Positions 1 to 64,000 of a DNA stretch of 64,000 nt are shown here, piece by piece. Position numbers and translations under genes: made by a program. This stretch comes from Phytoactinopolyspora halotolerans (lineage in GTDB: Bacteria; Actinomycetota; Actinomycetes; Jiangellales; Jiangellaceae): contig NZ_JAAGOA010000031.1 of the NCBI RefSeq assembly GCF_010550675.1, positions 1 through 64,000 on the forward strand, given 5' to 3'. Under the pieces are notes generated by a model. The model was not told the origin of the DNA, ran no database searches, and saw only the letters and a list, made by a program, of their open reading frames with translations. The stretch's first letter is position 1. Every line of letters starts with the position of its first letter.

Positions 1-72
1 GTTTTCTCGTGCCCTACCATGTCTGCAGACATGGTAGGGCACGAGAAAACCCACTTCACATGATCATTTAGG
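1..72. repeat. Large palindromic repeat, copy 1 (cut by window edge)
   Basis: Bases 1-50 form a perfect 50-bp palindrome centred on the CTGCAG at 23-28. It continues rightward with an outer arm that reads CCACTTCACATGATCATTTA at 51-70. By comparison with the other two copies, about 22 bp of the left outer arm lie before the window. The element ends 14 bp beyond the stop codon of the minus-strand AAA+ gene. As RNA it could fold into a very long hairpin, so it may act as a terminator for that operon. It is AT-rich against its surroundings. It resembles REP, BIME or MITE-type intergenic palindromes, but I cannot assign it to a named family. Confidence 0.9.
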
Positions 73-85
73 TCCTGGGTGGGGG

Positions 86-3000
86 TTAGGTGTCGGGGTA
101 GGCCTGCTTGGGGCGGCGGGCGCGCCGGCCCTGCCCGGACGGCGTGAAGGCCTTCTCGGTGATCCGCTCGATGGCGGCCTCGATCCCGCCCACCTGGTCG
201 GCCAGCAGCCCGAGCGCGCCGACGGCCCGGCTCATCGGGTCTTCGTCGTCGCCCCCGAGCGCCTGGGCCTTCAGGAACGCCGCCTTGACCTCGGCCCACC
301 GCTGCGACTGCTCCGCCGTCATCCGCCCACGCAACTCGGCGAACTTGAGGAGATTCGCCTCCGCTCCCGAGGTGAGGGTCTGGGCTTCGCCGACGTAGTG
401 GTCGTCGATCATCGCCTCGAGCTCGTCGTCGTTCATCACCGGTACGACGCGGGCGGCCATGGAGATCATGTTCCGGTACGAGCCCTGCAGCTGGAACGGC
501 GGCTCCGTCCGGGACGCGTCGGCCTGCGCGGCGGAGGCGATATACGCCTGGTTGTTGGCGAGCACGACCTCCTGGACCCGGATCAGCTTCCGCAGCACCG
601 AGAGGATCTGGTCGAGTTCGGTCGGGGAGTAGGGGTGGCTGAGCTGGTCCGCCTGTGCCGACTCGTCGCCTCGTGCGAGGCGGACCAACAGGTCGACGTC
701 CGCGCGGTCGCGGGTGGAGACCGGCGCGAGGATCGGGTTGGCGGTCAGCGAATTCTCGATGTAGCTCAGCGCGAACAGCTCATCCTTTCCGGACAGGACG
801 TCGCCGAGGTTCCACACGTCGGCCCGGTTGGCGAGCATGTCGGGTACCCGGAACCGCTTGCCTTCCTCGGTGTACGGGTTGCCGGCCATGCACACGGCGA
901 ACCGTTTTCCGCGCAGGTCGTACGTGCGGGTCCGGCCGTTCCAGACGCCTTCCATCCGGCGCTGCGCATCACACAGCGAGATGAACTTCTGCAGCAGCTC
1001 GGGATTGGTGTGCTGGATGTCGTCGAGGTAGAGCAACACGTTGTTGCCCATCTCCAGCGCCAGGTTGATCTTCTCGACCTCTTGGCGGGCGGTCGCGTTG
1101 GGTGCCTCCGCCGGGTCGACGGATGTGACGCCGTGACCCAGCGCAGGGCCGTTGACCTTGACGAAGACCAGGCCGAGCCGGCTGGCGACGTACTCCATCA
1201 GCGTCGTCTTGCCGTAGCCGGGCGGCGAGATGAGCATCAGCAGGCCGCTGGAGTCCACCTGCCGCGACTCTCCGGTGGTGCCGAGCTGTTTGGCCAGGTT
1301 GTCCCCGATCAGCGGGAGATACACCTCGTCCAGCAGGCGGTTGCGGACGAACGCACTCATCACCTGGGGCTTGTACTCGTCCAGCCGCAGCTCGGCCCGC
1401 TGCCGCTCTACCAGTTCGCTCCGCTGTCGCTGGTAGGCGCGGTAGGCCGGGATGTGCTCGGCGCGGAAACGGCGAGTGCGGGCGAGCAGCTCGTCCAGCC
1501 GGAACTCCAGCGTGCGCTCGGCGATCCGCGCGTGCGTGCCGAGCAACCCGTCGACGCTGGCCGTGAGCTGTGCCGAGGAGTCCCGGCGCGGCAACGCGTT
1601 GCCGCACAGCTCGATCGCCACCGCCTCCGGCAGATCATAGCGGCCGCTCTCCACCTCGTCGGCGTTGTCCAGGAACGACGACAGCCAGGCGTCCACCAGC
1701 TGGTGACGCGCGGCCAGGTCGGGCCCGAGCTTGGCCAGATCGTCCGTGAACGCCTGACGAGACCCGGCGCCGGAACGACGGCCCAGCGCGCGGTGGAACC
1801 GCTCGGTCAGCTTCTTCGCCGTGCCGCAGGTGACGAAGCCCGCGGCGGCGTCGGCCAGTTCCTCGAACAGGTACTCGCCCGCGAGGCCGCGGTCCGCCTC
1901 CGGCACCGGTGGCAGACCGGAACGCTCGCGAAAGTCCACGATGGCGTCGTCCAGTTCGGCACAGAGCGCGTCCGTGGCCGCCGAGTGCCGGGTCTTGAAC
2001 ACGGCACCGGCCTGGTGCAGCGACGACGCCCGGGTCGTCCAGCCGGATCGTGCCTCCTCGTCCGCCCCGAACGCCCAGAACAACTGGGCGGCCGCGCGGG
2101 CGGACGGCGGGTAGCGCAGCAGCCCGGCAGCCGCATGCAGCCGCAGCAGCGCCTCCAGGATGCGAGCGGCGTCGTGGTCATGCACGCCGCGTTCGTAGCC
2201 CTCGTCGTACCGGCTCTCCGCCACCTCCCGGACGGTGCTCAGCAGGCCGCCCTCGCTGAGCGCCGCCTCGTGCAGCTTCTCCAGCGTCAGTGCATGCCCG
2301 GAACCGGAACCGTTCGCCGCCGCCTCGGCCAGGATCGACGCGGCCAGGTGCTCGGCCCGGTACACCTCCGGCGTTTCCGACACCAGCAGCTGATCCCAGA
2401 ACTGCCGGGTCGCGGCGAACTCCGGGTCCGTCACCGGCATGTGGAAATCCGTACCGGTGACGGCGAAGGTCATCTGGCCGTCATGCGGCACCAGGGTGAG
2501 GTCGACAGGCTGTGTGTTGACCGCGAACCGATGCCGGCCGAGGCGGATCGTCTCGCCGCCGTCGTCGTATAGGTCGAGCCGGTCCCGCAACGCCCGGCCG
2601 GCCTCCTGCTGAGCCGCCTTGATCCGGCCGTCCAGCTCCTCCGCCCGCACCTGGTCGCCGAGCTGGCGCAGCTCGTCCGAGACGGCGCGCAGCCGGGCCA
2701 CCATGGCATCCGAGGCGAAGTAGGTGTTGACCTCGTCGACGGAGCCGAGCGAAGCGACCCGGCGGCGGACATTGGTCAGAATCCGTTCCGCGGAGTCGGC
2801 CAGCCGGTCGGCGCGCCGGCTGCGCTCGTCCAGCAGCGACTGCTTGCGGGAGGAGAACGCCTCGTAGACGTCTTCTCGCTTGGTCTCCAGCTGAGCGAGG
2901 AAGTCGTCGAAGTCGGTGAAGCGGGCCTCGAGGTTCTCCAGCTGGAGCATGATGCGGCCGAGCTGCTCGTCGCAGGCCTCGGGTGTGTTGGCCACCGCGA

Positions 3001-5296
3001 GCCCGCTGGTGATCGCCTGCGAGAGCAGGGCGAACTCGGCGGCGAACTCGGCCCGTCCCTCGGTGGCCAGCAGGTCGCGCCGACGGCCCTCCAGCGTTGC
3101 GCGTGCGCGGTTCAGACCGCCCAGCACCTCGCCGATCCGCTCCAAGATCGCGGTGCGCATGGTGGCGTCGGCGATGTCGAGCGAGCCGATCACCTCGGTG
3201 ACGGTCTCCAGCGCCTGCGACTGTTCGGCCATCCGCTCGCCGACCACCGTGGCGTCCGAGACGGTCGGGATCGTCTCCGCCTGCTCGACGAGGCTCTCGA
3301 CCTCCTGGTGATACGCGGCGAACGCGTCCTCACGCTGCAGGAACTCGACCGCCCGCTCGGCCGCCGACGCGAGTTCGTCGTCCAGCGACGTGTCCAGCGT
3401 GTCGAGGCGGGAACCGTCGATGTAGCGCATGTCGCGCAGGGTGACCAGATGGCCCTTGGCCCGGCGCAACTCGGCCAGCTGCGTCACCCATTGCTGCGCA
3501 CTGCGCGGGGCCTCCCCGCGTACCCGCCGGATCAGCGAGGCGACGTCGGTCTCCGTCTCCTCCAGCGCGGCCGTCGCCTGCGCGGTGAGGGCCTGCACGT
3601 TCTCGAACTCGTCGAGGACCTGCTCCGCGGTGGCCCGGATCTCCGTCAGCGGCGTGCGCAGGTCGCCCAGGTCGGGTTCGCCGAGCCAGTGGTACGAGTC
3701 GAAGGCGCGCGCGCAAGCGGCGATGATCGCCTCGAACACCGCGGCGGACGGTGCCATCTCGCCGATCATGCGGGTGATCGACAGGCAGTCGGAGATGCCG
3801 CGGACCAGTTCGGCGTTGCCGATCCGCTCCAGCGGTCCGGTCCCCACCGGCTGCGCCGCGGCGTACGTGTCCGACTGGAACGGCGTCTGCCACACCTGGA
3901 GCGGGTGCACCCGGGTGGGCTCCGCCGACGTGGCCCGGAGGATGACCATGGTGCCGTCGTCGAACAGCGAGTACCCGTGGCACGGGATCGGGGTGGAGAC
4001 CTCCTTGCGGATGACGTTGTACGGCAGCAACAGGGAACGGCCCTCGTCCCGGGCGTGGAAGACGTAGAGCACGTCCTCGCCGTTGGGGGAGGTGATGGTC
4101 CGCTTGTACTCCAGGTCGCTGACGTCCGCGTCGAACGTCTTGTACTCGCCGGTGGTGAGGTAGTACCCGCCGGGGAAGATGATGCCGTGGTCCTCAGGCA
4201 GTTGCCGGCACGCCTGACCGATCCCGTCCAGCCGGGTGACGTCCTTGGTGCGGCTGTTGAAGACCAGATAGCGCCAGGTGGTCTCGTTGTACGGGCGGAT
4301 GCGGAGTAACACCAGCACACCGAGCCGGGCGTAGTGCACGTCCGCGTCCGCGAGGCTCTGCAGCGGATCGTCCACCGGTTCGGTGTAGATGCCCTGCCCG
4401 GTCTCGGTGTTGTTCTCCACCTTCAGTGTCAGCTCGCCACCGGTGGTCTCGACGAAGACCAGATCTTCGATGGAGATGTGCGGGTGCCGCCCGGTGACGT
4501 GATCGTCGCGGGTCGTCTCGATCCACTCGAAATCGTGCGACGGTCCGAAGGCGTGATCGCGATCGCCCCGGTTGTCCTGGTACGCGATCGTGCCGTCGAC
4601 GGCGAGCCGCCAGCGCAAGACGCGGAGGTCGTCGATGCTCGGGCCGGTCTGGAAGACGGCGAGCAGCTTGTCCTCGGTGCGACGCAGCTGAAGCAGCCTC
4701 GTCTGCTGGAAGTACCGGTACATGTCGGAGAAGTCGCGCTGGAACTTCTCCGTGTCTATCAGCCCGGTCACGTCCGACACGTCGACATCGTCGAACCGGA
4801 ATGCCGGCGGTGCCGAGCCGGAGCCCGACGTGGCGTCTGTGCTGCGAGAGAACTCGTGTAACGAGAACACGTCGGCGACCGTCGTCTCCTGCCGCAGGCC
4901 GACGAAGACGTTGTAGCCGAAGAGCATCAGCCCACCGGTGCCGGTGGTGCGGGCACCGGCGTCGGCACCGGCACCGGAGCTGTCCGTGTACTCGCCGTCC
5001 GCTGCGACGCCGGCCCGGCGACGTATCGTCGGGCCGGCGCCACCGAGCGAGACGATGTCCCGGGGCACACAGTTGTTCTCGGTGCGGATGCGCTCCGTGC
5101 CGATCAACTCCAGCTGCGTACCGCCGAAGACGTCGATCCGGCCGGCGTTCAGGGTCTCGGCCCGGGACGCCAGTTCGGCGGCCCGCTCGCGGAGCCGGGA
5201 CCTGAGAATCTCGTACGTCCCGGCGTCGAGCGTGTTGTGCTGTGCGTCGCCCGCGGCGCCGGTCTCCGCGGGTGTGTCAGTCGCGGTCTCGGTCAC
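86..5296 (-). CDS. Giant AAA+ ATPase with coiled coil (DUF3686 / 'DNA repair ATPase' type)
   Basis: A 1,736-residue cytoplasmic protein with a GTG start six bases after the flotillin stop, so the two are almost certainly co-translated. The first ~550 residues resemble the DUF3686 region. Residues ~550-930 are long, charged and helical and probably form a coiled coil. A single AAA+ module lies near the C-terminus. It has a Walker A PGYGKTT near residue 1360, a Walker B-like LLYLDDIQ near 1420, and a following MAGNPYTEEG stretch that fits sensor 1. Family members are often called DNA repair ATPase, but that name rests on little evidence. The pairing with flotillin and an NfeD-like protein suggests membrane-associated remodelling instead. 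The family assignment is from memory; the ATPase motifs are seen directly. Confidence 0.85.
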   Translation of the reverse strand: MTETATDTPAETGAAGDAQHNTLDAGTYEILRSRLRERAAELASRAETLNAGRIDVFGGTQLELIGTERIRTENNCVPRDIVSLGGAGPTIRRRAGVAADGEYTDSSGAGADAGARTTGTGGLMLFGYNVFVGLRQETTVADVFSLHEFSRSTDATSGSGSAPPAFRFDDVDVSDVTGLIDTEKFQRDFSDMYRYFQQTRLLQLRRTEDKLLAVFQTGPSIDDLRVLRWRLAVDGTIAYQDNRGDRDHAFGPSHDFEWIETTRDDHVTGRHPHISIEDLVFVETTGGELTLKVENNTETGQGIYTEPVDDPLQSLADADVHYARLGVLVLLRIRPYNETTWRYLVFNSRTKDVTRLDGIGQACRQLPEDHGIIFPGGYYLTTGEYKTFDADVSDLEYKRTITSPNGEDVLYVFHARDEGRSLLLPYNVIRKEVSTPIPCHGYSLFDDGTMVILRATSAEPTRVHPLQVWQTPFQSDTYAAAQPVGTGPLERIGNAELVRGISDCLSITRMIGEMAPSAAVFEAIIAACARAFDSYHWLGEPDLGDLRTPLTEIRATAEQVLDEFENVQALTAQATAALEETETDVASLIRRVRGEAPRSAQQWVTQLAELRRAKGHLVTLRDMRYIDGSRLDTLDTSLDDELASAAERAVEFLQREDAFAAYHQEVESLVEQAETIPTVSDATVVGERMAEQSQALETVTEVIGSLDIADATMRTAILERIGEVLGGLNRARATLEGRRRDLLATEGRAEFAAEFALLSQAITSGLAVANTPEACDEQLGRIMLQLENLEARFTDFDDFLAQLETKREDVYEAFSSRKQSLLDERSRRADRLADSAERILTNVRRRVASLGSVDEVNTYFASDAMVARLRAVSDELRQLGDQVRAEELDGRIKAAQQEAGRALRDRLDLYDDGGETIRLGRHRFAVNTQPVDLTLVPHDGQMTFAVTGTDFHMPVTDPEFAATRQFWDQLLVSETPEVYRAEHLAASILAEAAANGSGSGHALTLEKLHEAALSEGGLLSTVREVAESRYDEGYERGVHDHDAARILEALLRLHAAAGLLRYPPSARAAAQLFWAFGADEEARSGWTTRASSLHQAGAVFKTRHSAATDALCAELDDAIVDFRERSGLPPVPEADRGLAGEYLFEELADAAAGFVTCGTAKKLTERFHRALGRRSGAGSRQAFTDDLAKLGPDLAARHQLVDAWLSSFLDNADEVESGRYDLPEAVAIELCGNALPRRDSSAQLTASVDGLLGTHARIAERTLEFRLDELLARTRRFRAEHIPAYRAYQRQRSELVERQRAELRLDEYKPQVMSAFVRNRLLDEVYLPLIGDNLAKQLGTTGESRQVDSSGLLMLISPPGYGKTTLMEYVASRLGLVFVKVNGPALGHGVTSVDPAEAPNATARQEVEKINLALEMGNNVLLYLDDIQHTNPELLQKFISLCDAQRRMEGVWNGRTRTYDLRGKRFAVCMAGNPYTEEGKRFRVPDMLANRADVWNLGDVLSGKDELFALSYIENSLTANPILAPVSTRDRADVDLLVRLARGDESAQADQLSHPYSPTELDQILSVLRKLIRVQEVVLANNQAYIASAAQADASRTEPPFQLQGSYRNMISMAARVVPVMNDDELEAMIDDHYVGEAQTLTSGAEANLLKFAELRGRMTAEQSQRWAEVKAAFLKAQALGGDDEDPMSRAVGALGLLADQVGGIEAAIERITEKAFTPSGQGRRARRPKQAYPDT

Positions 5297-5302
5297 GAGG
5301 GG

Positions 5303-7312
5303 TTACTGCTTCGAGCCGGTCAGCGCGGCCACGGGCTGGTCGGCGAAGCCGAGGTTGCGCGCTGTCTCCAACAACTGCTCCAACTTCGACCGGTTCGGTC
5401 CGCCCTTATTGATCAGCTGCATGAGCAGCGCGGAGACCGTGAGGTTCTTCAGGTCGTCGGTGTCCACCGACTTCAGCAGCGACGTGATGTCGTCGAAGAA
5501 GCTGGAGGACCCGTTCAGCCACGGCTCGGCGATGGTGCTCGCCACCTCCGAGTTGTTGACGAACCCGTCCACACCCTTGCCGAGCGAGATCGAGCTCATC
5601 AGGCGGTCGAAGAAGACGCTCTCCCCGCCGACGATGCTGATGTCGGCCTTCTCCAGCCCGGTCGCGAGTACGCTCGCCTGCGCTTCGGCGACGTCCTTCT
5701 GCACGTTGAGCGCGGCCAGACGGATGTCCTTCTCCATCTCCAGCCGCAACCGGTACTCCTCGTGCTCCCGGCTCGCCTCGTCCAGCGCGGCCATCGCGGC
5801 GGCCTTCTCGGTGAGACCCTCCGACTCGCCCTTGAGCTTCTCACGGATCGCCTCGGCCTCGACCAGCGCCTTCTCCCGTGCGGCTGCGGCTTCGGCGCGG
5901 CCGACCTTCTCGATGACCTCGGCGTCGCGGTCGCGGACCTCGACCTCGGCGAGCCCGGCCGCGGCGACCTCCGCCTGGGTCCCCTCGGCCAGCCGGATCT
6001 TGGCCTGTGCGTCCAGCTCGGCGGCCTGCTGCCGGGCCTCGGCGAGCGTCAGCTCTTCCTGCGCCCGGTGCTTGGCTGCCTGCTCGGCGGCCTCGGCGGC
6101 CTTGATGTCCTTGACCAGGTTCTCCTGGGCCTCCGCCTCGGCGGCGATGATCCTGGCTTCGCGCTCCCGCTCGGCCTCCTCGACCGTGCGCACCCGCTTG
6201 ATGCTCTCTTCCTGCTCGGCGACGGTCTTGTCGACCGCCACCCGCTCGCGGACCACCTCGGCCACCGCGCGCTTCTCCGTCTCGACCTCTTTCTGCATGT
6301 CGATGGTGGCGAGCTCGGTCTCGCGGTCCCGGGCGACCACCTCGAGCTGGCGGTCCTTCTCGATCTTCTCGGTCTCCACGGCGACGACGCGCTGCCGGTT
6401 GAGCTCCGCGACGGCGATCTCGCGCTGCTTGTTCTCGGTCTGGACGCCGACCTGCTCATCGGTGCGGATGTTGGCCGACTCGGCCTTCAGGCGCTCCTCG
6501 GCCCGGACCCGCGCCGTCTCGGCCTCCTCGCGGGCACGGAGCGTCTCGACCTCCCGCTGCTGCGTCGCCTCGGCTTCGGCCTGGCGACGCTCCAGCTCGA
6601 GGATGGTCTCGCGTGCCTCGACGTTCTGCCGGGTGATCTCCTTCTCCCGGCCGCGCTCGAAGTCGTTGGTGCTGACGTGTTCCTTCGCGGTCAGCTCGGT
6701 GATCTTGCGGATGCCCTGAGCATCGAGGATGTTCTGCTTGTCCAGCTGGGCCATCGGCGTCTGCTCGAGGAAGTCGATGGCGGCGTCCTCGAGGCTGTAG
6801 CCGTTGAGGTCGGTGCCGATCACGCGCATGATCTGGTCGCGGAACTGCTCGCGCTGGGTGTACAGGTCGACGAAGTCCATGTGCTTGCCGACCGTCTTCA
6901 GCGCCTCGGAGAACTTGGCGTTGAACAGCTCCTGCAACGTGTTCTGGTCGCTGGCGCGTTCGGTACCGATGGCTTGCGCCACCTTGATGACGTCTTCGAC
7001 GGTCTTGTTCACCCGTACGAAGAAGGTGATCTTGATGTCCGCGCGGATGTTGTCCTGACAGATCAGACCCTCATGCCCGGTCCGTTCGATGTCGATCGTC
7101 TTGACCGAGATATCCATGTACTCGGCCTTGTGAATGATCGGCAGCACGATGGCGCCGGTGAAGGTGACGTCGACGTTGCGCACCTTCGAGATGATCAGTG
7201 CGTATCCCTGCTCCACCTTGCGGAACAGGCGCGTGACCACGAAGGCCACGGCGAGCAGAATGACCAGGAGTATGGCGAGCAGCACTCCCAGCCCGGTACC
7301 AAGGGTGTCCAT
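5303..7312 (-). CDS. Flotillin / SPFH-domain membrane scaffold protein (YqiK-like)
   Basis: A 669-residue flotillin. An N-terminal membrane segment at about residues 6-30 is followed by an SPFH/band-7 domain to about residue 200. A long Glu/Ala/Arg-rich coiled coil runs to about 480 and then a globular flotillin tail. The ATG at 7312 is preferred because GAAGGA lies seven bases upstream; a GTG immediately before it (7315) is the alternative. Flotillins organise ordered membrane microdomains and recruit partner proteins. The gene lies between an OB-fold membrane protein upstream and the giant AAA+ ATPase downstream, matching YqiJ-YqiK style operons. A role in envelope stress or membrane organisation is inferred. 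Confidence 0.92.
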   Translation of the reverse strand: MDTLGTGLGVLLAILLVILLAVAFVVTRLFRKVEQGYALIISKVRNVDVTFTGAIVLPIIHKAEYMDISVKTIDIERTGHEGLICQDNIRADIKITFFVRVNKTVEDVIKVAQAIGTERASDQNTLQELFNAKFSEALKTVGKHMDFVDLYTQREQFRDQIMRVIGTDLNGYSLEDAAIDFLEQTPMAQLDKQNILDAQGIRKITELTAKEHVSTNDFERGREKEITRQNVEARETILELERRQAEAEATQQREVETLRAREEAETARVRAEERLKAESANIRTDEQVGVQTENKQREIAVAELNRQRVVAVETEKIEKDRQLEVVARDRETELATIDMQKEVETEKRAVAEVVRERVAVDKTVAEQEESIKRVRTVEEAEREREARIIAAEAEAQENLVKDIKAAEAAEQAAKHRAQEELTLAEARQQAAELDAQAKIRLAEGTQAEVAAAGLAEVEVRDRDAEVIEKVGRAEAAAAREKALVEAEAIREKLKGESEGLTEKAAAMAALDEASREHEEYRLRLEMEKDIRLAALNVQKDVAEAQASVLATGLEKADISIVGGESVFFDRLMSSISLGKGVDGFVNNSEVASTIAEPWLNGSSSFFDDITSLLKSVDTDDLKNLTVSALLMQLINKGGPNRSKLEQLLETARNLGFADQPVAALTGSKQ

Positions 7313-7418
7313 CACAATATCCTTCGAACGATCTGAAGTCTCGATTTCCCCAGGGGGCCGAGAGAGCCTATCGGCATGACCTATAGCGCCGCTTTCGCGC
7401 GGCTTTCATCGCTTTGGC

Positions 7419-8045
7419 TCACGCTCCGCGACCGGGATCGAGTTCGGCCGCGAACGGAGAGACCCAGAACACCTCCTCGTCCGGGTCGTAGTCGAAGATC
7501 AGCGCGGTGCTACCCGACGTGAACTCGTCCTCGCCGGTCTGTCGGACATGGATGAGCGCGGTCGAGCCGTCGTCGGCCGTCACCTCCGCCTGGCCGGTGC
7601 CGTTCCCGAGGGGCGCGGTCCGGATCGTGCAGAGCTTGCCGACGAAGTCGGTGCGGGACGATTCCTTGACGTTCGGCAGCACGCGGCGCACGAACACGAT
7701 GGCGAAAGCCGTGATCGCCCACGCCACCACCACGGCGAGTGCCAGCGCGACGACGCCGAGCCCGATGGTGACCGGGTCGGAGAGGTCCAGCGCGTCGATC
7801 ACCACGGTGCCGGTGAGCGCGGCGAACCAGCCGAAGGCGATCAGTAGCGAAATCGCCACCGTGGCGGGGACGCCGCTGAGTCCCACACCGGCGAGCAGAC
7901 CGCTGCCGTCGCCGGCGTCACCGTCCAACACGTCCAGGCCCAGTCCGCCGAGCAACACAAGAAACCAGTAGGCCATGACCACCACCAACATGAAGCTGAA
8001 CACGACGACCGGGAACGTCAGCGCAGCGTCGATGAGATCGGCCAT
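7419..8045 (-). CDS. NfeD/YqiJ-like membrane protein with C-terminal OB fold (DUF1449-like)
   Basis: A 208-residue protein starting at the ATG of MADLIDAALTFPV. It has three hydrophobic segments at roughly residues 8-33, 50-75 and 85-112. The C-terminal ~75 residues are beta-rich, from FVGKLCTIRTAPLG to DPDEEVFWVSPF, typical of the OB fold of NfeD and YqiJ proteins. These proteins are partners of flotillins, and the flotillin gene follows after about 105 bp on the same strand. That gap has no strong terminator. An upstream in-frame start at 8093 is unlikely because it adds only a charged leader. The family call rests on topology and context. Confidence 0.82.
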   Translation of the reverse strand: MADLIDAALTFPVVVFSFMLVVVMAYWFLVLLGGLGLDVLDGDAGDGSGLLAGVGLSGVPATVAISLLIAFGWFAALTGTVVIDALDLSDPVTIGLGVVALALAVVVAWAITAFAIVFVRRVLPNVKESSRTDFVGKLCTIRTAPLGNGTGQAEVTADDGSTALIHVRQTGEDEFTSGSTALIFDYDPDEEVFWVSPFAAELDPGRGA

Positions 8046-8258
8046 GCGCGAGCGCGCCCCCTTCCCCTCGTTCTGCGCGTGCCTGGTGCACATCCCGACG
8101 ACGGGTACACCCCGCGTGGCTACGCGTTGCTGCGGCCATGGAGTATCCGCGCCACCACGACGCCCGTGGCGACCCTGCGGAGTATAGCCATACGGCGTTG
8201 CGGGCCGGTACAGGCCGGCGTGCCCTCGCCTGCGCCGGAGAACGCGCCGGGCAACGGC

Positions 8259-8294
8259 GGAGAGTTCTTGCTGCTATGACAGCGAAAACTCTCC
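8259..8294. repeat. 8-bp stem-loop downstream of SURF1-1
   Basis: GGAGAGTT at 8259-8266 pairs with AACTCTCC at 8287-8294 across a 20-base loop. It lies 24 bp beyond the stop of the minus-strand SURF1 gene and upstream of the NfeD-like gene, so it could be a terminator for SURF1. The rest of 8046-8318 holds nothing I can identify as coding. Confidence 0.5.
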
Positions 8295-8318
8295 GATGTT
8301 TGCGGCCAGGTCAGACCA

Positions 8319-9134
8319 TCAATCGGCCGGCCGCCCGGTGGCGCGGGCGGGCCCGTCGGCGGCGTCATCCGGCGCTGCCTCTCCGGCGTCGTCTGCGGCG
8401 GCCGAGTCCGTCGGCTCGGGGCCACGCCCCTTCGCCTCGGCACGGATCAGCAACACGAATCCGGTGACACCGACGACGGCGAAGATGAACCACTGCAACG
8501 CGTAGGACAGGTGCGGGCCGGGGTCCGCCTCGGGCTGCGGCAGAGCCAACAGATCATCGCCGGCCGGCTCGACGGCCTCTGCCCACGCGGGCACGAGCGG
8601 ATACGGCACGGCCTCGGCGATCTGCTCGACGTTGACGTAACGAATGTGTCCGCCGGCCACGTCGCCGGCGTCTCGCTGGTCCTCGGTACCGCGCAGCCGG
8701 GCCGCGACCGTGACCTCGCCGGCCGGCGGCGCCGGAGCGTCGGGATCGTCGTCGTCGGAGACATAGAACCCGCGGTCGACCAGGATCGCCGTGCCGTCGT
8801 CGGTGACCAATGGGGTGATCACATGGAAGCCGCGCCTGCCCTCCAGCGGACGCAGCCGCAGCAACAACTCGTGCTCGGTGTCGTACCGGCCGCGGACCTC
8901 GACCGAACGCCACTGTTCGGATTCGTCCAGCTGACCGGAGGTCGGATCCGGACCGAGCACCTCCTCGAGCGTCGCGGGCGGTGCCTGCTCGTTGGCTTCG
9001 ATGATGTCGTTGCGGGCGGACCGTTCCTCATTGCGGTCGAGCTGCCACATGCCGAGGCGGACACACACCAAGACGAGCAGGATGCCGGCGAGGGTACGGA
9101 CCAGCCAGCGCCTGCTCATCAGGAACCTGTACAC
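8319..9134 (-). CDS. SURF1 family protein, paralogue 1
   Basis: A 271-residue inner-membrane protein. The GTG of [10 protein letters not shown] is chosen because SURF1 proteins, including the paralogue at 18258-19151, begin with a similar xRFLxxxRW stretch. An N-terminal membrane helix lies around residues 11-30 and a second near residues 220-240 ([18 protein letters not shown]), with an extracytoplasmic domain between. [19 protein letters not shown] and LVDRGF are typical family motifs. SURF1 assists cytochrome c oxidase assembly, probably haem a insertion. The gene is divergent from moaA with only 30 bp between the starts. The tail is acidic and Ala-rich. Confidence 0.9.
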
Positions 9135-9164
9135 AACTCGACGGTAGACCATAGCCTGGAGGAC

Positions 9165-10154
9165 ATGCTTATCGACCGGTATGGGCGGATTGCCACTGAC
9201 CTTCGCGTGTCCCTGACCGACCGCTGCAATCTGCGTTGCACGTATTGCATGCCGGAAGAAGGCCTGGCCTGGTTACCCAAGCCGGAGATTCTCACCGACT
9301 CCGAGGTCGTGCGGCTGGTACGTGTCGGGGTGGAACGGCTGGGCATCCGCGAGGTCAGGTTCACCGGCGGCGAGCCGCTGCTGCGACGCGGGTTGGTGGA
9401 CATCATCGCCGGGTGCGCCGAGCTGTCCCCGCGCCCGGAGCTGTCATTGACGACGAACGCGGTCGGTCTCGCGCGAACGGCCGAGACGCTGGCCCGAGCG
9501 GGGCTGGACCGGGTGAACGGCTCGCTGGACACGTTGAAAGCGGATCGGTTCGAGGCGCTGACCCACCGGCGCCGCCTGCAGGACGTGCTGGACGGACTCG
9601 CCGCCGCAGAAGCCGCCGGGCTGTCGCCGGTCAAGGTGAACGCTGTGCTGATGCGGGACGTGAACGACGACGAAGCCCCCGACCTCCTCGGCTGGGCGCT
9701 GGAGAACGGCTACGAGCTGCGTTTCATCGAGCAGATGCCGCTGGACGCCCAGCACGCATGGCAGCGCGACGAGATGGTCACCGCCGGCGACATCCTGGCC
9801 TCCCTGCGGAAGGTGTACGACCTCTCCCCGCAGCAGCCAGAAGAGCGTGGGAGTGCACCGGCCGAGACGTGGCTGGTGGACGGCGGGCCGGCCAAGGTCG
9901 GCATCATCGCTTCGGTCACCAGGCCGTTCTGCGGTACCTGCGATCGCACCCGGCTGACCGCCGACGGACAGGTGCGGACCTGCCTGTTCGCCCGGGACGA
10001 ATCGGATCTGCGCGGCGCCATGCGTGACGGTGCCAGTGACGAGGAACTGGCGGAACGGTGGCGCATCGCGATGGCGGGCAAGGCCGCCGGCCACGGGATC
10101 GACGACCCGGGGTTCCTGCAGCCCAACCGCCCGATGTCAGCCATCGGGGGCTGA
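9165..10154 (+). CDS. moaA: GTP 3',8-cyclase MoaA (molybdenum cofactor biosynthesis)
   Basis: A 329-residue radical-SAM enzyme that converts GTP to 3',8-cyclo-7,8-dihydro-GTP, the first step of molybdopterin synthesis. The radical-SAM cluster ligands are Cys21, Cys25 and Cys28 (CNLRCTYC). The second, GTP-binding cluster uses Cys256, Cys259 and Cys273. The protein ends in the conserved Gly-Gly. The SAM-binding GGEPLL motif is also present. The ATG at 9165 sits just after GGAGG, which is unusually close, but the N-terminal [20 protein letters not shown] is standard for the family. No other moa genes are adjacent; moaC and others must lie elsewhere. Confidence 0.97.
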
Positions 10155-10466
10155 CCGGCCGGCCACACGCGGCCCGGTCATCGGCGGCGTGTCACGTCAT
10201 CGGCGGCGCGGAGCCGGCGCGGCGAAGAATCGGCTTCGCCCGGGAACCTGTCAGCTCAGCCAGACGTTGTCAGACTGACCAACATGGCGTGTTGACCTCG
10301 AGATGGCGGGCCGAGCGGCGGAAATACGGCGACGCCGGGCAGCCACGGGGGAAGCCGCCCGACGTCGTCGTTACGCAGCGCACCGACGGGGGAATGCGGA
10401 ACGTGCGCGTGGGGAGTATTGCACGTTCTGGGAGCCCACCGGAAGGCCTCAGCGGGCTCTTTTTGA
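10155..10466. other. Intergenic region between moaA and DUF3099 gene
   Basis: A 312-bp gap between convergent genes. It holds a 13-bp direct repeat GTCATCGGCGGCG (near 10177 and 10196) and, at its right end, the tandem hairpins described separately. I see no convincing coding potential or tRNA. Confidence 0.6.
10399..10464 (+). terminator. Tandem stem-loops with U-run (terminator or small RNA 3' end)
   Basis: Two consecutive hairpins on the plus strand. GAACGTGC (10399-10406) pairs with GCACGTTC (10421-10428). GAGCCC (10432-10437) pairs with GGGCTC (10454-10459) and is followed directly by TTTTT (10460-10464). The arrangement is a canonical intrinsic terminator preceded by a second stem. It lies 245 bp after moaA, which is long for a simple moaA terminator, so an independent small RNA is possible. 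Confidence 0.65.
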
Positions 10467-10793
10467 TCATTTCTGCTCTGGCTGCGGCATTGCCGGAGGT
10501 AATTCCGGCCGCTCTGGGGGCGGAACGGTGTCGATCACTCCGTGACTGGGCCGGCTCGCGGCATTGACGATGACGACGGCGACGTAGGGCAGCACGACGG
10601 CACCGATGATGAAGATCAGCCGGAGCCAGCCCGTGGTCACGACGGCGAGCGGCAGGCACACGACCCGGATGCCCATCATCCACAGGTACCGGCGCTGCCG
10701 CGAGCGCAGATCGTGGCTGCGGCCGGCGGCGGCCGTGGTCACCGACTGAACAGGCGCGTCTCGCCTTGCCGAGTGACGGTGGATGTGGCTCAC
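10467..10793 (-). CDS. DUF3099 family small membrane protein
   Basis: About 108 residues from a GTG start (VSHIHRHSARRD); longer in-frame starts up to 10898 exist and the true start is unsure. The core RSRQRRYLWMMGIRVVCLPL, then AVVTTGWLRLIFIIGAVVLP, then YVAVVIVNA is the two-helix DUF3099 signature found widely in actinomycetes. The C-terminus is Pro/Glu-rich (PPPERPELPPAMPQPEQK). Function is unknown. It is convergent with moaA and divergent from fabG. Confidence 0.75.
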   Translation of the reverse strand: MSHIHRHSARRDAPVQSVTTAAAGRSHDLRSRQRRYLWMMGIRVVCLPLAVVTTGWLRLIFIIGAVVLPYVAVVIVNAASRPSHGVIDTVPPPERPELPPAMPQPEQK

Positions 10794-10960
10794 ATTCACA
10801 CCGTACGGCGTGAACTGCGCGGGTGACCACCGCGGATCGGGCCCCGGGCTGTGTCCTGCCCGCCCGGACCTGCCGGTACGGCCTTGTATGGTCCACACAG
10901 TGGCCGGCCGCGCGGCGTTGGTGGAGCCGCCCAGCGCGTACCAGTTCGGGCATCAGGTAG

Positions 10961-11698
<738 letters not shown>

Positions 11699-11702
11699 AG
11701 AC

Positions 11703-12467
11703 ATGGGCATCCTGGACGGCAAGCGCATTCTGGTGACCGGCGTCCTGACGGAGGCGTCGTTCGCCTTCCACGTCGCCAAGCTGGCACAGCAAGAAGGCGC
11801 CACCGTGGTCCTCACCGGCTTCGGCCGGATGAGCCTGGTGGAGCGGATCTCCGGGAAACTTCCCTCGCGGGCGCCGGTGATCGAACTCGACGTGCAGAAC
11901 GAGGAACACCTGAGCACGTTGGCCGAGCGGGTCGGCGAGCATGTGGATGGCTTGGACGGTGTGGTCCACTCGGTTGCGTTCGCGCCGCAGTCGGCGCTCG
12001 GCGGCGCGTTCCTGGACGCGTCGTACGACGACGTCTCCAAGGCGGTGCACGTCTCCGCGTACTCGCTGAAGTCGCTGACGATGGCCACGCTGCCGCTGAT
12101 GCCGGACGGCGGTTCCGTCGTCGGTATGGACTTCGACGCCCAGGTGGCCTGGCCCGGTTATGACTGGATGGGGGTCGCGAAGGCCGGCCTGGAGGCGACC
12201 TCGCGATACCTGGCCAAGTACCTCGGCGAGCGGGGGATCCGGGTGAACCTGATCTCGGCCGGGCCGGTGAAGACGATGGCGGCCAGGTCCATTCCGGGCT
12301 TTGAGCAGTTCGAGGGTGTGTGGGACAAGCGGGCCCCGCTGGGCTGGGACCTCGGTGATCCGGAGCCGGCCGCGCGTGGTGTCGTCGCGTTGCTCTCCGA
12401 CTGGTTCCCGAAGACCACAGGTGAGGTCATCCACGTCGACGGGGGAGTGCACGCGGTGGGCGCTTAG
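11703..12467 (+). CDS. fabI: Enoyl-ACP reductase (FabI/InhA type)
   Basis: A 254-residue NADH-dependent enoyl-ACP reductase that completes each round of fatty acid elongation. The N-terminal MGILDGKRILVTGVLTEASF is the FabI/InhA variant nucleotide-binding site. The catalytic Tyr153-x6-Lys160 pair (YDWMGVAK) has the spacing of InhA Tyr158/Lys165, and Phe144 corresponds to InhA Phe149. It sits immediately after fabG. This is the class of enzyme targeted by isoniazid and triclosan in other bacteria. Nothing suggests it is atypical. Confidence 0.96.
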   Translation: MGILDGKRILVTGVLTEASFAFHVAKLAQQEGATVVLTGFGRMSLVERISGKLPSRAPVIELDVQNEEHLSTLAERVGEHVDGLDGVVHSVAFAPQSALGGAFLDASYDDVSKAVHVSAYSLKSLTMATLPLMPDGGSVVGMDFDAQVAWPGYDWMGVAKAGLEATSRYLAKYLGERGIRVNLISAGPVKTMAARSIPGFEQFEGVWDKRAPLGWDLGDPEPAARGVVALLSDWFPKTTGEVIHVDGGVHAVGA

Positions 12468-12507
12468 CGCCTCGGCCAGCGTCTTGTCCTTGCGTTCTCG
12501 ACGGCGC

Positions 12508-13599
12508 TCAGTGTGTGCGAGTCGTCGCGAGGGCGATCAGCGCGGTGAGTGCCGCTCGACCGTCGTCGGTCGCCTTCATGCCGGCGACGGTGCGCTCGGC
12601 CTCGGTGACGCGGTCCGTGATGCGGGCCTCGACCCGTTCCCGTGCCCGAGTGTCCACGAGAACATCGCGGAGCCGGTCGACGCCGGAACTGTCGAGGTCG
12701 GGATCGCCGAGCAGGTCGTCGATCAGCGCGGCCTGTGCGGCGTCCGCCCGTTCCGCGGCGTAGGCGACGAGCAGGGTGCGTTTGCCTTCGCGCAGGTCGT
12801 CTCCGGCCGGCTTGCCGGTCTGGGCCGGGTCTCCGAAGACACCGAGGATGTCGTCCCGGAGCTGGAAGGCTTCGCCGAGCGCGATGCCGTAGTCCCGATA
12901 ACCGTCGATCAGTTCGTCCGGAGCGTCGGCGATCCGGCCGCCCAGGACGAGCGGGTGTTGCACCGAGTACCGCGCGGACTTGTGCCGGATGACCTGTCTT
13001 GCGCGCTCGACTTGTGCGGCCGGGGAGACGGCGGTGTCCGCCTGGGCGAGGATGTCCAGATACTGACCGGCGCCCACCTCGGTACGCATCAGCTCGAAGA
13101 CGGGCCGGGACCGGCTCAGTGCGGCGGCGTCGAGGCCGGCCTGGGAGAGCAGTTCGTCGCTCCAACCGAGCAGCAGGTCGCCGAGCAGGATGGCGGCGGC
13201 CGCTCCGAAATGCGCCGAGGCGCCGCTCCAGCCTGCTGCGCGATGCTGGGCGGCGAACCGTCGGTGGGCGGAAGGTTTGCCGCGCCGGGTGTCCGATCCG
13301 TCGATCAGGTCGTCGTGCACCAATGCGGCTGCCTGGAACAGCTCAAGCGACCCGGCCGCTGCGATGAGTGCGTCGTGTCCGTCGTCGGGGTCGTCGTACG
13401 CCGCTCGCCAGCCCCAGTAGCAGAACGCGGGGCGAAGTCGCTTGCCGCCACGGAGTAATTCCGCCGCTGCGTCGACGAGCGGAACCAGAGCCGGGCTTAT
13501 CGCACCCAGGTGAGTCCGCTGTTGGGTCAGGAACCGGTCGAGAACGGCCTGCACGGCTGGACGGAGCGGACCGACCGGGTCGGCCGGGGAAGGCATCAC
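12508..13599 (-). CDS. Polyprenyl diphosphate synthase (geranylgeranyl/farnesyl type)
   Basis: A trans-isoprenyl diphosphate synthase of about 363 residues. The first Asp-rich motif DDLID is at residues 96-100, followed by the DTRRG region. A second Asp-rich motif begins QLRDDILGVFGD and is followed by GDDLREGKRTLL. Members condense isopentenyl diphosphate with allylic primers. The short chain-length region suggests a C15-C25 product, but exact length cannot be read by eye. It may start at GTG 13599 or the adjacent ATG 13596. It is convergent with fabI and divergent from metF. The product may supply quinones, carotenoids or other isoprenoids. Confidence 0.9.
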   Translation of the reverse strand: MMPSPADPVGPLRPAVQAVLDRFLTQQRTHLGAISPALVPLVDAAAELLRGGKRLRPAFCYWGWRAAYDDPDDGHDALIAAAGSLELFQAAALVHDDLIDGSDTRRGKPSAHRRFAAQHRAAGWSGASAHFGAAAAILLGDLLLGWSDELLSQAGLDAAALSRSRPVFELMRTEVGAGQYLDILAQADTAVSPAAQVERARQVIRHKSARYSVQHPLVLGGRIADAPDELIDGYRDYGIALGEAFQLRDDILGVFGDPAQTGKPAGDDLREGKRTLLVAYAAERADAAQAALIDDLLGDPDLDSSGVDRLRDVLVDTRARERVEARITDRVTEAERTVAGMKATDDGRAALTALIALATTRTH

Positions 13600-13770
13600 G
13601 CTGCCAGGTTAGCGGTTGAACCTCCGTGCCTGCCGACGCGAAACAGCGACGACGTCGCGCGATGCGGAGACATCGCGTAGTGTGAACGAACGTCGCAGGT
13701 CAGAGACGCCGCGATCCCACAGCCTGAGATCTGTGTTCGAATCGCGGACGCTTACCGATATCGTGGCGAT

Positions 13771-14697
13771 ATGTCTCAAGGATTGCCGACGACCACACAA
13801 GGAACCGCGACGACTATCCGCGAGCTGTTGTCCACCGGAGAGCGCTCCTACTCGTTCGAATTCTCGCCGCCCAAGAATCCTCAGGCTGAGGAACAGTTCT
13901 GGCGGACGATGCGGGAGCTGGAGCGGCTACAGCCGACATTCATCTCCGTGACCTACGGCGCGGGTGGCACCACCCGCGAGACCACCGTCCGGGTGACCGG
14001 CGAGGTGGCGATGGACACCACTCTGACGGCGATGGGCCACCTGACGGCGGTGGACCATTCCGTCGCTGATCTCCGCCACGTCATCGGGCAATACGTCGAC
14101 GTGGGCATCCGGAACATCCTCGCCCTGCGAGGCGATCCGCCCGGGGACCCCCAGGCCGAGTGGGTCGCTCATCCCGAGGGCCTGCACTATTCGGAGCAGC
14201 TGGTCGAACTGATCAAATCGGTGGGCGACTTCTCCGTGGGAGTGGCGGCCTTCCCGGAAGGACACCTCCGCTCGCCGGACATCGACACCGATGTCCGTTA
14301 CCTCGTGCGCAAGTTCGATGCCGGTGCCGACTTCGCCATCACGCAGATGTTCTTCAACGTCGAGGACTACCTCCGGCTGCGTGACCGAGTCCAGGCGCAC
14401 GGCGGGAACAAGCCGATCATCGCGGGCATCATGCCGGTGACGAACGTCAAGCAGATCCAGAAGTTCGCCGAGTTGTGCGGCGCGTCGTTCCCCGAGGCGC
14501 TGGCCCAGCGGCTCATCGCGGCGGGCGACGATCGGGAGGCCGTGCGAGCGATCGGCGTCGAGTACGCCACCGAGATGTGCCAGCGACTGCTGGACGAGGA
14601 CGTTCCCGGGCTGCACTTCTACACCCTGAACAAGTCGACCGCCACGCAGGAGATCTATGAGAACCTCGGGCTCGGCGCGGCGCTGACGCCGGCCTGA
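13771..14697 (+). CDS. metF: Methylenetetrahydrofolate reductase
   Basis: A 308-residue flavoprotein that reduces 5,10-methylene-THF to 5-methyl-THF, the methyl donor for methionine synthesis. SFEFSPPKN near residue 28 and [11 protein letters not shown] near 117 are family signatures, and QMFFN and HFYTLN are also typical. The length matches bacterial MetF. A 13658-13677 hairpin (CGCGATG/CATCGCG) lies in the leader, but I do not recognise a riboswitch there. A strong 15-bp hairpin follows the gene. Confidence 0.95.
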
Positions 14698-14710
14698 TAC
14701 GCGACTGCCC

Positions 14711-14751
14711 GACGGGCTCCGACACCGCGACGGCGCGTGTCGGAGCCCGTC
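14711..14751. terminator. 15-bp perfect hairpin between convergent metF and CrtI-like gene
   Basis: GACGGGCTCCGACAC (14711-14725) pairs perfectly with 14737-14751 across an 11-base loop. It lies 13 bp after the metF stop and about 40 bp after the stop of the opposing gene. No U-run follows, as is common for actinomycete terminators. It probably works in both directions. Confidence 0.85.
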
Positions 14752-14791
14752 GTTGCGTGGTCGCCGGGCGCGTCGTGCGGCGCCGCGCGGA

Positions 14792-16198
14792 TTATGCGTG
14801 ACCGATCATGTCCGCGACGAGCGTGGCGGACATGGCGACCATGGGCAGGCCGGGGCCGGGGTGAGCGCTCGCACCGGCGAAGTAGAGGCCGTGGACGGGG
14901 GAGCGGTTGGCGAGGCGACGCCGGATAGAGCTGCCACCGTGCCACGGTGTTCCGTACACGCGGCCGCCGGGTGCGCCGACCTCCTGCTCGAGATCGTAGG
15001 GCGTGCGGATCTGATAGTCGACGACGTGCCGCTTGAGATCGACCCCTCGTGCGGCCGCGAGGCCGAGCAACTGCTGCGCATACCGCTCCGCCGTATCGTC
15101 GGCGGTCCAGTCCGTCGTCCCGGGGCCCTCGCCCTGGGCCGGACAGTCGGCGTGCAGGGTCGCCGCACATGGCCGGACCGGCTCGTCGACGGGGCCACAG
15201 GACAAGGTGACGTTGGGCCCGTCCTCGGTGAGCAGAATCGTCCGCTCGGGTAGCTGCGGCCGGCTGCCCAGGGAGAGGAAGAGCGTGAAGACGGAGCGGC
15301 CCTCGCCCGGAGGGGCGGTCCAGCGCGGCCGCCGGTGCCCTTCCATCTCGATGCATCCGGGTGCGACGGTGGAGACCACGACGTCCGCCGGGATGCACTC
15401 GCCGTCGGCCAGTTGTACGCCGTTGGCGCACCCGCTGCCGGCGGTGATGCGGGTGACCGGAGAGTCGTAGCGGATGGTGGCGCCGTGCTCGACGAGTCGT
15501 CGCTGCAAGACATCGACCAGGACATGCATCCCGCCGCGGACGCTCCAGGTGCCGAATGTCTGGTCGAGGTAGGCGAAGACCGCCAGCGCCGCGGGCGCCC
15601 GGGTGGGTACGCCGCCCAGCGATGTGGCGTAGGCATCGAGCATCAGCCGGAGATGGTCGTCCGCCAGGTAGCGCCGGCCGAGATCGCGCAGGCTCATGCC
15701 CCGGTGCAGGACGTGTTTGGCGCGCGGGTGGACGGCCAGCCAGGTGACGTCCCGCATCGAGGGGCAATGGTCGATGATGCGCGGGCGGAGTAGCTGCCAC
15801 ATCTGCTCCGCGGCCTCGATGAGCCGCTCCCACTGCGCCGCCGTGCCGGCACCGAACGTGCCGTCCAGCGCCGCGGACGTGTCGGCCCGGCTCGGTCCCG
15901 GCATGTCCAGGATCGCACCGTCCGGAAAGACGTACCGGGCCGCCGGCGTGACCGGCACCAGGTCGAGTTCCCGTTCGATCGGCCGGCCCGTCTTGCGGAA
16001 CAGATCCCGCAGGACAGCAGGGAGGGTGAAGGTCGTGGGGCCGCTGTCGATGAGCGCCCCGTTGACGTCGCGGAGGCCGACCTGACCGCCCGCGCGCGGG
16101 CCGCGTTCGACGATCGTCACCCGGTGTCCGAAGTCGGCGAGCCGGGCGGCCGCGGTCAGTCCCGCGATGCCGGCTCCGACGACTACTACTCGTGCCAC
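14792..16198 (-). CDS. FAD-dependent phytoene desaturase-like (CrtI family) oxidoreductase
   Basis: A 468-residue flavoprotein with an N-terminal Rossmann motif VVVVGAGIAGLTAAARLADFG (split here only by family knowledge) and a C-terminal FAD contact GLYFAGASAHPGPGLPM. These are hallmarks of the CrtI/phytoene desaturase and amine-oxidase superfamily. The polyprenyl synthase lies one gene away, so carotenoid-type chemistry is possible. No phytoene synthase is visible in the window, so the substrate is unproven. It is divergent from the LexA-controlled HEPN gene. Confidence 0.8.
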   Translation of the reverse strand: MARVVVVGAGIAGLTAAARLADFGHRVTIVERGPRAGGQVGLRDVNGALIDSGPTTFTLPAVLRDLFRKTGRPIERELDLVPVTPAARYVFPDGAILDMPGPSRADTSAALDGTFGAGTAAQWERLIEAAEQMWQLLRPRIIDHCPSMRDVTWLAVHPRAKHVLHRGMSLRDLGRRYLADDHLRLMLDAYATSLGGVPTRAPAALAVFAYLDQTFGTWSVRGGMHVLVDVLQRRLVEHGATIRYDSPVTRITAGSGCANGVQLADGECIPADVVVSTVAPGCIEMEGHRRPRWTAPPGEGRSVFTLFLSLGSRPQLPERTILLTEDGPNVTLSCGPVDEPVRPCAATLHADCPAQGEGPGTTDWTADDTAERYAQQLLGLAAARGVDLKRHVVDYQIRTPYDLEQEVGAPGGRVYGTPWHGGSSIRRRLANRSPVHGLYFAGASAHPGPGLPMVAMSATLVADMIGHA

Positions 16199-16311
16199 GA
16201 TGGGTGAGCCTAAACCGAGCGTGCCCGGCGCCGGTGGCGGGGTGGGTCTGTCGCGCGGCGCGAGCGCGGTCTTGACGGGTTGTCAGTGCACGGTGCTAGT
16301 CTTCGAATCAG

Positions 16312-16327
16312 TCGAACAGTCGTTCGA
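16312..16327. promoter_or_regulatory. LexA operator (SOS box)
   Basis: TCGAACAGTCGTTCGA is a perfect match to the actinobacterial and mycobacterial LexA consensus TCGAAC-N4-GTTCGA. It ends 23 bp before the ATG of the HEPN gene. A plausible -35 TTGACG (16272-16277) and -10 TAGTCT (16297-16302, 19-bp spacing) lie just upstream, so bound LexA would block initiation. The same sequence is also about 115 bp upstream of the divergent CrtI-like gene. Confidence 0.9.
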
Positions 16328-16350
16328 TTCGATATAGAGGAGGGAACCCT

Positions 16351-16863
16351 ATGACTACCCGATATGGCCAGCTCAACAGCGCTCGCGCGGTGCGTTCCGA
16401 ACCGGCGCGGAGAGTCCGTCCGCCGATGGGGCACGCGACGCTGGACCTAGTGGATCAGGCGCGCTCCTGCCTCGCCGAGGCGGCGACGGCCGGGACGGCC
16501 AACGAGCGTTTCGCCGCGGCGCATCTGGGCGCCCTCCGCGCGGCGGCCGCGGTGCTCGCGGCGCGCGCACATCCAGTGTCGCGGCGGTCGTCGCGTTCGG
16601 GTGCCGGACGTCGGCGCGGGCACGGTCCACGCAACGTGTGGGAGTTGCTGCCGACGGTCGCGCCGGAACTGTCCGAGTGGGCGGCGTTCTTCTCCGCCAA
16701 TTCGGGCAAACGGGCAGCGGCGCAGGCCGGACTCCGCGGCGCGGCCAGCGCGCGCGAGGCGGACGACCTCGTGCGGGACGCGGACACGTTCCTGGGTGAG
16801 GTCTGCATCCTGCTCGGACTGCCCTACCAGGAGCCGATCGACGGTCTCACATCGCGCGTGTAG
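16351..16863 (+). CDS. SAV_6107-type HEPN domain protein, SOS-regulated
   Basis: A 170-residue protein recognised by its overall pattern as the SAV_6107 HEPN family of actinobacteria. Residues ~29-75 and ~95-160 are helical with a disordered Arg-rich stretch between (SRRSSRSGAGRRRGHGPR). Arg53-x4-His58 (RFAAAH) fits the Rx4-6H pattern of HEPN RNases, though I cannot show it is the catalytic pair. An excellent ribosome site GAGGAGGG precedes the ATG. The perfect LexA box makes it a DNA-damage-induced gene. Related genes in Streptomyces are, from memory, near DNA-damage polymerases; here dinB is 9 kb away. Confidence 0.78.
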   Translation: MTTRYGQLNSARAVRSEPARRVRPPMGHATLDLVDQARSCLAEAATAGTANERFAAAHLGALRAAAAVLAARAHPVSRRSSRSGAGRRRGHGPRNVWELLPTVAPELSEWAAFFSANSGKRAAAQAGLRGAASAREADDLVRDADTFLGEVCILLGLPYQEPIDGLTSRV

Positions 16864-16976
16864 CCCGCGCAGGCGGTGGGCGACGGGAAGCAGCGAGCGC
16901 CGGGCGTTGTTATGCCAACTGAATCACGTAGAGACGCCAGAGCGGTTCGTTGACTGATGTGAGGAAGTGGCCTGTG

Positions 16977-17885
16977 ATGCCGGACACCGTGTACGAGCTG
17001 ACGGACGACGCGCCGGAGCTGCAGTCGCCGGTCCTGCTGTTCTGCCTCAATGGATTCGTGGACGCCGGTCATGCCGGCAGCGGGATCGTCGACCACCTGA
17101 TCGAGACGCTCGATCACCGGGAGCTGGCGCGCTTCGATGTCGACCGCCTGATCGACTATCGCTCGCGCCGGCCCGAGATGCACTTCGCCGACGGCAGATT
17201 CGTCAGCTATTCCGCTCCGGAACTCAATCTGTACCTGATGCACGATGACGTGGGGGCGCCGTTCCTACTGCTCGCCGGCCCGGAGCCGGATGTGATGTGG
17301 GAGACCTTCACCGCTGCGGTGATCGAGCTGATCGAGCGGTTCGACGTTCGGTTGACCGCCGGTTTCCACGGCATTCCCACGCCCACGCCACACACCAGGC
17401 CGATCGGTGTGAGCGGGTACTCGAGCCGGCGTGGCTTGATACCGGACGATCAGGTGCTCGGTATGGAGCTCAGTGTCCCCGGTAGCGCCGGATCGCTGTT
17501 GCAGTACCGGCTGGCGCAGGCGGGGAAGGATGCCGTGGGGCTGATCGCCCGGGTACCGCACTATCTCACCGAGTCGGAGTACCCGCAGGCGTCGCTGAGC
17601 CTGCTGCGTTCGCTGAGTTCGGTGACCGGCCTGCTGCTGCCCACCGGCTCGCTGCTGGAGGCCTCGGAGCAGGCCGAGCGGCTCGTTCAGGAACAGGTGG
17701 CGGAGAATGAGCAAGTCGCCAGGGTGGTACAGGCGCTGGAGACGCAGTATGACGCCTTTGTCGGCGGCGACGCCCGCGGCAACCTGATCGCCGAGCCGAA
17801 GACGATGCCGACGGCCGAGGAGATCGGTGCGGAGTTCGAACGGTTCCTCGCCGACCTTGATCCGCCGGATGATGAGAGCTCGTGA
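16977..17885 (+). CDS. PAC2 family protein
   Basis: A 302-residue PAC2 (proteasome assembly chaperone 2-like) protein starting at ATG 16977, preceded by GAGGAAG at good spacing. A GTG just before and a TTG at 16950 are less likely. LFCLNGFVDAGHAGSGIVDHL and FHGIPTPTPHTRPIGVSGYS (each a separate stretch) are typical of the family. Actinobacterial PAC2 proteins are near-universal, but their role, possibly linked to the bacterial proteasome, is unclear. It is downstream of the HEPN gene by 113 bp. Confidence 0.85.
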   Translation: MPDTVYELTDDAPELQSPVLLFCLNGFVDAGHAGSGIVDHLIETLDHRELARFDVDRLIDYRSRRPEMHFADGRFVSYSAPELNLYLMHDDVGAPFLLLAGPEPDVMWETFTAAVIELIERFDVRLTAGFHGIPTPTPHTRPIGVSGYSSRRGLIPDDQVLGMELSVPGSAGSLLQYRLAQAGKDAVGLIARVPHYLTESEYPQASLSLLRSLSSVTGLLLPTGSLLEASEQAERLVQEQVAENEQVARVVQALETQYDAFVGGDARGNLIAEPKTMPTAEEIGAEFERFLADLDPPDDESS

Positions 17886-17980
17886 TCGATACCGAGGATT
17901 GACCGAGGGCGATTCGATCGGCGGCTGCACGCCCGGACCTGGGGCCGCCCGGCTCGGCGAGGCAGGCTAGGCTCGGATAC

Positions 17981-18292
17981 GTGCAACGCGACGCACTTCC
18001 GTTCTATCGAGTGATGGCTTACACCACCGGCGTGTTCCTGATCGTGCTGTGTGTGGCCATGGTCATCCGCTACGGCCCACCGGACGACCCGACGATGAGC
18101 CAGGCCGTGTCGCCGATCCACGGGTGGCTCTACGCCGTCTACCTGGTGGCCACCGGCCTGCTCGCGCATCAGCGGGGATGGAAGGCGGTGCGGGTGGTGC
18201 TGGTCGCGTTGGCCGGGACGGTGCCGTTCGCGTCGTTCATCGCGGAGCGCTATGTGGTCAGGGTTGCGCGGGAGGAGCAGCGCGTTCGTTGA
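17981..18292 (+). CDS. DUF3817 integral membrane protein
   Basis: A 103-residue protein from GTG 17981 with three hydrophobic segments (about 8-31, 45-64 and 69-86). FYRVMAYTTGVFLIVLCVAM and SPIHGWLYAVYLVA fit the DUF3817 family, which in actinomycetes is often beside a SURF1 gene. Here the last 35 bases overlap, tail to tail, with the SURF1-2 gene. Function is unknown. Confidence 0.88.
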   Translation: MQRDALPFYRVMAYTTGVFLIVLCVAMVIRYGPPDDPTMSQAVSPIHGWLYAVYLVATGLLAHQRGWKAVRVVLVALAGTVPFASFIAERYVVRVAREEQRVR

Positions 18293-19151
18293 CCCGAGGC
18301 TCCCCTGCCTCGCTGTCCCCGTTCACGCCGTCTGGGCGCTCCTTCGCGTCCCTGTTCCCGGGGCTATCCCTCCTCACAAGGAGGTCCGTGCTCCCGGATG
18401 TGTCCGTGCCGATGTCCGGTTGCCGGCGCGATCTGACCCCGGCGCGTACCGCCGAACCCCAGAACACCACGGCCGCGATGGCGAACACCCACCACTGCGC
18501 CCAGTAGGAGAGGTTCTGCCAAGGGCTGACGTCGCGCACCGGCGCGACCTCGTTCAGGTCGACGAGAGCGACGTCGTCCGGCTCAGGCTCGGACGAGGTG
18601 AGCAACAGATACCCGTCGAGCATCACCGACTCGGGGATTCCGGTCGCGTCCGCGATGGTGTGCGGAGCGATGTAGGCGATCTCGTTCGGGTCAAGCTCCT
18701 GGCCGGTTCGGACCGTGGCGTGTTCGGGTGTTTCAGGAAGGACCAGATGGCCGATGGTGCTGACAGGTTGTTCAGGTAACGTGTCAAGAGCGCCGGGTTC
18801 CTCGATCCACCCGCGCAGGACCGGAATGACCATCCCCTCGCTGGTCTCCAGCGGAGCGAGTACAAACCACCCCAGGACGCCGTCATGAATACGCCCAGGA
18901 ACAATCAGCGTGTGCTCGGTGAGATATCTCCCGTCCGCGTTGACTGGTCTGTCGGCGGCGTCTGCGATATCTTCACCCGACTGGACGACGTCGCTGACCG
19001 GTACGGCCGGGCGGTCACGGTCCTCGTGCCGGGCCTGACTGTCCTGGTAGACACCGAACTGCCACCACCCGGCAACAAGGCAGAAGGCGATTGCCGACAT
19101 GAAGGCGACATGCACGGCAATCCAGCGAGGTGTCAACAAGAACCTGGGCAC
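18258..19151 (-). CDS. SURF1 family protein, paralogue 2
   Basis: A 297-residue SURF1 protein with GTG start and N-terminal MPRFLLTPRWIAVHVAFMSA. Membrane helices lie at about 9-30 and about 225-245 (WAQWWVFAIAAVVFWGSAV). The extracytoplasmic part has VNADGRYLTEHTLIVPGR and VLRGWIEEPG, matching family motifs. It is a second SURF1 in the window; sequence similarity to paralogue 1 is visible but low. The final ~55 residues are hydrophilic and run into the overlap with the convergent DUF3817 gene. Two paralogues may serve different terminal oxidases or have diverged roles. Confidence 0.88.
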   Translation of the reverse strand: MPRFLLTPRWIAVHVAFMSAIAFCLVAGWWQFGVYQDSQARHEDRDRPAVPVSDVVQSGEDIADAADRPVNADGRYLTEHTLIVPGRIHDGVLGWFVLAPLETSEGMVIPVLRGWIEEPGALDTLPEQPVSTIGHLVLPETPEHATVRTGQELDPNEIAYIAPHTIADATGIPESVMLDGYLLLTSSEPEPDDVALVDLNEVAPVRDVSPWQNLSYWAQWWVFAIAAVVFWGSAVRAGVRSRRQPDIGTDTSGSTDLLVRRDSPGNRDAKERPDGVNGDSEAGEPRVNERAAPPAQP

Positions 19152-19301
19152 ACATCAACGGTAGTGCCCACACACAAGTGGGTGTCACGGCAGGTTGCAC
19201 GGGAGTTCAATGCGAACGACGAGTAGGCTTCGTTGCGTCACTGATGGGGGTCGCTCCAGATTCACGACGGCGGACATGACATGAGGGAGACGAGAACTCT
19301 G

Positions 19302-20081
19302 ATGACTCGACCGCACCCGTTGACGGCTATGAGAGAGCGGGAGTGGTCCGAGGCATGGGAGGAGCAGCAACGCATCGTCGACGAGAAGCTCAACTCGCAG
19401 CGGGGGAGTTGGCTACCGAACGTTGTCGAGGTGCGTCGCTGGGGCGCGCTGCGGTGGACGTCAGGGCGTCCGGGGCATGCTGCCACCTCGGGCCGGGCCG
19501 TCGCCGAGACCTATGTGGTGTTGCGGCCCGACATGCCGCAGGACACCACTGAGCGTGTCGTCGAGGTGCTGAAGGAGCCGGCGCCGACGCTCCGGCTGCT
19601 CGGTTTCGGACTGCAGCGGCACCACGTCATCGGCGCGGTGTCGGGTGCCGCGGTGGTAGGCGTCCTCGCCGCCGTCGCGGGCGCGGCCCTCGGCGCCGGG
19701 ATCGTCGGCGCCGTGCTGGGCCTGCTCCTCGGGGGCGTGGCGGGTGGGATCGCCGGAGCCCTGGGCGCTCGATACGCGGTCGACCGGCAGCGTTCGGCGG
19801 TGCTCGGTGACGAGGACCACATGCGCGTCATCGTCGGCCGGTATGCGCCGAAGTCCTGGTCGAGGCTGGTCGAGGCGGCATCGTCGCTGGAGGCGGCGTT
19901 GCCGGCCGGGGCCGGGAAAACGCTGGACGATCCAGACACGCAGACGGTGGAAGCGATGCACATCGCGATGTGGGAGGCCGCGGCGGTACTGGTCGGCTCC
20001 TCGGACCACACCGGCGTCGAAGTGCTGGCCGAGCGGATGGAAGGACTCGAGCGCGCCCACCGCGGCGCGGCGTCTCCATGA
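19302..20081 (+). CDS. Uncharacterised protein with glycine-zipper membrane segment
   Basis: About 259 residues from ATG 19302, which has GAGGGAG upstream; ATG 19281 is an alternative. I do not recognise the family. The N-terminal ~110 residues are soluble and charged. Residues ~112-155 form a long Ala/Gly-rich hydrophobic stretch (VIGAVSGAAVVGVLAAVAG, then AALGAGIVGAVLGLLLGG) with GxxxG spacing typical of glycine-zipper membrane hairpins. The C-terminal third is soluble. It stands alone, followed by the convergent DNA ligase 13 bp away. Confidence 0.7.
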   Translation: MTRPHPLTAMREREWSEAWEEQQRIVDEKLNSQRGSWLPNVVEVRRWGALRWTSGRPGHAATSGRAVAETYVVLRPDMPQDTTERVVEVLKEPAPTLRLLGFGLQRHHVIGAVSGAAVVGVLAAVAGAALGAGIVGAVLGLLLGGVAGGIAGALGARYAVDRQRSAVLGDEDHMRVIVGRYAPKSWSRLVEAASSLEAALPAGAGKTLDDPDTQTVEAMHIAMWEAAAVLVGSSDHTGVEVLAERMEGLERAHRGAASP

Positions 20082-20094
20082 GTGTCCGGCTGCC

Positions 20095-21636
20095 CTAGCC
20101 GTTCCACAACTCCCGGACGGTGCCGACGGTGTCGGCGTCGGACGCCGGTTTGTCGGGCCGGTGCCGCAGGACGCGGGCGAAGCGCAGCGCGATCCCGGCC
20201 GGGTACCGCGGCGAGGACTGCACGCCGTCGAACGCCACTTCGACCAGCAACTCAGGCTTGACGGGCACGACCCAGTGATCGGTCGGACCGTCCGCGATCG
20301 CCAGTAGCCGGTCCGTCTGCCAGGTGAGCATCTGGTCGGTCAGACCCTTGAAGGTCTTGCCGAGCATGACGAACCCGCCGGCCGGCCCATACGTGCCGTC
20401 AGGGTCGCGGGCACCGAGGTGCAGGTTGGACAGCCACCCCTGCCGTCTGCCGTGCCCCCACTCCGCGGCCAGGACGGCTAGATCCAGCGTGTGGCGCGGC
20501 TTGACCTTGAGCCAGCTCGCCCCGCGCCTGCCGGCCTCGTACGGGGCATCCAGAGACTTGGCGATGACACCCTCGTGGCCGTACTCGACAGCGTCGGAGA
20601 AGAACGCCGCAGCCTCCTCGGACGCTGCGGTGACGATCCGAGGGACGCGGTGCTGCGCCGGCAGGATGTCCGCCAGCGCGGCCCAGCGCTCGGCCGCGGG
20701 CCGGGCGACGAGATCCTGGCCGTTCAGGTGCAGGCAATCGAAGAAGAAGACCGACAGCGGAATCTGCTCGCGAGCCCGGGTCACGTCCGTGCGGTGACCG
20801 ACTCGTGAGGATGTGCGCTGGAACGGGAGCGGACGCCCTGAACCGTCGAGGGCGATCGCCTCGCCGTCGAGCACCACTGATGCCACCGGCAGCTCGAGGA
20901 CCGCTTCGACGATCTCCGGGACACGAGTGGTGACCTCGTCGAGCGTCCGGGTGAAGACGCGGACGTTCTGCCCGTCCCGGTGGACCTGTACGCGCACCCC
21001 GTCGAGCTTCCACTCCACCGACGTCTCGCCGAGCCTCCCGAGGGCGTCGTCGATGCCGGGCGACGGCGACGCCAGCATCGGACGGATCGGCGACCCGACC
21101 GACAGCCGGAACCGGTCGGCACCTGCCCGGCCTTCGGCCAGTACGGCTGCTGCGACCGGCACGAGCGCACCGGCGACCATCACCGCGCGACGGAGTTCGG
21201 CAGCGGGCATCTCGGCGGCTGCCGCTACCGCTTCGGTGAGCACGCCGTCCAGCGCACCCTGCCGAACCTCGCCGGTCACCAGACCGGCCAGCAGCCGCTG
21301 CTCGGCGGCGGTAGCCCGGGAGAGCAGATCACGGAACGCGGCCCGCTTGGCCGTGGTGGAGCCCTTGCCGGACATCTCGGCGATCGCCGCGAACGCCGCA
21401 TCGACCTCGGACACGGTCAGCGTGGCCTGCTCGGCGGGCCCGGGCATGTCACGGAGCGCCGCGTAGCCAAGACCAGTGCGGCGTTGCCGCAGCTCACCGG
21501 CGAGGAAACTCGCCGTGGCTGCGGCTTCGGCCGGGTCGGACCGTCGTAGGCAGTCCGCCAGCAGCCGGACCTTCTCCAGGCGGCTACTGACCTCACCGAC
21601 GGCGAGTGACGTCTCGGCCAGGTCAGCGAAGAGCAT
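20095..21636 (-). CDS. ATP-dependent DNA ligase (LigB-like)
   Basis: A 513-residue ATP-dependent DNA ligase. The adenylation site Lys210 is in EWKLDGVR. VVLDGEAIALDG and GHEGVIAKS fit nucleotidyltransferase motifs III and IV, and SWLKVKP is motif V. An N-terminal DNA-binding domain of ~190 residues precedes the catalytic core, and an OB domain follows. Length and layout match mycobacterial LigB and archaeal-like ligases. It complements the NAD-dependent LigA in actinobacteria, probably in repair. It is last in a same-strand run dinB, response regulator, kinase, protease, ligase, separated from the protease gene by 72 bp. Confidence 0.93.
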   Translation of the reverse strand: MLFADLAETSLAVGEVSSRLEKVRLLADCLRRSDPAEAAATASFLAGELRQRRTGLGYAALRDMPGPAEQATLTVSEVDAAFAAIAEMSGKGSTTAKRAAFRDLLSRATAAEQRLLAGLVTGEVRQGALDGVLTEAVAAAAEMPAAELRRAVMVAGALVPVAAAVLAEGRAGADRFRLSVGSPIRPMLASPSPGIDDALGRLGETSVEWKLDGVRVQVHRDGQNVRVFTRTLDEVTTRVPEIVEAVLELPVASVVLDGEAIALDGSGRPLPFQRTSSRVGHRTDVTRAREQIPLSVFFFDCLHLNGQDLVARPAAERWAALADILPAQHRVPRIVTAASEEAAAFFSDAVEYGHEGVIAKSLDAPYEAGRRGASWLKVKPRHTLDLAVLAAEWGHGRRQGWLSNLHLGARDPDGTYGPAGGFVMLGKTFKGLTDQMLTWQTDRLLAIADGPTDHWVVPVKPELLVEVAFDGVQSSPRYPAGIALRFARVLRHRPDKPASDADTVGTVRELWNG

Positions 21637-21708
21637 GTGACCAGTCTGCCGTCTCCCACCGACAATGTCGCCCGGCCCGTGGTCATGGGCCGGGCGGACC
21701 GCATCCGC

Positions 21709-23256
21709 TCAGGTGATCTCGGCGTCGCTGCTGAGCGTCAGCTCCACCGTCTGCTCCTCGCCGTCGCGGAGGTAGGTGAGCGTGACGTCGTCGCCGGGAC
21801 GGTACGAGCGGGTGGCGGCGATCAGCGAGACCGCGTCGCCGACCCGCTCGTCGTTGATCGCGGTGATGATGTCGCCCTCTTGCAGGCCGGCCTCCTCCGC
21901 GCTGCTGTTCGGCTCGACGCCGGCGACCAGCGCGCCCGCGGTGCCGTCCTGTGGCTCGCCGACCGAGATACCGATCCGGGCGTGGGTGGCCTCGCCGGTC
22001 TCGATCAACTCCTCGACGATCGGCCTGGCCAGGTCGACCGGGATCGCGAAGCCGAGTCCGATCGAGCCCGCGTCGGAGCCGGTGGTGAGGATGGAGCTGT
22101 TGATGCCGATCACCTCGCCCGCCATGTTGACCAGCGGGCCGCCCGAATTGCCGCGGTTGATCGGCGCGTCGGTCTGGATGGCCTGATGGTAGGTCTGCTC
22201 TCCCTGCTGCTCACCGGCGACGATCGGCCGGTTGAGCGCGGAGACGATGCCGGCGGTGACCGTGCTGTCCAGCCCGAGCGGCGCACCGATCGCCACGACC
22301 TGCTCACCGACGGCCAGTTGGCCCGAAGAGCCGAGGTCGGCCGGGGTGAGATCGGAGACGTCCTGAGCTTGGATGACCGCGAGGTCGGTCTCCGGGTCGG
22401 TACCGATGATCTCGGCCGGCGCCGTGGAACCGTCGCTGAAGGTGACCTCGATCTGGCCCTGGCCGCCGGAGGCGGCCTGTACGACGTGGTTGTTGGTCAT
22501 GATCTCGCCGTCTGAGGAGATGATCACACCGGTGCCGCCGGCGGTCTGGCCGAACGGACCGGCGCCGACGTTGATGGTGACCACACTCGGTGTCACCTGA
22601 GAGGCAACGGCTTCGACGCTGTCCAGCGGCGTGGCCTGGGGCTCGTCGGAGGCGGTGTCCGTGGTCTGCTCCAGACTGCTCCGCGCCGGCTCGTCGTCGG
22701 CGGAGTCAGTGAGCCAGACCGCGACGCCGGCGCCGGTCCCGCCGCCGAGGACGGCACCGAGCGCCAGCCCGGCCAGCAACATGCGTCCGCGCCCTTGGCG
22801 GGACGGCGACTGGTTGCCTGCCGGCGCGCTGAACACGGCCGTGTCATGGGTCGAGGTGCTCTGCGCGTCACCGTAGGCGGGACCGGCCCCGGACTGATGC
22901 GGCCCGGACTGATGCGGCCCGGGCGCGCCGCCGGGCGCTGCGGCGGCGCCGGCGTGCTCATGGCCCGCGGGCGGCTGCGCCGGGGGCGGGGTGCCGGGGG
23001 CGGCAGGCGCGGCGGGCCTGGGCTGCCACGGAGGCGGCGGACCCTGCGCTCCGGGAGAGTTGGACCAGCCGGTGCCACCCGCCTGCGACCGGCCGCCCGG
23101 ACCGTTCCCGCCCTGCTCGGCGGACGAGCTCTGCTCGGCGGACGAGCCCTGTCCAGCGGACGTGCCCAGCTCTGTGGACGACCCCTGTTCCTGGGGCTGA
23201 GTCGACGGGTCGTGGTCCGGCCTGTTCTCTGGCGTGCCGTGGCTTGTCTCGTTCAT
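21709..23256 (-). CDS. Membrane-anchored HtrA/PepD-type serine protease with PDZ domain
   Basis: A 515-residue S1C protease. A disordered Pro/Gly/Gln/Ser-rich cytoplasmic region covers residues 1-150 and is followed by a membrane helix near 160-182. The catalytic triad is His257 (TNNHVV), Asp291 (TDLAV) and Ser371 (GNSGGP). A PDZ domain occupies about 425-510. Such proteases clear misfolded envelope proteins. In mycobacteria PepD is the effector of MprAB, and the two-component pair here lies directly upstream on the same strand with 40 bp between. Regulation by that pair is inferred. The N-terminal tail has repeated SSAEQ units. Confidence 0.93.
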   Translation of the reverse strand: MNETSHGTPENRPDHDPSTQPQEQGSSTELGTSAGQGSSAEQSSSAEQGGNGPGGRSQAGGTGWSNSPGAQGPPPPWQPRPAAPAAPGTPPPAQPPAGHEHAGAAAAPGGAPGPHQSGPHQSGAGPAYGDAQSTSTHDTAVFSAPAGNQSPSRQGRGRMLLAGLALGAVLGGGTGAGVAVWLTDSADDEPARSSLEQTTDTASDEPQATPLDSVEAVASQVTPSVVTINVGAGPFGQTAGGTGVIISSDGEIMTNNHVVQAASGGQGQIEVTFSDGSTAPAEIIGTDPETDLAVIQAQDVSDLTPADLGSSGQLAVGEQVVAIGAPLGLDSTVTAGIVSALNRPIVAGEQQGEQTYHQAIQTDAPINRGNSGGPLVNMAGEVIGINSSILTTGSDAGSIGLGFAIPVDLARPIVEELIETGEATHARIGISVGEPQDGTAGALVAGVEPNSSAEEAGLQEGDIITAINDERVGDAVSLIAATRSYRPGDDVTLTYLRDGEEQTVELTLSSDAEIT

Positions 23257-23296
23257 GGTTCAACCTTCCCCGGTGACTCTGAGAACATGCTGAATT

Positions 23297-24817
23297 TCAC
23301 GCTAAGGAAGCCGAAGAAGGCGGCTCGGCCTCTGTCGGCGGTGGGGAACCGGGCAGATACATGGTGAGCCGTGCACCGCCGGACGGAGCGCGCCCCGCGG
23401 ACACCCGCCCATCATGCCGCTCGGCGGCGGTGCGCACGATCGCCAGCCCGAGGCCCGAACCGGGGCGGCCGCGCGCCTCGGAGGAGCGATAGAACCGTTC
23501 GAAGACGTGCGGCAGGTCCTCGTCCGCGATGCCCGGCCCCTCGTCGTCCACTTCGAGCGTGCCGGAGTGCAGCCGGACCGTGACGGTGCCGTCGCTGGGA
23601 CTGTACTTCGCCGCGTTGTCCAGCAAGTTGGTGACCGCTCGGCCGATCACATGCGGGTCGCCGTGCACGTTCCACGGCCGTAGGTCGGCGGTGAAGGTCA
23701 CGCTCGGCGCGCGCCGCCTGACTCGGGTGAGCGCGTCTCGCACCACGTCCGCGAAGTCCAGCTGCTCGCGGGACTCCCGCGGCGGATCCTCCCGGGACAG
23801 CTCGACCAGGTCGCCCATGAGCTGCGAGAGCTCCTCGGCCTGTGCGCGGACGTCATCGATGATCTGTGCCCGGTCGGCGGGAGGCAGCCGGTCGCCTTCG
23901 CGATCGCTCTGCGCGAGCAGATCAAGATTGGTACGCATGCTGGTCAGCGGTGTGCGCAGCTCGTGCCCCGCGTCGGCGACGAGGCGGGCCTGGCGGGCGC
24001 GCGCGTCGTTGAGGGCGGACAACATCTCGTTGAAGGAGTACGCCAGCCGGGCGATCTCGTCCTTGCCCTCGACCTCGATCGGGTCCAGCCGCTGGGTCCG
24101 GGCGACGTGTTCGGCCGCCTCGGTCAGCCGTCGCACCGGGCGCAGACCGGCCTGCGCGACCGACAGCCCGGCCCACGTCGCTCCGACGACGCCGATGCCG
24201 CCCACCAGCAGGGAGACGATCCGCACCCGGTCCAGGATCCACTCCGACTGCGCCATCGATTGCCCGACGACCAGCGCGAACCTGTCGCTGGCCCGAACGG
24301 ACAGCATGCGGTAGTTCTCGCCTTTCAAGTCGGCCGTGCGGATGTGATGGTCTTCCCGGCCCTGGGCGACGGCGAGCTCAGGCTCGCCGACGGGTAGTGC
24401 GCTCTCCTCGCCCCGCGGAAGGATCAGTTCGCTGTTGCTGCCCATGTAGGCGACCCGCGTGTCGCTGGCGAGGAACGCCTCGGATGGGATCTGTACCAGC
24501 GAGGACGGACCCAAGCTGGACGCCAGCGTGTCCGAGGCGCGCTTGTAGAGACTCTCGTCCACGCTGCGGACCAACTGTGTGGAGACGGTGAGGTACACCG
24601 CCAGCGCGGTGAGCGCCACGGCCACGCCGACGCAGAGTGCGGCGAGGGCGCCGACCCGGGTGCGCAACGACAGTCTGCTCCGCACGCGGCGATCGTCGCC
24701 ATCTGCGTCCTGGTGGACGTATCCCGACGACGACGGCGGCGGCGACGACGACGGCGGGGGAGGAGGCGGTGGAGGCAGTGGCCGGCCGTCGTCACCCGCG
24801 GCTGGGCCAGCGGTCAC
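23297..24817 (-). CDS. MprB-like sensor histidine kinase
   Basis: A 506-residue kinase with a GTG start overlapping the response-regulator stop by four bases. An unusual N-terminal Pro-run and Ser/Pro segment occupies residues ~12-32. Membrane helices are at about 55-78 and 190-212 around an extracellular sensor region. A HAMP domain precedes the His box [13 protein letters not shown] (near residue 285). N, G1 and G2 boxes ([25 protein letters not shown]) are intact. It is likely to sense envelope stress, by analogy to mycobacterial MprB, and to control the HtrA protease gene downstream. Confidence 0.92.
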
Positions 24818-25500
24818 GGCGGGTCCTCCCGGGCGACGTAGCCGACGCCGCGGACGGTATGGATCAGCCGTGGCTCGCCGTTGGCCTCCGTCTTACGGCG
24901 TAGATACCCGATGTAGACCTCGAGCGAGTTGGCGGTGGTGGGGAAGTCGTATCCCCACACGTCCTCCAGGATCCGTTCCCGGGTGAGCACCTGCCGGGGA
25001 TGCCGCATGAGTAACTCGAGTAGCGCGAACTCGGTGCGCGTCAGCCGCAGCGGAAGGTCGCCGCGGCTGACCTCGCGGGTCACCGGATCGAGCCGGAGGT
25101 CGCCGAGCTGGATGGCGGCCGATTCGGGCGCTCCGGCCGGCGTCGCGCGGCGGAGCAGCGCTCGCACCCGGGCAAGCAGCTCTTCCAGCGCGAATGGCTT
25201 GGGGAGGTAATCGTCGGCGCCGGCGTCCAGCCCGGACACCCGGTCGGATACCTCGTCGCGCGCGGTGAGCATCAGGATCGGCACGTCGTTGCCGGCCGCA
25301 CGCAGCGCGCGGCACGTGGCGAGCCCGTCCAGGCCGGGCATCATCACGTCGAGGATGACCGCGTCCGGCTGGTGGTTGCTCAGATGCCGCAACGCGGACT
25401 CACCGTCCTCGGCGAGCTCCACCTGGTAACCGTTGAACGCCAGCGACCTCCGCAGTGACTCGCGCACGGCCGGGTCATCGTCGACGACAAGTACGTTCAT
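24814..25500 (-). CDS. MprA-like OmpR-family response regulator
   Basis: A 228-residue regulator beginning [16 protein letters not shown] at ATG 25500. The receiver domain has Asp8-Asp10, the phospho-acceptor Asp in VILDVMMPG (near residue 52) and Lys in LPKPF (near 102). The winged-helix output domain ends in [10 protein letters not shown]. The stop overlaps the kinase start. The start is five bases after the dinB stop, so the regulator is probably co-transcribed with the polymerase. It is MprA-like by order and similarity rather than by proof. Confidence 0.93.
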
Positions 25501-25505
25501 GGTGC

Positions 25506-26876
25506 TCAGTCTGCCTCCTGCAGGTGAGAAACGCCTGAGAGTTCCGGATCGTCGGCGGCGAACGTACGCACCGGACCGGGCGGCGTGTCGGCCGTCTCGA
25601 ACCGTACGGTGACCCTGCCGAGCCCGCTGCCCCACACCCAGCCGGGTCCAAGGCGGGCGTGGACGACGTCCATCCCGGGCACCCAGCGTCCGGCCGAGTG
25701 GACCGCCGCGTCGAGGTCCCCAGCGTCGTCGCCCTCGTCGCCCTCGTCGCCCTCGTCGGCGTCGTCGGCGTCGTCGGTGGGCGGCTGCTCGGATCCTTCG
25801 GCCGCGGAGAACAGATCATCCTGCACCCAATCGGAGAGCCCGGATACGCCCACCCCGAGCAACCGGATGCCTCCGGCGGTGTCGACCTCGTCGAGCAACT
25901 GCACGGCGAGACGGCTGATCGAGCGTGCGTCGTCGGTGGGGCCGGGCAGGGTCGCGGAACGAGAGAGCGTGGTGAAATCGTGCAGCCGGACCTTGAGCGT
26001 GATGGTGCGGGCCGAATGGCCGGAGCGCACCAGCCGGTCGGCCACCTTCTCCGCCAGCCGCCGGGTGAGCCCGGCGAGCAGTGCCCGATCGGTGATGTCG
26101 CGGTCAAAGGTGTCCTCGACGCTGATCGACTTGGACGCCCGGTCGGAACTGACCGCCCGTCCGTCGAGACCGTGGGCGAGCCGGAACAGCGAGCGACCGT
26201 GCGCCTCACCGAGCAGGTCGACGAGCTCGCCTTCCGCGATCCGGGCGAGGTCGCCGACGGTCCGCACGCCGAGCCGGGCCACCCTGGCAGCGGTGGCAGG
26301 ACCGACGCCGGGCAGGGCGCGGACCCCGAGCGGATGCAGTACGTCGAGCTCGGTTCCGGGCTCGATCACCATGAGGCCATCCGGCTTGGCCTGTTCGGAG
26401 GCGATCTTCGCCAGCGTCTTCGAACTGGCTGCCCCGACGCTCGCGGTGATCCGGGTGCGCGCGTGGATCGTGGTGCGCAGCCGCTCGCCGACCGCGCGGA
26501 CGCCACCGGGGGAGAGATCGGGGTGCTCGCCCGCCGCGAGATCGACGAACGCCTCGTCCAGGGAGAGCGGTTCGACCAACGGCGACAGCGCGCGCAACTG
26601 GTCCATCACCACCGTGCTGACCTTGCGGTAGGCGTCGAATCGGCGGGCCAGGAAAGCGGCGTGCCGGCACCGCGCGCGTGCCTCGGACATCGGCATCGCC
26701 GAGCGCACCCCGAACACTCGCGCCTCGTACGACGCGGTGGAGACCACACCTCGCGGGCCGAGGCCGCCGACGATCACCGGCCGCCCGCGCAACGACGGCT
26801 TGTCCCGCTGTTCCACCGCGGCGAAGAAGGCGTCCAGATCGAGGTGGAGAATGCTGGGTTCGCTCCGTGTGGTCAC
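25506..26876 (-). CDS. dinB: DNA polymerase IV (DinB, Y family)
   Basis: A 456-residue translesion polymerase starting at GTG 26876. The catalytic metal ligands are Asp13 and the Asp107-Glu108 pair (SLDEAF). [13 protein letters not shown] matches the fingers. A beta-clamp motif QDDLF lies near residue 352. After it comes an acidic low-complexity linker rich in Asp, Glu and Gly, encoded by a short tandem repeat (25720-25790). Then follows a C-terminal domain seen in actinobacterial DinB proteins ([18 protein letters not shown]). No LexA box was found upstream. Coupling to the two-component system just downstream is notable. Confidence 0.94.
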
Positions 26877-27105
26877 CTGGTATCACCGGTGCCGGCCGCG
26901 CTCACGCATCACAGAATGCCACGGATACCTGGTCACGTGTTCGCCTCGTCCGGCGGGCGCGCTAGTCTCGGTCGCACTTGGTCGGTGTGTGTCACCGCAA
27001 GGCCAGGTCCCGGCCATAGGACTGCTCGGCGATTCGCGGTAGGTTCGCTTGAGCTGTTCGAGGAGCCTCGAAGCCAGCGTCGACTTGAGGGAAAGGCGAG
27101 ACACG

Positions 27106-27540
27106 ATGAGTGCCATCGTTGTGGGCTACGTGCCGAAGCCCGAAGGCCGGGCCGCGCTGCGGCGAGCCGCCGAAGAGGCGAAACTTCGTGGGGTCAGGCT
27201 GGTTGTCGTCCACTCTCAGCAGGCCGGTGACGGGTCGAACGACGCCTCCGCGCCCGCCGGTGACCTCGACATGCTGCGCCAACAGCTCGCCGATGCGGGC
27301 ATCGACACGGAGGTACGGCCGTCGGCCCCGGACGTCGATGTGGCCGAGGACCTGATCGATGCGGCCGAGAGCGCCGGCGCGGATTTCATCGTGATCGGCC
27401 TGCGCCGTCGCAGCCCGGTCGGCAAACTGATCCTCGGCAGCAACGCGCAGCGTATTCTGCTGGATGCGCCGTGTCCCGTGTTGGCGGTGAAGGCGGACGA
27501 CGCCGAACTCCAGGCGGGCGAGCTGGGTAGAGAGAGCTAG
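27106..27540 (+). CDS. Universal stress protein (UspA family)
   Basis: A 144-residue Usp-fold protein from ATG 27106 with GAGGGAAAGG upstream. The C-terminal ATP-binding signature is GLRRRSPVGKLILGSNAQRI (G-2x-G-9x-G type), so it probably binds ATP. It is the first of a tight three-gene run: the glycosylase follows by 15 bp and the phosphatase by a further 3 bp. General stress response is the likely setting. Confidence 0.9.
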   Translation: MSAIVVGYVPKPEGRAALRRAAEEAKLRGVRLVVVHSQQAGDGSNDASAPAGDLDMLRQQLADAGIDTEVRPSAPDVDVAEDLIDAAESAGADFIVIGLRRRSPVGKLILGSNAQRILLDAPCPVLAVKADDAELQAGELGRES

Positions 27541-27555
27541 AGGGGGCTTGACCTG

Positions 27556-28128
27556 ATGGTCGACCTGTATCTGTCCGGGGATCCGGACGCGGACGAACTG
27601 CTCGCCCGGGATCCCTTCGCGCTGTTGGTCGGCATGTTGCTGGACCAGCAGATTCCGATGGAATGGGCCTTCACCGGTCCGGCGACGATCGCCGCGCGCA
27701 TGGGCGTGGACCGGCTCGACCCGGCTGCTATCGCCGACCACGACGCGGAGAAGTTCTCCGCTCTGCTGGCGGAGAAACCCGCGGTGCACCGGTTCCCCGC
27801 CTCGATGGCCGGCCGGGTCCAGGCTCTGGCCGCCCACGTCGCGGCCAACTGGGACGGCGACGCGTCGCGCATCTGGAACGACGCACCCACCGGGGCCGAG
27901 CTGCTGGCCAGGCTCAAGGCGCTGCCCGGTTACGGCGAGCAGAAGGCCCGCATCATGGTGGCGTTGCTCGGGAAACGGTTCGATGTGTGCCCGGACGGCT
28001 GGCGCGAGGCCGCCGGGCCGTATGGTGAGGAGGGCTCGACGCGGTCGATCGCCGACGTCGTCGACGCGGACTCGCTCGCTCAGGTGCGCGCATTCAAACG
28101 AGAAGCAAAACGCAGAGCAAAGGGGTAG
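27556..28128 (+). CDS. HhH-GPD-type base excision DNA glycosylase-like protein
   Basis: A 190-residue protein of the actinobacterial HhH-GPD base-excision group. LLVGMLLDQQIPMEWAFTGP near residues 16-35 and the helix-hairpin-helix LPGYGEQKARIMVALLGKRF near residues 128-147 match the fold. The expected Gly-Pro-Asp segment is represented by DVCPDGW. It lacks a C-terminal iron-sulfur cluster. Substrate is unknown. It is between genes for a universal stress protein and a SpoIIE phosphatase, which suggests expression under stress. Confidence 0.85.
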   Translation: MVDLYLSGDPDADELLARDPFALLVGMLLDQQIPMEWAFTGPATIAARMGVDRLDPAAIADHDAEKFSALLAEKPAVHRFPASMAGRVQALAAHVAANWDGDASRIWNDAPTGAELLARLKALPGYGEQKARIMVALLGKRFDVCPDGWREAAGPYGEEGSTRSIADVVDADSLAQVRAFKREAKRRAKG

Positions 28129-28131
28129 GTC

Positions 28132-29718
28132 GTGCGGCCAGCGGATGCCCAGCGGCTGCTGGGCGTACTGGCAGGTGCCGACGCACCCGTGGGCTTCGCC
28201 GTCTTCGACGAGCAGCACCGCTACCTCGCGGTGAACGCGTTCCTCGCCGAGCGGACCGGCAAGGCGATCGCCGAACATCTGGGGCGACGTCCGGCCGAGG
28301 TGCTGCCGCCGGAGCTTGCGGCGCATACCGAGGCGATGATCGACCGTGTGCTGCGTACCGGTGAGACGCTGAAGACGGACGAGCCCGCCACGCCGGGTGC
28401 GGCCGGCGGTGTCACCTACCTACGCTCGACGTGGTACCTGGTGGACGAGGGCGAGCGTCGGGAAGTGGCGATGTTCGTCGTGGACGACACCTCGCAGCGC
28501 AGCGCGCTGTCCGCGCTGCGGCACAGCCGCGCGCGTAACGCCCGCTTGCTGGAGGTCGCCGAAGAACTTGCCGAGGCGGTCACGGTCGCGGAGGTGGCCG
28601 CGGCGGTCTCGGTGATCGGCCGCGCCACCGTGGGCGCATTACGGACGTCGGTGGTGTTGATCGGGGAGCGGGACAGGCTTGTCGAGGTCGACGGTTCGGC
28701 CACGTCGGAATGGCCGGACGACGAGGGGTCACCGATGATCGAGGTACTCCGGACGGGATGGCCGGTGTTCCTCGGATCCGCTGCCCAGGCCCGCCGCGAG
28801 TACCGGAGCCAGTCGTTCCAGGATTTCCTGGACACCACGGACGAACGTTCCTGGGCGCTGCTGCCGATGTCGACCGACAGCGGGCGGCTCGGCGTGGTGC
28901 GTTTCGCATTCGACGACGAGCAGCCGTTCGAGTCGGAGGCGTGCCGGTTCTTGCGGGCGGTGGCTCAGCAATGCTCGGTCGCTTTCGAACGGGCACGGCT
29001 GTTCGAGCAGGAGCGGACCGCGACCGCGTCGCTCACCGAGAGCCTCATGCCCCAGTCGTTGCCGACCATCGACGGTCTGGAGCTGGAGGCCCGCGGTGTG
29101 CCCGGCTCCGCCGACGCGGTGGGCGGTGACTGGTACGACGCCTTCGAGCTGCCGGACGGTGCTGCGTCCGTGGTGGTGGGAGACGTGATGGGGCACGGGC
29201 TGTCGGCCGCCTCCGGGATGGGGCAGGTCCGGGCCGCGTTGCGGGCGCTGGCGTTGGCCGACCCGGACCCGGCCGCGGTGCTGGCCGGCCTCGACCGTCT
29301 GGTCGAAGGCGGTGGTTCGGTGGAGATGGCGACGGTGGTCTACCTGGTGGTCGATCCGGCGGGTGGCGTGGTGCGACTGGGCGATGCCGGCCATCTGCCG
29401 CTGGTCCGGATACCGCCGGCGGGGGAGATCGAGCTGATCGACAGCGGGGTCGACACCACACCGATCGGTGTACCGGAAGCTCGCCACAGCCGCATCCTGC
29501 AGCTCGTGCCCGGCGAGATTCTGCTGGCCTTCACCGACGGCCTGGTAGAGAGCCGGAGCCGCGGTCTGGAAGAAGGCGTCGGTGAGCTGCTGAGCTGCCT
29601 GGAGGACCAGCGCACGGCACCGTTGGATACGATGCTGGACAATGTGGTCGAGCGGCTGCGCACGCCAGGCGCGGCCGACGATCTCACGATTCTCGCGCTA
29701 CGGTGGAAACATCTGTGA
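28132..29718 (+). CDS. PAS-GAF-SpoIIE serine phosphatase
   Basis: A 528-residue cytoplasmic PP2C-type phosphatase from GTG 28132. An N-terminal PAS domain (about 5-120) and a GAF domain (about 145-300) precede a SpoIIE domain (about 315-525). LMPQSLPTIDGLELEARGVP, GGDWYDAFELPDG, VGDVMGHGLSAA and LLAFTDGLVE carry the metal-binding Asp residues. No anti-sigma kinase domain is present. Such proteins dephosphorylate anti-anti-sigma factors in partner-switching pathways. Start is three bases after the glycosylase stop. hrdB follows about 120 bp downstream. Confidence 0.92.
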   Translation: MRPADAQRLLGVLAGADAPVGFAVFDEQHRYLAVNAFLAERTGKAIAEHLGRRPAEVLPPELAAHTEAMIDRVLRTGETLKTDEPATPGAAGGVTYLRSTWYLVDEGERREVAMFVVDDTSQRSALSALRHSRARNARLLEVAEELAEAVTVAEVAAAVSVIGRATVGALRTSVVLIGERDRLVEVDGSATSEWPDDEGSPMIEVLRTGWPVFLGSAAQARREYRSQSFQDFLDTTDERSWALLPMSTDSGRLGVVRFAFDDEQPFESEACRFLRAVAQQCSVAFERARLFEQERTATASLTESLMPQSLPTIDGLELEARGVPGSADAVGGDWYDAFELPDGAASVVVGDVMGHGLSAASGMGQVRAALRALALADPDPAAVLAGLDRLVEGGGSVEMATVVYLVVDPAGGVVRLGDAGHLPLVRIPPAGEIELIDSGVDTTPIGVPEARHSRILQLVPGEILLAFTDGLVESRSRGLEEGVGELLSCLEDQRTAPLDTMLDNVVERLRTPGAADDLTILALRWKHL

Positions 29719-29838
29719 GCTATGCCACTGATCATGCCGGCCGGTTCGAGGGACAACGGGAAGTACGTTCGTCATGTCAGAATGATGTGTTGCTCTATCC
29801 CAACCACATGCCAGCCGCCTGAGAACGAGAGGTTGTTC

Positions 29839-31488
29839 GTGTCGCCTAGCCCGTCCCGTTCCAAGTACGCCCGGATCCTCGAGCTGCCCCCAGTACGAGA
29901 GCTTGTGACGCGAGGCCAGGAGTCTGGCTCGGTGAACGCGCAGGATGTGCGGGAGGCGTGCGAGGCCGCCGAGCTGGCGATGAAAGAGAGCCGGATCGTT
30001 GTCGAGCATTTGAAGTCGACAGGTATTACTGTCGAGGTTGCGGCTTCGGACTCGCGGAGGAGCTCTGCCAAGCGGGTGGTGGCCGCGACGTCGCGTCGTT
30101 CCTCGGCGACGGCGACCGCACCAGCGGACAAGGCCAGGACATCGGCCAACAAGAAGGTTAAGCAGGCAGCGGAGAAGAGCGAGGGATCTGTGAAGACTGC
30201 GGTGAAAAAGACTCCAGCGGCAGCAGTTCGAGATGAGCCCTCCGACGCGGCGGCTGTCACGGCGTCCGCGCCGGCCGACGCTGGGGCGAAGCCGTCCCGG
30301 AAGAGCAACAAGAAGGCACAGCCCGCTGTCGCCGATGCGGAGGTGGAGATCACAGATCCCGACGTTGCGGCCGTCGACGCCGCCGATGTCGACGTGGATC
30401 CCACCGTCGACATCGACCCCGCTGTCGACGCCGAGGAGCCGGCCGTCGAAGAGGAGGCCGTAGCGCCCGCTCGCGCGCTCGATGAGCCGGAGCTCACCGA
30501 TCTGACCGACGAGGGTTTCGTGCTCTCCGAGGACGACGACACCGACGAGCCCGAGCAGCAGGTGGTCGTCGCCGGCGCCACTGCCGACCCGGTGAAGGAC
30601 TACCTGAAGCAGATCGGCAAGGTGCCGCTCCTCAACGCTGAGCAAGAGGTGGAGTTGGCCAAGCGGATCGAGGCCGGACTGTTCGCCGAGGAGAAGCTGG
30701 CGAACGAGTCGGAGGGAATGGACTCGAAGCTGGTCAGCGAGCTGCACTGGATCGCCGAGGATGGCCGTCGGGCCAAGAACCACCTGCTGGAGGCGAACCT
30801 CCGTCTGGTCGTGTCGCTGGCGAAGCGCTACACCGGCCGCGGCATGTTGTTCCTCGACCTGATCCAGGAAGGCAACCTCGGTCTGATCCGGGCCGTGGAG
30901 AAGTTCGACTACACCAAGGGCTACAAGTTCTCCACGTACGCGACGTGGTGGATCCGGCAGGCGATCACCCGGGCCATGGCCGACCAGGCCCGCACCATCC
31001 GTATTCCGGTGCACATGGTCGAGGTCATCAACAAGCTCGCCCGGGTGCAGCGGCAGATGCTGCAGGACCTCGGGCGCGAACCGACGCCGGAGGAGCTGGC
31101 CAAGGAGCTGGACATGACGCCTGAGAAGGTCGTCGAGGTCCAGAAGTACGGGCGCGAGCCCATCTCGCTGCACACGCCGCTGGGTGAGGACGGCGACAGC
31201 GAGTTCGGTGACCTGATCGAGGACTCCGAGGCCATCGTTCCGGCCGAGGCGGTCTCCTTCACGCTGCTCCAGGAGCAGCTGCACGCGGTGCTGGACACGT
31301 TGTCCGAGCGTGAGGCCGGCGTCGTCTCGATGCGGTTCGGCTTGACCGACGGCCAGCCGAAGACGCTGGATGAGATCGGCAAGGTCTACGGTGTGACCCG
31401 GGAGCGGATCCGGCAGATCGAGAGCAAGACGATGAGTAAGCTGCGGCACCCGTCGCGGTCTCAGGTTCTGCGTGACTACCTGGACTGA
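29839..31488 (+). CDS. hrdB: Principal RNA polymerase sigma factor (HrdB/SigA)
   Basis: A 549-residue group 1 sigma factor from GTG 29839, preceded by GAGAGG at six bases. The N-terminal ~240 residues include region 1.1-like sequence followed by Lys/Ala- then Asp/Val-rich low complexity typical of HrdB. Region 1.2 begins [16 protein letters not shown]. Region 2 has [20 protein letters not shown] and [10 protein letters not shown] for -10 recognition and melting. Region 4 ends [20 protein letters not shown] for -35 recognition. It directs housekeeping transcription. The rhomboid gene follows five bases after. Confidence 0.97.
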
Positions 31489-31493
31489 GAAGC

Positions 31494-32075
31494 GTGAGTT
31501 CGCCTGGTGAGGTCGAGCGACGGGGTACCCCGTCGCCGTTGGCGGTGCTGATACCCGTCGTCGGGATGCTCGCCGTGATGTGGGGCGAGGAGATCGTCGA
31601 CTCGCTGCCGGGCGTCAATCTCGATCAGTACGGCATCCAGCCGCGCAGTGCGGAGGGCCTGATCGGTGTGGTGACCGCGCCGTTCCTGCACGGCGGTTTC
31701 GATCACCTGATCGCCAATTCCGGTGCGTTCTTGATCCTCGGCAGCCTCGTGGCGCTGACGACCAAGAGGTTCTGGCCGGTCACCATCGGCGTGACATTGA
31801 TCGGCGGCTTGGCGACGTGGCTGCTGGCCGGTGCGAACACCAATCACATCGGAGCCAGCGGCCTCGTCTACGGCTTCGCGGCTTTCCTGGTGGCCTGGGG
31901 CGTGCTGACGCGGAAGCTGTTGAGCATTCTGGTGTCGGTCGTGGTCGTCCTGATGTACGGCGGGATCGTCGTGGGCGTGTTGCCGGGTCAGCCGGGGATT
32001 TCCTGGCAGGGCCACCTGTTCGGCGCCTTGGCCGGCGTGTTGATGGCGCTCGTCCTGCGCCCGGATCCCCGCTAG
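31494..32075 (+). CDS. Rhomboid family intramembrane serine protease
   Basis: A 193-residue membrane protein from a GTG start five bases after hrdB. Six hydrophobic segments are visible. The catalytic Ser is in IGASGLVYG (about residue 122) and the His in WQGHLFGALAG (about residue 177). PFLHGGFDHLIANS is a third conserved motif. Rhomboids cleave substrates within the membrane; no substrate is evident. The close spacing suggests co-transcription with hrdB. Confidence 0.9.
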   Translation: MSSPGEVERRGTPSPLAVLIPVVGMLAVMWGEEIVDSLPGVNLDQYGIQPRSAEGLIGVVTAPFLHGGFDHLIANSGAFLILGSLVALTTKRFWPVTIGVTLIGGLATWLLAGANTNHIGASGLVYGFAAFLVAWGVLTRKLLSILVSVVVVLMYGGIVVGVLPGQPGISWQGHLFGALAGVLMALVLRPDPR

Positions 32076-32185
32076 CGCGCACGACCCGCGGCCGCCCCGC
32101 CTCACGCTGCGTTGCCGGACGGCCTCGAACCAGGCGGCACGTGGCTTCTCTGATGAGCGCCGTGTGGCTTCCCTGATATATGCGG

Positions 32186-32241
32186 GAGCGGGGCCGGAGC
32201 GCTCCGTGGAGTACCAACCACGGAGAACCCCGGCCCCGCTC
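32186..32241. terminator. Bidirectional hairpin between rhomboid and DUF7455 genes
   Basis: The outer stem GAGCGGGGCCGG (32186-32197) pairs with CCGGCCCCGCTC (32230-32241). An inner stem CTCCGTGG/CCACGGAG closes the loop. It lies between convergent genes, about 110 bp after the rhomboid stop and 47 bp after the DUF7455 stop. The stability and position make it a strong shared terminator. Just before it are two near-identical copies of GTGGCTTCYCTGAT (32140s and 32164s). Confidence 0.88.
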
Positions 32242-32288
32242 GTCGCGAAGTCTCGAGTCGACTACAGCATGCTGTCGACGACCGTGCG

Positions 32289-32498
32289 TCAGCCGGCCGA
32301 GTGCTCTTCTGTGAGGCGGGACGTCTCGTCGTGCCACTCCAGCGCCATCGGGCGCAGCTTGGCCTCGAACTTGCGACCATGGTGGCCGCAGAACAGTAGC
32401 TCGCCCTGGTCGAGCACAGCGCGGATGTAAGCCTGTGCACCGCAGCTGTCGCAGCGGTCGGCGGCGTTCAACGGCTTGGTCGCGAGAGTAGCTGTCAC
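32289..32498 (-). CDS. DUF7455 small zinc-ribbon-like protein
   Basis: A 69-residue protein from GTG 32498, preceded by AAGGAAGG. It holds CDSCGAQAYIRAV and LLFCGHHGRKFE, a CxxC...CGHH pattern consistent with one zinc site. This small protein is conserved in actinobacteria near hrdB and topoisomerase genes, as I recall. Function is unknown; a transcription- or translation-related role is a guess. Confidence 0.82.
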   Translation of the reverse strand: MTATLATKPLNAADRCDSCGAQAYIRAVLDQGELLFCGHHGRKFEAKLRPMALEWHDETSRLTEEHSAG

Positions 32499-32966
32499 GG
32501 TCGCGCACCTTCCTTGTCGGCGAACCACTCCGGGGTACGGGTGGTCATGTCATGCATCCGTACCAACATGAAATCACCTTCAGAAGTTCCCAGAATCGCG
32601 CCATGCGATGGTTCGCTCAGCGCGTAACGGTTGCGGCGTGAGGCTCGCCACATTTCACGCCATTACCTAGGAACCCCTCACGGCCCCCTTGCCGTGATCC
32701 CACATGCTGACACATTTCATCTCATATTTCAAACACCCTCCAAACCCCGCCCCGCCTAAATGATCATGTGAAGTGGGTTTTCTCCAGCACTACCATGTCT
32801 GCAGACCTGGTACGGCACGAGAAGACCCACTTCACATGATCATTTAGGGCCGGCGGGGGCGGGTGCAGCGTGGCAGCCGGGAGTCGTCGGGGTTCGGGGC
32901 TATGCTGGCAACGCTGGTAGGGGTGGGTTCTACTGGCGTCGTGACCGATGCGAGGAGGGACACGCT
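32499..32966. other. Intergenic region between DUF7455 and parE genes
   Basis: A 468-bp divergent gap. It contains palindromic repeat copy 2 (32755-32848) and a 7-bp stem GGTACGG/CCGTACC (32534-32564). A relatively AT-rich tract at 32700-32740 is likely to hold promoter sequence, though I cannot fix the boxes. No coding potential was seen. Confidence 0.6.
32755..32848. repeat. Large palindromic repeat, copy 2
   Basis: A 94-bp near-palindrome centred between 32801 and 32802 on CTGCAG (32799-32804). The outer arms CCTAAATGATCATGTGAAGT (from 32755) and its complement (to 32848) match exactly. The central 50 bp has six mismatched pairs out of 25. It ends 118 bp before the parE start codon, in the divergent promoter region, so a simple terminator role does not fit this copy well. 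Confidence 0.92.
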
Positions 32967-35063
32967 GTGACCGGGCAGACCGCAGCCACCGGCCGAGGCG
33001 GTGACTACACCGCGCGCCACTTGTCGGTGCTGGAAGGACTGGAAGCGGTTCGTAAGCGGCCTGGCATGTACATCGGGTCCACCGACTCCCGCGGGCTGAT
33101 GCACTGTCTGTGGGAGATCATCGACAACGCCGTGGATGAGGCCCTGGGCGGGTACTGCGACCGTGTCGAGGTGGTGCTCCGCGCGGACGGCTCGGCCGAG
33201 ATCCGGGACAACGGCCGCGGCATCCCCGTGGACACGCACAGCAAGTCCGGGCTCTCCGGCGTGGAGGTGGTCTTCACCAAGCTGCACGCGGGCGGCAAGT
33301 TCGGTGGCGGTTCGTACGCAGCCACCGGCGGGCTGCACGGGGTCGGCGCCAGTGTGGTCAACGCCCTGTCCCACCGGCTCGACGTCGAGGTCGACCGGGA
33401 CGGGCGCACGCATGCGATGTCGTTTAGGCGCGGCGAGCCGGGGGAGTATTCCGGCGACGGGCCCGACGCGCCGTTCCAGCCGTTCACGGACCACTCGGAG
33501 CTTCGCGTCACCGGAAAGGTCACCAAGCGCAAGACCGGAACCCGGGTACGGTTCTGGGCCGACCGGCAGATCTTCCTGCGGGACGCGGAGTACGTCTGGG
33601 ATGACATCGTCTCCCGGGCGCGCCAGACGTCGTACCTGATCCCTGGCCTGGAGCTGGTGGTCCGCGACGAGCGCGGCGACACTCCGGTGGAGGAGAAGTT
33701 CCGCCACGACGGCGGCATCAGCGAGTTCGTCGAGTTCCTGAGCCCTGGTGCCTCCGTGACCGACGTGCTCCGGCTGACCGGTCGTGAGGTGTTCCGGGAG
33801 ACTGTGCCGGTGCTCGACGACGACGGGCAGCTGGTCTCCAAAGACACCGAGCGCACGTGTGAGGTGGACGTGGCGCTGCGCTGGGACACCGGCTACGACA
33901 CCGTCTCGCGCTCGTTCGTGAACGTCATCGCCACCCCGAAGGGCGGCACCCACGTCGCCGGCTTCGAGCAGGGCCTGCTCAAGGTGATGCGGGACCAGGT
34001 CAAGGCCAACGCCCGCCGGTTGAAGGCCGGAAACGACAAGATCGAGAAGGATGACGTCCTTGAAGGGCTGACCTCCGTGGTCACGGTCCGGTTGGATGAG
34101 CCGCAGTTCGAAGGGCAGACCAAGGAGGTTCTGGGCACCTCCGCCGTGCGCTCGATCGTCGCCGGCGTCGTGGAACGCGAGATGAAGGCGTTCCTGACCT
34201 CGACGAAGCGGAACGAGAAATCGCAGGCGTCCGCGGTACTGGAGAAGGTGGTCTCGGCCGCCAAGGCACGGGTGGCCGCCCGGCTGCACAAGGAGACGGT
34301 CCGGCGGAAGAACGCGTTGGAGACGAGTACTCTGCCGACCAAGCTGGTGGACTGCCGTTCCACCAGCCTGGACCGCTCTGAGCTGTTCATCGTGGAGGGT
34401 GACTCGGCGCTGGGTACCGGACGATCCGCGCGCGATGCGGAGTTCCAGGCACTGCTGCCGATCCGCGGCAAGATCCTCAACGTGCAGAAGGCGTCGGTCT
34501 CGGACATGCTGAAGAACGCCGAGTGTGCGGCGATCATCCAGGTCCTCGGCGCCGGGAGCGGGCGTACGTTCGCGCTGGAGCAGGCCCGCTACGGCAAGGT
34601 GATCATCCTGGCCGACGCCGACGTGGACGGCGCCCACATCCGCACGCTGCTGATCACGTTGTTCTTCCGGTACATGCGCCCGTATGTGGAGGCGGGCCGG
34701 CTGTTCGCGGCCGTTCCGCCGCTGCATCGGATCGAACTGATCAACCCCAAGAAGGGGCAGGACAAGTACATCTACACCTACACCGATGCCGAGATGCAGC
34801 GGGTCACCCTAGACTTGCAGCGCAAAGGCGTGCGGTTCAAGGAGCCCCCGCAGCGCTACAAGGGCCTCGGCGAGATGGACGCCGACCAGCTGGCGGAGAC
34901 CACGATGGACCCGCGCCAGCGCCGGCTGCGGCGGATCACCGCCGCCGACGCGGAGGCGGCGGAGCGTGTGTTCGAGCTACTGATGGGCAACGAGGTGGCT
35001 CCCCGGAAGGAGTTCATCGTCGCCGGGGCGGCTGAGCTGGACCGCGAGCGCATCGACACCTGA
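32967..35063 (+). CDS. parE: Topoisomerase IV subunit B (type IIA, ATPase subunit)
   Basis: A 698-residue GyrB/ParE protein from GTG 32967 with GAGGAGGGA upstream. The GHKL ATPase has IIDNAVDEALGG and GLHGVGASVVNALS. The transducer has QFEGQTKEVLGT. The TOPRIM domain has EGDSALGTGRSARD, the DADVDG metal site, and RYKGLGEMDADQL. LPIRGKILNVQKAS fits the ParE-like second paralogue of actinomycetes rather than the gyrB next to dnaN. With ParC (44806-47346) it would relax and decatenate DNA. Palindromic repeat copy 2 is just upstream. Confidence 0.93.
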   Translation: MTGQTAATGRGGDYTARHLSVLEGLEAVRKRPGMYIGSTDSRGLMHCLWEIIDNAVDEALGGYCDRVEVVLRADGSAEIRDNGRGIPVDTHSKSGLSGVEVVFTKLHAGGKFGGGSYAATGGLHGVGASVVNALSHRLDVEVDRDGRTHAMSFRRGEPGEYSGDGPDAPFQPFTDHSELRVTGKVTKRKTGTRVRFWADRQIFLRDAEYVWDDIVSRARQTSYLIPGLELVVRDERGDTPVEEKFRHDGGISEFVEFLSPGASVTDVLRLTGREVFRETVPVLDDDGQLVSKDTERTCEVDVALRWDTGYDTVSRSFVNVIATPKGGTHVAGFEQGLLKVMRDQVKANARRLKAGNDKIEKDDVLEGLTSVVTVRLDEPQFEGQTKEVLGTSAVRSIVAGVVEREMKAFLTSTKRNEKSQASAVLEKVVSAAKARVAARLHKETVRRKNALETSTLPTKLVDCRSTSLDRSELFIVEGDSALGTGRSARDAEFQALLPIRGKILNVQKASVSDMLKNAECAAIIQVLGAGSGRTFALEQARYGKVIILADADVDGAHIRTLLITLFFRYMRPYVEAGRLFAAVPPLHRIELINPKKGQDKYIYTYTDAEMQRVTLDLQRKGVRFKEPPQRYKGLGEMDADQLAETTMDPRQRRLRRITAADAEAAERVFELLMGNEVAPRKEFIVAGAAELDRERIDT

Positions 35064-35126
35064 CCGCCGAGCGGCCGGCCGACGTGCCACAGGTCCGGGC
35101 CGACCGCGCCGAAACCGGCCCGGCCG

Positions 35127-35792
35127 TCAGCTGTCGCGTAGCGCCGTGCCCCAGTAGGTGAGGTTCGTCGGGTCGAGGTTGGAGCCGAGCGGCTCCAACC
35201 GGGTTGCGGTCAAGGTCAGGCCGCTGCGCTCCAAGGCGCCATAGGTGTCGTTGCAGGGATCGCATCCGTCGCCCAGCGCTCGCCATGGCCGACGTACGAT
35301 GCGCTGGTAACGCGCCCGGGCGGAGCCGGGCGCGGCGGCGACGTGCTCGATGAACAGCAAGCGTCCGCCCGGGCGCAGAATGCGCCGAACCTCGCTCAGC
35401 AGCGAGTCGACGTCGTCGACGGAGCAGAGGGTGAGCGTCGAGATCACGAGCTCGTGGGACGCGGCCGGCAACGTGTCCGCGCGCAAGTCGCCGGCGCGCA
35501 GATCGAGGTCGATCCGATGACGCTCGGCCGCTGCCCGGAGGTCGGCGTGGAAGTAGGTGTTCGGTTCGAACGCGATCACCCTGGTGCCGGGGCGCAGATA
35601 GCCGAAGTTGCTGCCGACGCCGGAGCCGATCTCGACGATCTGTGCCGGCACGTCGTTGAACAGGTCTGACTTGGCGGGCCGGATCTGCTGGTCGACGGAG
35701 TCGGCCATGCTCCGCCAGAGCTTGGCGAAACGGCGCGATCTGCGGCCGGCGGTAGATGCGGTGCGACCGGACGTGTGAGCGGTAGTGCCCAT
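35127..35792 (-). CDS. Class I SAM-dependent methyltransferase
   Basis: A 221-residue methyltransferase. The SAM-binding glycine-rich motif is VEIGSGVGSNFGYL near residues 53-66. FEPN (motif II-type acidic end), then LTLCSVDD, and ILRPGGRLLFIEHVA follow in the usual order. It resembles UbiE/TMT1-like small methyltransferases; the substrate is unknown. It is divergent from a TetR gene, and two operator-like palindromes lie between, so its expression is probably controlled by that repressor. Confidence 0.87.
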   Translation of the reverse strand: MGTTAHTSGRTASTAGRRSRRFAKLWRSMADSVDQQIRPAKSDLFNDVPAQIVEIGSGVGSNFGYLRPGTRVIAFEPNTYFHADLRAAAERHRIDLDLRAGDLRADTLPAASHELVISTLTLCSVDDVDSLLSEVRRILRPGGRLLFIEHVAAAPGSARARYQRIVRRPWRALGDGCDPCNDTYGALERSGLTLTATRLEPLGSNLDPTNLTYWGTALRDS

Positions 35793-35804
35793 GACGTGTC
35801 TCCT

Positions 35805-35826
35805 ACAGACGAACTAGTCGGTCTGT
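35805..35826. promoter_or_regulatory. TetR-type operator candidate 1
   Basis: A 22-bp imperfect palindrome with half-sites ACAGAC (35805-35810) and GTCTGT (35821-35826), and a central CTAG. Eighteen of 22 positions are symmetric. It lies 13 bp upstream of the methyltransferase start on the minus strand. Confidence 0.75.
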
Positions 35827-35835
35827 TGAGAGTAG

Positions 35836-35855
35836 GACCGACCGGTTGGTCTGTC
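35836..35855. promoter_or_regulatory. TetR-type operator candidate 2
   Basis: A weaker palindrome GACCGACC/GGTTGGTCTGTC (14 of 20 symmetric) that shares the word GTYGGTCTGT with candidate 1. It lies 18 bp upstream of the TetR start. The two sites together suggest autoregulation and control of the methyltransferase. Confidence 0.65.
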
Positions 35856-35873
35856 AACTGATACAGTCGCGGC

Positions 35874-36482
35874 ATGAGTGAACGGTCCGCCCGGGAACGG
35901 ATTCTCGACGCGGCGCATCAGCTGGTGCTTCAGCGCGGATTCGCGGCCACCACCGTTGACGCGGTACTGGCAGAAGCTTCCGCGTCCAAAGGCGCGTTCT
36001 TCCACCACTTCCCGTCGAAGGCGCATCTGGGGCGTGCGTTGGTGGAGCGTTACGCGGAAGGCGACGCGCAGGCGCTAGAGACGGCGATGTCGGCCGCCGA
36101 GGCGGAGACCGACGATCCGGGCGAGCAGCTCGTGTGCTTCTTGCGTTCATTCGAAGAGGGGGCGGAGGCTGTGCTGAAGATCCAGCCCAGCTGCCTGTTC
36201 ATCTCCTTCATCTATGAGACGGAGCTCGCTGACGCGGGCACGGATGACATCGTGGCGCGGTCGATCCTGCACTGGCGAGAGCGGATCCTCGACAAGCTCG
36301 AGCAGGCCGCCGCGGATCGGCCGGCGCTGCGAGCGGTGGACCTGCCGTCGCTGGCTGACCAGCTCTTCACCGTGTTCGAGGGAGCGTTCCTGCTGACCCG
36401 GGCGCTCGGAGATAAGGACGCCATGGGCCGGCAACTGTCTCATCTCCGGCATTACGTGGAGTTGCTGGTCTCGCGGGGATGA
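35874..36482 (+). CDS. TetR/AcrR family regulator
   Basis: A 202-residue repressor. The N-terminal helix-turn-helix (residues ~6-52) has RERILDAAHQLVLQRGFAAT and SKGAFFHHFPSKAHL. The ligand domain follows; a single Cys in QPSCLFISF is notable in the ligand region. It is divergent from the methyltransferase gene with an 81-bp intergenic region holding both operator candidates. The ligand is unknown. Confidence 0.92.
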   Translation: MSERSARERILDAAHQLVLQRGFAATTVDAVLAEASASKGAFFHHFPSKAHLGRALVERYAEGDAQALETAMSAAEAETDDPGEQLVCFLRSFEEGAEAVLKIQPSCLFISFIYETELADAGTDDIVARSILHWRERILDKLEQAAADRPALRAVDLPSLADQLFTVFEGAFLLTRALGDKDAMGRQLSHLRHYVELLVSRG

Positions 36483-36507
36483 GCCGGCTTCCCGGACGGC
36501 GTGTCAG

Positions 36508-37692
36508 TCATGCTCCGTTGCCGTGCCGCGGAATCCAATATCCCATCGCGGCGGCCGCCACTCCAGCCACCCCGGCCATGGCGATCGCCGCCGGGGCCAG
36601 CGCCGCTACCGCCGTGATCGCGCTGATGACCAACGGTCCGGCGCCGTTGCCGAGGTCCGCGCAGAGCCGCCAGGCGCCGAGAAAGGTGGCGCGGCTCGTC
36701 GTCGGCGACACGTCCGCGCCGAGCGTCATGATGATGCCGCTGCCCATGCCGTTGCCCAGCCCCATCCCCACGGCGACGGCGGTCAGCGCCGCACTTCCGT
36801 GCGCCAGCGGCAGCGCGAGATGCGCCAGCCCGAGCACCAGCATCGACGGCACGGCCACCCACCGCCGGCCCAGCCGGTCCATGGCCATCCCGGCCGGGTA
36901 GAACAGCAACATGTCCACCGCGCCGGAGACGCCGAAGATCAGGCTGGTGGTGGCCGGGTCCAAGCCGATGTGGTCGCCCCAGAGCGGGATCACCGCCTGG
37001 CGCGACGCACGCACCGCCCCCACGAGCAGCGCACCCATGCCGAGCGTGCGCAGGACCGGTAGGTGACGACGGATGACCTGGCTGGTGCTGCCGAGCGCGC
37101 TGGTCGGCGTCGGCGACGGAAGCGAGCGGGTCTGCGGGACAGGGAGGGCCAGCAGGAGCGCCGCCGCGACCCCCGCGGCGACCAGGTGCACCCAGTACGC
37201 GCCGTCGGTGCCCAATCGGCTCATGACGGCGGCACCGAGGAACGGCCCGATGAACGCCCCGATCCGGGCCGTGCCGCCCAGGGTGGACATGGCCCGGGCC
37301 CGTAACGGGTACGGCACCACCTCGGTCAGATACGCGTGTCGTGCCAGACCCCACACCGATGCCGCCACACCGAGCAGCACGATCGCGACGGCCAGCAACC
37401 AGACTGAGGTGGCGACGAGGCACAGCGCCAGCGCTCCTGCGGTCACCGCGGTCGCCATCAGCATCGCCGGCCGCTCTCCGACCCGCACCGCGAGCATCCC
37501 CGCCGGTAGGTCGCCGACGATCTGGCCGACGCCGAGCATGGCGACGACGAGGCTCGCGGTGGCGACCGAGGCGCCGAGGTCCCGGGCGGACAGCGCGATG
37601 ACCGGCGCGACGGCGCCCTGGCCGATGCCGAACAGCAGGGACGGGAGATAGACCGACGGTCCGATCGACCACAGGCTGATCTGTTCTGACAT
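36508..37692 (-). CDS. MFS transporter (drug:H+ antiporter type)
   Basis: A 394-residue 12-helix major facilitator starting at ATG 37692 ([20 protein letters not shown]). [20 protein letters not shown] and [19 protein letters not shown] fit the loop 2-3 region (GxLaDrxGrr-like). The upstream region to 37794 could extend the frame but has no family likeness. No ribosome site stands out. It is convergent with TetR (26-bp gap), so control by that regulator is possible but not shown. Confidence 0.88.
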
Positions 37693-37779
37693 CGAGGAAT
37701 AGTCTGCCAGAGGCGTGCGCTGGTCAGATGGACACGCATCACATTTGCCGTCGAACGGCGCACCGCCGAGAATGATCAG

Positions 37780-39108
37780 GTGACAGCTCAGCAACGCATG
37801 ACGGCGGACCGCGGAGCGATGCCGGGGCAGGTGGCCACGGCGATGTCGATCGGCGCGCTTGCCGGGGGCGCGCTCGCCGGGGCCGCGCTAGGGCACCGCC
37901 GCCGTCGCCGGACGACCCTGGTGGCGGGGTTGGCGGGTGCCGCGGTGCTCGGTGCGTCCGAACTAGTCGCCCGGCGTCGTCAGCGCCCGCACGAGATCCC
38001 TGCGCTCCCGCACCGCATCCTGATGAGCGCCGCGCTGGCGGCACCGGCCGGCTGGATCGCGGACCGGGTAGCCCGGCCCCGGCCGACGACGGTGGGCGTG
38101 ACGGTGGGCGCCGTGGCCGGGGCGATGGGGGTGCGGCCGCACAAGGTCGTCTACGGCCCGGTGGTGGGGCTCGCGATCGGCGCGGCCCTGGCCAAATCGG
38201 CGCGGGACCGGCCGGGCGCTGCCGGGGTCGCGGCCGCGACGGTGCTCGTGTACCGGGCGAGCGCGGCGTTGCTCTTCCGGGATCCGCAGCTCTCGCTGCT
38301 GGCTGAGGACGTCGACGAGAAGGAGTTGCCGTTCGTCGTCCCGCTCGGCTCGCAGAGCCGGTACGTGGGGACGGACTATCTGCGTGCGCTGGCGTCCGTC
38401 GTGCACGGACAATACCGGCGCGACGCACCGGACGTGGGGATCGTGGCCGACCTGGATGAGCTCGCCGGCCCGGAGCTGGACACCGAGCGGGTGCACCCGT
38501 TGGTGCGCGAGTTCTATGAACACACGACCCGTTTCACCTTGGACATCGCGCCCCGGTGGCGGGCTTGGGTGCGGCCCGGCTATCTGCTGTACCGGACGCT
38601 CGTCGCGCGCCCGCTCGGTCAGGCGAACGTCCCGATGAACCAGCGTCAGGCGCTGCGCGGCATGGTGAGCCGGATCGATACGATCGCGGTGAACGACCGG
38701 CGCGAAGACGACATCCGCGGCTGGATCCGCTCCTATGCGGATGACGACGAGCCCATCTACGTCGGCATTTACACGACCTACCGGCATGATGGCCGGGGTT
38801 ATGTCAGCGTGGGGTTCCCGTTGCCGGACGCCAGCTTCACCGCCACGCTGGAGCCCCGCGGGCGGAACGACGGCGGGATCACGCTGACCAGCACGAGCGC
38901 GCTGGACCACCCTGGCCACTACCTCACCTACATCGACCCGGGCACGCGCAGGCTCACGTCATTGGCCGTGCACGGCTTTGCGGAAGAGTTGCGGATCTAC
39001 CCCGCCGGCGGCGGTGAACTCACGGCCGAACATGCGTTCCGGCTGTTCGGCATGGCGTTCCTGGTCTTGCATTACCGGATCCGGCGCCGCATCCAGGGAA
39101 CGGAATGA
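37780..39108 (+). CDS. Uncharacterised protein with N-terminal membrane segments
   Basis: A 442-residue protein from GTG 37780. I do not recognise the family. Residues ~15-155 contain four or five Ala/Gly-rich hydrophobic segments separated by Arg-rich loops ([19 protein letters not shown]). The remaining ~290 residues are soluble, with [16 protein letters not shown] and YHDGRGY-type beta-rich stretches. [20 protein letters not shown] and [20 protein letters not shown] look conserved-type rather than random. Function is not inferred. It stands alone between convergent and divergent neighbours. Confidence 0.68.
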
Positions 39109-39174
39109 GCTCCCTGCACCCGGCGCCGGACCCAGAGTCCTCAGCAATGGGCCTCCAGCGCGACGGCTGGTGCG

Positions 39175-39681
39175 TCAGACCTCGCGCGTGACACGGCCCG
39201 TGTCGACGTCGTAGATGAAGCCGCCGACAGCCACGTTCGGCGGCAGGTATGGCCAGGAGCGGATCTTCTGCACGTCGACGCCGAGCGTCTCCCGCTGGTC
39301 GGCGATGAGCCGGAAATCCAGGCTGCGCACGTCGATGCCGGATGCCTGCTCGATGATGTCGATCACCTCGTCGCGGGTGGCGCTGGCCATCTTGCAGTTG
39401 GTGTGTGCGACCACCATGATCCGTTCCACGCCGAGCAGGTGAGTCGCCAGCGCCAGCGTGCGCAGGACGTCTTCGGTCACGCGTGCCCCGGCATTGCGGA
39501 TGATCTTCGCGTCGCCCGGATTGAGCCCTAGCATGTCCAGCGGCTCGATGCGGGAGTCCATACAGGTCACGATCGCGAGTCCGCGCGCGGCGCGGGGGAG
39601 CAGTCCGGCCAGTTCGAAGCTCTGGGCGTAGGCCTCGTTGGCTTCCAGTACGTCGACGAAGTCGGCGAGATCCTCTGTCAC
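39175..39681 (-). CDS. Beta-carbonic anhydrase
   Basis: A 168-residue beta-class carbonic anhydrase from GTG 39681, chosen because GGAGG lies five bases upstream; the frame remains open further but lacks a ribosome site. Zinc ligands are Cys40, His93 and Cys96 (VAHTNCKM), with the Asp42-Arg44 dyad in CMDSRIEP. The length and the short form fit the mycobacterial Rv1284-type enzymes. It interconverts CO2 and bicarbonate. It is divergent from an MFS exporter; the operator pair in between could affect both. Confidence 0.93.
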   Translation of the reverse strand: MTEDLADFVDVLEANEAYAQSFELAGLLPRAARGLAIVTCMDSRIEPLDMLGLNPGDAKIIRNAGARVTEDVLRTLALATHLLGVERIMVVAHTNCKMASATRDEVIDIIEQASGIDVRSLDFRLIADQRETLGVDVQKIRSWPYLPPNVAVGGFIYDVDTGRVTREV

Positions 39682-39740
39682 AGTGTCCTCCACGCTGAAC
39701 AGGATCGCATGACGCCGCAGCGGACCAGGCACGGGTCCCA

Positions 39741-39761
39741 GATACGGAACGGTTGCGTATC
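39741..39761. promoter_or_regulatory. Operator candidate A between carbonic anhydrase and MFS genes
   Basis: GATACGGAAC-G-GTTGCGTATC is a 21-bp near-palindrome; only one pair of positions and the centre break symmetry. Its half-site GGTTGCGTATC is repeated inverted in candidate B. It lies 60 bp upstream of the carbonic anhydrase start. Confidence 0.75.
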
Positions 39762-39787
39762 GATTGCGAGTGACGTAGATTCTGCAT

Positions 39788-39810
39788 CGATACGCAACCG
39801 ATGCGTATCG
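39788..39810. promoter_or_regulatory. Operator candidate B upstream of the MFS/TetR operon
   Basis: A perfect inverted repeat: CGATACGCA (39788-39796) and TGCGTATCG (39802-39810) separated by ACCGA. It ends 26 bp before the GTG of the MFS exporter. The TetR gene directly after the exporter is the obvious candidate to bind here. Confidence 0.85.
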
Positions 39811-39836
39811 GAAGTCGTGAAAGGGAACCCACAATC

Positions 39837-41393
39837 GTGGATGAACGAATCCATCGGCGGCGCTGGGGCATTCTCGGCGTGCTGGTGATCAGCTTGCTGG
39901 TCGTCGTACTCGACAACACCGTCCTCAACGTCGCTCTCAAGACCATCCAGCAGGATCTCGGCGCCACGCAGAGCGAGCTGGCCTGGTCCGTCAACTCCTA
40001 CACTCTGGTCTTCGCCGGCCTGTTGTTCACGTTCGGGCTGCTCGGCGACCGGTTCGGGCGCCGGCGCCTGTTGGTCCTCGGTCTGGCCCTGTTCGGGGCG
40101 GCCTCGGCACTCTCGGCCTACGCCGACACCCCGGCCCAGCTGATCGCGGCCCGTGCGCTGATGGGGGTCGGCGGGGCAGCGGTGATGCCCGCCACGCTGG
40201 CCATCATCACCAACGTCTTCGACGCGAAGGAGCGTGGCCGGGCCATCGGCATCTGGGTCGCCTCGGTGGGGATCGCGGTGGTCCTCGGTCCCGTCCTCGG
40301 TGGTGCGCTGCTCGAACAGTTCTGGTGGGGGTCGGTGTTCCTGATCAACGTGCCGATCGTCCTCGCCGGGCTGGCGCTGATCGGGTGGCTGGTGCCCGAA
40401 TCGAGGGATCCCCGTCCGTCTCGGCTGGATCCCGTCGGCGTGGGGCTGTCGATCGCCGGGCTGACCCTGCTGGTCTACGGGATCATCGAAGGCGGTGAGC
40501 GGGCTGGGTTCGGCGATGTAGCGGTCTGGGCTCCTGCGCTGGGCGGGGTACTCGCCCTGGTCCTGTTCGTCTGGTACGAGCGACGGATCGACCATCCGGC
40601 ACTGGACATGGCCCTGTTCCGCAATCCGGCGTTCTCTGCCTCGGTGAGCGCGATCGGCCTGGTGTTCTTCGCCATGATGGGCGTGTTCTTCTTCATGACG
40701 TTCTATTGGCAACTGGTGCGCGGCTTCTCGCCGCTGGAGACAGGGCTGCTCTTCCTGCCGTTCGCGGTCGCACAGACGGCGTTCTCGCCGATGTCGGAGA
40801 CGATGGTCCGAAGGTTCGGGGTGCGCGCCGTGGCTGCGACCGGACTCGGCCTGGTCGCGCTCAGCCTGGCCGGGCTCGCGTTCATCGAGGCGGACACCCC
40901 GCTGTGGTTCCTGGAGGCCTTGTTGTTCATCCAAGGAGCCGGGATCGCCAACGTCATGCCGCCTGCCACGACGGCGGTCATGGCCTCTGTACCGCGAGAG
41001 AAGGCGGGAATCGGCTCCGCGGTGAACAACACGATGCGGCAGGTGGGCGGCGCGCTCGGTGTCGCGGTGCTCGGCGCGATCCTGGCTGTGCGGTACCGGG
41101 CCGACGTGCACGACGCGCTGGCCGTGCTGCCCGACGGGTCCCGCGACGCGGCGGCGGAATCGTTGGGCTCCACCCTGGCCATCGCCGAGCAGGCGCAGGT
41201 GACCGGCGCGATCCAAGCGCGGGCGTTCGATGCCTTCCTCAACGGCGTGCACTGGGTATCGGCCATCGCGGCGGCGGTCACCGTGCTCAGTGTCGCGGTC
41301 GTCCTGCGGTTCCTGCCGGGACGCGGCCGTCCCCGACCACGCGGACCGGAGCGGCCGTCGGCGGAGACGGAGCCGGCATCCGTTGCGAGCTAG
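39837..41393 (+). CDS. MFS multidrug exporter, DHA2 (EmrB/QacA) family
   Basis: A 518-residue 14-helix exporter from GTG 39837 with AAGGGAA upstream. VLDNTVLNVALKTIQQDLGA is the D1-type motif of DHA2 members, and GDRFGRRRLLVLGL is motif A. ALMGVGGAAVMPATLAII and RGRAIGIWVASVGIAVVLGP are the motif B and C regions. It probably exports drugs or other amphiphiles by proton antiport. The TetR gene 37 bp downstream and the operators upstream form a standard repressor-controlled efflux unit. Confidence 0.94.
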   Translation: MDERIHRRRWGILGVLVISLLVVVLDNTVLNVALKTIQQDLGATQSELAWSVNSYTLVFAGLLFTFGLLGDRFGRRRLLVLGLALFGAASALSAYADTPAQLIAARALMGVGGAAVMPATLAIITNVFDAKERGRAIGIWVASVGIAVVLGPVLGGALLEQFWWGSVFLINVPIVLAGLALIGWLVPESRDPRPSRLDPVGVGLSIAGLTLLVYGIIEGGERAGFGDVAVWAPALGGVLALVLFVWYERRIDHPALDMALFRNPAFSASVSAIGLVFFAMMGVFFFMTFYWQLVRGFSPLETGLLFLPFAVAQTAFSPMSETMVRRFGVRAVAATGLGLVALSLAGLAFIEADTPLWFLEALLFIQGAGIANVMPPATTAVMASVPREKAGIGSAVNNTMRQVGGALGVAVLGAILAVRYRADVHDALAVLPDGSRDAAAESLGSTLAIAEQAQVTGAIQARAFDAFLNGVHWVSAIAAAVTVLSVAVVLRFLPGRGRPRPRGPERPSAETEPASVAS

Positions 41394-41430
41394 CGCAGCA
41401 CGTCCCTCAACGGCGAGAATATGACGTGAC

Positions 41431-42024
41431 ATGACTGAACAGATCGTGAAGAAGACCGGGCGCCCGCGCAGCGAGGACGCAGACAAGGCGATCATCGAGG
41501 CGACTCTCGAGCTCGTCGCCGAGGTCGGTGTCGGCGGGATCTCGATCGAGGGTATCGCCGCCCGGGCCGGCGTCGGGAAGACCACCATCTACCGGCGCTG
41601 GCCCGACAAGGAGAGCGTCATCTGTGATGCGGTGGCCATTCTGAAAGGCCCGGTTCCGGATCTTCCCGGCACCTCGCTCCGGGACGATCTGCTGGTCATG
41701 GCCGATTCCACGGTCCGTGGCCGGGAATCGACCCGCGACCGCCGCATCTACGCGTGCTTCGTGGGGGAGATGTATCGGCATCCCGCGCTGAAGGATCGGT
41801 ACCACAGCACCGTCATCAAGCCGCGTCGCGAACTGATCCGTCGGGTTCTCGCCGCCGCGGTGGAACGGGGTGAGCTCCGCGCCGATCTCGACATGGACGT
41901 GATGATCGAGGTGATGACCGCTCCGCTGCTGCACTGGCTGCTGCACCACCCGGAGGAGAGCCCGGCCCGAAAGCTGATCGAACAGTTCGTCGACGGCGTC
42001 CTGGACGGCTTGCGGCCCCGGTAG
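41431..42024 (+). CDS. TetR family regulator of the upstream exporter
   Basis: A 197-residue TetR protein. A GRPRSEDADKAIIEATLELV start and the turn-helix IAARAGVGKTTIYRRWPDKE mark the DNA-binding domain (about 12-62). The C-terminal ligand domain is of the TetR_C_11-like type by appearance. It is in the same transcription unit as the DHA2 exporter, with operator candidates A and B upstream. Confidence 0.92.
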   Translation: MTEQIVKKTGRPRSEDADKAIIEATLELVAEVGVGGISIEGIAARAGVGKTTIYRRWPDKESVICDAVAILKGPVPDLPGTSLRDDLLVMADSTVRGRESTRDRRIYACFVGEMYRHPALKDRYHSTVIKPRRELIRRVLAAAVERGELRADLDMDVMIEVMTAPLLHWLLHHPEESPARKLIEQFVDGVLDGLRPR

Positions 42025-42035
42025 CGCAGTACGCG

Positions 42036-43925
42036 CTAGCCGGCCGCCGTCGACGTCGGTGTCGTGACCGGAGCGCCGGAGGGGCGCAGCAGCAGCGCGG
42101 CCCCGAGTGCGGCCAGGGCCGCGCACACTGCCGCGCCGGTGAAGGTCGCCTGCAGCTGCGCCACCACCGCCTCGCGGACCGCGTCGTCGTACGCCGGACA
42201 ATCGGTCGGGGTCTCCGGGCAGATCACGGCGGGCGATTCGATGTCGCGCTGGACGCTGTAGAGCCGGCGCAGGCCGATCGCGGTGAGCGCGGACAAACCG
42301 GCGAGCATGCCGATCATCCGGGCGACGACGAGCAGCGCGCTGGCCACTCCATGGGTCGCTCGCGGCGTCGCGGCCAGCAGCGCCGCATTCACCGGCGCGA
42401 TCGCCAGGCCGAACCCGAGACCGGCGACGACGAGCACCACGTCGTCGCCGAGACCGTCCAGCGAGCCCACGCCCCACCGCGACATCGCCGCCAGCCCAGC
42501 GGTGCCGCCGGCCATCCCGGCCGCGGCGACACCGGCCGCGGGCAGCCGGCGGATCAACCAGCCGCCGAGCAAGGCGCCCACCGGAAGCGCGACCAGGAAC
42601 CGGAGCAGCACCAGTGCGGCATCGAGCTGGTCCGCCCCGGGGACGACGGTGCGGGCCAGGATCGGCACATCCACCACCACGGCCACCAGGGCGGCACCGA
42701 CGAACAGGCTGACCAGCAGCGCCCCCCACGCCGGGCGGGCGCGGACGGTGGCACCCGGCACCAGCGGATCCCGGGCGCGTCGCTGTCGCCAGGCGAACGC
42801 GCCCAGGGCGACGGCCGACCCGAGCAGTAGCCACGGTCCGGACGGCGCCATCAACTCCTCGGCCGGGTCGGCGACCGCGAACGTGAGCACGATGCCACCG
42901 AGCGCCGCTCCGAGGAATGTCGCACCGGGCAGGTCGGAGGCACGCAACACTGATGGGGTGCGGCGCAGGTCGACCAGCGGCCGCCGTGCGGTCAGCTCAC
43001 GCACCACGAACCCCGCGGCGAGTGCGATGCCGGTGAGCGAGAGCGGCGTGGTCCAGTCCTGCCCGTCAACGACGGGAACCAGCAACTCGCCCCAGGCGAC
43101 ACTCGCTTCCAGCGAGTCGGGTCGGACGACCGCCACGCCGCCGGCCACGGCTGCGCCGATGCCCAGAAGCGCGCCGAGGACGTCGGGTCGCCCGCGCCGC
43201 GCCGTGGACGGTCTGTCGTCGTCGGTTGCGACGGCCGGTGAATCCGCGTCGGCTGCCCCGGCCGTCGCAGCCGTCGTCGTCGTGGTGGCCGTCGTCGTTG
43301 TCGCGGCCGTCGCCGTCCGCCGCCGGATGAGCGTGCCGATCACCAGCGTGATGCCGACGGCGAAGTTGATCCAGAAGATCGCGCGCCAATCGGCGATGGC
43401 CAGCACGGCGGCGCCGAACAACGGGCCGAGCACCGAACCCAGCTCCTGCACCGCGCCGACCATGCCCAGCGGCACACCGCGCCGCTCCGGCGGCCACAGG
43501 TCGGCCACCAGCGCCAGCGTCACCGGAACCAGGGCACCGCCCCCGGCGCCCTGCAGGAAGCGGCCGACGATCGCGCCACCCAGCCCGTCGGCGGCGGCGG
43601 TGAGCAGCGATCCGGCGGCGAAGACGAGCAGCGCGCCCTGCAGAACGGCGAACCGGCCGATCACGTCCGAGATCCGTCCCACCAACGGCAACACGACGAC
43701 GTATCCCAGCAGGAACATCGACACGAGCGGTGCGGCTCGCTGCAGTTCGTCGGCGTCCAGACCGACCCCGACCATCATGTCCGGCAGCGCCAGCACGATG
43801 ACGTAGGTGTCCGCCGCGGCGAGCAGGATGCCGATCGCGCAGAGGACGAGCACGCCGCGACCTGCCCGCCGCTCATGATCATGAACACTAGGCGTGCTAT
43901 TCGTACGGTTAGCGTTCATGATCAT
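42036..43925 (-). CDS. MFS transporter, P55/Rv1410-like
   Basis: A 629-residue 14-helix MFS protein starting at ATG 43925 (or ATG 43919), 16 bp after the lipoprotein stop. TYVIVLALPDMMVGVG and RISDVIGRFAVLQGALLVFA fit motifs D1 and A; FLQGAGGGALVPVTLALVAD fits motif B. A Thr-run and Asp/Ala-rich insertion (residues ~205-245) splits the two halves. A 100-residue periplasmic-type loop rich in Cys near the C-terminus (ICPETPTDCPAYDD) is unusual. The order LprG-like lipoprotein then MFS matches the M. tuberculosis lprG-Rv1410c operon, which exports triacylglycerides and lipoglycans. That function is inferred. Confidence 0.85.
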   Translation of the reverse strand: MIMNANRTNSTPSVHDHERRAGRGVLVLCAIGILLAAADTYVIVLALPDMMVGVGLDADELQRAAPLVSMFLLGYVVVLPLVGRISDVIGRFAVLQGALLVFAAGSLLTAAADGLGGAIVGRFLQGAGGGALVPVTLALVADLWPPERRGVPLGMVGAVQELGSVLGPLFGAAVLAIADWRAIFWINFAVGITLVIGTLIRRRTATAATTTTATTTTTAATAGAADADSPAVATDDDRPSTARRGRPDVLGALLGIGAAVAGGVAVVRPDSLEASVAWGELLVPVVDGQDWTTPLSLTGIALAAGFVVRELTARRPLVDLRRTPSVLRASDLPGATFLGAALGGIVLTFAVADPAEELMAPSGPWLLLGSAVALGAFAWRQRRARDPLVPGATVRARPAWGALLVSLFVGAALVAVVVDVPILARTVVPGADQLDAALVLLRFLVALPVGALLGGWLIRRLPAAGVAAAGMAGGTAGLAAMSRWGVGSLDGLGDDVVLVVAGLGFGLAIAPVNAALLAATPRATHGVASALLVVARMIGMLAGLSALTAIGLRRLYSVQRDIESPAVICPETPTDCPAYDDAVREAVVAQLQATFTGAAVCAALAALGAALLLRPSGAPVTTPTSTAAG

Positions 43926-43941
43926 GGGTGGGCTGGGAGGC

Positions 43942-44694
43942 TCAGCCGGTCGGCGCACTGATCTCTGCGGGCTCGTCGTACTCGTCGAGGCTGACGACGT
44001 AGGTCTGCTCTCCGCCGTCGTAGAACGGCCCGGTCAACGTCGCCTGCCGAAGCCGGCCGGTGTCCGGGTCCAGCGACCAGGTCGCCTGCACGTCGGCGTC
44101 CGGGTCGGCCAGGGTGAGGATGGCGTCCACCAGCTCGCCGGGGATCACCGACTCCACCTGGTCGTATACCTCGCCGTCGACGCGCACCTGATCGGCCCCC
44201 GCGACGTCGCTCCCGGAGCGCAGCAGCTGCCCCACACCCTGCTCCGGGTCGATCAGGACGCCCGGATCGCCGAAGTCGAGACCCGTCGCGTCCATCTTCT
44301 CGTAGCCGTCGGTCAACGGAAGCTGGGCCCAGATCTCGCCATCGATCGAGACGACGTCGACGGTGCTGGAGAGCGCGCCGGCCTTGACCCGGACCCCGCC
44401 CTCGAAGGAACTGGGCGGGACGGCCACCCCTTCGGCACCGACGACGACGGTCCCCGAGTCCGGTAGGTCCTCGCCTTCCACGGTGAACCGCACGCTCGAC
44501 GTCTCGGCGAGCAGCTCCGCCGCCGTCTCGAGCGCGGCCTGCGGATCCTCGGCGGCGTCGCCACCGTTGTCGCCGTCGTCGCTGCACGCGGACAGCCACA
44601 GCACAGCGACGGCGGTCAGCGTCGGCAGCAGGGTGCGCAGCATGCGTCGTGCGCACCCGCGAGAGCCTGGTCTGGAGATCGTGTCCTCCCGCAT
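43942..44694 (-). CDS. LppX/LprAFG-type lipoprotein (LprG-like)
   Basis: About 250 residues. A signal peptide with lipobox LSAC is followed by a Gly/Asp-rich linker (SDDGDNGGDAAEDP). The start could be ATG 44694, 44700 or 44643; no ribosome site decides. The mature part has SSVRFTVEGEDLPDSG, DGEIWAQLPLTDGYEKMD and VRVDGEVYDQVESVIPGELV, which fit the LprG fold with a lipid-binding cavity. The MFS gene follows by 16 bp. In mycobacteria LprG carries triacylated lipids for Rv1410. Absence of mycolic-acid genes in view makes the substrate uncertain here. Confidence 0.88.
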   Translation of the reverse strand: MREDTISRPGSRGCARRMLRTLLPTLTAVAVLWLSACSDDGDNGGDAAEDPQAALETAAELLAETSSVRFTVEGEDLPDSGTVVVGAEGVAVPPSSFEGGVRVKAGALSSTVDVVSIDGEIWAQLPLTDGYEKMDATGLDFGDPGVLIDPEQGVGQLLRSGSDVAGADQVRVDGEVYDQVESVIPGELVDAILTLADPDADVQATWSLDPDTGRLRQATLTGPFYDGGEQTYVVSLDEYDEPAEISAPTG

Positions 44695-44805
44695 CGTCAT
44701 GGGCTCGCCGACGCTGACCGCCGGCCGAGCACACGTTGCCTGTCTACGCAGCCTACGCTCCACTGTCGGCACTGTGAGCATGCTGAGAGCCGTCCGACCC
44801 TCCGC

Positions 44806-47346
44806 TTAATTCTCCTCGTCGTCCAGCGGCAGCACACCGTCCTCCGGCGGCGGGGCTCCGGCGTCGCCGGAACTCTCGCCCGGGGTGCCCTCGGCGAGGT
44901 AGGGCCCCACCGAGGCGATCGGCTGCGGCGCCGGCGTGCCCGAACCGTCGCGGCGGCCGGGCTCGGTGGGGAGGTCGATCGGAACTCCGCTCGCGGCCGC
45001 GGCCCGCGCCGGAGCGAGTCCCACCCAGGCGAGCAGCAGCGTGTCCTCACCCTTGAGGAACCGGTGACAGCGCACGCCGCCGGTGGCCCTGCCCTTCGCC
45101 GGATACTCGGAATACGGGGTGACCTTGACCGTCCCGGCCTGCGTTCCGGGGAGCGCCGACGACGATCCGGCCACGGTCACCGCGGTGGCGTCCCGGCCGG
45201 GCGGAACAGCGCCGAAGAAGATGACGTGCGCCCCCGGGCCGAGCTTGATGCCTGCGACGCCGCCGCCCGAACGGCCCTGTGGCCGCACCACGCCGGCCGA
45301 GAACCGCAGGAGCTGCGCATCCGAGCTGACGAACACCAGGTCTTCCTCTCCGGTGCGCAGCTGAACGGCGCCCACCACACGGTCACCGTCGTCGAGGCGG
45401 ATGACCTCCCATGAGTCCTTGTTCGACGGATGGTCCGGTGCTACCCGTTTGACCACGCCGTGGGCCGTGCCGAGGGCGAGTCCGGGGGAGTCGGCGTCGA
45501 GCGTGGCCAGGCACAGCACACGCTCGTCCGGCTCCAGCTCCACGAACTCCTTCACCGGGGCGCCGCCGGCGAGCGTCGGCGACGCGGACGGAGGCAATGC
45601 GGGCAGATCCAGGACCGAGAGCCGGATGAGCCGCCCCGCCGTGGTCACCGCACCGATCTCGCCGCGCGCGGTGGCCGGCACGCTGGACACCACGAGGTCG
45701 TGCTTGGCCCGCTTGGCCGCGGAGACCAGCGGCTCGTCGCCCGCCGTCCGAGCCAGCAGTCCGGTGGAGGAGAGCATGACCTGACACGGGTCGTCGGCGA
45801 TCTCCAGTGCCGTCGCCGGGACGCCCCGCGTGGCGGTGCGGGGGGTGCCGGCGTCTTCCAGTAGCACGGTACGACGTGGTGTCGCATGCGCGGCCGCCAC
45901 CTCGGCGAGCTCCTCGGAGATCGCCTGCCGCAGCAGCGTCTCGTCCTCCAGCAGCGCGGTCAGCTCGTCGATGGTGCGGCGCAGATCCTCCGCCTCCTTG
46001 TCCAGCTCCAGCCGGTCGTACTTGGTGAGCCGGCGCAGCGGGGTGTCCAGGATGTAGCGTGCCTGCACCTCGGACAGGTCGAAGATCTCCATCAGCCGAT
46101 CGCGGGCGGCGGTGGCGTCGTCGGAGGACCTGATCACGGCGATGACCTCGTCGATGTCCAGCAACGCCACCAGCAGACCGTCCACCAGGTGCAGCCGGTC
46201 GGCCGCCTTGGTGCGGCGGAACTCGCTACGCCGGCGGACCACGTCGAGGCGATGGCTGATGAAGACCTCGAGTAGTTCCTTCAGCCCCAGCGTGCGCGGC
46301 TGCCCATCGACCAGCGCGACGTTGTTGATGGAGAACGAGTCCTCCAGCGGCGTCAGCCGGTACAGCTCCTCCAGCACCGCCTCCGGGACGAATCCGCTCT
46401 TCAGCTCGATCACCAAGCGGAGGCTGGTGTTCCGGTCGGTGTAGTCGACGACGTCGGCCACGCCGGCCAGCTTCTTCGCCTTCACCAGGTCGACGATGCG
46501 CTCGCGGACCCGCTCCGGACCCACCATGTAGGGCAACTCGGTGATCACGATGCCCTTGCGGCGCGCCGTGATGTTCTCGATCCGCGCGGTGGCCCGGGTC
46601 TTGAACGCTCCGCGTCCCGTCTCGTAGGCGTCCCGGATACCGTCCAAGCCAACGATCCGGCCGCCGCCCGGCAGGTCCGGGCCGGGGACGAAACGCATGA
46701 GGTCGTCGAGCGTGGCGTCCGGGTTGGCGATCAGGTGCCGGGTCGCCTCGATCACCTCACCGAGGTTGTGCGGTGCCATGTTGGTGGCCATCCCGACGGC
46801 GATCCCGCTGGACCCGTTGACCAGCACGTTCGGGAACGCGGCGGGCAACACCTCGGGCTGGGAGAACTGGCCGTCGTAGTTCGACACCATGTCCACGACG
46901 TTCTCGTCGAGCGACGCGGTGAGCAGCGTCGCCGGCTCCGCCATCCGGCACTCGGTGTAACGATAGGCTGCTGGACCTGCGTCTAACGATCCAAAGTTGC
47001 CGTGCCCGTCGACCAGCGGGACGCGCATCGCCCAGGACTGGGCCATACGGACCAGCGTGTCGTAGATGGCGCCGTCGCCGTGCGGGTGCAGCTTGCCCAT
47101 GACGTCGCCGACGACGCGGCCACACTTGACGTGCGCACGGTCAGGGCGTAGCCCCATCTCCTGCATCTGGAACAGGATCCGGCGCTGAACCGGCTTCAGA
47201 CCGTCCCGGGCGTCCGGGATGGCCCTCGAGTAGATGACCGAGTAGGCATATTCGAGGAAGCTGCCGCGCATCTCCTCGGAGACGTCCACATCGATGATCG
47301 TCTCTTCGAAGTCCTCAGGTGGGGGAGTCTTGGTTCCGCGAGCCAT
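44806..47346 (-). CDS. parC: Topoisomerase IV subunit A (type IIA, DNA-cleaving subunit)
   Basis: An 846-residue GyrA/ParC protein from ATG 47346 (MARGTKTPPPEDF). The cleavage Tyr is in AAYRYTECRM. SRAIPDARDGLKPVQRRILF, HPHGDGAIYDTLVRMAQ and SSGIAVGMATNMAPHNLGEV are conserved. The C-terminal beta-pinwheel is present but the GyrA box QRRGGRG is not evident (RSGGGVAGIKL is the nearest), fitting ParC. The last ~60 residues are Pro/Gly/Asp-rich. The start codon is 97 bp from palindromic repeat copy 3. Its partner ParE is 9.7 kb away. Confidence 0.93.
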   Translation of the reverse strand: MARGTKTPPPEDFEETIIDVDVSEEMRGSFLEYAYSVIYSRAIPDARDGLKPVQRRILFQMQEMGLRPDRAHVKCGRVVGDVMGKLHPHGDGAIYDTLVRMAQSWAMRVPLVDGHGNFGSLDAGPAAYRYTECRMAEPATLLTASLDENVVDMVSNYDGQFSQPEVLPAAFPNVLVNGSSGIAVGMATNMAPHNLGEVIEATRHLIANPDATLDDLMRFVPGPDLPGGGRIVGLDGIRDAYETGRGAFKTRATARIENITARRKGIVITELPYMVGPERVRERIVDLVKAKKLAGVADVVDYTDRNTSLRLVIELKSGFVPEAVLEELYRLTPLEDSFSINNVALVDGQPRTLGLKELLEVFISHRLDVVRRRSEFRRTKAADRLHLVDGLLVALLDIDEVIAVIRSSDDATAARDRLMEIFDLSEVQARYILDTPLRRLTKYDRLELDKEAEDLRRTIDELTALLEDETLLRQAISEELAEVAAAHATPRRTVLLEDAGTPRTATRGVPATALEIADDPCQVMLSSTGLLARTAGDEPLVSAAKRAKHDLVVSSVPATARGEIGAVTTAGRLIRLSVLDLPALPPSASPTLAGGAPVKEFVELEPDERVLCLATLDADSPGLALGTAHGVVKRVAPDHPSNKDSWEVIRLDDGDRVVGAVQLRTGEEDLVFVSSDAQLLRFSAGVVRPQGRSGGGVAGIKLGPGAHVIFFGAVPPGRDATAVTVAGSSSALPGTQAGTVKVTPYSEYPAKGRATGGVRCHRFLKGEDTLLLAWVGLAPARAAAASGVPIDLPTEPGRRDGSGTPAPQPIASVGPYLAEGTPGESSGDAGAPPPEDGVLPLDDEEN

Positions 47347-47443
47347 GCCGCCTATTGTTGCGCCTCCCGCCGACGAAGTGATGCAGCGACCCACGCTTGA
47401 CGTGCAACGGCCCCACCGACCCCACCCCACCTCGACCGCACGC

Positions 47444-47537
47444 CCTAAATGATCATGTGAAGTGGGTTTTCTCTTGCCCTACCATGTCTGCAGACCTGTT
47501 GTCGCACGGGAAAACCTACTTCACATGATCATTTAGG
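47444..47537. repeat. Large palindromic repeat, copy 3
   Basis: A 94-bp near-palindrome centred on CTGCAG (47488-47493). The outer arms match copy 2 except for one base (CCTACTT for CCCACTT), while the central 50 bp has seven mismatched pairs of 25. The TTA at 47533-47535 in its right arm is the stop codon (TAA) of the minus-strand kinase gene, so the element overlaps coding sequence by three bases. On the left it is 97 bp from the parC start. Confidence 0.92.
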
Positions 47538-48906
47538 CGGTGCCGGCGCGGCCGCGGGAGGGCAGGCGGACGATGAAGCACGCGCCCTGGTCCTGGTCCG
47601 CGACCGAGACGTCGCCGCCGTGCGACCGGGCGATCTGCCGGACGATGGCCAAGCCCAGCCCGGTGCCGCCGGCGTCCCGGCTGCGCGCGTCGTCCAGCCG
47701 GGTGAAGCGCTCGAAGATGCGCTCGCGGTGACGCGGGGGGATGGCCGGCCCGTCGTTGCCGACCCGCACCTCGACCAGGTGTCCGGCCTGACTCACCGCG
47801 ACCGTGACCTTGGTTGCCGCGTGCCGCAACGCGTTGGCGATCAGGTTGTGCAGCAGTCTGGACAGCGCCTCGGGGCTGCCGTGGACGGACGCCCCCGGTC
47901 CGGGCTCCACCGTCACCGGCACGCGCGGCTCCCGGAGGCTGCCGGCGATGCTCTCGGCCAGGTCCCGCATGTCCACCAGCCAGGTGGAGCTGAACCGGCC
48001 CTCTTCGAGCCGAGCGAGTACCAGCAGGTCGTCGACGAGGCGGCCCATCCGCTCCACCTCGTGTAGCGCCTCCCGGGTGGTCTCCGCCATGTCCACCGCG
48101 TCCGGATGTGCCTGAGCGACTTCGAGTTCGGTCCGCAGCGCCGCGATCGGGCTGCGCAACTCGTGTGCCGCATCGGCGACGAACGCCCGTTGCCGCGCCG
48201 AGGCGTCCTCCAGCCGGCGCAGCATGTCATTGAGCGTGGTGGCCAGCCGGTGCAACTCGTCGCGTGCCGCCGGTACCGGCAGCAGCCGGCGCTCGCCGGT
48301 CCCGGTGATCTCGGCTGCGCTGCGCCGCAGCTCCTCCACCGGACGCAGCGTCCGCCCGGTGACGTACCAGCTCAACGCCCCGACGGCGATGGCCACCACA
48401 GCGCCCAAGGTGAACGTGACGAAGCGGAACAGCCGGGCGGCCCGTCGCTGTTCGGCCAGAGACACGGCCACGATCACGGTGTGCGTCTCGCCGTCCAGCT
48501 CAGCCGGGACGCCGAGCACCCGGTAGGGGTCGGGCTGGCCGAGCCTGCTCCCGGACATGTCGATCGCGCGGCCTTCCCGCACCGCTGCGAGGTCGTCCCC
48601 GCCGACGATCGGCACCAACAGGTCACCGCCGGGGGTGGAGGCGAGCACCCGGTCCTCAGCGTCGACCACCTGCGCGATCGCCGCCCCCGCACCCGGCAGC
48701 GGGTTGGAGATCCGGTCCGACTCCACCAGCACCGCCGTGTCCTGGGCGTAGCTACGGGCGGCGTCGTCGATCGAACCGACCAGCGCACGCTCGATCAGCA
48801 TCACTGTGCCGACACTCGCCGCCGCGATGCCGACCATCGCCACCACGGTCACGACGAACGTGAGCCGCGCGCGCAGCGAGTGCTTGGGGGTGTGTCCGGC
48901 GGCCAT
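47533..48906 (-). CDS. Sensor histidine kinase (HAMP type)
   Basis: A 457-residue kinase, start ATG 48906, three bases after the response-regulator stop. Two membrane helices (about 18-38 and 158-180) enclose an extracellular sensor domain. A HAMP domain ends near 240, then the His box DAAHELRSPIAALRTELEVA. NLIANALRHAA, GNDGPAIPPRHRE and [20 protein letters not shown] are the ATP-binding boxes. The stop codon lies inside palindromic repeat copy 3. With the regulator it faces the LolA-like/ABC operon and probably controls it. Confidence 0.92.
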   Translation of the reverse strand: MAAGHTPKHSLRARLTFVVTVVAMVGIAAASVGTVMLIERALVGSIDDAARSYAQDTAVLVESDRISNPLPGAGAAIAQVVDAEDRVLASTPGGDLLVPIVGGDDLAAVREGRAIDMSGSRLGQPDPYRVLGVPAELDGETHTVIVAVSLAEQRRAARLFRFVTFTLGAVVAIAVGALSWYVTGRTLRPVEELRRSAAEITGTGERRLLPVPAARDELHRLATTLNDMLRRLEDASARQRAFVADAAHELRSPIAALRTELEVAQAHPDAVDMAETTREALHEVERMGRLVDDLLVLARLEEGRFSSTWLVDMRDLAESIAGSLREPRVPVTVEPGPGASVHGSPEALSRLLHNLIANALRHAATKVTVAVSQAGHLVEVRVGNDGPAIPPRHRERIFERFTRLDDARSRDAGGTGLGLAIVRQIARSHGGDVSVADQDQGACFIVRLPSRGRAGTA

Positions 48907-48909
48907 GCG

Positions 48910-49593
48910 TCACTGCGCCGCGAGGTCGTCGATGATCCGGTACCCGGCGCCGCGGACGGTGCGCAGGCTGTGCCGGCCGTACGGAGTGTCGATCTTGCGG
49001 CGCAGGTAGCCGACGTAGACCTCGACGACGTTCGGGTCGCCGTCGTAGTGCGGATCCCACACATGCTCCAACAGATCGATCTTGGAGACCACCTCGCCGT
49101 TGCGGTACATCAGATACTGCAGCAACCCGAACTCCCGCGGGGTGAGTTCGACCGGATCGTCGCCCCGCCGCACCGCGCGGGTGGCCGGGTCCAGGTACAG
49201 GTCGCCGACCCGCAGCACGGCGGGCCGTTCCGGGGTGCCACGCCGGATCAGGGCCCGGAGCTTGGCGACCAGGACGACGTAGGAGAACGGCTTGGTGAGG
49301 TAGTCGTCGGCGCCGATGTCCAGGCCGTCGGCCTGGTCGTACTCCCCGTCCTTGGCGGAGAGCATGAGGATCGGCACCCAGTTGTCCTCTGCCCGCAGCG
49401 CCTGGCAGATCCGGTAGCCGGAGAGCGACGGCAGCATGATGTCCAGCACGATGGCGTCGTACTCGTACTCGCGCGCCAGGTGCAGGCCCTGGACGCCGTC
49501 GTGCGCGAGCTGCACGGAGAACCCCTCCGCGGAGAGTCCACGCTGCAACGCGCGGGCGAGCCCGCGCTCGTCCTCGATCACCAGAATCCGCAT
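48910..49593 (-). CDS. OmpR-family response regulator
   Basis: A 227-residue regulator from ATG 49593 (MRILVIEDERGLARALQRGL). The receiver has Glu7-Asp8, the phospho-acceptor in AIVLDIMLPSLSG (Asp near 51) and the Lys in LTKPFSY (near 101). The winged-helix output domain ends SLRTVRGAGYRIID. The gene is divergent from the LolA-like gene with a 112-bp intergenic region, where its operators would be expected; I could not fix any. Confidence 0.94.
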   Translation of the reverse strand: MRILVIEDERGLARALQRGLSAEGFSVQLAHDGVQGLHLAREYEYDAIVLDIMLPSLSGYRICQALRAEDNWVPILMLSAKDGEYDQADGLDIGADDYLTKPFSYVVLVAKLRALIRRGTPERPAVLRVGDLYLDPATRAVRRGDDPVELTPREFGLLQYLMYRNGEVVSKIDLLEHVWDPHYDGDPNVVEVYVGYLRRKIDTPYGRHSLRTVRGAGYRIIDDLAAQ

Positions 49594-49705
49594 GTGGTTA
49601 GTCTCCCGCTCATCGTGGCATCGTGGGTGTGAAGCTCTCAGTGTCCTCACAGCGCACCGGTCGCACAGTGAAGATGGCACGGGTGCTGTCCGAAGGAGAA
49701 CATAG

Positions 49706-50887
49706 ATGACTGCCACAGCGAATCGCCTGCAGAGGTTCACTCTATCCAAGCGGCCGTGGGCCGTCCCTGCGATCATCACGGCGACGGTGGTGACCGCCGC
49801 GGTGGCCGTGCCGGTCTTCGCCGACGCGGACTCCGAGCTGCCGGAGAAGAGTCCCGCCGAGGTGCTGGCCAGTGTGGCGCAGGCGCACGAGGTCCCGTTC
49901 GCCGGGACCGTGGTGCACTCGGCCGACTTGGGCTTCCCGGAGCTACCGGTCTCGGGCGGGGACGTCTCGCCGCTGAGTCTGCTCGCCGGCGCCACCACCG
50001 CGCGTATCTGGTACAGCGACCCGTCGAGCTTCCGGGTTGCGCTGCACGGCGATCTCTCCGAGACGGATGTGATCGTCAACGACGACGAGCTGTGGTACTG
50101 GAACAGCGAAGAGAACACGGTCCGCCACCACGAAGGTTCGCTGTGGCCGGGGGAGGGTGACCCGGACGAGTCGGGCGCCGGCTTCGCGACGCCGGGGGCG
50201 GCGCTATCGAATGAGGCCATGGCCGGGTTGTTCCTCGCGTGGTTGACGCCGACCAGCGACGTCTCGGTGGACGGCACCGCCTCGGTGGCCGGCCGGGCCG
50301 CGTACGAGCTGGTGATCCGGCCCGACGACGAGCGTTCGCTGGTGGACTCGGTACGCCTCGCCGTCGACGGTGAGCACGGCGTGCCGCTGCGCATCCAGGT
50401 GCTGGCGGCCGACGGCGGAGACCCGGCCGTGGAGATCGGGTTCACGTCGGTGACGTTCACCGAGCCCGAGGCGTCGGTCTACGAGTTCACCCCGCCGGCC
50501 GGAGCCACCGTCGAGGAGTTCGACGTCGAGCAGTGGTGGTCGGACAAGCATGCACCGCAGCACGACGAGGACCCGTTCACCGCGATGGACGACATCGAGG
50601 TCGACGTCTCCGAGGACGGATGGGCCTCGGTGATCACCATCACTGGGATCGAGATGGCGGACGTCACTGGGCAGTTGGAGGAGTTGACCGGCGGACAAGG
50701 GCAGGGTGAGCTCGGCGATCTCACCGGCATCCTGGATGCCTTCCTCAACGACATGGAACGGGTCGAGGGGCCATACGGCAGCGGTGTCGGCTTCACCAGT
50801 CGCCTCTTCTCCGTGCTCTGGCTCGACGACGGCCGCATGCTGATCGGCGCCGTCGACCTGGACGTCCTCGAAGAAGCGGCAGCGTGA
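49706..50887 (+). CDS. LolA/RseB-like secreted lipoprotein-carrier-type protein
   Basis: A 393-residue exported protein from ATG 49706 with GAAGGAGA upstream. One N-terminal membrane segment (about 17-38, PWAVPAIITATVVTAAVAVP) is likely a signal anchor or uncleaved signal. The mature domain (FAGTVVHSADLGFPELP, ARIWYSDPSSFRVALHGDLS, NDDELWYWNSEENTVRHHEG) fits the LolA/RseB/DUF2092 fold, which binds lipids or lipoproteins. The stop overlaps the ABC ATPase start by four bases. It likely hands a lipid or peptide to, or receives it from, the ABC exporter. Confidence 0.82.
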   Translation: MTATANRLQRFTLSKRPWAVPAIITATVVTAAVAVPVFADADSELPEKSPAEVLASVAQAHEVPFAGTVVHSADLGFPELPVSGGDVSPLSLLAGATTARIWYSDPSSFRVALHGDLSETDVIVNDDELWYWNSEENTVRHHEGSLWPGEGDPDESGAGFATPGAALSNEAMAGLFLAWLTPTSDVSVDGTASVAGRAAYELVIRPDDERSLVDSVRLAVDGEHGVPLRIQVLAADGGDPAVEIGFTSVTFTEPEASVYEFTPPAGATVEEFDVEQWWSDKHAPQHDEDPFTAMDDIEVDVSEDGWASVITITGIEMADVTGQLEELTGGQGQGELGDLTGILDAFLNDMERVEGPYGSGVGFTSRLFSVLWLDDGRMLIGAVDLDVLEEAAA

Positions 50888-51813
50888 CGTCGGCGATCGC
50901 GACCAGCGCTCTAACGAAGCGATTCGGAAAGCGGACCGCTGTCGACGTGATCGACCTCGATGTGCCACAGGGATCCGTCTACGGCTTCCTCGGGCCGAAC
51001 GGCTCGGGGAAGACCACCACCATCCGGATCCTGCTCGGGCTGGCGGCGGCGAGCGAGGGAACGGTGCACCTGCTGGGCGAACGGATGCCGGACGGTGCGT
51101 CCGCGGTGCTCCCTCGGGTCGGCGCCCTGGTGGACGGTCCGGCGTTCCATCCGTACCTGTCCGGCCGGGACAACCTGGTCCGGCTCGATGCGGCCGACCG
51201 TACGGCCACGCCGGCGGACCGGCGGCGACGGATCGACGCGGCGCTGGAGCGAGTCGGGCTCGCCGCGGCCGCGGGGAAGAACTACCGGGCCTACTCGCAG
51301 GGGATGCGGCAGCGGCTGGGCCTGGCCGCATCCCTGCTGCGCCCGCGCGAGCTGCTGGTGCTCGACGAGCCGACCAACGGCCTGGACCCGCAGGGCACGC
51401 GAGAGGTGCGCCATCTGGTGTCGGAGGTGGCAGCCGCGGGCACCACCGTGTTCCTCTCGTCTCACCTGCTCTCCGAGGTGGACCAGATGTGCACCCACGT
51501 GGGCATCATGCGCTCGGGCGCCCTGGTGGCGCAGGGCAGCATCTCCACGTTGCGCTCGGCGCTGGCCACGCGGTTGCGTATCGATACCCGGGCCGGGGAC
51601 GACGCCGCGGAGGTGCTGCGCCGGTTCGGGCTGCGCAACGTGGCGGCGGACAGCACCGGAGTCACCGGTGAACTGGGCGGCGCGGTACCGGAGGACGTGG
51701 TGGAGGAGCTGGTGAAGTCAGGCGTGCCGGTGCGGCAGGTGATCATCGAGCGTCCGGGGCTGGAAGAGCTGTTCGTCTCGTTGACCGGGGAGGGTTTCGA
51801 TGTCGACGAGTGA
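50884..51813 (+). CDS. ABC transporter ATP-binding protein (drug/bacteriocin export type)
   Basis: A 309-residue ATPase from GTG 50884 overlapping the LolA-like stop. Walker A is GPNGSGKTTT (about residues 36-45), the signature YSQGMRQRLGLAASLL (about 137-152) and Walker B LLVLDEPTNGLD. The C-terminal extension of ~75 residues is typical of CcmA/DrrA-type exporters. It overlaps the permease gene by 14 bp. Confidence 0.95.
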   Translation: MTSAIATSALTKRFGKRTAVDVIDLDVPQGSVYGFLGPNGSGKTTTIRILLGLAAASEGTVHLLGERMPDGASAVLPRVGALVDGPAFHPYLSGRDNLVRLDAADRTATPADRRRRIDAALERVGLAAAAGKNYRAYSQGMRQRLGLAASLLRPRELLVLDEPTNGLDPQGTREVRHLVSEVAAAGTTVFLSSHLLSEVDQMCTHVGIMRSGALVAQGSISTLRSALATRLRIDTRAGDDAAEVLRRFGLRNVAADSTGVTGELGGAVPEDVVEELVKSGVPVRQVIIERPGLEELFVSLTGEGFDVDE

Positions 51814-52672
51814 ACTGATCGGCGCCCCCGCGCCGGCTCCGACCAGGACGGCGCTGCCCGGGACGTTCCTCGCCTCTGAGCTGAAGCTGGTGCTGCGCCG
51901 GCGGCGGAATCTCGGGATGCTCGGCGTGCTGGTGGCTGCGCCGATCGTGATCGGCCTGGCGCTGCGGGCCAGCTCCTCGTCGGGTGAGGGCGACGGCGAC
52001 GCGCCGGCGTTCCTCGGCGAGGTGGCCGGCAACGGGCTGTTCCTCGGCTTCTCCGGGCTGTTGCTGCTGATGCCGTTCTTTCTGCCGTTGGCGATGTCGG
52101 TGGTCTCCGGTGATTCGATCGCGGGTGAGGCCAGCGCCGGCACTCTGCGGTATCTGCTGATCGTGCCGGCGGGACGGGGCCGGCTGTTGGCGACGAAGTA
52201 CGCCTCTTGTGTCCTGTTCGGGCTGATCACCACCGTGCTGGTGGTGACCTCCGGGATGGTGACGGGCGCGGCTCTGTTCTCCGCCGGTGACGTGACGCTG
52301 CTGTCGGGCACCACCATCGGTTTCGGTGAGACCCTGTGGCGTGCGCTGCTGATGGCCGGCTATGCGGCCGTGCTGCTGGGCGGCTTGGCGGCGATCGGCG
52401 TCTTCGTCTCCACGCTCACCGAGGTTCCGGTGGCGGCGATGGCGACAGTCGCGGCGATCCCGGTGTTGTCGCAGATCCTTGGGCTGATCCCGCAGCTGTC
52501 CTGGCTGCATCCGTGGCTGCTGACCGACACCTGGTCGGTATTCGGCGACTTCCTGCGGGAGCCGATCATGACCGAGGCCATCGGGCGCGGACTGCTCACC
52601 CACGCCGGATACGCCGTGATCTTCCTGTCTTTCGCGTGGGCGCGGCTGACCATGCGGGACATCACGTCCTAG
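51800..52672 (+). CDS. ABC transporter permease (ABC-2 type)
   Basis: A 290-residue membrane protein from ATG 51800, overlapping the ATPase gene end by 14 bp. Six hydrophobic segments fit ABC-2 permeases. VVSGDSIAGEASAGTLRYLL is the conserved coupling region, and PAGRGRLLATKYASCVLFGL follows it. It forms an exporter with the ATPase. The LolA-like protein and two-component system suggest a response to cell-envelope stress or antibiotics; the substrate is unknown. Confidence 0.92.
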   Translation: MSTSELIGAPAPAPTRTALPGTFLASELKLVLRRRRNLGMLGVLVAAPIVIGLALRASSSSGEGDGDAPAFLGEVAGNGLFLGFSGLLLLMPFFLPLAMSVVSGDSIAGEASAGTLRYLLIVPAGRGRLLATKYASCVLFGLITTVLVVTSGMVTGAALFSAGDVTLLSGTTIGFGETLWRALLMAGYAAVLLGGLAAIGVFVSTLTEVPVAAMATVAAIPVLSQILGLIPQLSWLHPWLLTDTWSVFGDFLREPIMTEAIGRGLLTHAGYAVIFLSFAWARLTMRDITS

Positions 52673-52693
52673 GCCGTCGGCGGATGACCGCCG

Positions 52694-52757
52694 GCAGGTT
52701 CGTTTCCCACTGACATGCCGGTTCTGACCAGCAGGCTCGTTTCCCACTGACATGCCG
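52694..52757. repeat. 27-bp direct repeat, two copies, 37-bp period
   Basis: GCAGGTTCGTTTCCCACTGA (52694-) and GCAGGCTCGTTTCCCACTGA (52731-) each continue with CATGCCG and differ at one base. Spacing is 37 bp start to start. Two units are too few for a CRISPR call; no leader or cas genes are near. It could be a duplicated regulatory element or a degraded repeat. Confidence 0.8.
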
Positions 52758-53163
52758 TGTCCCACCTGCCAACCCAGCGGCGCGTTGACGACGGGCTCGA
52801 TCATTCACACGACAGACTGCACAGTCGGCGCATGCACCGGTCACCATTGACACGACCGATGACACGGTGACGTGGCGACCGGCTGCTTCTCACACGACGC
52901 GATCCACGATCGCCTCGTGATGGTGGTCGTGTGCACTACGGCCGGTTCAGGCGGAGTTGTGAGCTCGATCGTGTGAACCCAGGCCGCTCGTAGGCGGGTT
53001 TACCGAGCCGGGTGGAAAGTCGTGTGGCGTATTGCCGCTGTAACCGGCCAGATCTCCCACGACCAGGCCCACGACGCCGATGAGCGGTCGAAACGTGCAC
53101 AGCTCGTCACACAGCTGGAGCACATCGGCCGGGGCGAGTCGGCGAGGGCGGGCCGGGGACGCG

Positions 53164-53202
53164 AAGGGCCGGTTCCGGATCGTTCACCCGGAACCGGCCC
53201 TT
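53164..53202. terminator. 15-bp perfect hairpin downstream of beta-helix protein gene
   Basis: AAGGGCCGGTTCCGG (53164-53178) pairs perfectly with 53188-53202 across a nine-base loop. It lies 81 bp beyond the stop of the minus-strand gene at 53284-54246. There is no long U-run. It is a likely bidirectional terminator. Confidence 0.82.
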
Positions 53203-53283
53203 GGCGGTGCGTCAGCGAGCGGGGGTCACCCCTCACTCGACGCTTTGGTCACCCGACGCCGTATGCCGGCGTGGCGAGTGGGT

Positions 53284-54246
53284 TCACTCGAAGGCGGGAC
53301 CGGCGTCCTCGGCCGCGTCCTCGGCGGCTTCGGAGCGCTCCTCGATCTGATCCCGCACCTCGGCCTTGCGCGACTCGACCTGGTCGCCGGCGGCGCCGAA
53401 CGAGCCGCGGGCGGCACTGAGCTTGGACGCCGAGGCGGCGTCGCAGTTCTCCTCGCCGCGGACCCGGTTGTCGCTGACGGCCGGGGCGGGCGAGTTGTCG
53501 GTGCAGGTCAGGTCGCCACGGATGACGTTGCCGACGACGCTGGCGTCAGCCGTGTTGCCGGTGAGCGTGACGTCGCCGCCGAAGGCGTTGAAGCCGCAGT
53601 CGCTGACCGGGCTCTGGCCGCCGAGCTGCACCAGACCTGCGTTGCCGGTGTAGGTGGTGTCGCCGTCGACCTCGGAGAAGCACACCACGCTGCCCAGCTC
53701 GGTCCCGGTGACGGACAGGCTGCCCTCGACCACCGTGTCGTAGAGGTCGGTGAGCAGGCCACCCTCGGAGTTCACGCTCTTCGACACCCAGCCGCTCTCC
53801 AGGAAGACCTCGACGTTGGTCGAGTTGACGTTGCGGTTGTGCGCCGAGTCGAGGCTGTAGAAGAACTCCGAGTCGGAGGCGACGATGTTGGCGGCGTGCG
53901 AGCTCTCCTCGGAGTAGACGCCGAACGCCTCGTTGAGCCGGGTGGCGCCCTGAACGTCGGTCTGCACCGTGCTGGCGAAACCGTTGGCGTTTACCCTCAG
54001 CGCGCCCTCGACGGTGGAGCCGGTCAGGGTCAGGTTGGCGTCGGCGCGGACCGTGGCGTTGCCCTGGATGACGACGTTCGTCAGGTCGCAGGAGTCACCC
54101 GCCTTGACCACCAGGTCACCCGGGACGGTGACGTTCTCCGCGACCCCGTCGCAGAACGTCGTGAGCCCGGCCTGCGAGGGAGCGGCGAGGCCGACCAGGA
54201 CAAGGCCGCCACCGGCGGCGGCGAGAGCGAGTCTTTTCAAGCGCAT
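53284..54246 (-). CDS. Secreted protein with beta-helix-like repeats
   Basis: A 320-residue exported protein from ATG 54246 with AAGGGGA upstream. A signal peptide (MRLKRLALAAAGGGLVLVGL then AAPSQA) is visible. The mature part is built of short strands of the form 'xGNVTVxG' (ENVTVPGDLVVKAG, GNATVRADANLTLTG, GDVTLTGNTADASVVGN), which suggests a right-handed beta-solenoid, as in polymer-forming or adhesin-like proteins. Four Cys in the mature domain could form disulfides. The C-terminal 40 residues are charged and helical. No known family is certain. It is probably a surface or extracellular protein. Confidence 0.75.
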   Translation of the reverse strand: MRLKRLALAAAGGGLVLVGLAAPSQAGLTTFCDGVAENVTVPGDLVVKAGDSCDLTNVVIQGNATVRADANLTLTGSTVEGALRVNANGFASTVQTDVQGATRLNEAFGVYSEESSHAANIVASDSEFFYSLDSAHNRNVNSTNVEVFLESGWVSKSVNSEGGLLTDLYDTVVEGSLSVTGTELGSVVCFSEVDGDTTYTGNAGLVQLGGQSPVSDCGFNAFGGDVTLTGNTADASVVGNVIRGDLTCTDNSPAPAVSDNRVRGEENCDAASASKLSAARGSFGAAGDQVESRKAEVRDQIEERSEAAEDAAEDAGPAFE

Positions 54247-54693
54247 GATTCCCCTTGTGTCGCTTGGCTGCTGGATGCGCGCTCGTCCGCATCGTCTCGC
54301 CGGTACGTCCGGATCACGGACGGGTGCCGGCGCCACGGCGCGGCGTGAGCGCTCTGCACAGGGGCCGGCCACCCCCGGATGGCGCTCACGGTCGGTGAAC
54401 ATCCATGCACGACGCAACGCGACCCCTCGTTGCCCCCCGAAAAACCGAAGGGGGACAAACCGTGCAGTTGGACTCTTTCGCCGAATGCGAGTATCTGTCA
54501 AGATCTAGAAGGCGAGTTCGGACGAACGGACAGGAAAGCGTTAACCTCCCGTCCCGGATTGGTCACCGGGACGTCGCCTCGCCGGGGTCTACGGGTGTCG
54601 TGGATCACGTGTGCGCCACGCCGCTGGGCGTTCGGAGCGACCATCCAAGTGATCTGCTGGGGTTTTCTCGCCCGGGTCATTAGCCTGTCGACT
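54247..54693. other. Divergent intergenic region upstream of GNAT/acyl-CoA synthetase gene
   Basis: A 447-bp region. A stem CCCCC/GGGGG (54435-54455) and a 7-bp stem GTCCCGG/CCGGGAC (54551-54557, 54566-54572) are visible. A GTG at 54462 with AAGGGGGA upstream opens a 74-codon frame with no family likeness; I do not call it a gene. A -10-like TAGCCT at 54681-54686 lies just before the GTG at 54694, which has no ribosome site, so the downstream gene may be leaderless. Confidence 0.5.
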
Positions 54694-57363
54694 GTGTCGT
54701 CTCATTCCGCGTACCCGGCCCACTGGGAAGCCGACGTCGTGCTCGCCGACGGGGGAACGGCACACGTGCGCCCGATCCGTCCGGAGGATGCCGACCGGCT
54801 GGTGGAGTTCTACGCACGGGTGAGCGACGAGTCGAAGTACTACCGCTTCTTCGCCCCGTATCCGAGGCTGAGCGAGCGCGATGTCAGCCACTTCACCCAT
54901 GTCGACCACGATCGGCGGGTCGCGCTGATCATGCAGGTGGGTGAGGAGATGATCGCGGTGGGCCGGTACGACCAGGTGGCGGCCGGCCAGGCGGAGGTCT
55001 CGTTCCTGGTGGAGGACGGCCACCAGGGGCGCGGGGTGGGGACCGTCCTGCTCGAGCACCTCGCCCAGGCCGCCCGCGAGCGCGGTCTGCACCGCTTCGT
55101 CGCCGACGTGCTGCCCGCGAACCGCAAGATGATCGGGGTGTTCGCGGAGGCCGGGTACACGGTGCACGACCATTTCGAGGACGGCGTGGTCCGGGTCGAG
55201 TTCGAGATCGTGCCGACCGATCATTCGCTGCACGTGATGGCCGCGCGCGAGCATCGCGCGGAGGCACGCTCGATCCAGCGGCTGCTGACGCCGAGCGCGG
55301 TGGCCGTCGTCGGCGCCAGCCGCTCGGTGGGCAAGGCGGGCCAGACGCTGATCCGGAACATTCTGCAGAACGGATTCACCGGAGCCGTGTACGCGGTGAA
55401 CCCGGAGGCGACCTCGGTGGCCGGCGTCGCGGCCTATCCACGGGTGCAGGATGTGCCGGGCGAGGTGGACCTCGCGGTCGTGGCGGTCCCGGCCGATGCG
55501 GTCGAAGACGTGGTCCTGGACTGTGCGGCCAAGGGAGTCAAGGGCTTGGTGGTGGTCTCCGCGGGGTTCGCCGAACTCGGCGACGACGAGGGCCGCGCCC
55601 GGCAGGCGAGTCTGGTCCGCGTCGCCCGCATGAACGGGATGCGCGTCGTCGGGCCGAACTGCCTGGGCATCGTGAACACCGCGCCGGAATACGCGCTGAA
55701 CGCCTCGCTGGCGCCGGAGCTGCCGCCACCTGGCCGGGTCGGGCTCTTCGCCCAGTCCGGAGCGCTCGGCACCGCCATACTCAGCGACGGGGCGGCCCGC
55801 GGGCTCGGCCTGTCCACGTTCGTCTCCGCCGGCAACCGCGCCGACGTGTCCGGCAACGACCTGCTCCAGTTCTGGCGCGACGATCCGGCCACCGAGGTCG
55901 TGCTGCTGTACCTGGAGTCGCTGGGCAACCCGCGCAAGTTCTCCCGGATCTCCCGGCGCGTGGCGGAGACCAAGCCGGTGGTGGTGGTCAAGGGTGGACG
56001 TTCCACTCAGGGTGTGCCGCTCGGGCACACGGTCCGGCCCATCGAGGTGCCGCAGGCCGCGCTTGACGCGATGTTCCGCCAGTCCGGGGTGATCCTGGTC
56101 AACACGATCTCGGAGATGTTCGACGTCGCGCAGGTGCTCGCCTATCAACCGCTGCCGAACGGTGCCCGAGTGGGGGTGGTCGGCAACTCCAGCGCGCTGT
56201 GCATGCTCGCCTACGACGCCGTGGTCGGCGCCGGACTGGAGGTGGGGTGCGACCCGGTCGACCTGGGCGCGGCGGCGACCGCCGCGGGTTACGCCGAGGC
56301 GCTGGCGGACCTGATGTCGCGGCCGGAGGTGGACGCGCTGCTGGTGGTCTTCACCCCGGCCGTGGACGCCTCGACCAGTGAGGAGGTGGCCCGGGTGCTC
56401 GCCGAGGCGTCGGCGGGCGGCGCCAAACCCATCGTGACGACCTTCCTGGGCAGCCGCGGCGTTCCGGAGGCGATGCGGATGCTGGACGAGCGCGGCGTCC
56501 CGGGGCGGGGATCCGTGCCGTCGTACCCGTCGGTGGAGGACGCCGCCTGGGCACTCGCCCGCGTCGCGTCGTACGGGGCATGGCGCCGCCGCCGGCACGG
56601 ACAGGTGCCGGACGTCGCAGGCATCGACGCCGACGCGGCACGCCATGCGGCCGAAGCCGCCCTGGCGCCCTCCGGGGAGGACGCCGTCGAGCTCAACCCG
56701 GAACAGATCGCCGAGCTGCTGCGCCATTACGGCATCACGATGTTGCCGATGGTCCCGGCGCCGGATCTTCAGTCCGCTCTCGCGGCGCTCGCGCGGTTCG
56801 GCACCGAGGTGGTGCTGAAGGCCACCGCCACCCACCTGCGGCACCGGCCGGACCTCGCGGACGTCTGGCGGAACATCGACACGCCGGAGGAGATGCGGGA
56901 TGCATGGGAGACGATGTCGAGCACCCTGGCCGACCCGGCCGAGGCTCAGTTCGTCGTGCAGCCGATGGCGTCCGGAGGGGTACCGGTGGTGATCCGGGCG
57001 CGCGATGACCGAATGTTCGGGCCGATGGTCTCGTTCGGGGTGTCCGGCGTGACCACCGAGCTGCTCGGCGACCGGGCGTTCCGGATCCCGCCGCTGACCG
57101 ACGTCGACGCGGCGGAGATGGTGCGTGAGGTGAAGGCCGCGCCGGTCTTGTTCGGCTACCGTGGCGGCATCATGGCCGACGTCGGTGCGATCGAGGATCT
57201 GTTGCACCGGGTGTCACGGATGTCGGACGACCTCGTCGAGCTCGAGTCGTTGGAGTTGAACCCGGTGCTCGTCGGCGAGAACGGACTGTCGGTGGTCAAC
57301 GCGGCCGCGCGGTTGTCCCGTCCGGCGCCACGGCCGGAGTGGTACGCGCGGCGATTGGGCTGA
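54694..57363 (+). CDS. GNAT acetyltransferase fused to ADP-forming acyl-CoA synthetase (Pat-like)
   Basis: An 889-residue fusion from GTG 54694. The N-terminal ~190 residues are a GNAT domain (VEDGHQGRGVGTVLLEHLAQ is the acetyl-CoA site). A CoA-binding Rossmann domain follows (AVAVVGASRSVGKAGQTLIR), then a succinyl-CoA synthetase-like flavodoxin region and an ATP-grasp domain to the end. The family is known in actinobacteria as protein lysine acetyltransferases related to PatZ and MtPat, though with GNAT first. Here it would acetylate enzymes such as acetyl-CoA synthetase. DUF5998 and a phosphatase gene follow closely. Confidence 0.9.
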   Translation: MSSHSAYPAHWEADVVLADGGTAHVRPIRPEDADRLVEFYARVSDESKYYRFFAPYPRLSERDVSHFTHVDHDRRVALIMQVGEEMIAVGRYDQVAAGQAEVSFLVEDGHQGRGVGTVLLEHLAQAARERGLHRFVADVLPANRKMIGVFAEAGYTVHDHFEDGVVRVEFEIVPTDHSLHVMAAREHRAEARSIQRLLTPSAVAVVGASRSVGKAGQTLIRNILQNGFTGAVYAVNPEATSVAGVAAYPRVQDVPGEVDLAVVAVPADAVEDVVLDCAAKGVKGLVVVSAGFAELGDDEGRARQASLVRVARMNGMRVVGPNCLGIVNTAPEYALNASLAPELPPPGRVGLFAQSGALGTAILSDGAARGLGLSTFVSAGNRADVSGNDLLQFWRDDPATEVVLLYLESLGNPRKFSRISRRVAETKPVVVVKGGRSTQGVPLGHTVRPIEVPQAALDAMFRQSGVILVNTISEMFDVAQVLAYQPLPNGARVGVVGNSSALCMLAYDAVVGAGLEVGCDPVDLGAAATAAGYAEALADLMSRPEVDALLVVFTPAVDASTSEEVARVLAEASAGGAKPIVTTFLGSRGVPEAMRMLDERGVPGRGSVPSYPSVEDAAWALARVASYGAWRRRRHGQVPDVAGIDADAARHAAEAALAPSGEDAVELNPEQIAELLRHYGITMLPMVPAPDLQSALAALARFGTEVVLKATATHLRHRPDLADVWRNIDTPEEMRDAWETMSSTLADPAEAQFVVQPMASGGVPVVIRARDDRMFGPMVSFGVSGVTTELLGDRAFRIPPLTDVDAAEMVREVKAAPVLFGYRGGIMADVGAIEDLLHRVSRMSDDLVELESLELNPVLVGENGLSVVNAAARLSRPAPRPEWYARRLG

Positions 57364-57382
57364 GACGTGCAAGGATAGTGGT

Positions 57383-57964
57383 ATGGCGGACATAGGGACG
57401 CATGAAGGGCTTCGGATCGCTATCCAGCAGGCCGGGTACTACCCGGACCTGGTGACGGACACGCTCGAGACCGCGCTGGCCGGTGAGCCGGTGGAGTCGT
57501 TCGTCGTCCATCACGAGCCCCATTTCGACCGGGACGAACTGCGCCGGCACGTGAGCGTGCTGGTGCTCACCCCGACGCGGTTGATCGTGGGCCACTCCGA
57601 CGAGTACCCGTCGGACGACACACACGCCGCGCCGTACGCGACCACCTCCACGGAGGCCGTGCCGCTGGACCGGGTCTCGTCCGTCGTGGTCAGCCGCACC
57701 GTGCCGTCGCCGGCGGCGCACCGGGTGGGGGACCGGCCGCTGGACGTGGTGGTGACCATCGGCTGGGGGGCGATGAGCCGCATCGATCTGGAACCCGCGA
57801 CGTGTGGTGACCCGGACTGTGAAGCGGATCATGGATACACCGGCGCCATCACCTCGGATGATTTCACCCTGCGGGTAAGCGAGCAGGGCGACGGCATCAT
57901 GCGCGTCGACGACATGCTGGCGTTCGCGCGGGCGCTGTCGGCGGCCACCGTCCGGGTACGGTGA
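57383..57964 (+). CDS. DUF5998 family protein
   Basis: A 193-residue protein from ATG 57383, 19 bp after the fusion gene. Residues FVVHHEPHFDRDELRRHVSV and VLVLTPTRLIVGHSDEYP are characteristic of DUF5998, a family with unknown function seen in actinobacteria. CGDPDCEADHGY holds two Cys. The next gene starts six bases later. No membrane segment is visible. Confidence 0.8.
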   Translation: MADIGTHEGLRIAIQQAGYYPDLVTDTLETALAGEPVESFVVHHEPHFDRDELRRHVSVLVLTPTRLIVGHSDEYPSDDTHAAPYATTSTEAVPLDRVSSVVVSRTVPSPAAHRVGDRPLDVVVTIGWGAMSRIDLEPATCGDPDCEADHGYTGAITSDDFTLRVSEQGDGIMRVDDMLAFARALSAATVRVR

Positions 57965-57970
57965 CGCGGG

Positions 57971-59080
57971 TTGACGCTGCTGCCCCGGTACGGGGAACGT
58001 GCGCTCAGCGACCTTCTGCCGTCAGTGCTCGGCGCGCTCGGCGTCGCCGGTGAGCAGAACGGGATGCAGCTCCCGGCCGCAAGCCGGTACTGCGTGGTGC
58101 TGATCGACGCGCTCGGCTGGAATCTGCTGAAACGGCACCCGGCACAGGCACCGTTTCTGTCGTCGCTCACGGGCTCGCCGATCACCTGTGGCCTGCCGAG
58201 TACCACAGCCACCAGCCTGACCAGCCTCGGGACCGGCCTGCCTCCGGGACGCCACGGCGTGCTGGGCTACACCACCCGCGTGCCGGGCGGTTCGGAGATC
58301 TTCAACGCGCTGAAATGGGAGCCGGCCATCGATCCGGCCACGTATCAGCCATACCCTGGCCTCTTCGAACGGGCCCATCGCGCCGGCATCGCCACCAGCG
58401 TGCTCGGCGAGCGCCGGTTCCGGGAGAGTGGCTTGACCAACGCGGCGCTACGCGGCCCCTTCCGGGCTGCCGACACCTACGGTGAGCGGGTCGCCGCGGC
58501 GGTCGACGCCGTGGCGCAGAGCGAACCTGCGCTGGTGTACGTCTACGACTCCGCGCTGGACAAAACCGGTCACCAGAGCGGATGCGAGTCGGCCGCGTGG
58601 CGGCATCAGCTGGTGATGGTCGACCGGTTCTGCGAGGAGCTGCACGACTCGTTGCCGCCGGACACGGTCCTGCTGGTCACCGGCGACCACGGCATGGTGG
58701 ACGTGCCGCGCGGGCAGCGCATCGACGTGGACGACCATGCCGAACTGCGCGACGGTGTCGAGCTGGTGGCCGGCGAGGCGCGGTTCCGGCACGTCTACGT
58801 CTCCGACGGTGCTGCGGACGACGTCGCGGCGTCGTGGCAGGGCTTCCTCGGCGACGGGCGCGCGCAGGTGCTCACCCGCGAGGCGGCCATCGCCGCAGGA
58901 TGGTTCGGTGCGGTGGAGAACAGGGTCCGCGACCGCATCGGCGACGTCGTGGCCAATGTGCACGGGCCCTGCGCGGTGCTGCGTCGCAGCGCCTTCCCGG
59001 TGGAGACCAAGCTGGTCGGACTACACGGCGCCCTGACCGAGGACGAGCTTCTGGTCCCGTTGTTGGTCGGGCGGGCGTAG
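57971..59080 (+). CDS. Alkaline phosphatase superfamily protein (nucleotide pyrophosphatase-like)
   Basis: A 369-residue protein, apparently from TTG 57971, six bases after the DUF5998 stop. Metal-binding signatures of the alkaline phosphatase superfamily are seen: VVLIDALGWN near residue 44, the nucleophile Thr in STTATSLTSLGTGLPPGRHG, DSALDKTGHQ, and LVTGDHGMVDV. It likely cleaves a phosphodiester or pyrophosphate. No signal peptide is evident, which is unusual for such enzymes. Its last ten bases lie in the left arm of a 29-bp inverted repeat. Confidence 0.88.
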   Translation: MTLLPRYGERALSDLLPSVLGALGVAGEQNGMQLPAASRYCVVLIDALGWNLLKRHPAQAPFLSSLTGSPITCGLPSTTATSLTSLGTGLPPGRHGVLGYTTRVPGGSEIFNALKWEPAIDPATYQPYPGLFERAHRAGIATSVLGERRFRESGLTNAALRGPFRAADTYGERVAAAVDAVAQSEPALVYVYDSALDKTGHQSGCESAAWRHQLVMVDRFCEELHDSLPPDTVLLVTGDHGMVDVPRGQRIDVDDHAELRDGVELVAGEARFRHVYVSDGAADDVAASWQGFLGDGRAQVLTREAAIAAGWFGAVENRVRDRIGDVVANVHGPCAVLRRSAFPVETKLVGLHGALTEDELLVPLLVGRA

Positions 59081-59309
59081 GTCCGGAAGACTTCCGTCCC
59101 CGCCCAGCAGTCTCCTCCTCGCCATCACATGTGGCCGTCGGGTCATGCCACGAATGTTGATCGCTTCAGGTGGTCCTGTCATCGCGCACCGACGGCTCCA
59201 GGAGGCCTTCGGCCCCTTGTCGCTGCCGGAGTGGCATGACCCTCCTGGCCGCTCGTCGTCGCTGATGCCCGCCACTCCATGGACGGAAGTCTTCCGGACC
59301 TACGCCCGC
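59071..59309. repeat. 29-bp perfect inverted repeat enclosing 239 bp between convergent genes
   Basis: Bases 59071-59099 are the exact reverse complement of 59281-59309. The arms begin GCGGGCGTAGGTCCGGAAGA and include the stop of the phosphatase gene. A second, nested inverted word GGGTCATGCCAC (about 59140) and GTGGCATGACCC (about 59231) adds symmetry. The enclosed ~180 bp has no clear gene. The right arm ends 12 bp before the sepH stop. It may be a long hairpin terminator or a remnant of a MITE-like element. Confidence 0.88.
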
Positions 59310-59321
59310 TCGTGGGGGTTC

Positions 59322-60539
59322 TTAGTCGTTCTTGCGGCGGCCGAACATGATCTCGTCCCAGCTCGGGACGCTCGGGCGGCGCGAGCGCGACGATCCGCGC
59401 GGCTTCGCCGGAGGCGGCGGCTCCTGTGCGGTCGGCGCCAGGTCCTGCGCGGTGGGCGCCAGATCCTGGGTGTCCTCGTCGCCTTCCACTTCGACGTGGC
59501 TCGCAATGTCGCTCAAGCGCAGCCGATCCGTGGCGGTGTCATCGTCATCGGCCGCGTCTGGTTCGTCGGTCCAGAGCTCCGCGTCCCGGCGGCGTCGCTC
59601 GGGCCGGCCATAGCGGCCGGCGCGGCGGGGGCGCCGGGCGGCCGGTTCGATCGGCGTGGTCTGCTCGGTGGGGTCGTCGTCGCTGTCGTCGTCCTGCTCG
59701 TCGGCGGAGCGGACCAGCCGCGGTACCGGCTCGGGCCGCTGCGGCTCACCCAGGCCGAGTGGATGGGCGGCGGCGGGTGGCTGCTGGACGTCGTCGCCGG
59801 GCTCCTCGTCGTCCGGCTCGAGGTGGTCCTCCTCGGGCTGGCTGACCACGGAGAGACGGGGCGGACCCGCCGGCGTCTCGTACTCATCCGGCAGCTGCTC
59901 GAGCTCTGGCTCCGGCGCCGGCTCGGGTTCGGGCCGAGGCTCACCGGCGACGAGCCGTGCGGTGGCATCCTGGGGCACGGCGGAACGCCCGGACGGATCG
60001 AACGAGAACAGCGCCGACGTCTCGTCGGCCGGCGCGGCCGTGTCAGCCGAGTCGTCCGACTCGTCCGGGGACGCCCAGCTGCAGCCGACCCGCCAGCGTC
60101 CGTCATCCGCACGCCAGGCATCCCAGACGATCGTGTCCGGCTGACCGCCGATCGAGGCGACGTAGTCCGCCGCGGCCGACTCCAGGGTGCGCACCGGCCC
60201 TTCGCCCGCCAGCCGCTTCAGATGCGCCTGGCGCGCTCGTTCCGCGATGTGCTCACGCTCGGCCAGTACCGGCCCGGCGAACCGCCGCACCTTCTCCAGC
60301 GGCATCGTCGCGGCCGCGGCGACGGACTCAACCGACTCACCGGCCCGGATCCGGGCCTGAATATCCCGCGGACGCAGTTGGCTTTCGAGCTGAATCTCCA
60401 ACTGTCCCAACCTCGCTCGGTCGCCTCTGATCGCGGCGTGCAAGCGCTCGTCGGCCCGCAGCGCGAATTGCTGATCACCATCGGAGAGGATCAGGTACGC
60501 GCCGTCCTCGCTGACCGCCGTCAGCCGAAGCTCGCGCAC
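59322..60539 (-). CDS. sepH: Septation protein SepH
   Basis: A 405-residue SepH (DUF3071) protein from GTG 60539, with GGGGAGG six bases upstream. The conserved N-terminal ~170 residues (MRELRLTAVSEDGAYLILSD, a helix-turn-helix-like RIRAGESVESVAAAATMPLE, then VRRFAGPVLAEREH) bind FtsZ and promote its assembly at division sites in Streptomyces. The rest is acidic and Pro-rich and disordered, with a repeated DLAPTAQ unit near the end (59425-59470). The gene precedes lipoproteins and ferrochelatase, in an order like that of Streptomyces. Confidence 0.93.
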   Translation of the reverse strand: MRELRLTAVSEDGAYLILSDGDQQFALRADERLHAAIRGDRARLGQLEIQLESQLRPRDIQARIRAGESVESVAAAATMPLEKVRRFAGPVLAEREHIAERARQAHLKRLAGEGPVRTLESAAADYVASIGGQPDTIVWDAWRADDGRWRVGCSWASPDESDDSADTAAPADETSALFSFDPSGRSAVPQDATARLVAGEPRPEPEPAPEPELEQLPDEYETPAGPPRLSVVSQPEEDHLEPDDEEPGDDVQQPPAAAHPLGLGEPQRPEPVPRLVRSADEQDDDSDDDPTEQTTPIEPAARRPRRAGRYGRPERRRRDAELWTDEPDAADDDDTATDRLRLSDIASHVEVEGDEDTQDLAPTAQDLAPTAQEPPPPAKPRGSSRSRRPSVPSWDEIMFGRRKND

Positions 60540-60602
60540 CGTACACCTCCCCAGCCTGGCTGTCATCCATCGTCGCTTGTGCGGGCGTTTGTACCAAGCC
60601 GC

Positions 60603-60693
60603 CACGCCGCGAGTCCGCGGCGTGTTTGTCAAGATCTCTCCCGAACCATGTGAGCGTATCCGAGAACGGCCACGCGGGACAGTCCGCGCGTGG
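60603..60693. terminator. Two hairpins between lipoprotein gene and sepH
   Basis: CACGCCGCG (60603-60611) pairs with CGCGGCGTG (60616-60624) over a four-base loop. CCACGCG (60670-60676) pairs with CGCGTGG (60687-60693). The second begins three bases after the lipoprotein stop on the minus strand, fitting a terminator for it. The first lies 63 bp upstream of the sepH start codon and could be in its leader. Confidence 0.6.
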
Positions 60694-60695
60694 CG

Positions 60696-61694
60696 TCATT
60701 CGGGCGGCTCGAAGCCCATGGTGTAGCGGCTCGTCCACTCTTCGGCCGCGCGCGTCCCGTCGTCCTGCTCGACCTCGAGCACCGATGCGTACACCGCCTC
60801 GGTGGACGACGAGACCGGGACCGGGAAGTCCAGCCGCCCGGTGCTGACGGTAGAGGTGCTCATCGTCTCGCTCAGCACCTCGAAGGCGTCGGCGTCGGCG
60901 CCGTCCTCTGTGGCCTCTGTGGAGTAGCCGTCCGTGGTGTCGTCCCGGTGCCAGTCGGCCTCGACCGCGTAGGTGTCGCCGTCGCGGGAGGTGAGCGTGT
61001 AGCCGACCTCGACGCAGCGCTCGGTGTCCGACGGGTCTAGCGGCCCGAACGTCGACCATTCGGCACCCACGCCTACCTCGCCCTCGGGGAACGGGATCGG
61101 CATCTCGGTGAGCTGCCAGTCGATCTGGCTCAGCACCGTCGGGACCTCGTGCCCGTCGCCGCTCTCCAGCGTGGAGCGGTCGGCGATCTCCACGTCGAGC
61201 AATGCGCCGGCCCGGGTGGTGGTGAGTGTGCCCTCGAGACCGGCCATGCCGCGGATCGCATCCTCCATCGCGACGTGCGATCCGGCCGTGGGTGTGGCGT
61301 CGGTGAACACGAACGACGTCGCGATGTGCTCGTCGTCGACGTCCTCGACCGTCAGTTCCAGCGCGAATGACATATCCGGCGGGTCGACGACACTCTGCTC
61401 CTCGCCGTCGATGAGGTGCGTGCTGTCAGCGGAGATCGAGGTCTGAAGCACCATGCTGTCGCCCGGGGTGGGGGAGAGCTGCACGGCTTCGCGGGGTTCG
61501 TCCCCGGCGTCCTGCAGCGTGATCTGGGGCACGTCCGGACACTCGCCGTCGGCGGCCGCCGAGCCGTCGCCGGCATCGCCGCCGTCGCCGGCATCGCGGC
61601 CGCCGTCACCGCCGCCGCCACCGTCGTCGTCGCTGCATGCCGCGAACATCAGGGCGAGGAAGGCAGCGCAAGCCGGTAGGACGGTACGACGCAT
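60696..61694 (-). CDS. Lipoprotein, paralogue A of tandem pair
   Basis: About 332 residues from ATG 61694. The lipobox is FAACSDDDG, followed by a Gly/Asp-rich linker. The mature domain has LTVEDVDDEHIATSFVFTDA and TRAGALLDVEIADRSTLESG. It shares a recognisable pattern with the next gene upstream (VDDEHI/VDDEEI, then TTTRAG/TTRTG). I recall DUF6263-type proteins having this look, without being certain. Function unknown; it is attached outside the cell membrane. Confidence 0.82.
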   Translation of the reverse strand: MRRTVLPACAAFLALMFAACSDDDGGGGGDGGRDAGDGGDAGDGSAAADGECPDVPQITLQDAGDEPREAVQLSPTPGDSMVLQTSISADSTHLIDGEEQSVVDPPDMSFALELTVEDVDDEHIATSFVFTDATPTAGSHVAMEDAIRGMAGLEGTLTTTRAGALLDVEIADRSTLESGDGHEVPTVLSQIDWQLTEMPIPFPEGEVGVGAEWSTFGPLDPSDTERCVEVGYTLTSRDGDTYAVEADWHRDDTTDGYSTEATEDGADADAFEVLSETMSTSTVSTGRLDFPVPVSSSTEAVYASVLEVEQDDGTRAAEEWTSRYTMGFEPPE

Positions 61695-61730
61695 CAAAGT
61701 GCTCCAGGCGTTCTTGACGGTGTGATCCTC

Positions 61731-62711
61731 TCACCATACGAGCGGATCGACGGGCGGACCCGGTGGCGGTGTCGCGTCGTGCGGACGCGTCGCGTCGCCG
61801 TCCGCACGCGGCGTGAGCTCCATCTCGATGTGGGTGTCGAGCACCTGCTCGTGGACCGTTCCGTACCGCTCGACCTCCATCTCCATGCGCGTCTCACCCA
61901 CCGCCGTCCCGTGCCCGTATGCCGGAGAATCGAGGGAGCCGGTCAACATCACCGTGCTGGAGCCCAGGCCGTCGACCACCTTGAACGTCATTCCGGCGTC
62001 GTCGAACGTGGATGGCTGGATCAGGAACGTGGACTCGATAGCGAGCTCGTACGCCTCTCCATCGAAAGACTCGAGCCGATAGGTGTGGATGTTGCAGCTG
62101 GCGATGTCCTCGTCCTCCGCCAGCTCAGGGATCACCCATGCGGAGCCCACGCCGACGGGCGTCGGCGGGAACGGCGCCATCATGTCGCGCAGCTGGTCGT
62201 CGAGGCTGGCTCCGGTCGACTCGCCCAGTGTCGGGTCGATCCCGGCGAGGTCCAGCTCGGAGCGGATGAACTGCCCGGTGCGAGTAGTCCGCACCATTCC
62301 GGACACCCCGGTGAGGCGCTGCAGGGTCTCGTCCATATCGGCATCGTCGGCATAAGCGTGGTCGAAGACGTATGTCATCCCGATCTCCTCGTCGTCGACG
62401 TGTTCGACGGTCGTCACGAGGCCGATGGACATCGTGAGGACGGGGCCCGGCATCGACTGTCCGTCGATCGTGGCATCGATGCCCATCTCGACCCGTAGGT
62501 CGAACGCTTCGCTGGCGCCCACGGCAGGGGATGCCGCCATGATCTGCCGCGGCGGGGCGCCGGCATCGGTGACGACGAGCTCCGTGCCGTCGTCGCAACT
62601 CTGCGGGGCATCACCGACCTGCACGTCGTCGGCGCCGGGCATGGCGTCACCTCCGCATGCGACGACACTCGTCAGGACCAGCGGCAAGGCGAGAGCGGGC
62701 AGCCTGCGCAT
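61731..62711 (-). CDS. Lipoprotein, paralogue B of tandem pair
   Basis: About 326 residues from ATG 62711, with GAGGAG five bases upstream. The lipobox is SVVACGGD. TVEHVDDEEIGMTYVFDHAY and MVRTTRTGQFIRSELDLAG match paralogue A in order and pattern, so the two arose by tandem duplication. The gap between them is 36 bp, so they are co-transcribed. The C-terminus is Pro-rich. Both lie downstream of the divergent ferrochelatase gene start. Confidence 0.82.
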   Translation of the reverse strand: MRRLPALALPLVLTSVVACGGDAMPGADDVQVGDAPQSCDDGTELVVTDAGAPPRQIMAASPAVGASEAFDLRVEMGIDATIDGQSMPGPVLTMSIGLVTTVEHVDDEEIGMTYVFDHAYADDADMDETLQRLTGVSGMVRTTRTGQFIRSELDLAGIDPTLGESTGASLDDQLRDMMAPFPPTPVGVGSAWVIPELAEDEDIASCNIHTYRLESFDGEAYELAIESTFLIQPSTFDDAGMTFKVVDGLGSSTVMLTGSLDSPAYGHGTAVGETRMEMEVERYGTVHEQVLDTHIEMELTPRADGDATRPHDATPPPGPPVDPLVW

Positions 62712-62906
62712 GAAGACTCCTCGAAGGCGAATCGTCCGGATCCGGGGCCCACCAGTCAATCAGGACCGTGTCGTTCGTCGATCAGGACCGTGTCGTCCGT
62801 CGATCACGTGTCCACCGACGGCAGGGCCGCGCGTGATGCGCTTCCATGGGTGGCCGGATGACCCCCTGGGTACACGGTCGGAATGCGCGCTTGGGAGGAT
62901 CAGAGG

Positions 62907-64000
62907 GTGAGTAGTTCGGAATCCGCGGATCCTCGGCTGGCTCCGTACGACGCTGTGCTGGTGCTCTCGTTCGGCGGGCCCGAGGGTCAGGACGACGTCA
63001 TACCGTTCCTGGAAAACGTGACCCGAGGTAAGGGTATCCCGCGCGAGCGCTTGGAAGAGGTCGGCGAGCACTACCGCGCGTTCGGCGGCAAGAGCCCGAT
63101 CAACGACCAGAACCGCGCCCTGATCGCCGGACTCGAGCACGAGCTGGCGGAGGCGGGGCTGTCGATCCCGGTATACTGGGGCAACCGGAACTGGCACCCC
63201 TACCTGGCCGACGAGCTGAAGCGGATGGCCGACGACGGCGTCACCCGGGTCGCGACCTTCATCACCAGCGCCTATGACTCGTACTCGGGCTGCCGCCAGT
63301 ACCGGGAGAATGTGGCCGACGCGGTGGCCGAGGTGGGGCCGCGCGCGCCGCGGATCGACCGGCTCCGGCACTGCTTCGACCACCCGGGTTTCATCTCGGC
63401 CAATGCGGACGGCGTCGTCGGCGCGCTCGGCGAACTGTCCAGCGAAGGCGCGCGGAACGCTCGGCTGGTGTTCGTCACCCATTCCATCCCGGTGACCATG
63501 GCGGAGACGTCTGGGCCGGTCGGTGGGGCGTACGTCGCCCAGCACGAGGCGGTGGCGCGTGCCGTCGCGGCTCAGGTCGCCGAGCGCACCGGCGTCGCGT
63601 ACGAACACGACCTCGTGTACTGCTCCCGGAGCGGTCCGCCGGAGATGCCATGGCTGGAGCCGGACGTCAACGACCACCTGGAGGCGCTGGCCGAACGCGG
63701 TGCCGGCTCGGTGGTGATGGCCCCGATCGGCTTCCTGTCCGATCACATGGAGGTCGCCTACGACCTGGACACGGAGGCGATGCAGACGGCGAAGTCGCTG
63801 GGGCTGGAGGCGGCCCGAGCGGCGACCGCCGGCACACACCCGGACTTCATCGCCGCCGTGGTCGATCTGTTGCTGGAGCGTGCCGCCGTCGAACGGGGCG
63901 AGAACGTCACCCGGGCGAGCATCGGCGCACCCGGTCCGGCCCGCGATGTCTGCCCGGTGGGCTGCTGCCCGAACCTCCGCGGCGAGCGGCCGGCCTTGTG
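62907..64000 (+). CDS. hemH: Ferrochelatase (coproporphyrin type), cut at window edge
   Basis: The first ~364 residues of a class II chelatase, open to the window end, from GTG 62907 with GGGAGG eight bases upstream. [41 protein letters not shown] and [12 protein letters not shown] are conserved; the His in THSIP is catalytic. The C-terminal CPVGCCPN fits the [2Fe-2S] cluster of actinobacterial enzymes. In actinobacteria it inserts iron into coproporphyrin III. It is divergent from the lipoprotein pair. Confidence 0.95.

Follow-up and report, generated by a model that had tools for sequence, protein, structure and literature searches.

Three neighbouring genes of Phytoactinopolyspora halotolerans, encoding an NfeD/YqiJ-like membrane protein, a flotillin and a giant AAA+ ATPase, near certainly form one module, in which the ATPase is paired near-obligately with one particular type of flotillin. 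The genes lie within a 64,000-nucleotide stretch of DNA (the window, which was analysed at this full length) that forms the start of a contig (C25) in a 7.3 Mb genome of 65 contigs, with the contig edge 85 bp past the ATPase gene. All three were recovered as open reading frames on the minus strand, at the places assigned to them in an earlier, sequence-only reading of the window: the NfeD/YqiJ-like gene at 7419-8045 (208 aa; its longest ORF, from 8093, would give 224 aa), the flotillin gene at 5303-7315 (670 aa, GTG start) and the ATPase gene at 86-5296 (1736 aa, GTG start). A gap of 103 bp separates the first two genes, and the flotillin-ATPase gap is 6 bp (5297-5302), as read before. Within positions 1-9200, no sigma-70-like promoter was found and terminator-like sites were as frequent as in shuffled sequence (3 versus a mean of 3.0), with none in either intergenic gap of the trio. 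The P. halotolerans genome yielded no further copy of the ATPase.

Domain make-up of the three proteins

The NfeD-like protein has three hydrophobic segments and matched no Pfam model, and a profile built from its family gave a weak match to E. coli YqiJ (hhalign probability 87.5, E 3.6e-6). With these three segments and the YqiJ match, it agrees with the 3TM YqiJ/YuaF-type protein in the operon of Ravi et al. 2024. The flotillin combines an SPFH/band-7 domain with a long coiled coil and a single N-terminal hydrophobic segment. While hmmscan at E 0.1 returned no Pfam match for this protein, the genome search scored its locus above the Band_7 threshold (31.5 vs 23.6 bits), and it aligned with E. 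coli YqiK at 28% identity over 453 columns (E 2e-36). Its N-terminal segment, Band_7 score and YqiK similarity agree with the flotillin of the Ravi-type operon; against the FloT equivalog model (NCBIfam NF058507) it scored 35.8 bits, where 700 are needed, and it does not belong to that family.

The ATPase, in which no hydrophobic segments were detected, consists of an N-terminal DUF3686 region predicted to be a beta-propeller, an extended middle stretch that includes DUF7902, and a C-terminal, MoxR-like AAA+ core. The DUF3686 domain (residues 41-536; 3689-5176, minus strand) scored 693 bits against PF12458, for which the cut-off is 25, placing the protein firmly within this Pfam family, and DUF7902 (residues 657-740; 3077-3328, minus strand) reached 107.5 bits (cut-off 26). 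An AlphaFold2 model of residues 22-560, based on 51 aligned relatives, had a pLDDT of 90.4. Foldseek placed WD40-type propellers first with a probability of 1.00 but TM-scores of ~0.2, and VIA-align, whose upper rows were likewise WD40-type propellers, gave a best Z of 9.7 over 210 aligned residues at an rmsd of 6.5; because this rmsd is high, we term the region only propeller-like. The accessible text of Ravi et al. 2024 (PMC11237479) names the same part of the ATPase beta-propeller repeats.

The AAA+ core (about residues 1302-1658; 323-1393, minus strand) was delimited by structure match and by Pfam AAA_5 (27.6 bits, cut-off 22, residues 1353-1478), and Pfam AAA also matched the protein above its cut-off (26.3 vs 21.2 bits). 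A model of residues 885-1690 (pLDDT 91.6, 52 rows) resembled CbbQ2 most closely (6l1q_A; Z 17.4, rmsd 3.7, 251 aligned), followed by NorQ (Z 16.4 and less), with dynein and ClpA rows lower (15.0 and below). The best-scoring rows (Z 17.4 to 15.2) are thus CbbQ2 and NorQ, which indicates a MoxR-type AAA+ fold for the core. Its motifs are intact: across all 52 aligned relatives, no change occurs in the Walker A motif (PPGYGKT, residues 1358-1364; 1205-1225, minus strand), in the Asn of sensor 1, in the Arg finger or in the Arg of sensor 2. The Walker B motif (residues 1423-1426; window 1019-1030) ends in Asp-Asp in all 52, whereas the usual ending is Asp-Glu, and judging from this substitution ATP hydrolysis may be slow or unusual. 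N-terminal of the core lies an HDxDA motif (residues 1038-1042; window 2169-2183), whose H, D and D are invariant in the same 52 rows and which is possibly a metal site.

DUF3686 proteins are described in Pfam, and annotated in plasmid records, as DNA repair ATPases, a function that could also be argued from a P-loop remotely similar to that of RuvB (E 0.0045; 0.015) and from the presence of the ATPase on Deinococcus plasmids. The RuvB models, however, match the P-loop stretch only and stay below their curated cut-offs (15.5 vs 27; 16 vs 282), neither Pfam nor NCBIfam gave a match to a DNA-binding or nuclease domain, and the fixed partners of the ATPase are membrane proteins. With RuvB similarity confined to the P-loop, we set DNA repair aside as an unsupported and very unlikely function of this protein. 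Given its partners and domain make-up, a role at the membrane is likely, in agreement with the sequence-only reading, which had preferred a membrane-microdomain machine to a repair enzyme. The microdomain part of that proposal found no support.

Linkage and co-occurrence of the three genes

Among 396 genomes of the window's phylum, DUF3686 was found in nine and the ATPase-type flotillin (E 1e-60 or better) in the same nine, seven of which belong to one genus and one of which is the window's own genome. A sample of 377 genomes from the phylum of a second genome (G398), which was picked because of its ATPase, contained 61 with DUF3686 and 69 with the flotillin, all 61 being among the 69. Fisher tests, which ignore kinship, gave 1.7e-18 and 5e-62 for the two samples; in a third sample, DUF3686 occurred in 8 of 199 genomes. 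Since the flotillin profile was made from flotillins adjoining the ATPase, this co-occurrence speaks for one flotillin subfamily and not for flotillins at large: Band_7 is common, being present in 14/14 control genomes, and DUF3686 was absent from these same 14. Eight of the 69 flotillin genomes in the 377-genome sample had no ATPase. In three of them (G526, G493, G543), the flotillin match is strong and the contig ends where the ATPase would begin; the other five carry weak matches (210-290 bits), which probably represent another subfamily. With the strong matches at contig ends and the others weak, no clear ATPase-free case of this flotillin was seen. The survey, which the sequence-only reading had proposed, contradicts the counter-case raised there, namely that the ATPase occurs mostly without flotillin, as every ATPase genome in these two samples (9/9 and 61/61) carries one. 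Two genomes (G128 and G182) hold two copies of the module each, and one of the G182 flotillins has an internal stop.

Gene order was followed in two sets of loci. The first comprised the best 80 of 550 confirmed genome-contig matches and six plasmid loci (L014-L019), and because the 80 were taken by similarity, it consists of close relatives, mostly actinobacterial. After three of the 86 loci with under 1.5 kb of upstream sequence (L030, L037, L095) had been dropped, the flotillin gene was directly upstream of the ATPase gene in 83/83 and an NfeD-like gene upstream in 67/83 loci of this best-80-plus-plasmid set. The flotillin-ATPase gap ranged from -95 to 443 bp in 81 of the 83; at the remaining two (L051, L091), the longest ORF extends the ATPase too far, and the flotillin lies just ahead of the matched start. 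A 4-base overlap of the two genes occurs at 12 of the 83 loci. Together with the 6-bp spacing in P. halotolerans, this makes coupled translation of flotillin and ATPase plausible, albeit short of the near-certainty with which it had been put forward from the sequence. A single transcript spanning all three genes is not supported here, given the 103 bp between the NfeD-like and flotillin genes.

The second, less biased set contained 65 regions, drawn from the second phylum sample (covering 56 of its 61 ATPase genomes), the third sample (five regions) and the actinobacterial sample (four regions). The flotillin was directly upstream in 62/65, or in 62/64 when a region with only 201 bp upstream (L177) is set aside, and NfeD-like genes were present in 54/65. 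The two true exceptions, in which no flotillin adjoins the ATPase (L170, L195), come from genomes that encode an ATPase-type flotillin elsewhere (735 and 651 bits), there preceded by an NfeD-like gene. In one region (L212, one of the two module copies of G128), the ATPase is split into two ORFs, with the flotillin ahead of the first. The order NfeD-like gene, flotillin, ATPase is also kept in three gammaproteobacterial records (Proteus, Halomonas, Photobacterium). On these linkage and co-occurrence counts, we reject a chance neighbourhood of the three genes.

Across 145 loci, and with antisense shadow ORFs disregarded, no families other than flotillin and NfeD kept a fixed place; the next family occurred in 17 of the 145 and on both strands. 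This bears on a reading in which the AAA+ core is a MoxR-type chaperone that matures a membrane enzyme or inserts its cofactors, with the flotillin as platform and envelope stress as a side effect. The nearest folds, CbbQ2 and NorQ (Z 17.4 and 16.4), are indeed enzyme activators, and CbbQ and NorQ are proteins of about 260 residues that act with VWA partners. With no further recurrent neighbour in the 145 loci, however, neither a client enzyme nor a VWA partner was seen at a fixed place beside the module, and we consider this reading unlikely.

The patchy distribution of the ATPase (9/396 genomes of the phylum) and its occurrence in 12 plasmid records, some of them whole-chromosome-sized, could point to an anti-phage or other conflict system on mobile DNA. 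In line with this, PA3728-PA3732 of P. aeruginosa, named phage shock proteins in the portion of PMC12041424 available, are up in phage-infected cells. Yet PADLOC and NCBIfam matches were limited to the P-loop (IetA 16.3 bits; IteA 14.4 vs a cut-off of 510), no defence neighbour recurred in the 145 loci, and neither the phage collection nor the viral contigs scanned contained a relative. A conflict function is accordingly very unlikely; on the P-loop-only matches, we reject an anti-phage system, and a viral or phage origin is rejected as well, with no phage match and two viral-contig scans (74 and 13 pattern-matching stretches) having yielded no relative.

At individual loci, the module has further neighbours. 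The pQBR103 operon includes genes for DUF2170 (YjfI), PspA, a rhomboid protease, DUF2491, DUF350, DUF1190 and a glutathionylspermidine-synthase-like protein, and on a Hymenobacter plasmid CesT_Tir_1 and PspA genes stand ahead of the trio. Directly behind the ATPase gene of Vibrio campbellii are PLD-like and TelA (toxic anion resistance) genes (L019:12834-14612), and TelA also lies behind the ATPase at the Photobacterium locus. Near the module in 10 of the 145 loci (e.g. L060:15095-17101) is a gene that one plasmid record labels a NAD-binding potassium-transport protein.

A putative flotillin-scaffold motor and its possible link to PspA

We consider it probable that the window holds a three-gene short form of a known envelope-stress group, in which the ATPase motor works on a flotillin scaffold at the membrane. 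With its N-terminal segment as membrane anchor and with help from the YqiJ-like protein, the flotillin would build the scaffold, on which the ATPase would dock, probably via its propeller or coiled coil. Under envelope stress, the AAA+ ring, presumably a hexamer, might then pull on or reorganise membrane protein assemblies, candidate clients being PspA polymers, the flotillin itself or its cargo.

PspA is not encoded near the module within the window and was not found in the actinobacterial loci with the blastp queries used. The P. halotolerans genome contains one PspA match, on another contig (C3, 109.5 bits). Behind this PspA lie two genes (L237:7812-10546) whose products we take to resemble an HtpX-type membrane protein and a PspAA-like protein. 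The location of PspA away from the module fits a suggestion by Ravi et al. that PspA may be supplied from elsewhere. In the second phylum, PspA was present in 61/61 ATPase genomes versus 44/61 ATPase-free genomes, the latter chosen in even steps from 316 (Fisher 4e-6). When genomes were split at 5 Mb, this difference nearly vanished (54/54 with and 26/26 without the ATPase at 5 Mb or more; 7/7 and 18/35 below, p 0.03), so that the excess mostly reflects genome size. PspA is available to the module in ATPase genomes; as a proven partner we reject it, since genome size accounts for most of the association.

A variant that is possible though doubtful has the ATPase as a dedicated motor, an obligate partner of one flotillin subfamily that acts on its scaffold independently of PspA, putting together, opening or turning over flotillin cages or patches. 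If true, ATPase and flotillin would be the bacterial equivalent of scaffold-plus-AAA+ pairs such as ESCRT-III/Vps4, built around a MoxR-type core. A motor tied this tightly to one flotillin subfamily would offer a handle on the assembly and disassembly of flotillin scaffolds in bacteria, and the tie itself argues against calling the protein a 'DNA repair ATPase', which is misleading.

Relation to known systems

The combination had been called little described in the sequence-only reading, a view that the literature does not bear out. In the text accessible of Ravi et al. 2024 (PMC11237479), an operon of a flotillin, a 3TM YqiJ/YuaF protein and an AAA+ ATPase that also carries beta-propeller repeats and a coiled coil is presented as related to the PspA operons but abbreviated, and chaperone-like membrane work is proposed for it; the P. 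halotolerans trio is the same and shows no essential difference. The full CesT/Tir-PspA-flotillin operon was not encountered at this locus: other genes lie upstream of the NfeD-like gene, the single PspA is on another contig, and the downstream side is off the contig.

An operon that seems to match the trio in composition has been studied in P. aeruginosa, going by the available parts of the reports. The bac operon (PMC10948618, PMC2587700) comprises six genes on one transcript, starting with DUF2170 and PspA (bacABCDEF; PA3732 to PA3729 and two genes downstream), and the amount of its PspA goes up on osmotic shock. Its 23 and 76 kDa proteins fit an NfeD-like protein and a flotillin, and PA3729 was predicted by the 2008 authors to be an outer-membrane protein (PMC2587700). 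Right behind bacD, PA14_16190 is 8.9-fold up in a bacA mutant (PMC10948618); its position in the gene order points to PA3728, which is listed as 'ATPase' in one table (PMC8190622) and as 'hypothetical protein' in another (PMC10210962). We infer that PA3728-PA3730 correspond to the families of the window trio. The bac operon, which its authors liken to the six-gene context of Ravi et al. (PMC10948618), differs from the trio in having PspA and DUF2170 inside the operon and seems to be the full form of which the trio is the abbreviation.

Further known systems share parts of the module. E. coli YqiJ-YqiK is alike in pairing a YqiJ-like protein with a flotillin, but no ATPase gene lies alongside; unpublished data quoted in PMC2636767 report no osmotic or alkaline induction of YqiK and a deletion without growth defect. 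In the available portion of that paper (Hinderhofer et al. 2009), which describes NfeD-SPFH operons, the word ATPase is absent. In B. subtilis pspA-ydjGHI, the SPFH protein YdjI is required for recruiting PspA to the membrane and is located in fluid membrane rather than in FloT domains (PMC8581546); this operon has other membrane partners and, as described in the accessible text, no giant ATPase. Links of PspA with band-7 and NfeD genes (Popp et al. 2022) and of SPFH proteins with PspA (Makarova-type ESCRT work, PMC10936438) are likewise noted in the parts available. Our literature search returned no match for DUF3686, or for 'DNA repair ATPase' with flotillin, and no experiment on a DUF3686 ATPase. 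The MoxR AAA+ ATPases CbbQ and NorQ, although the nearest solved folds, are only 13-14% identical to the AAA+ core, and the window's ATPase is set apart by its 1736 residues, its propeller and its flotillin partner. Beyond the operon of Ravi et al. 2024, the present analysis adds the linkage and co-occurrence counts, the MoxR-like core and the Asp-Asp Walker B ending, and the P. halotolerans trio is a well-supported new example of that operon, not a new kind of system.
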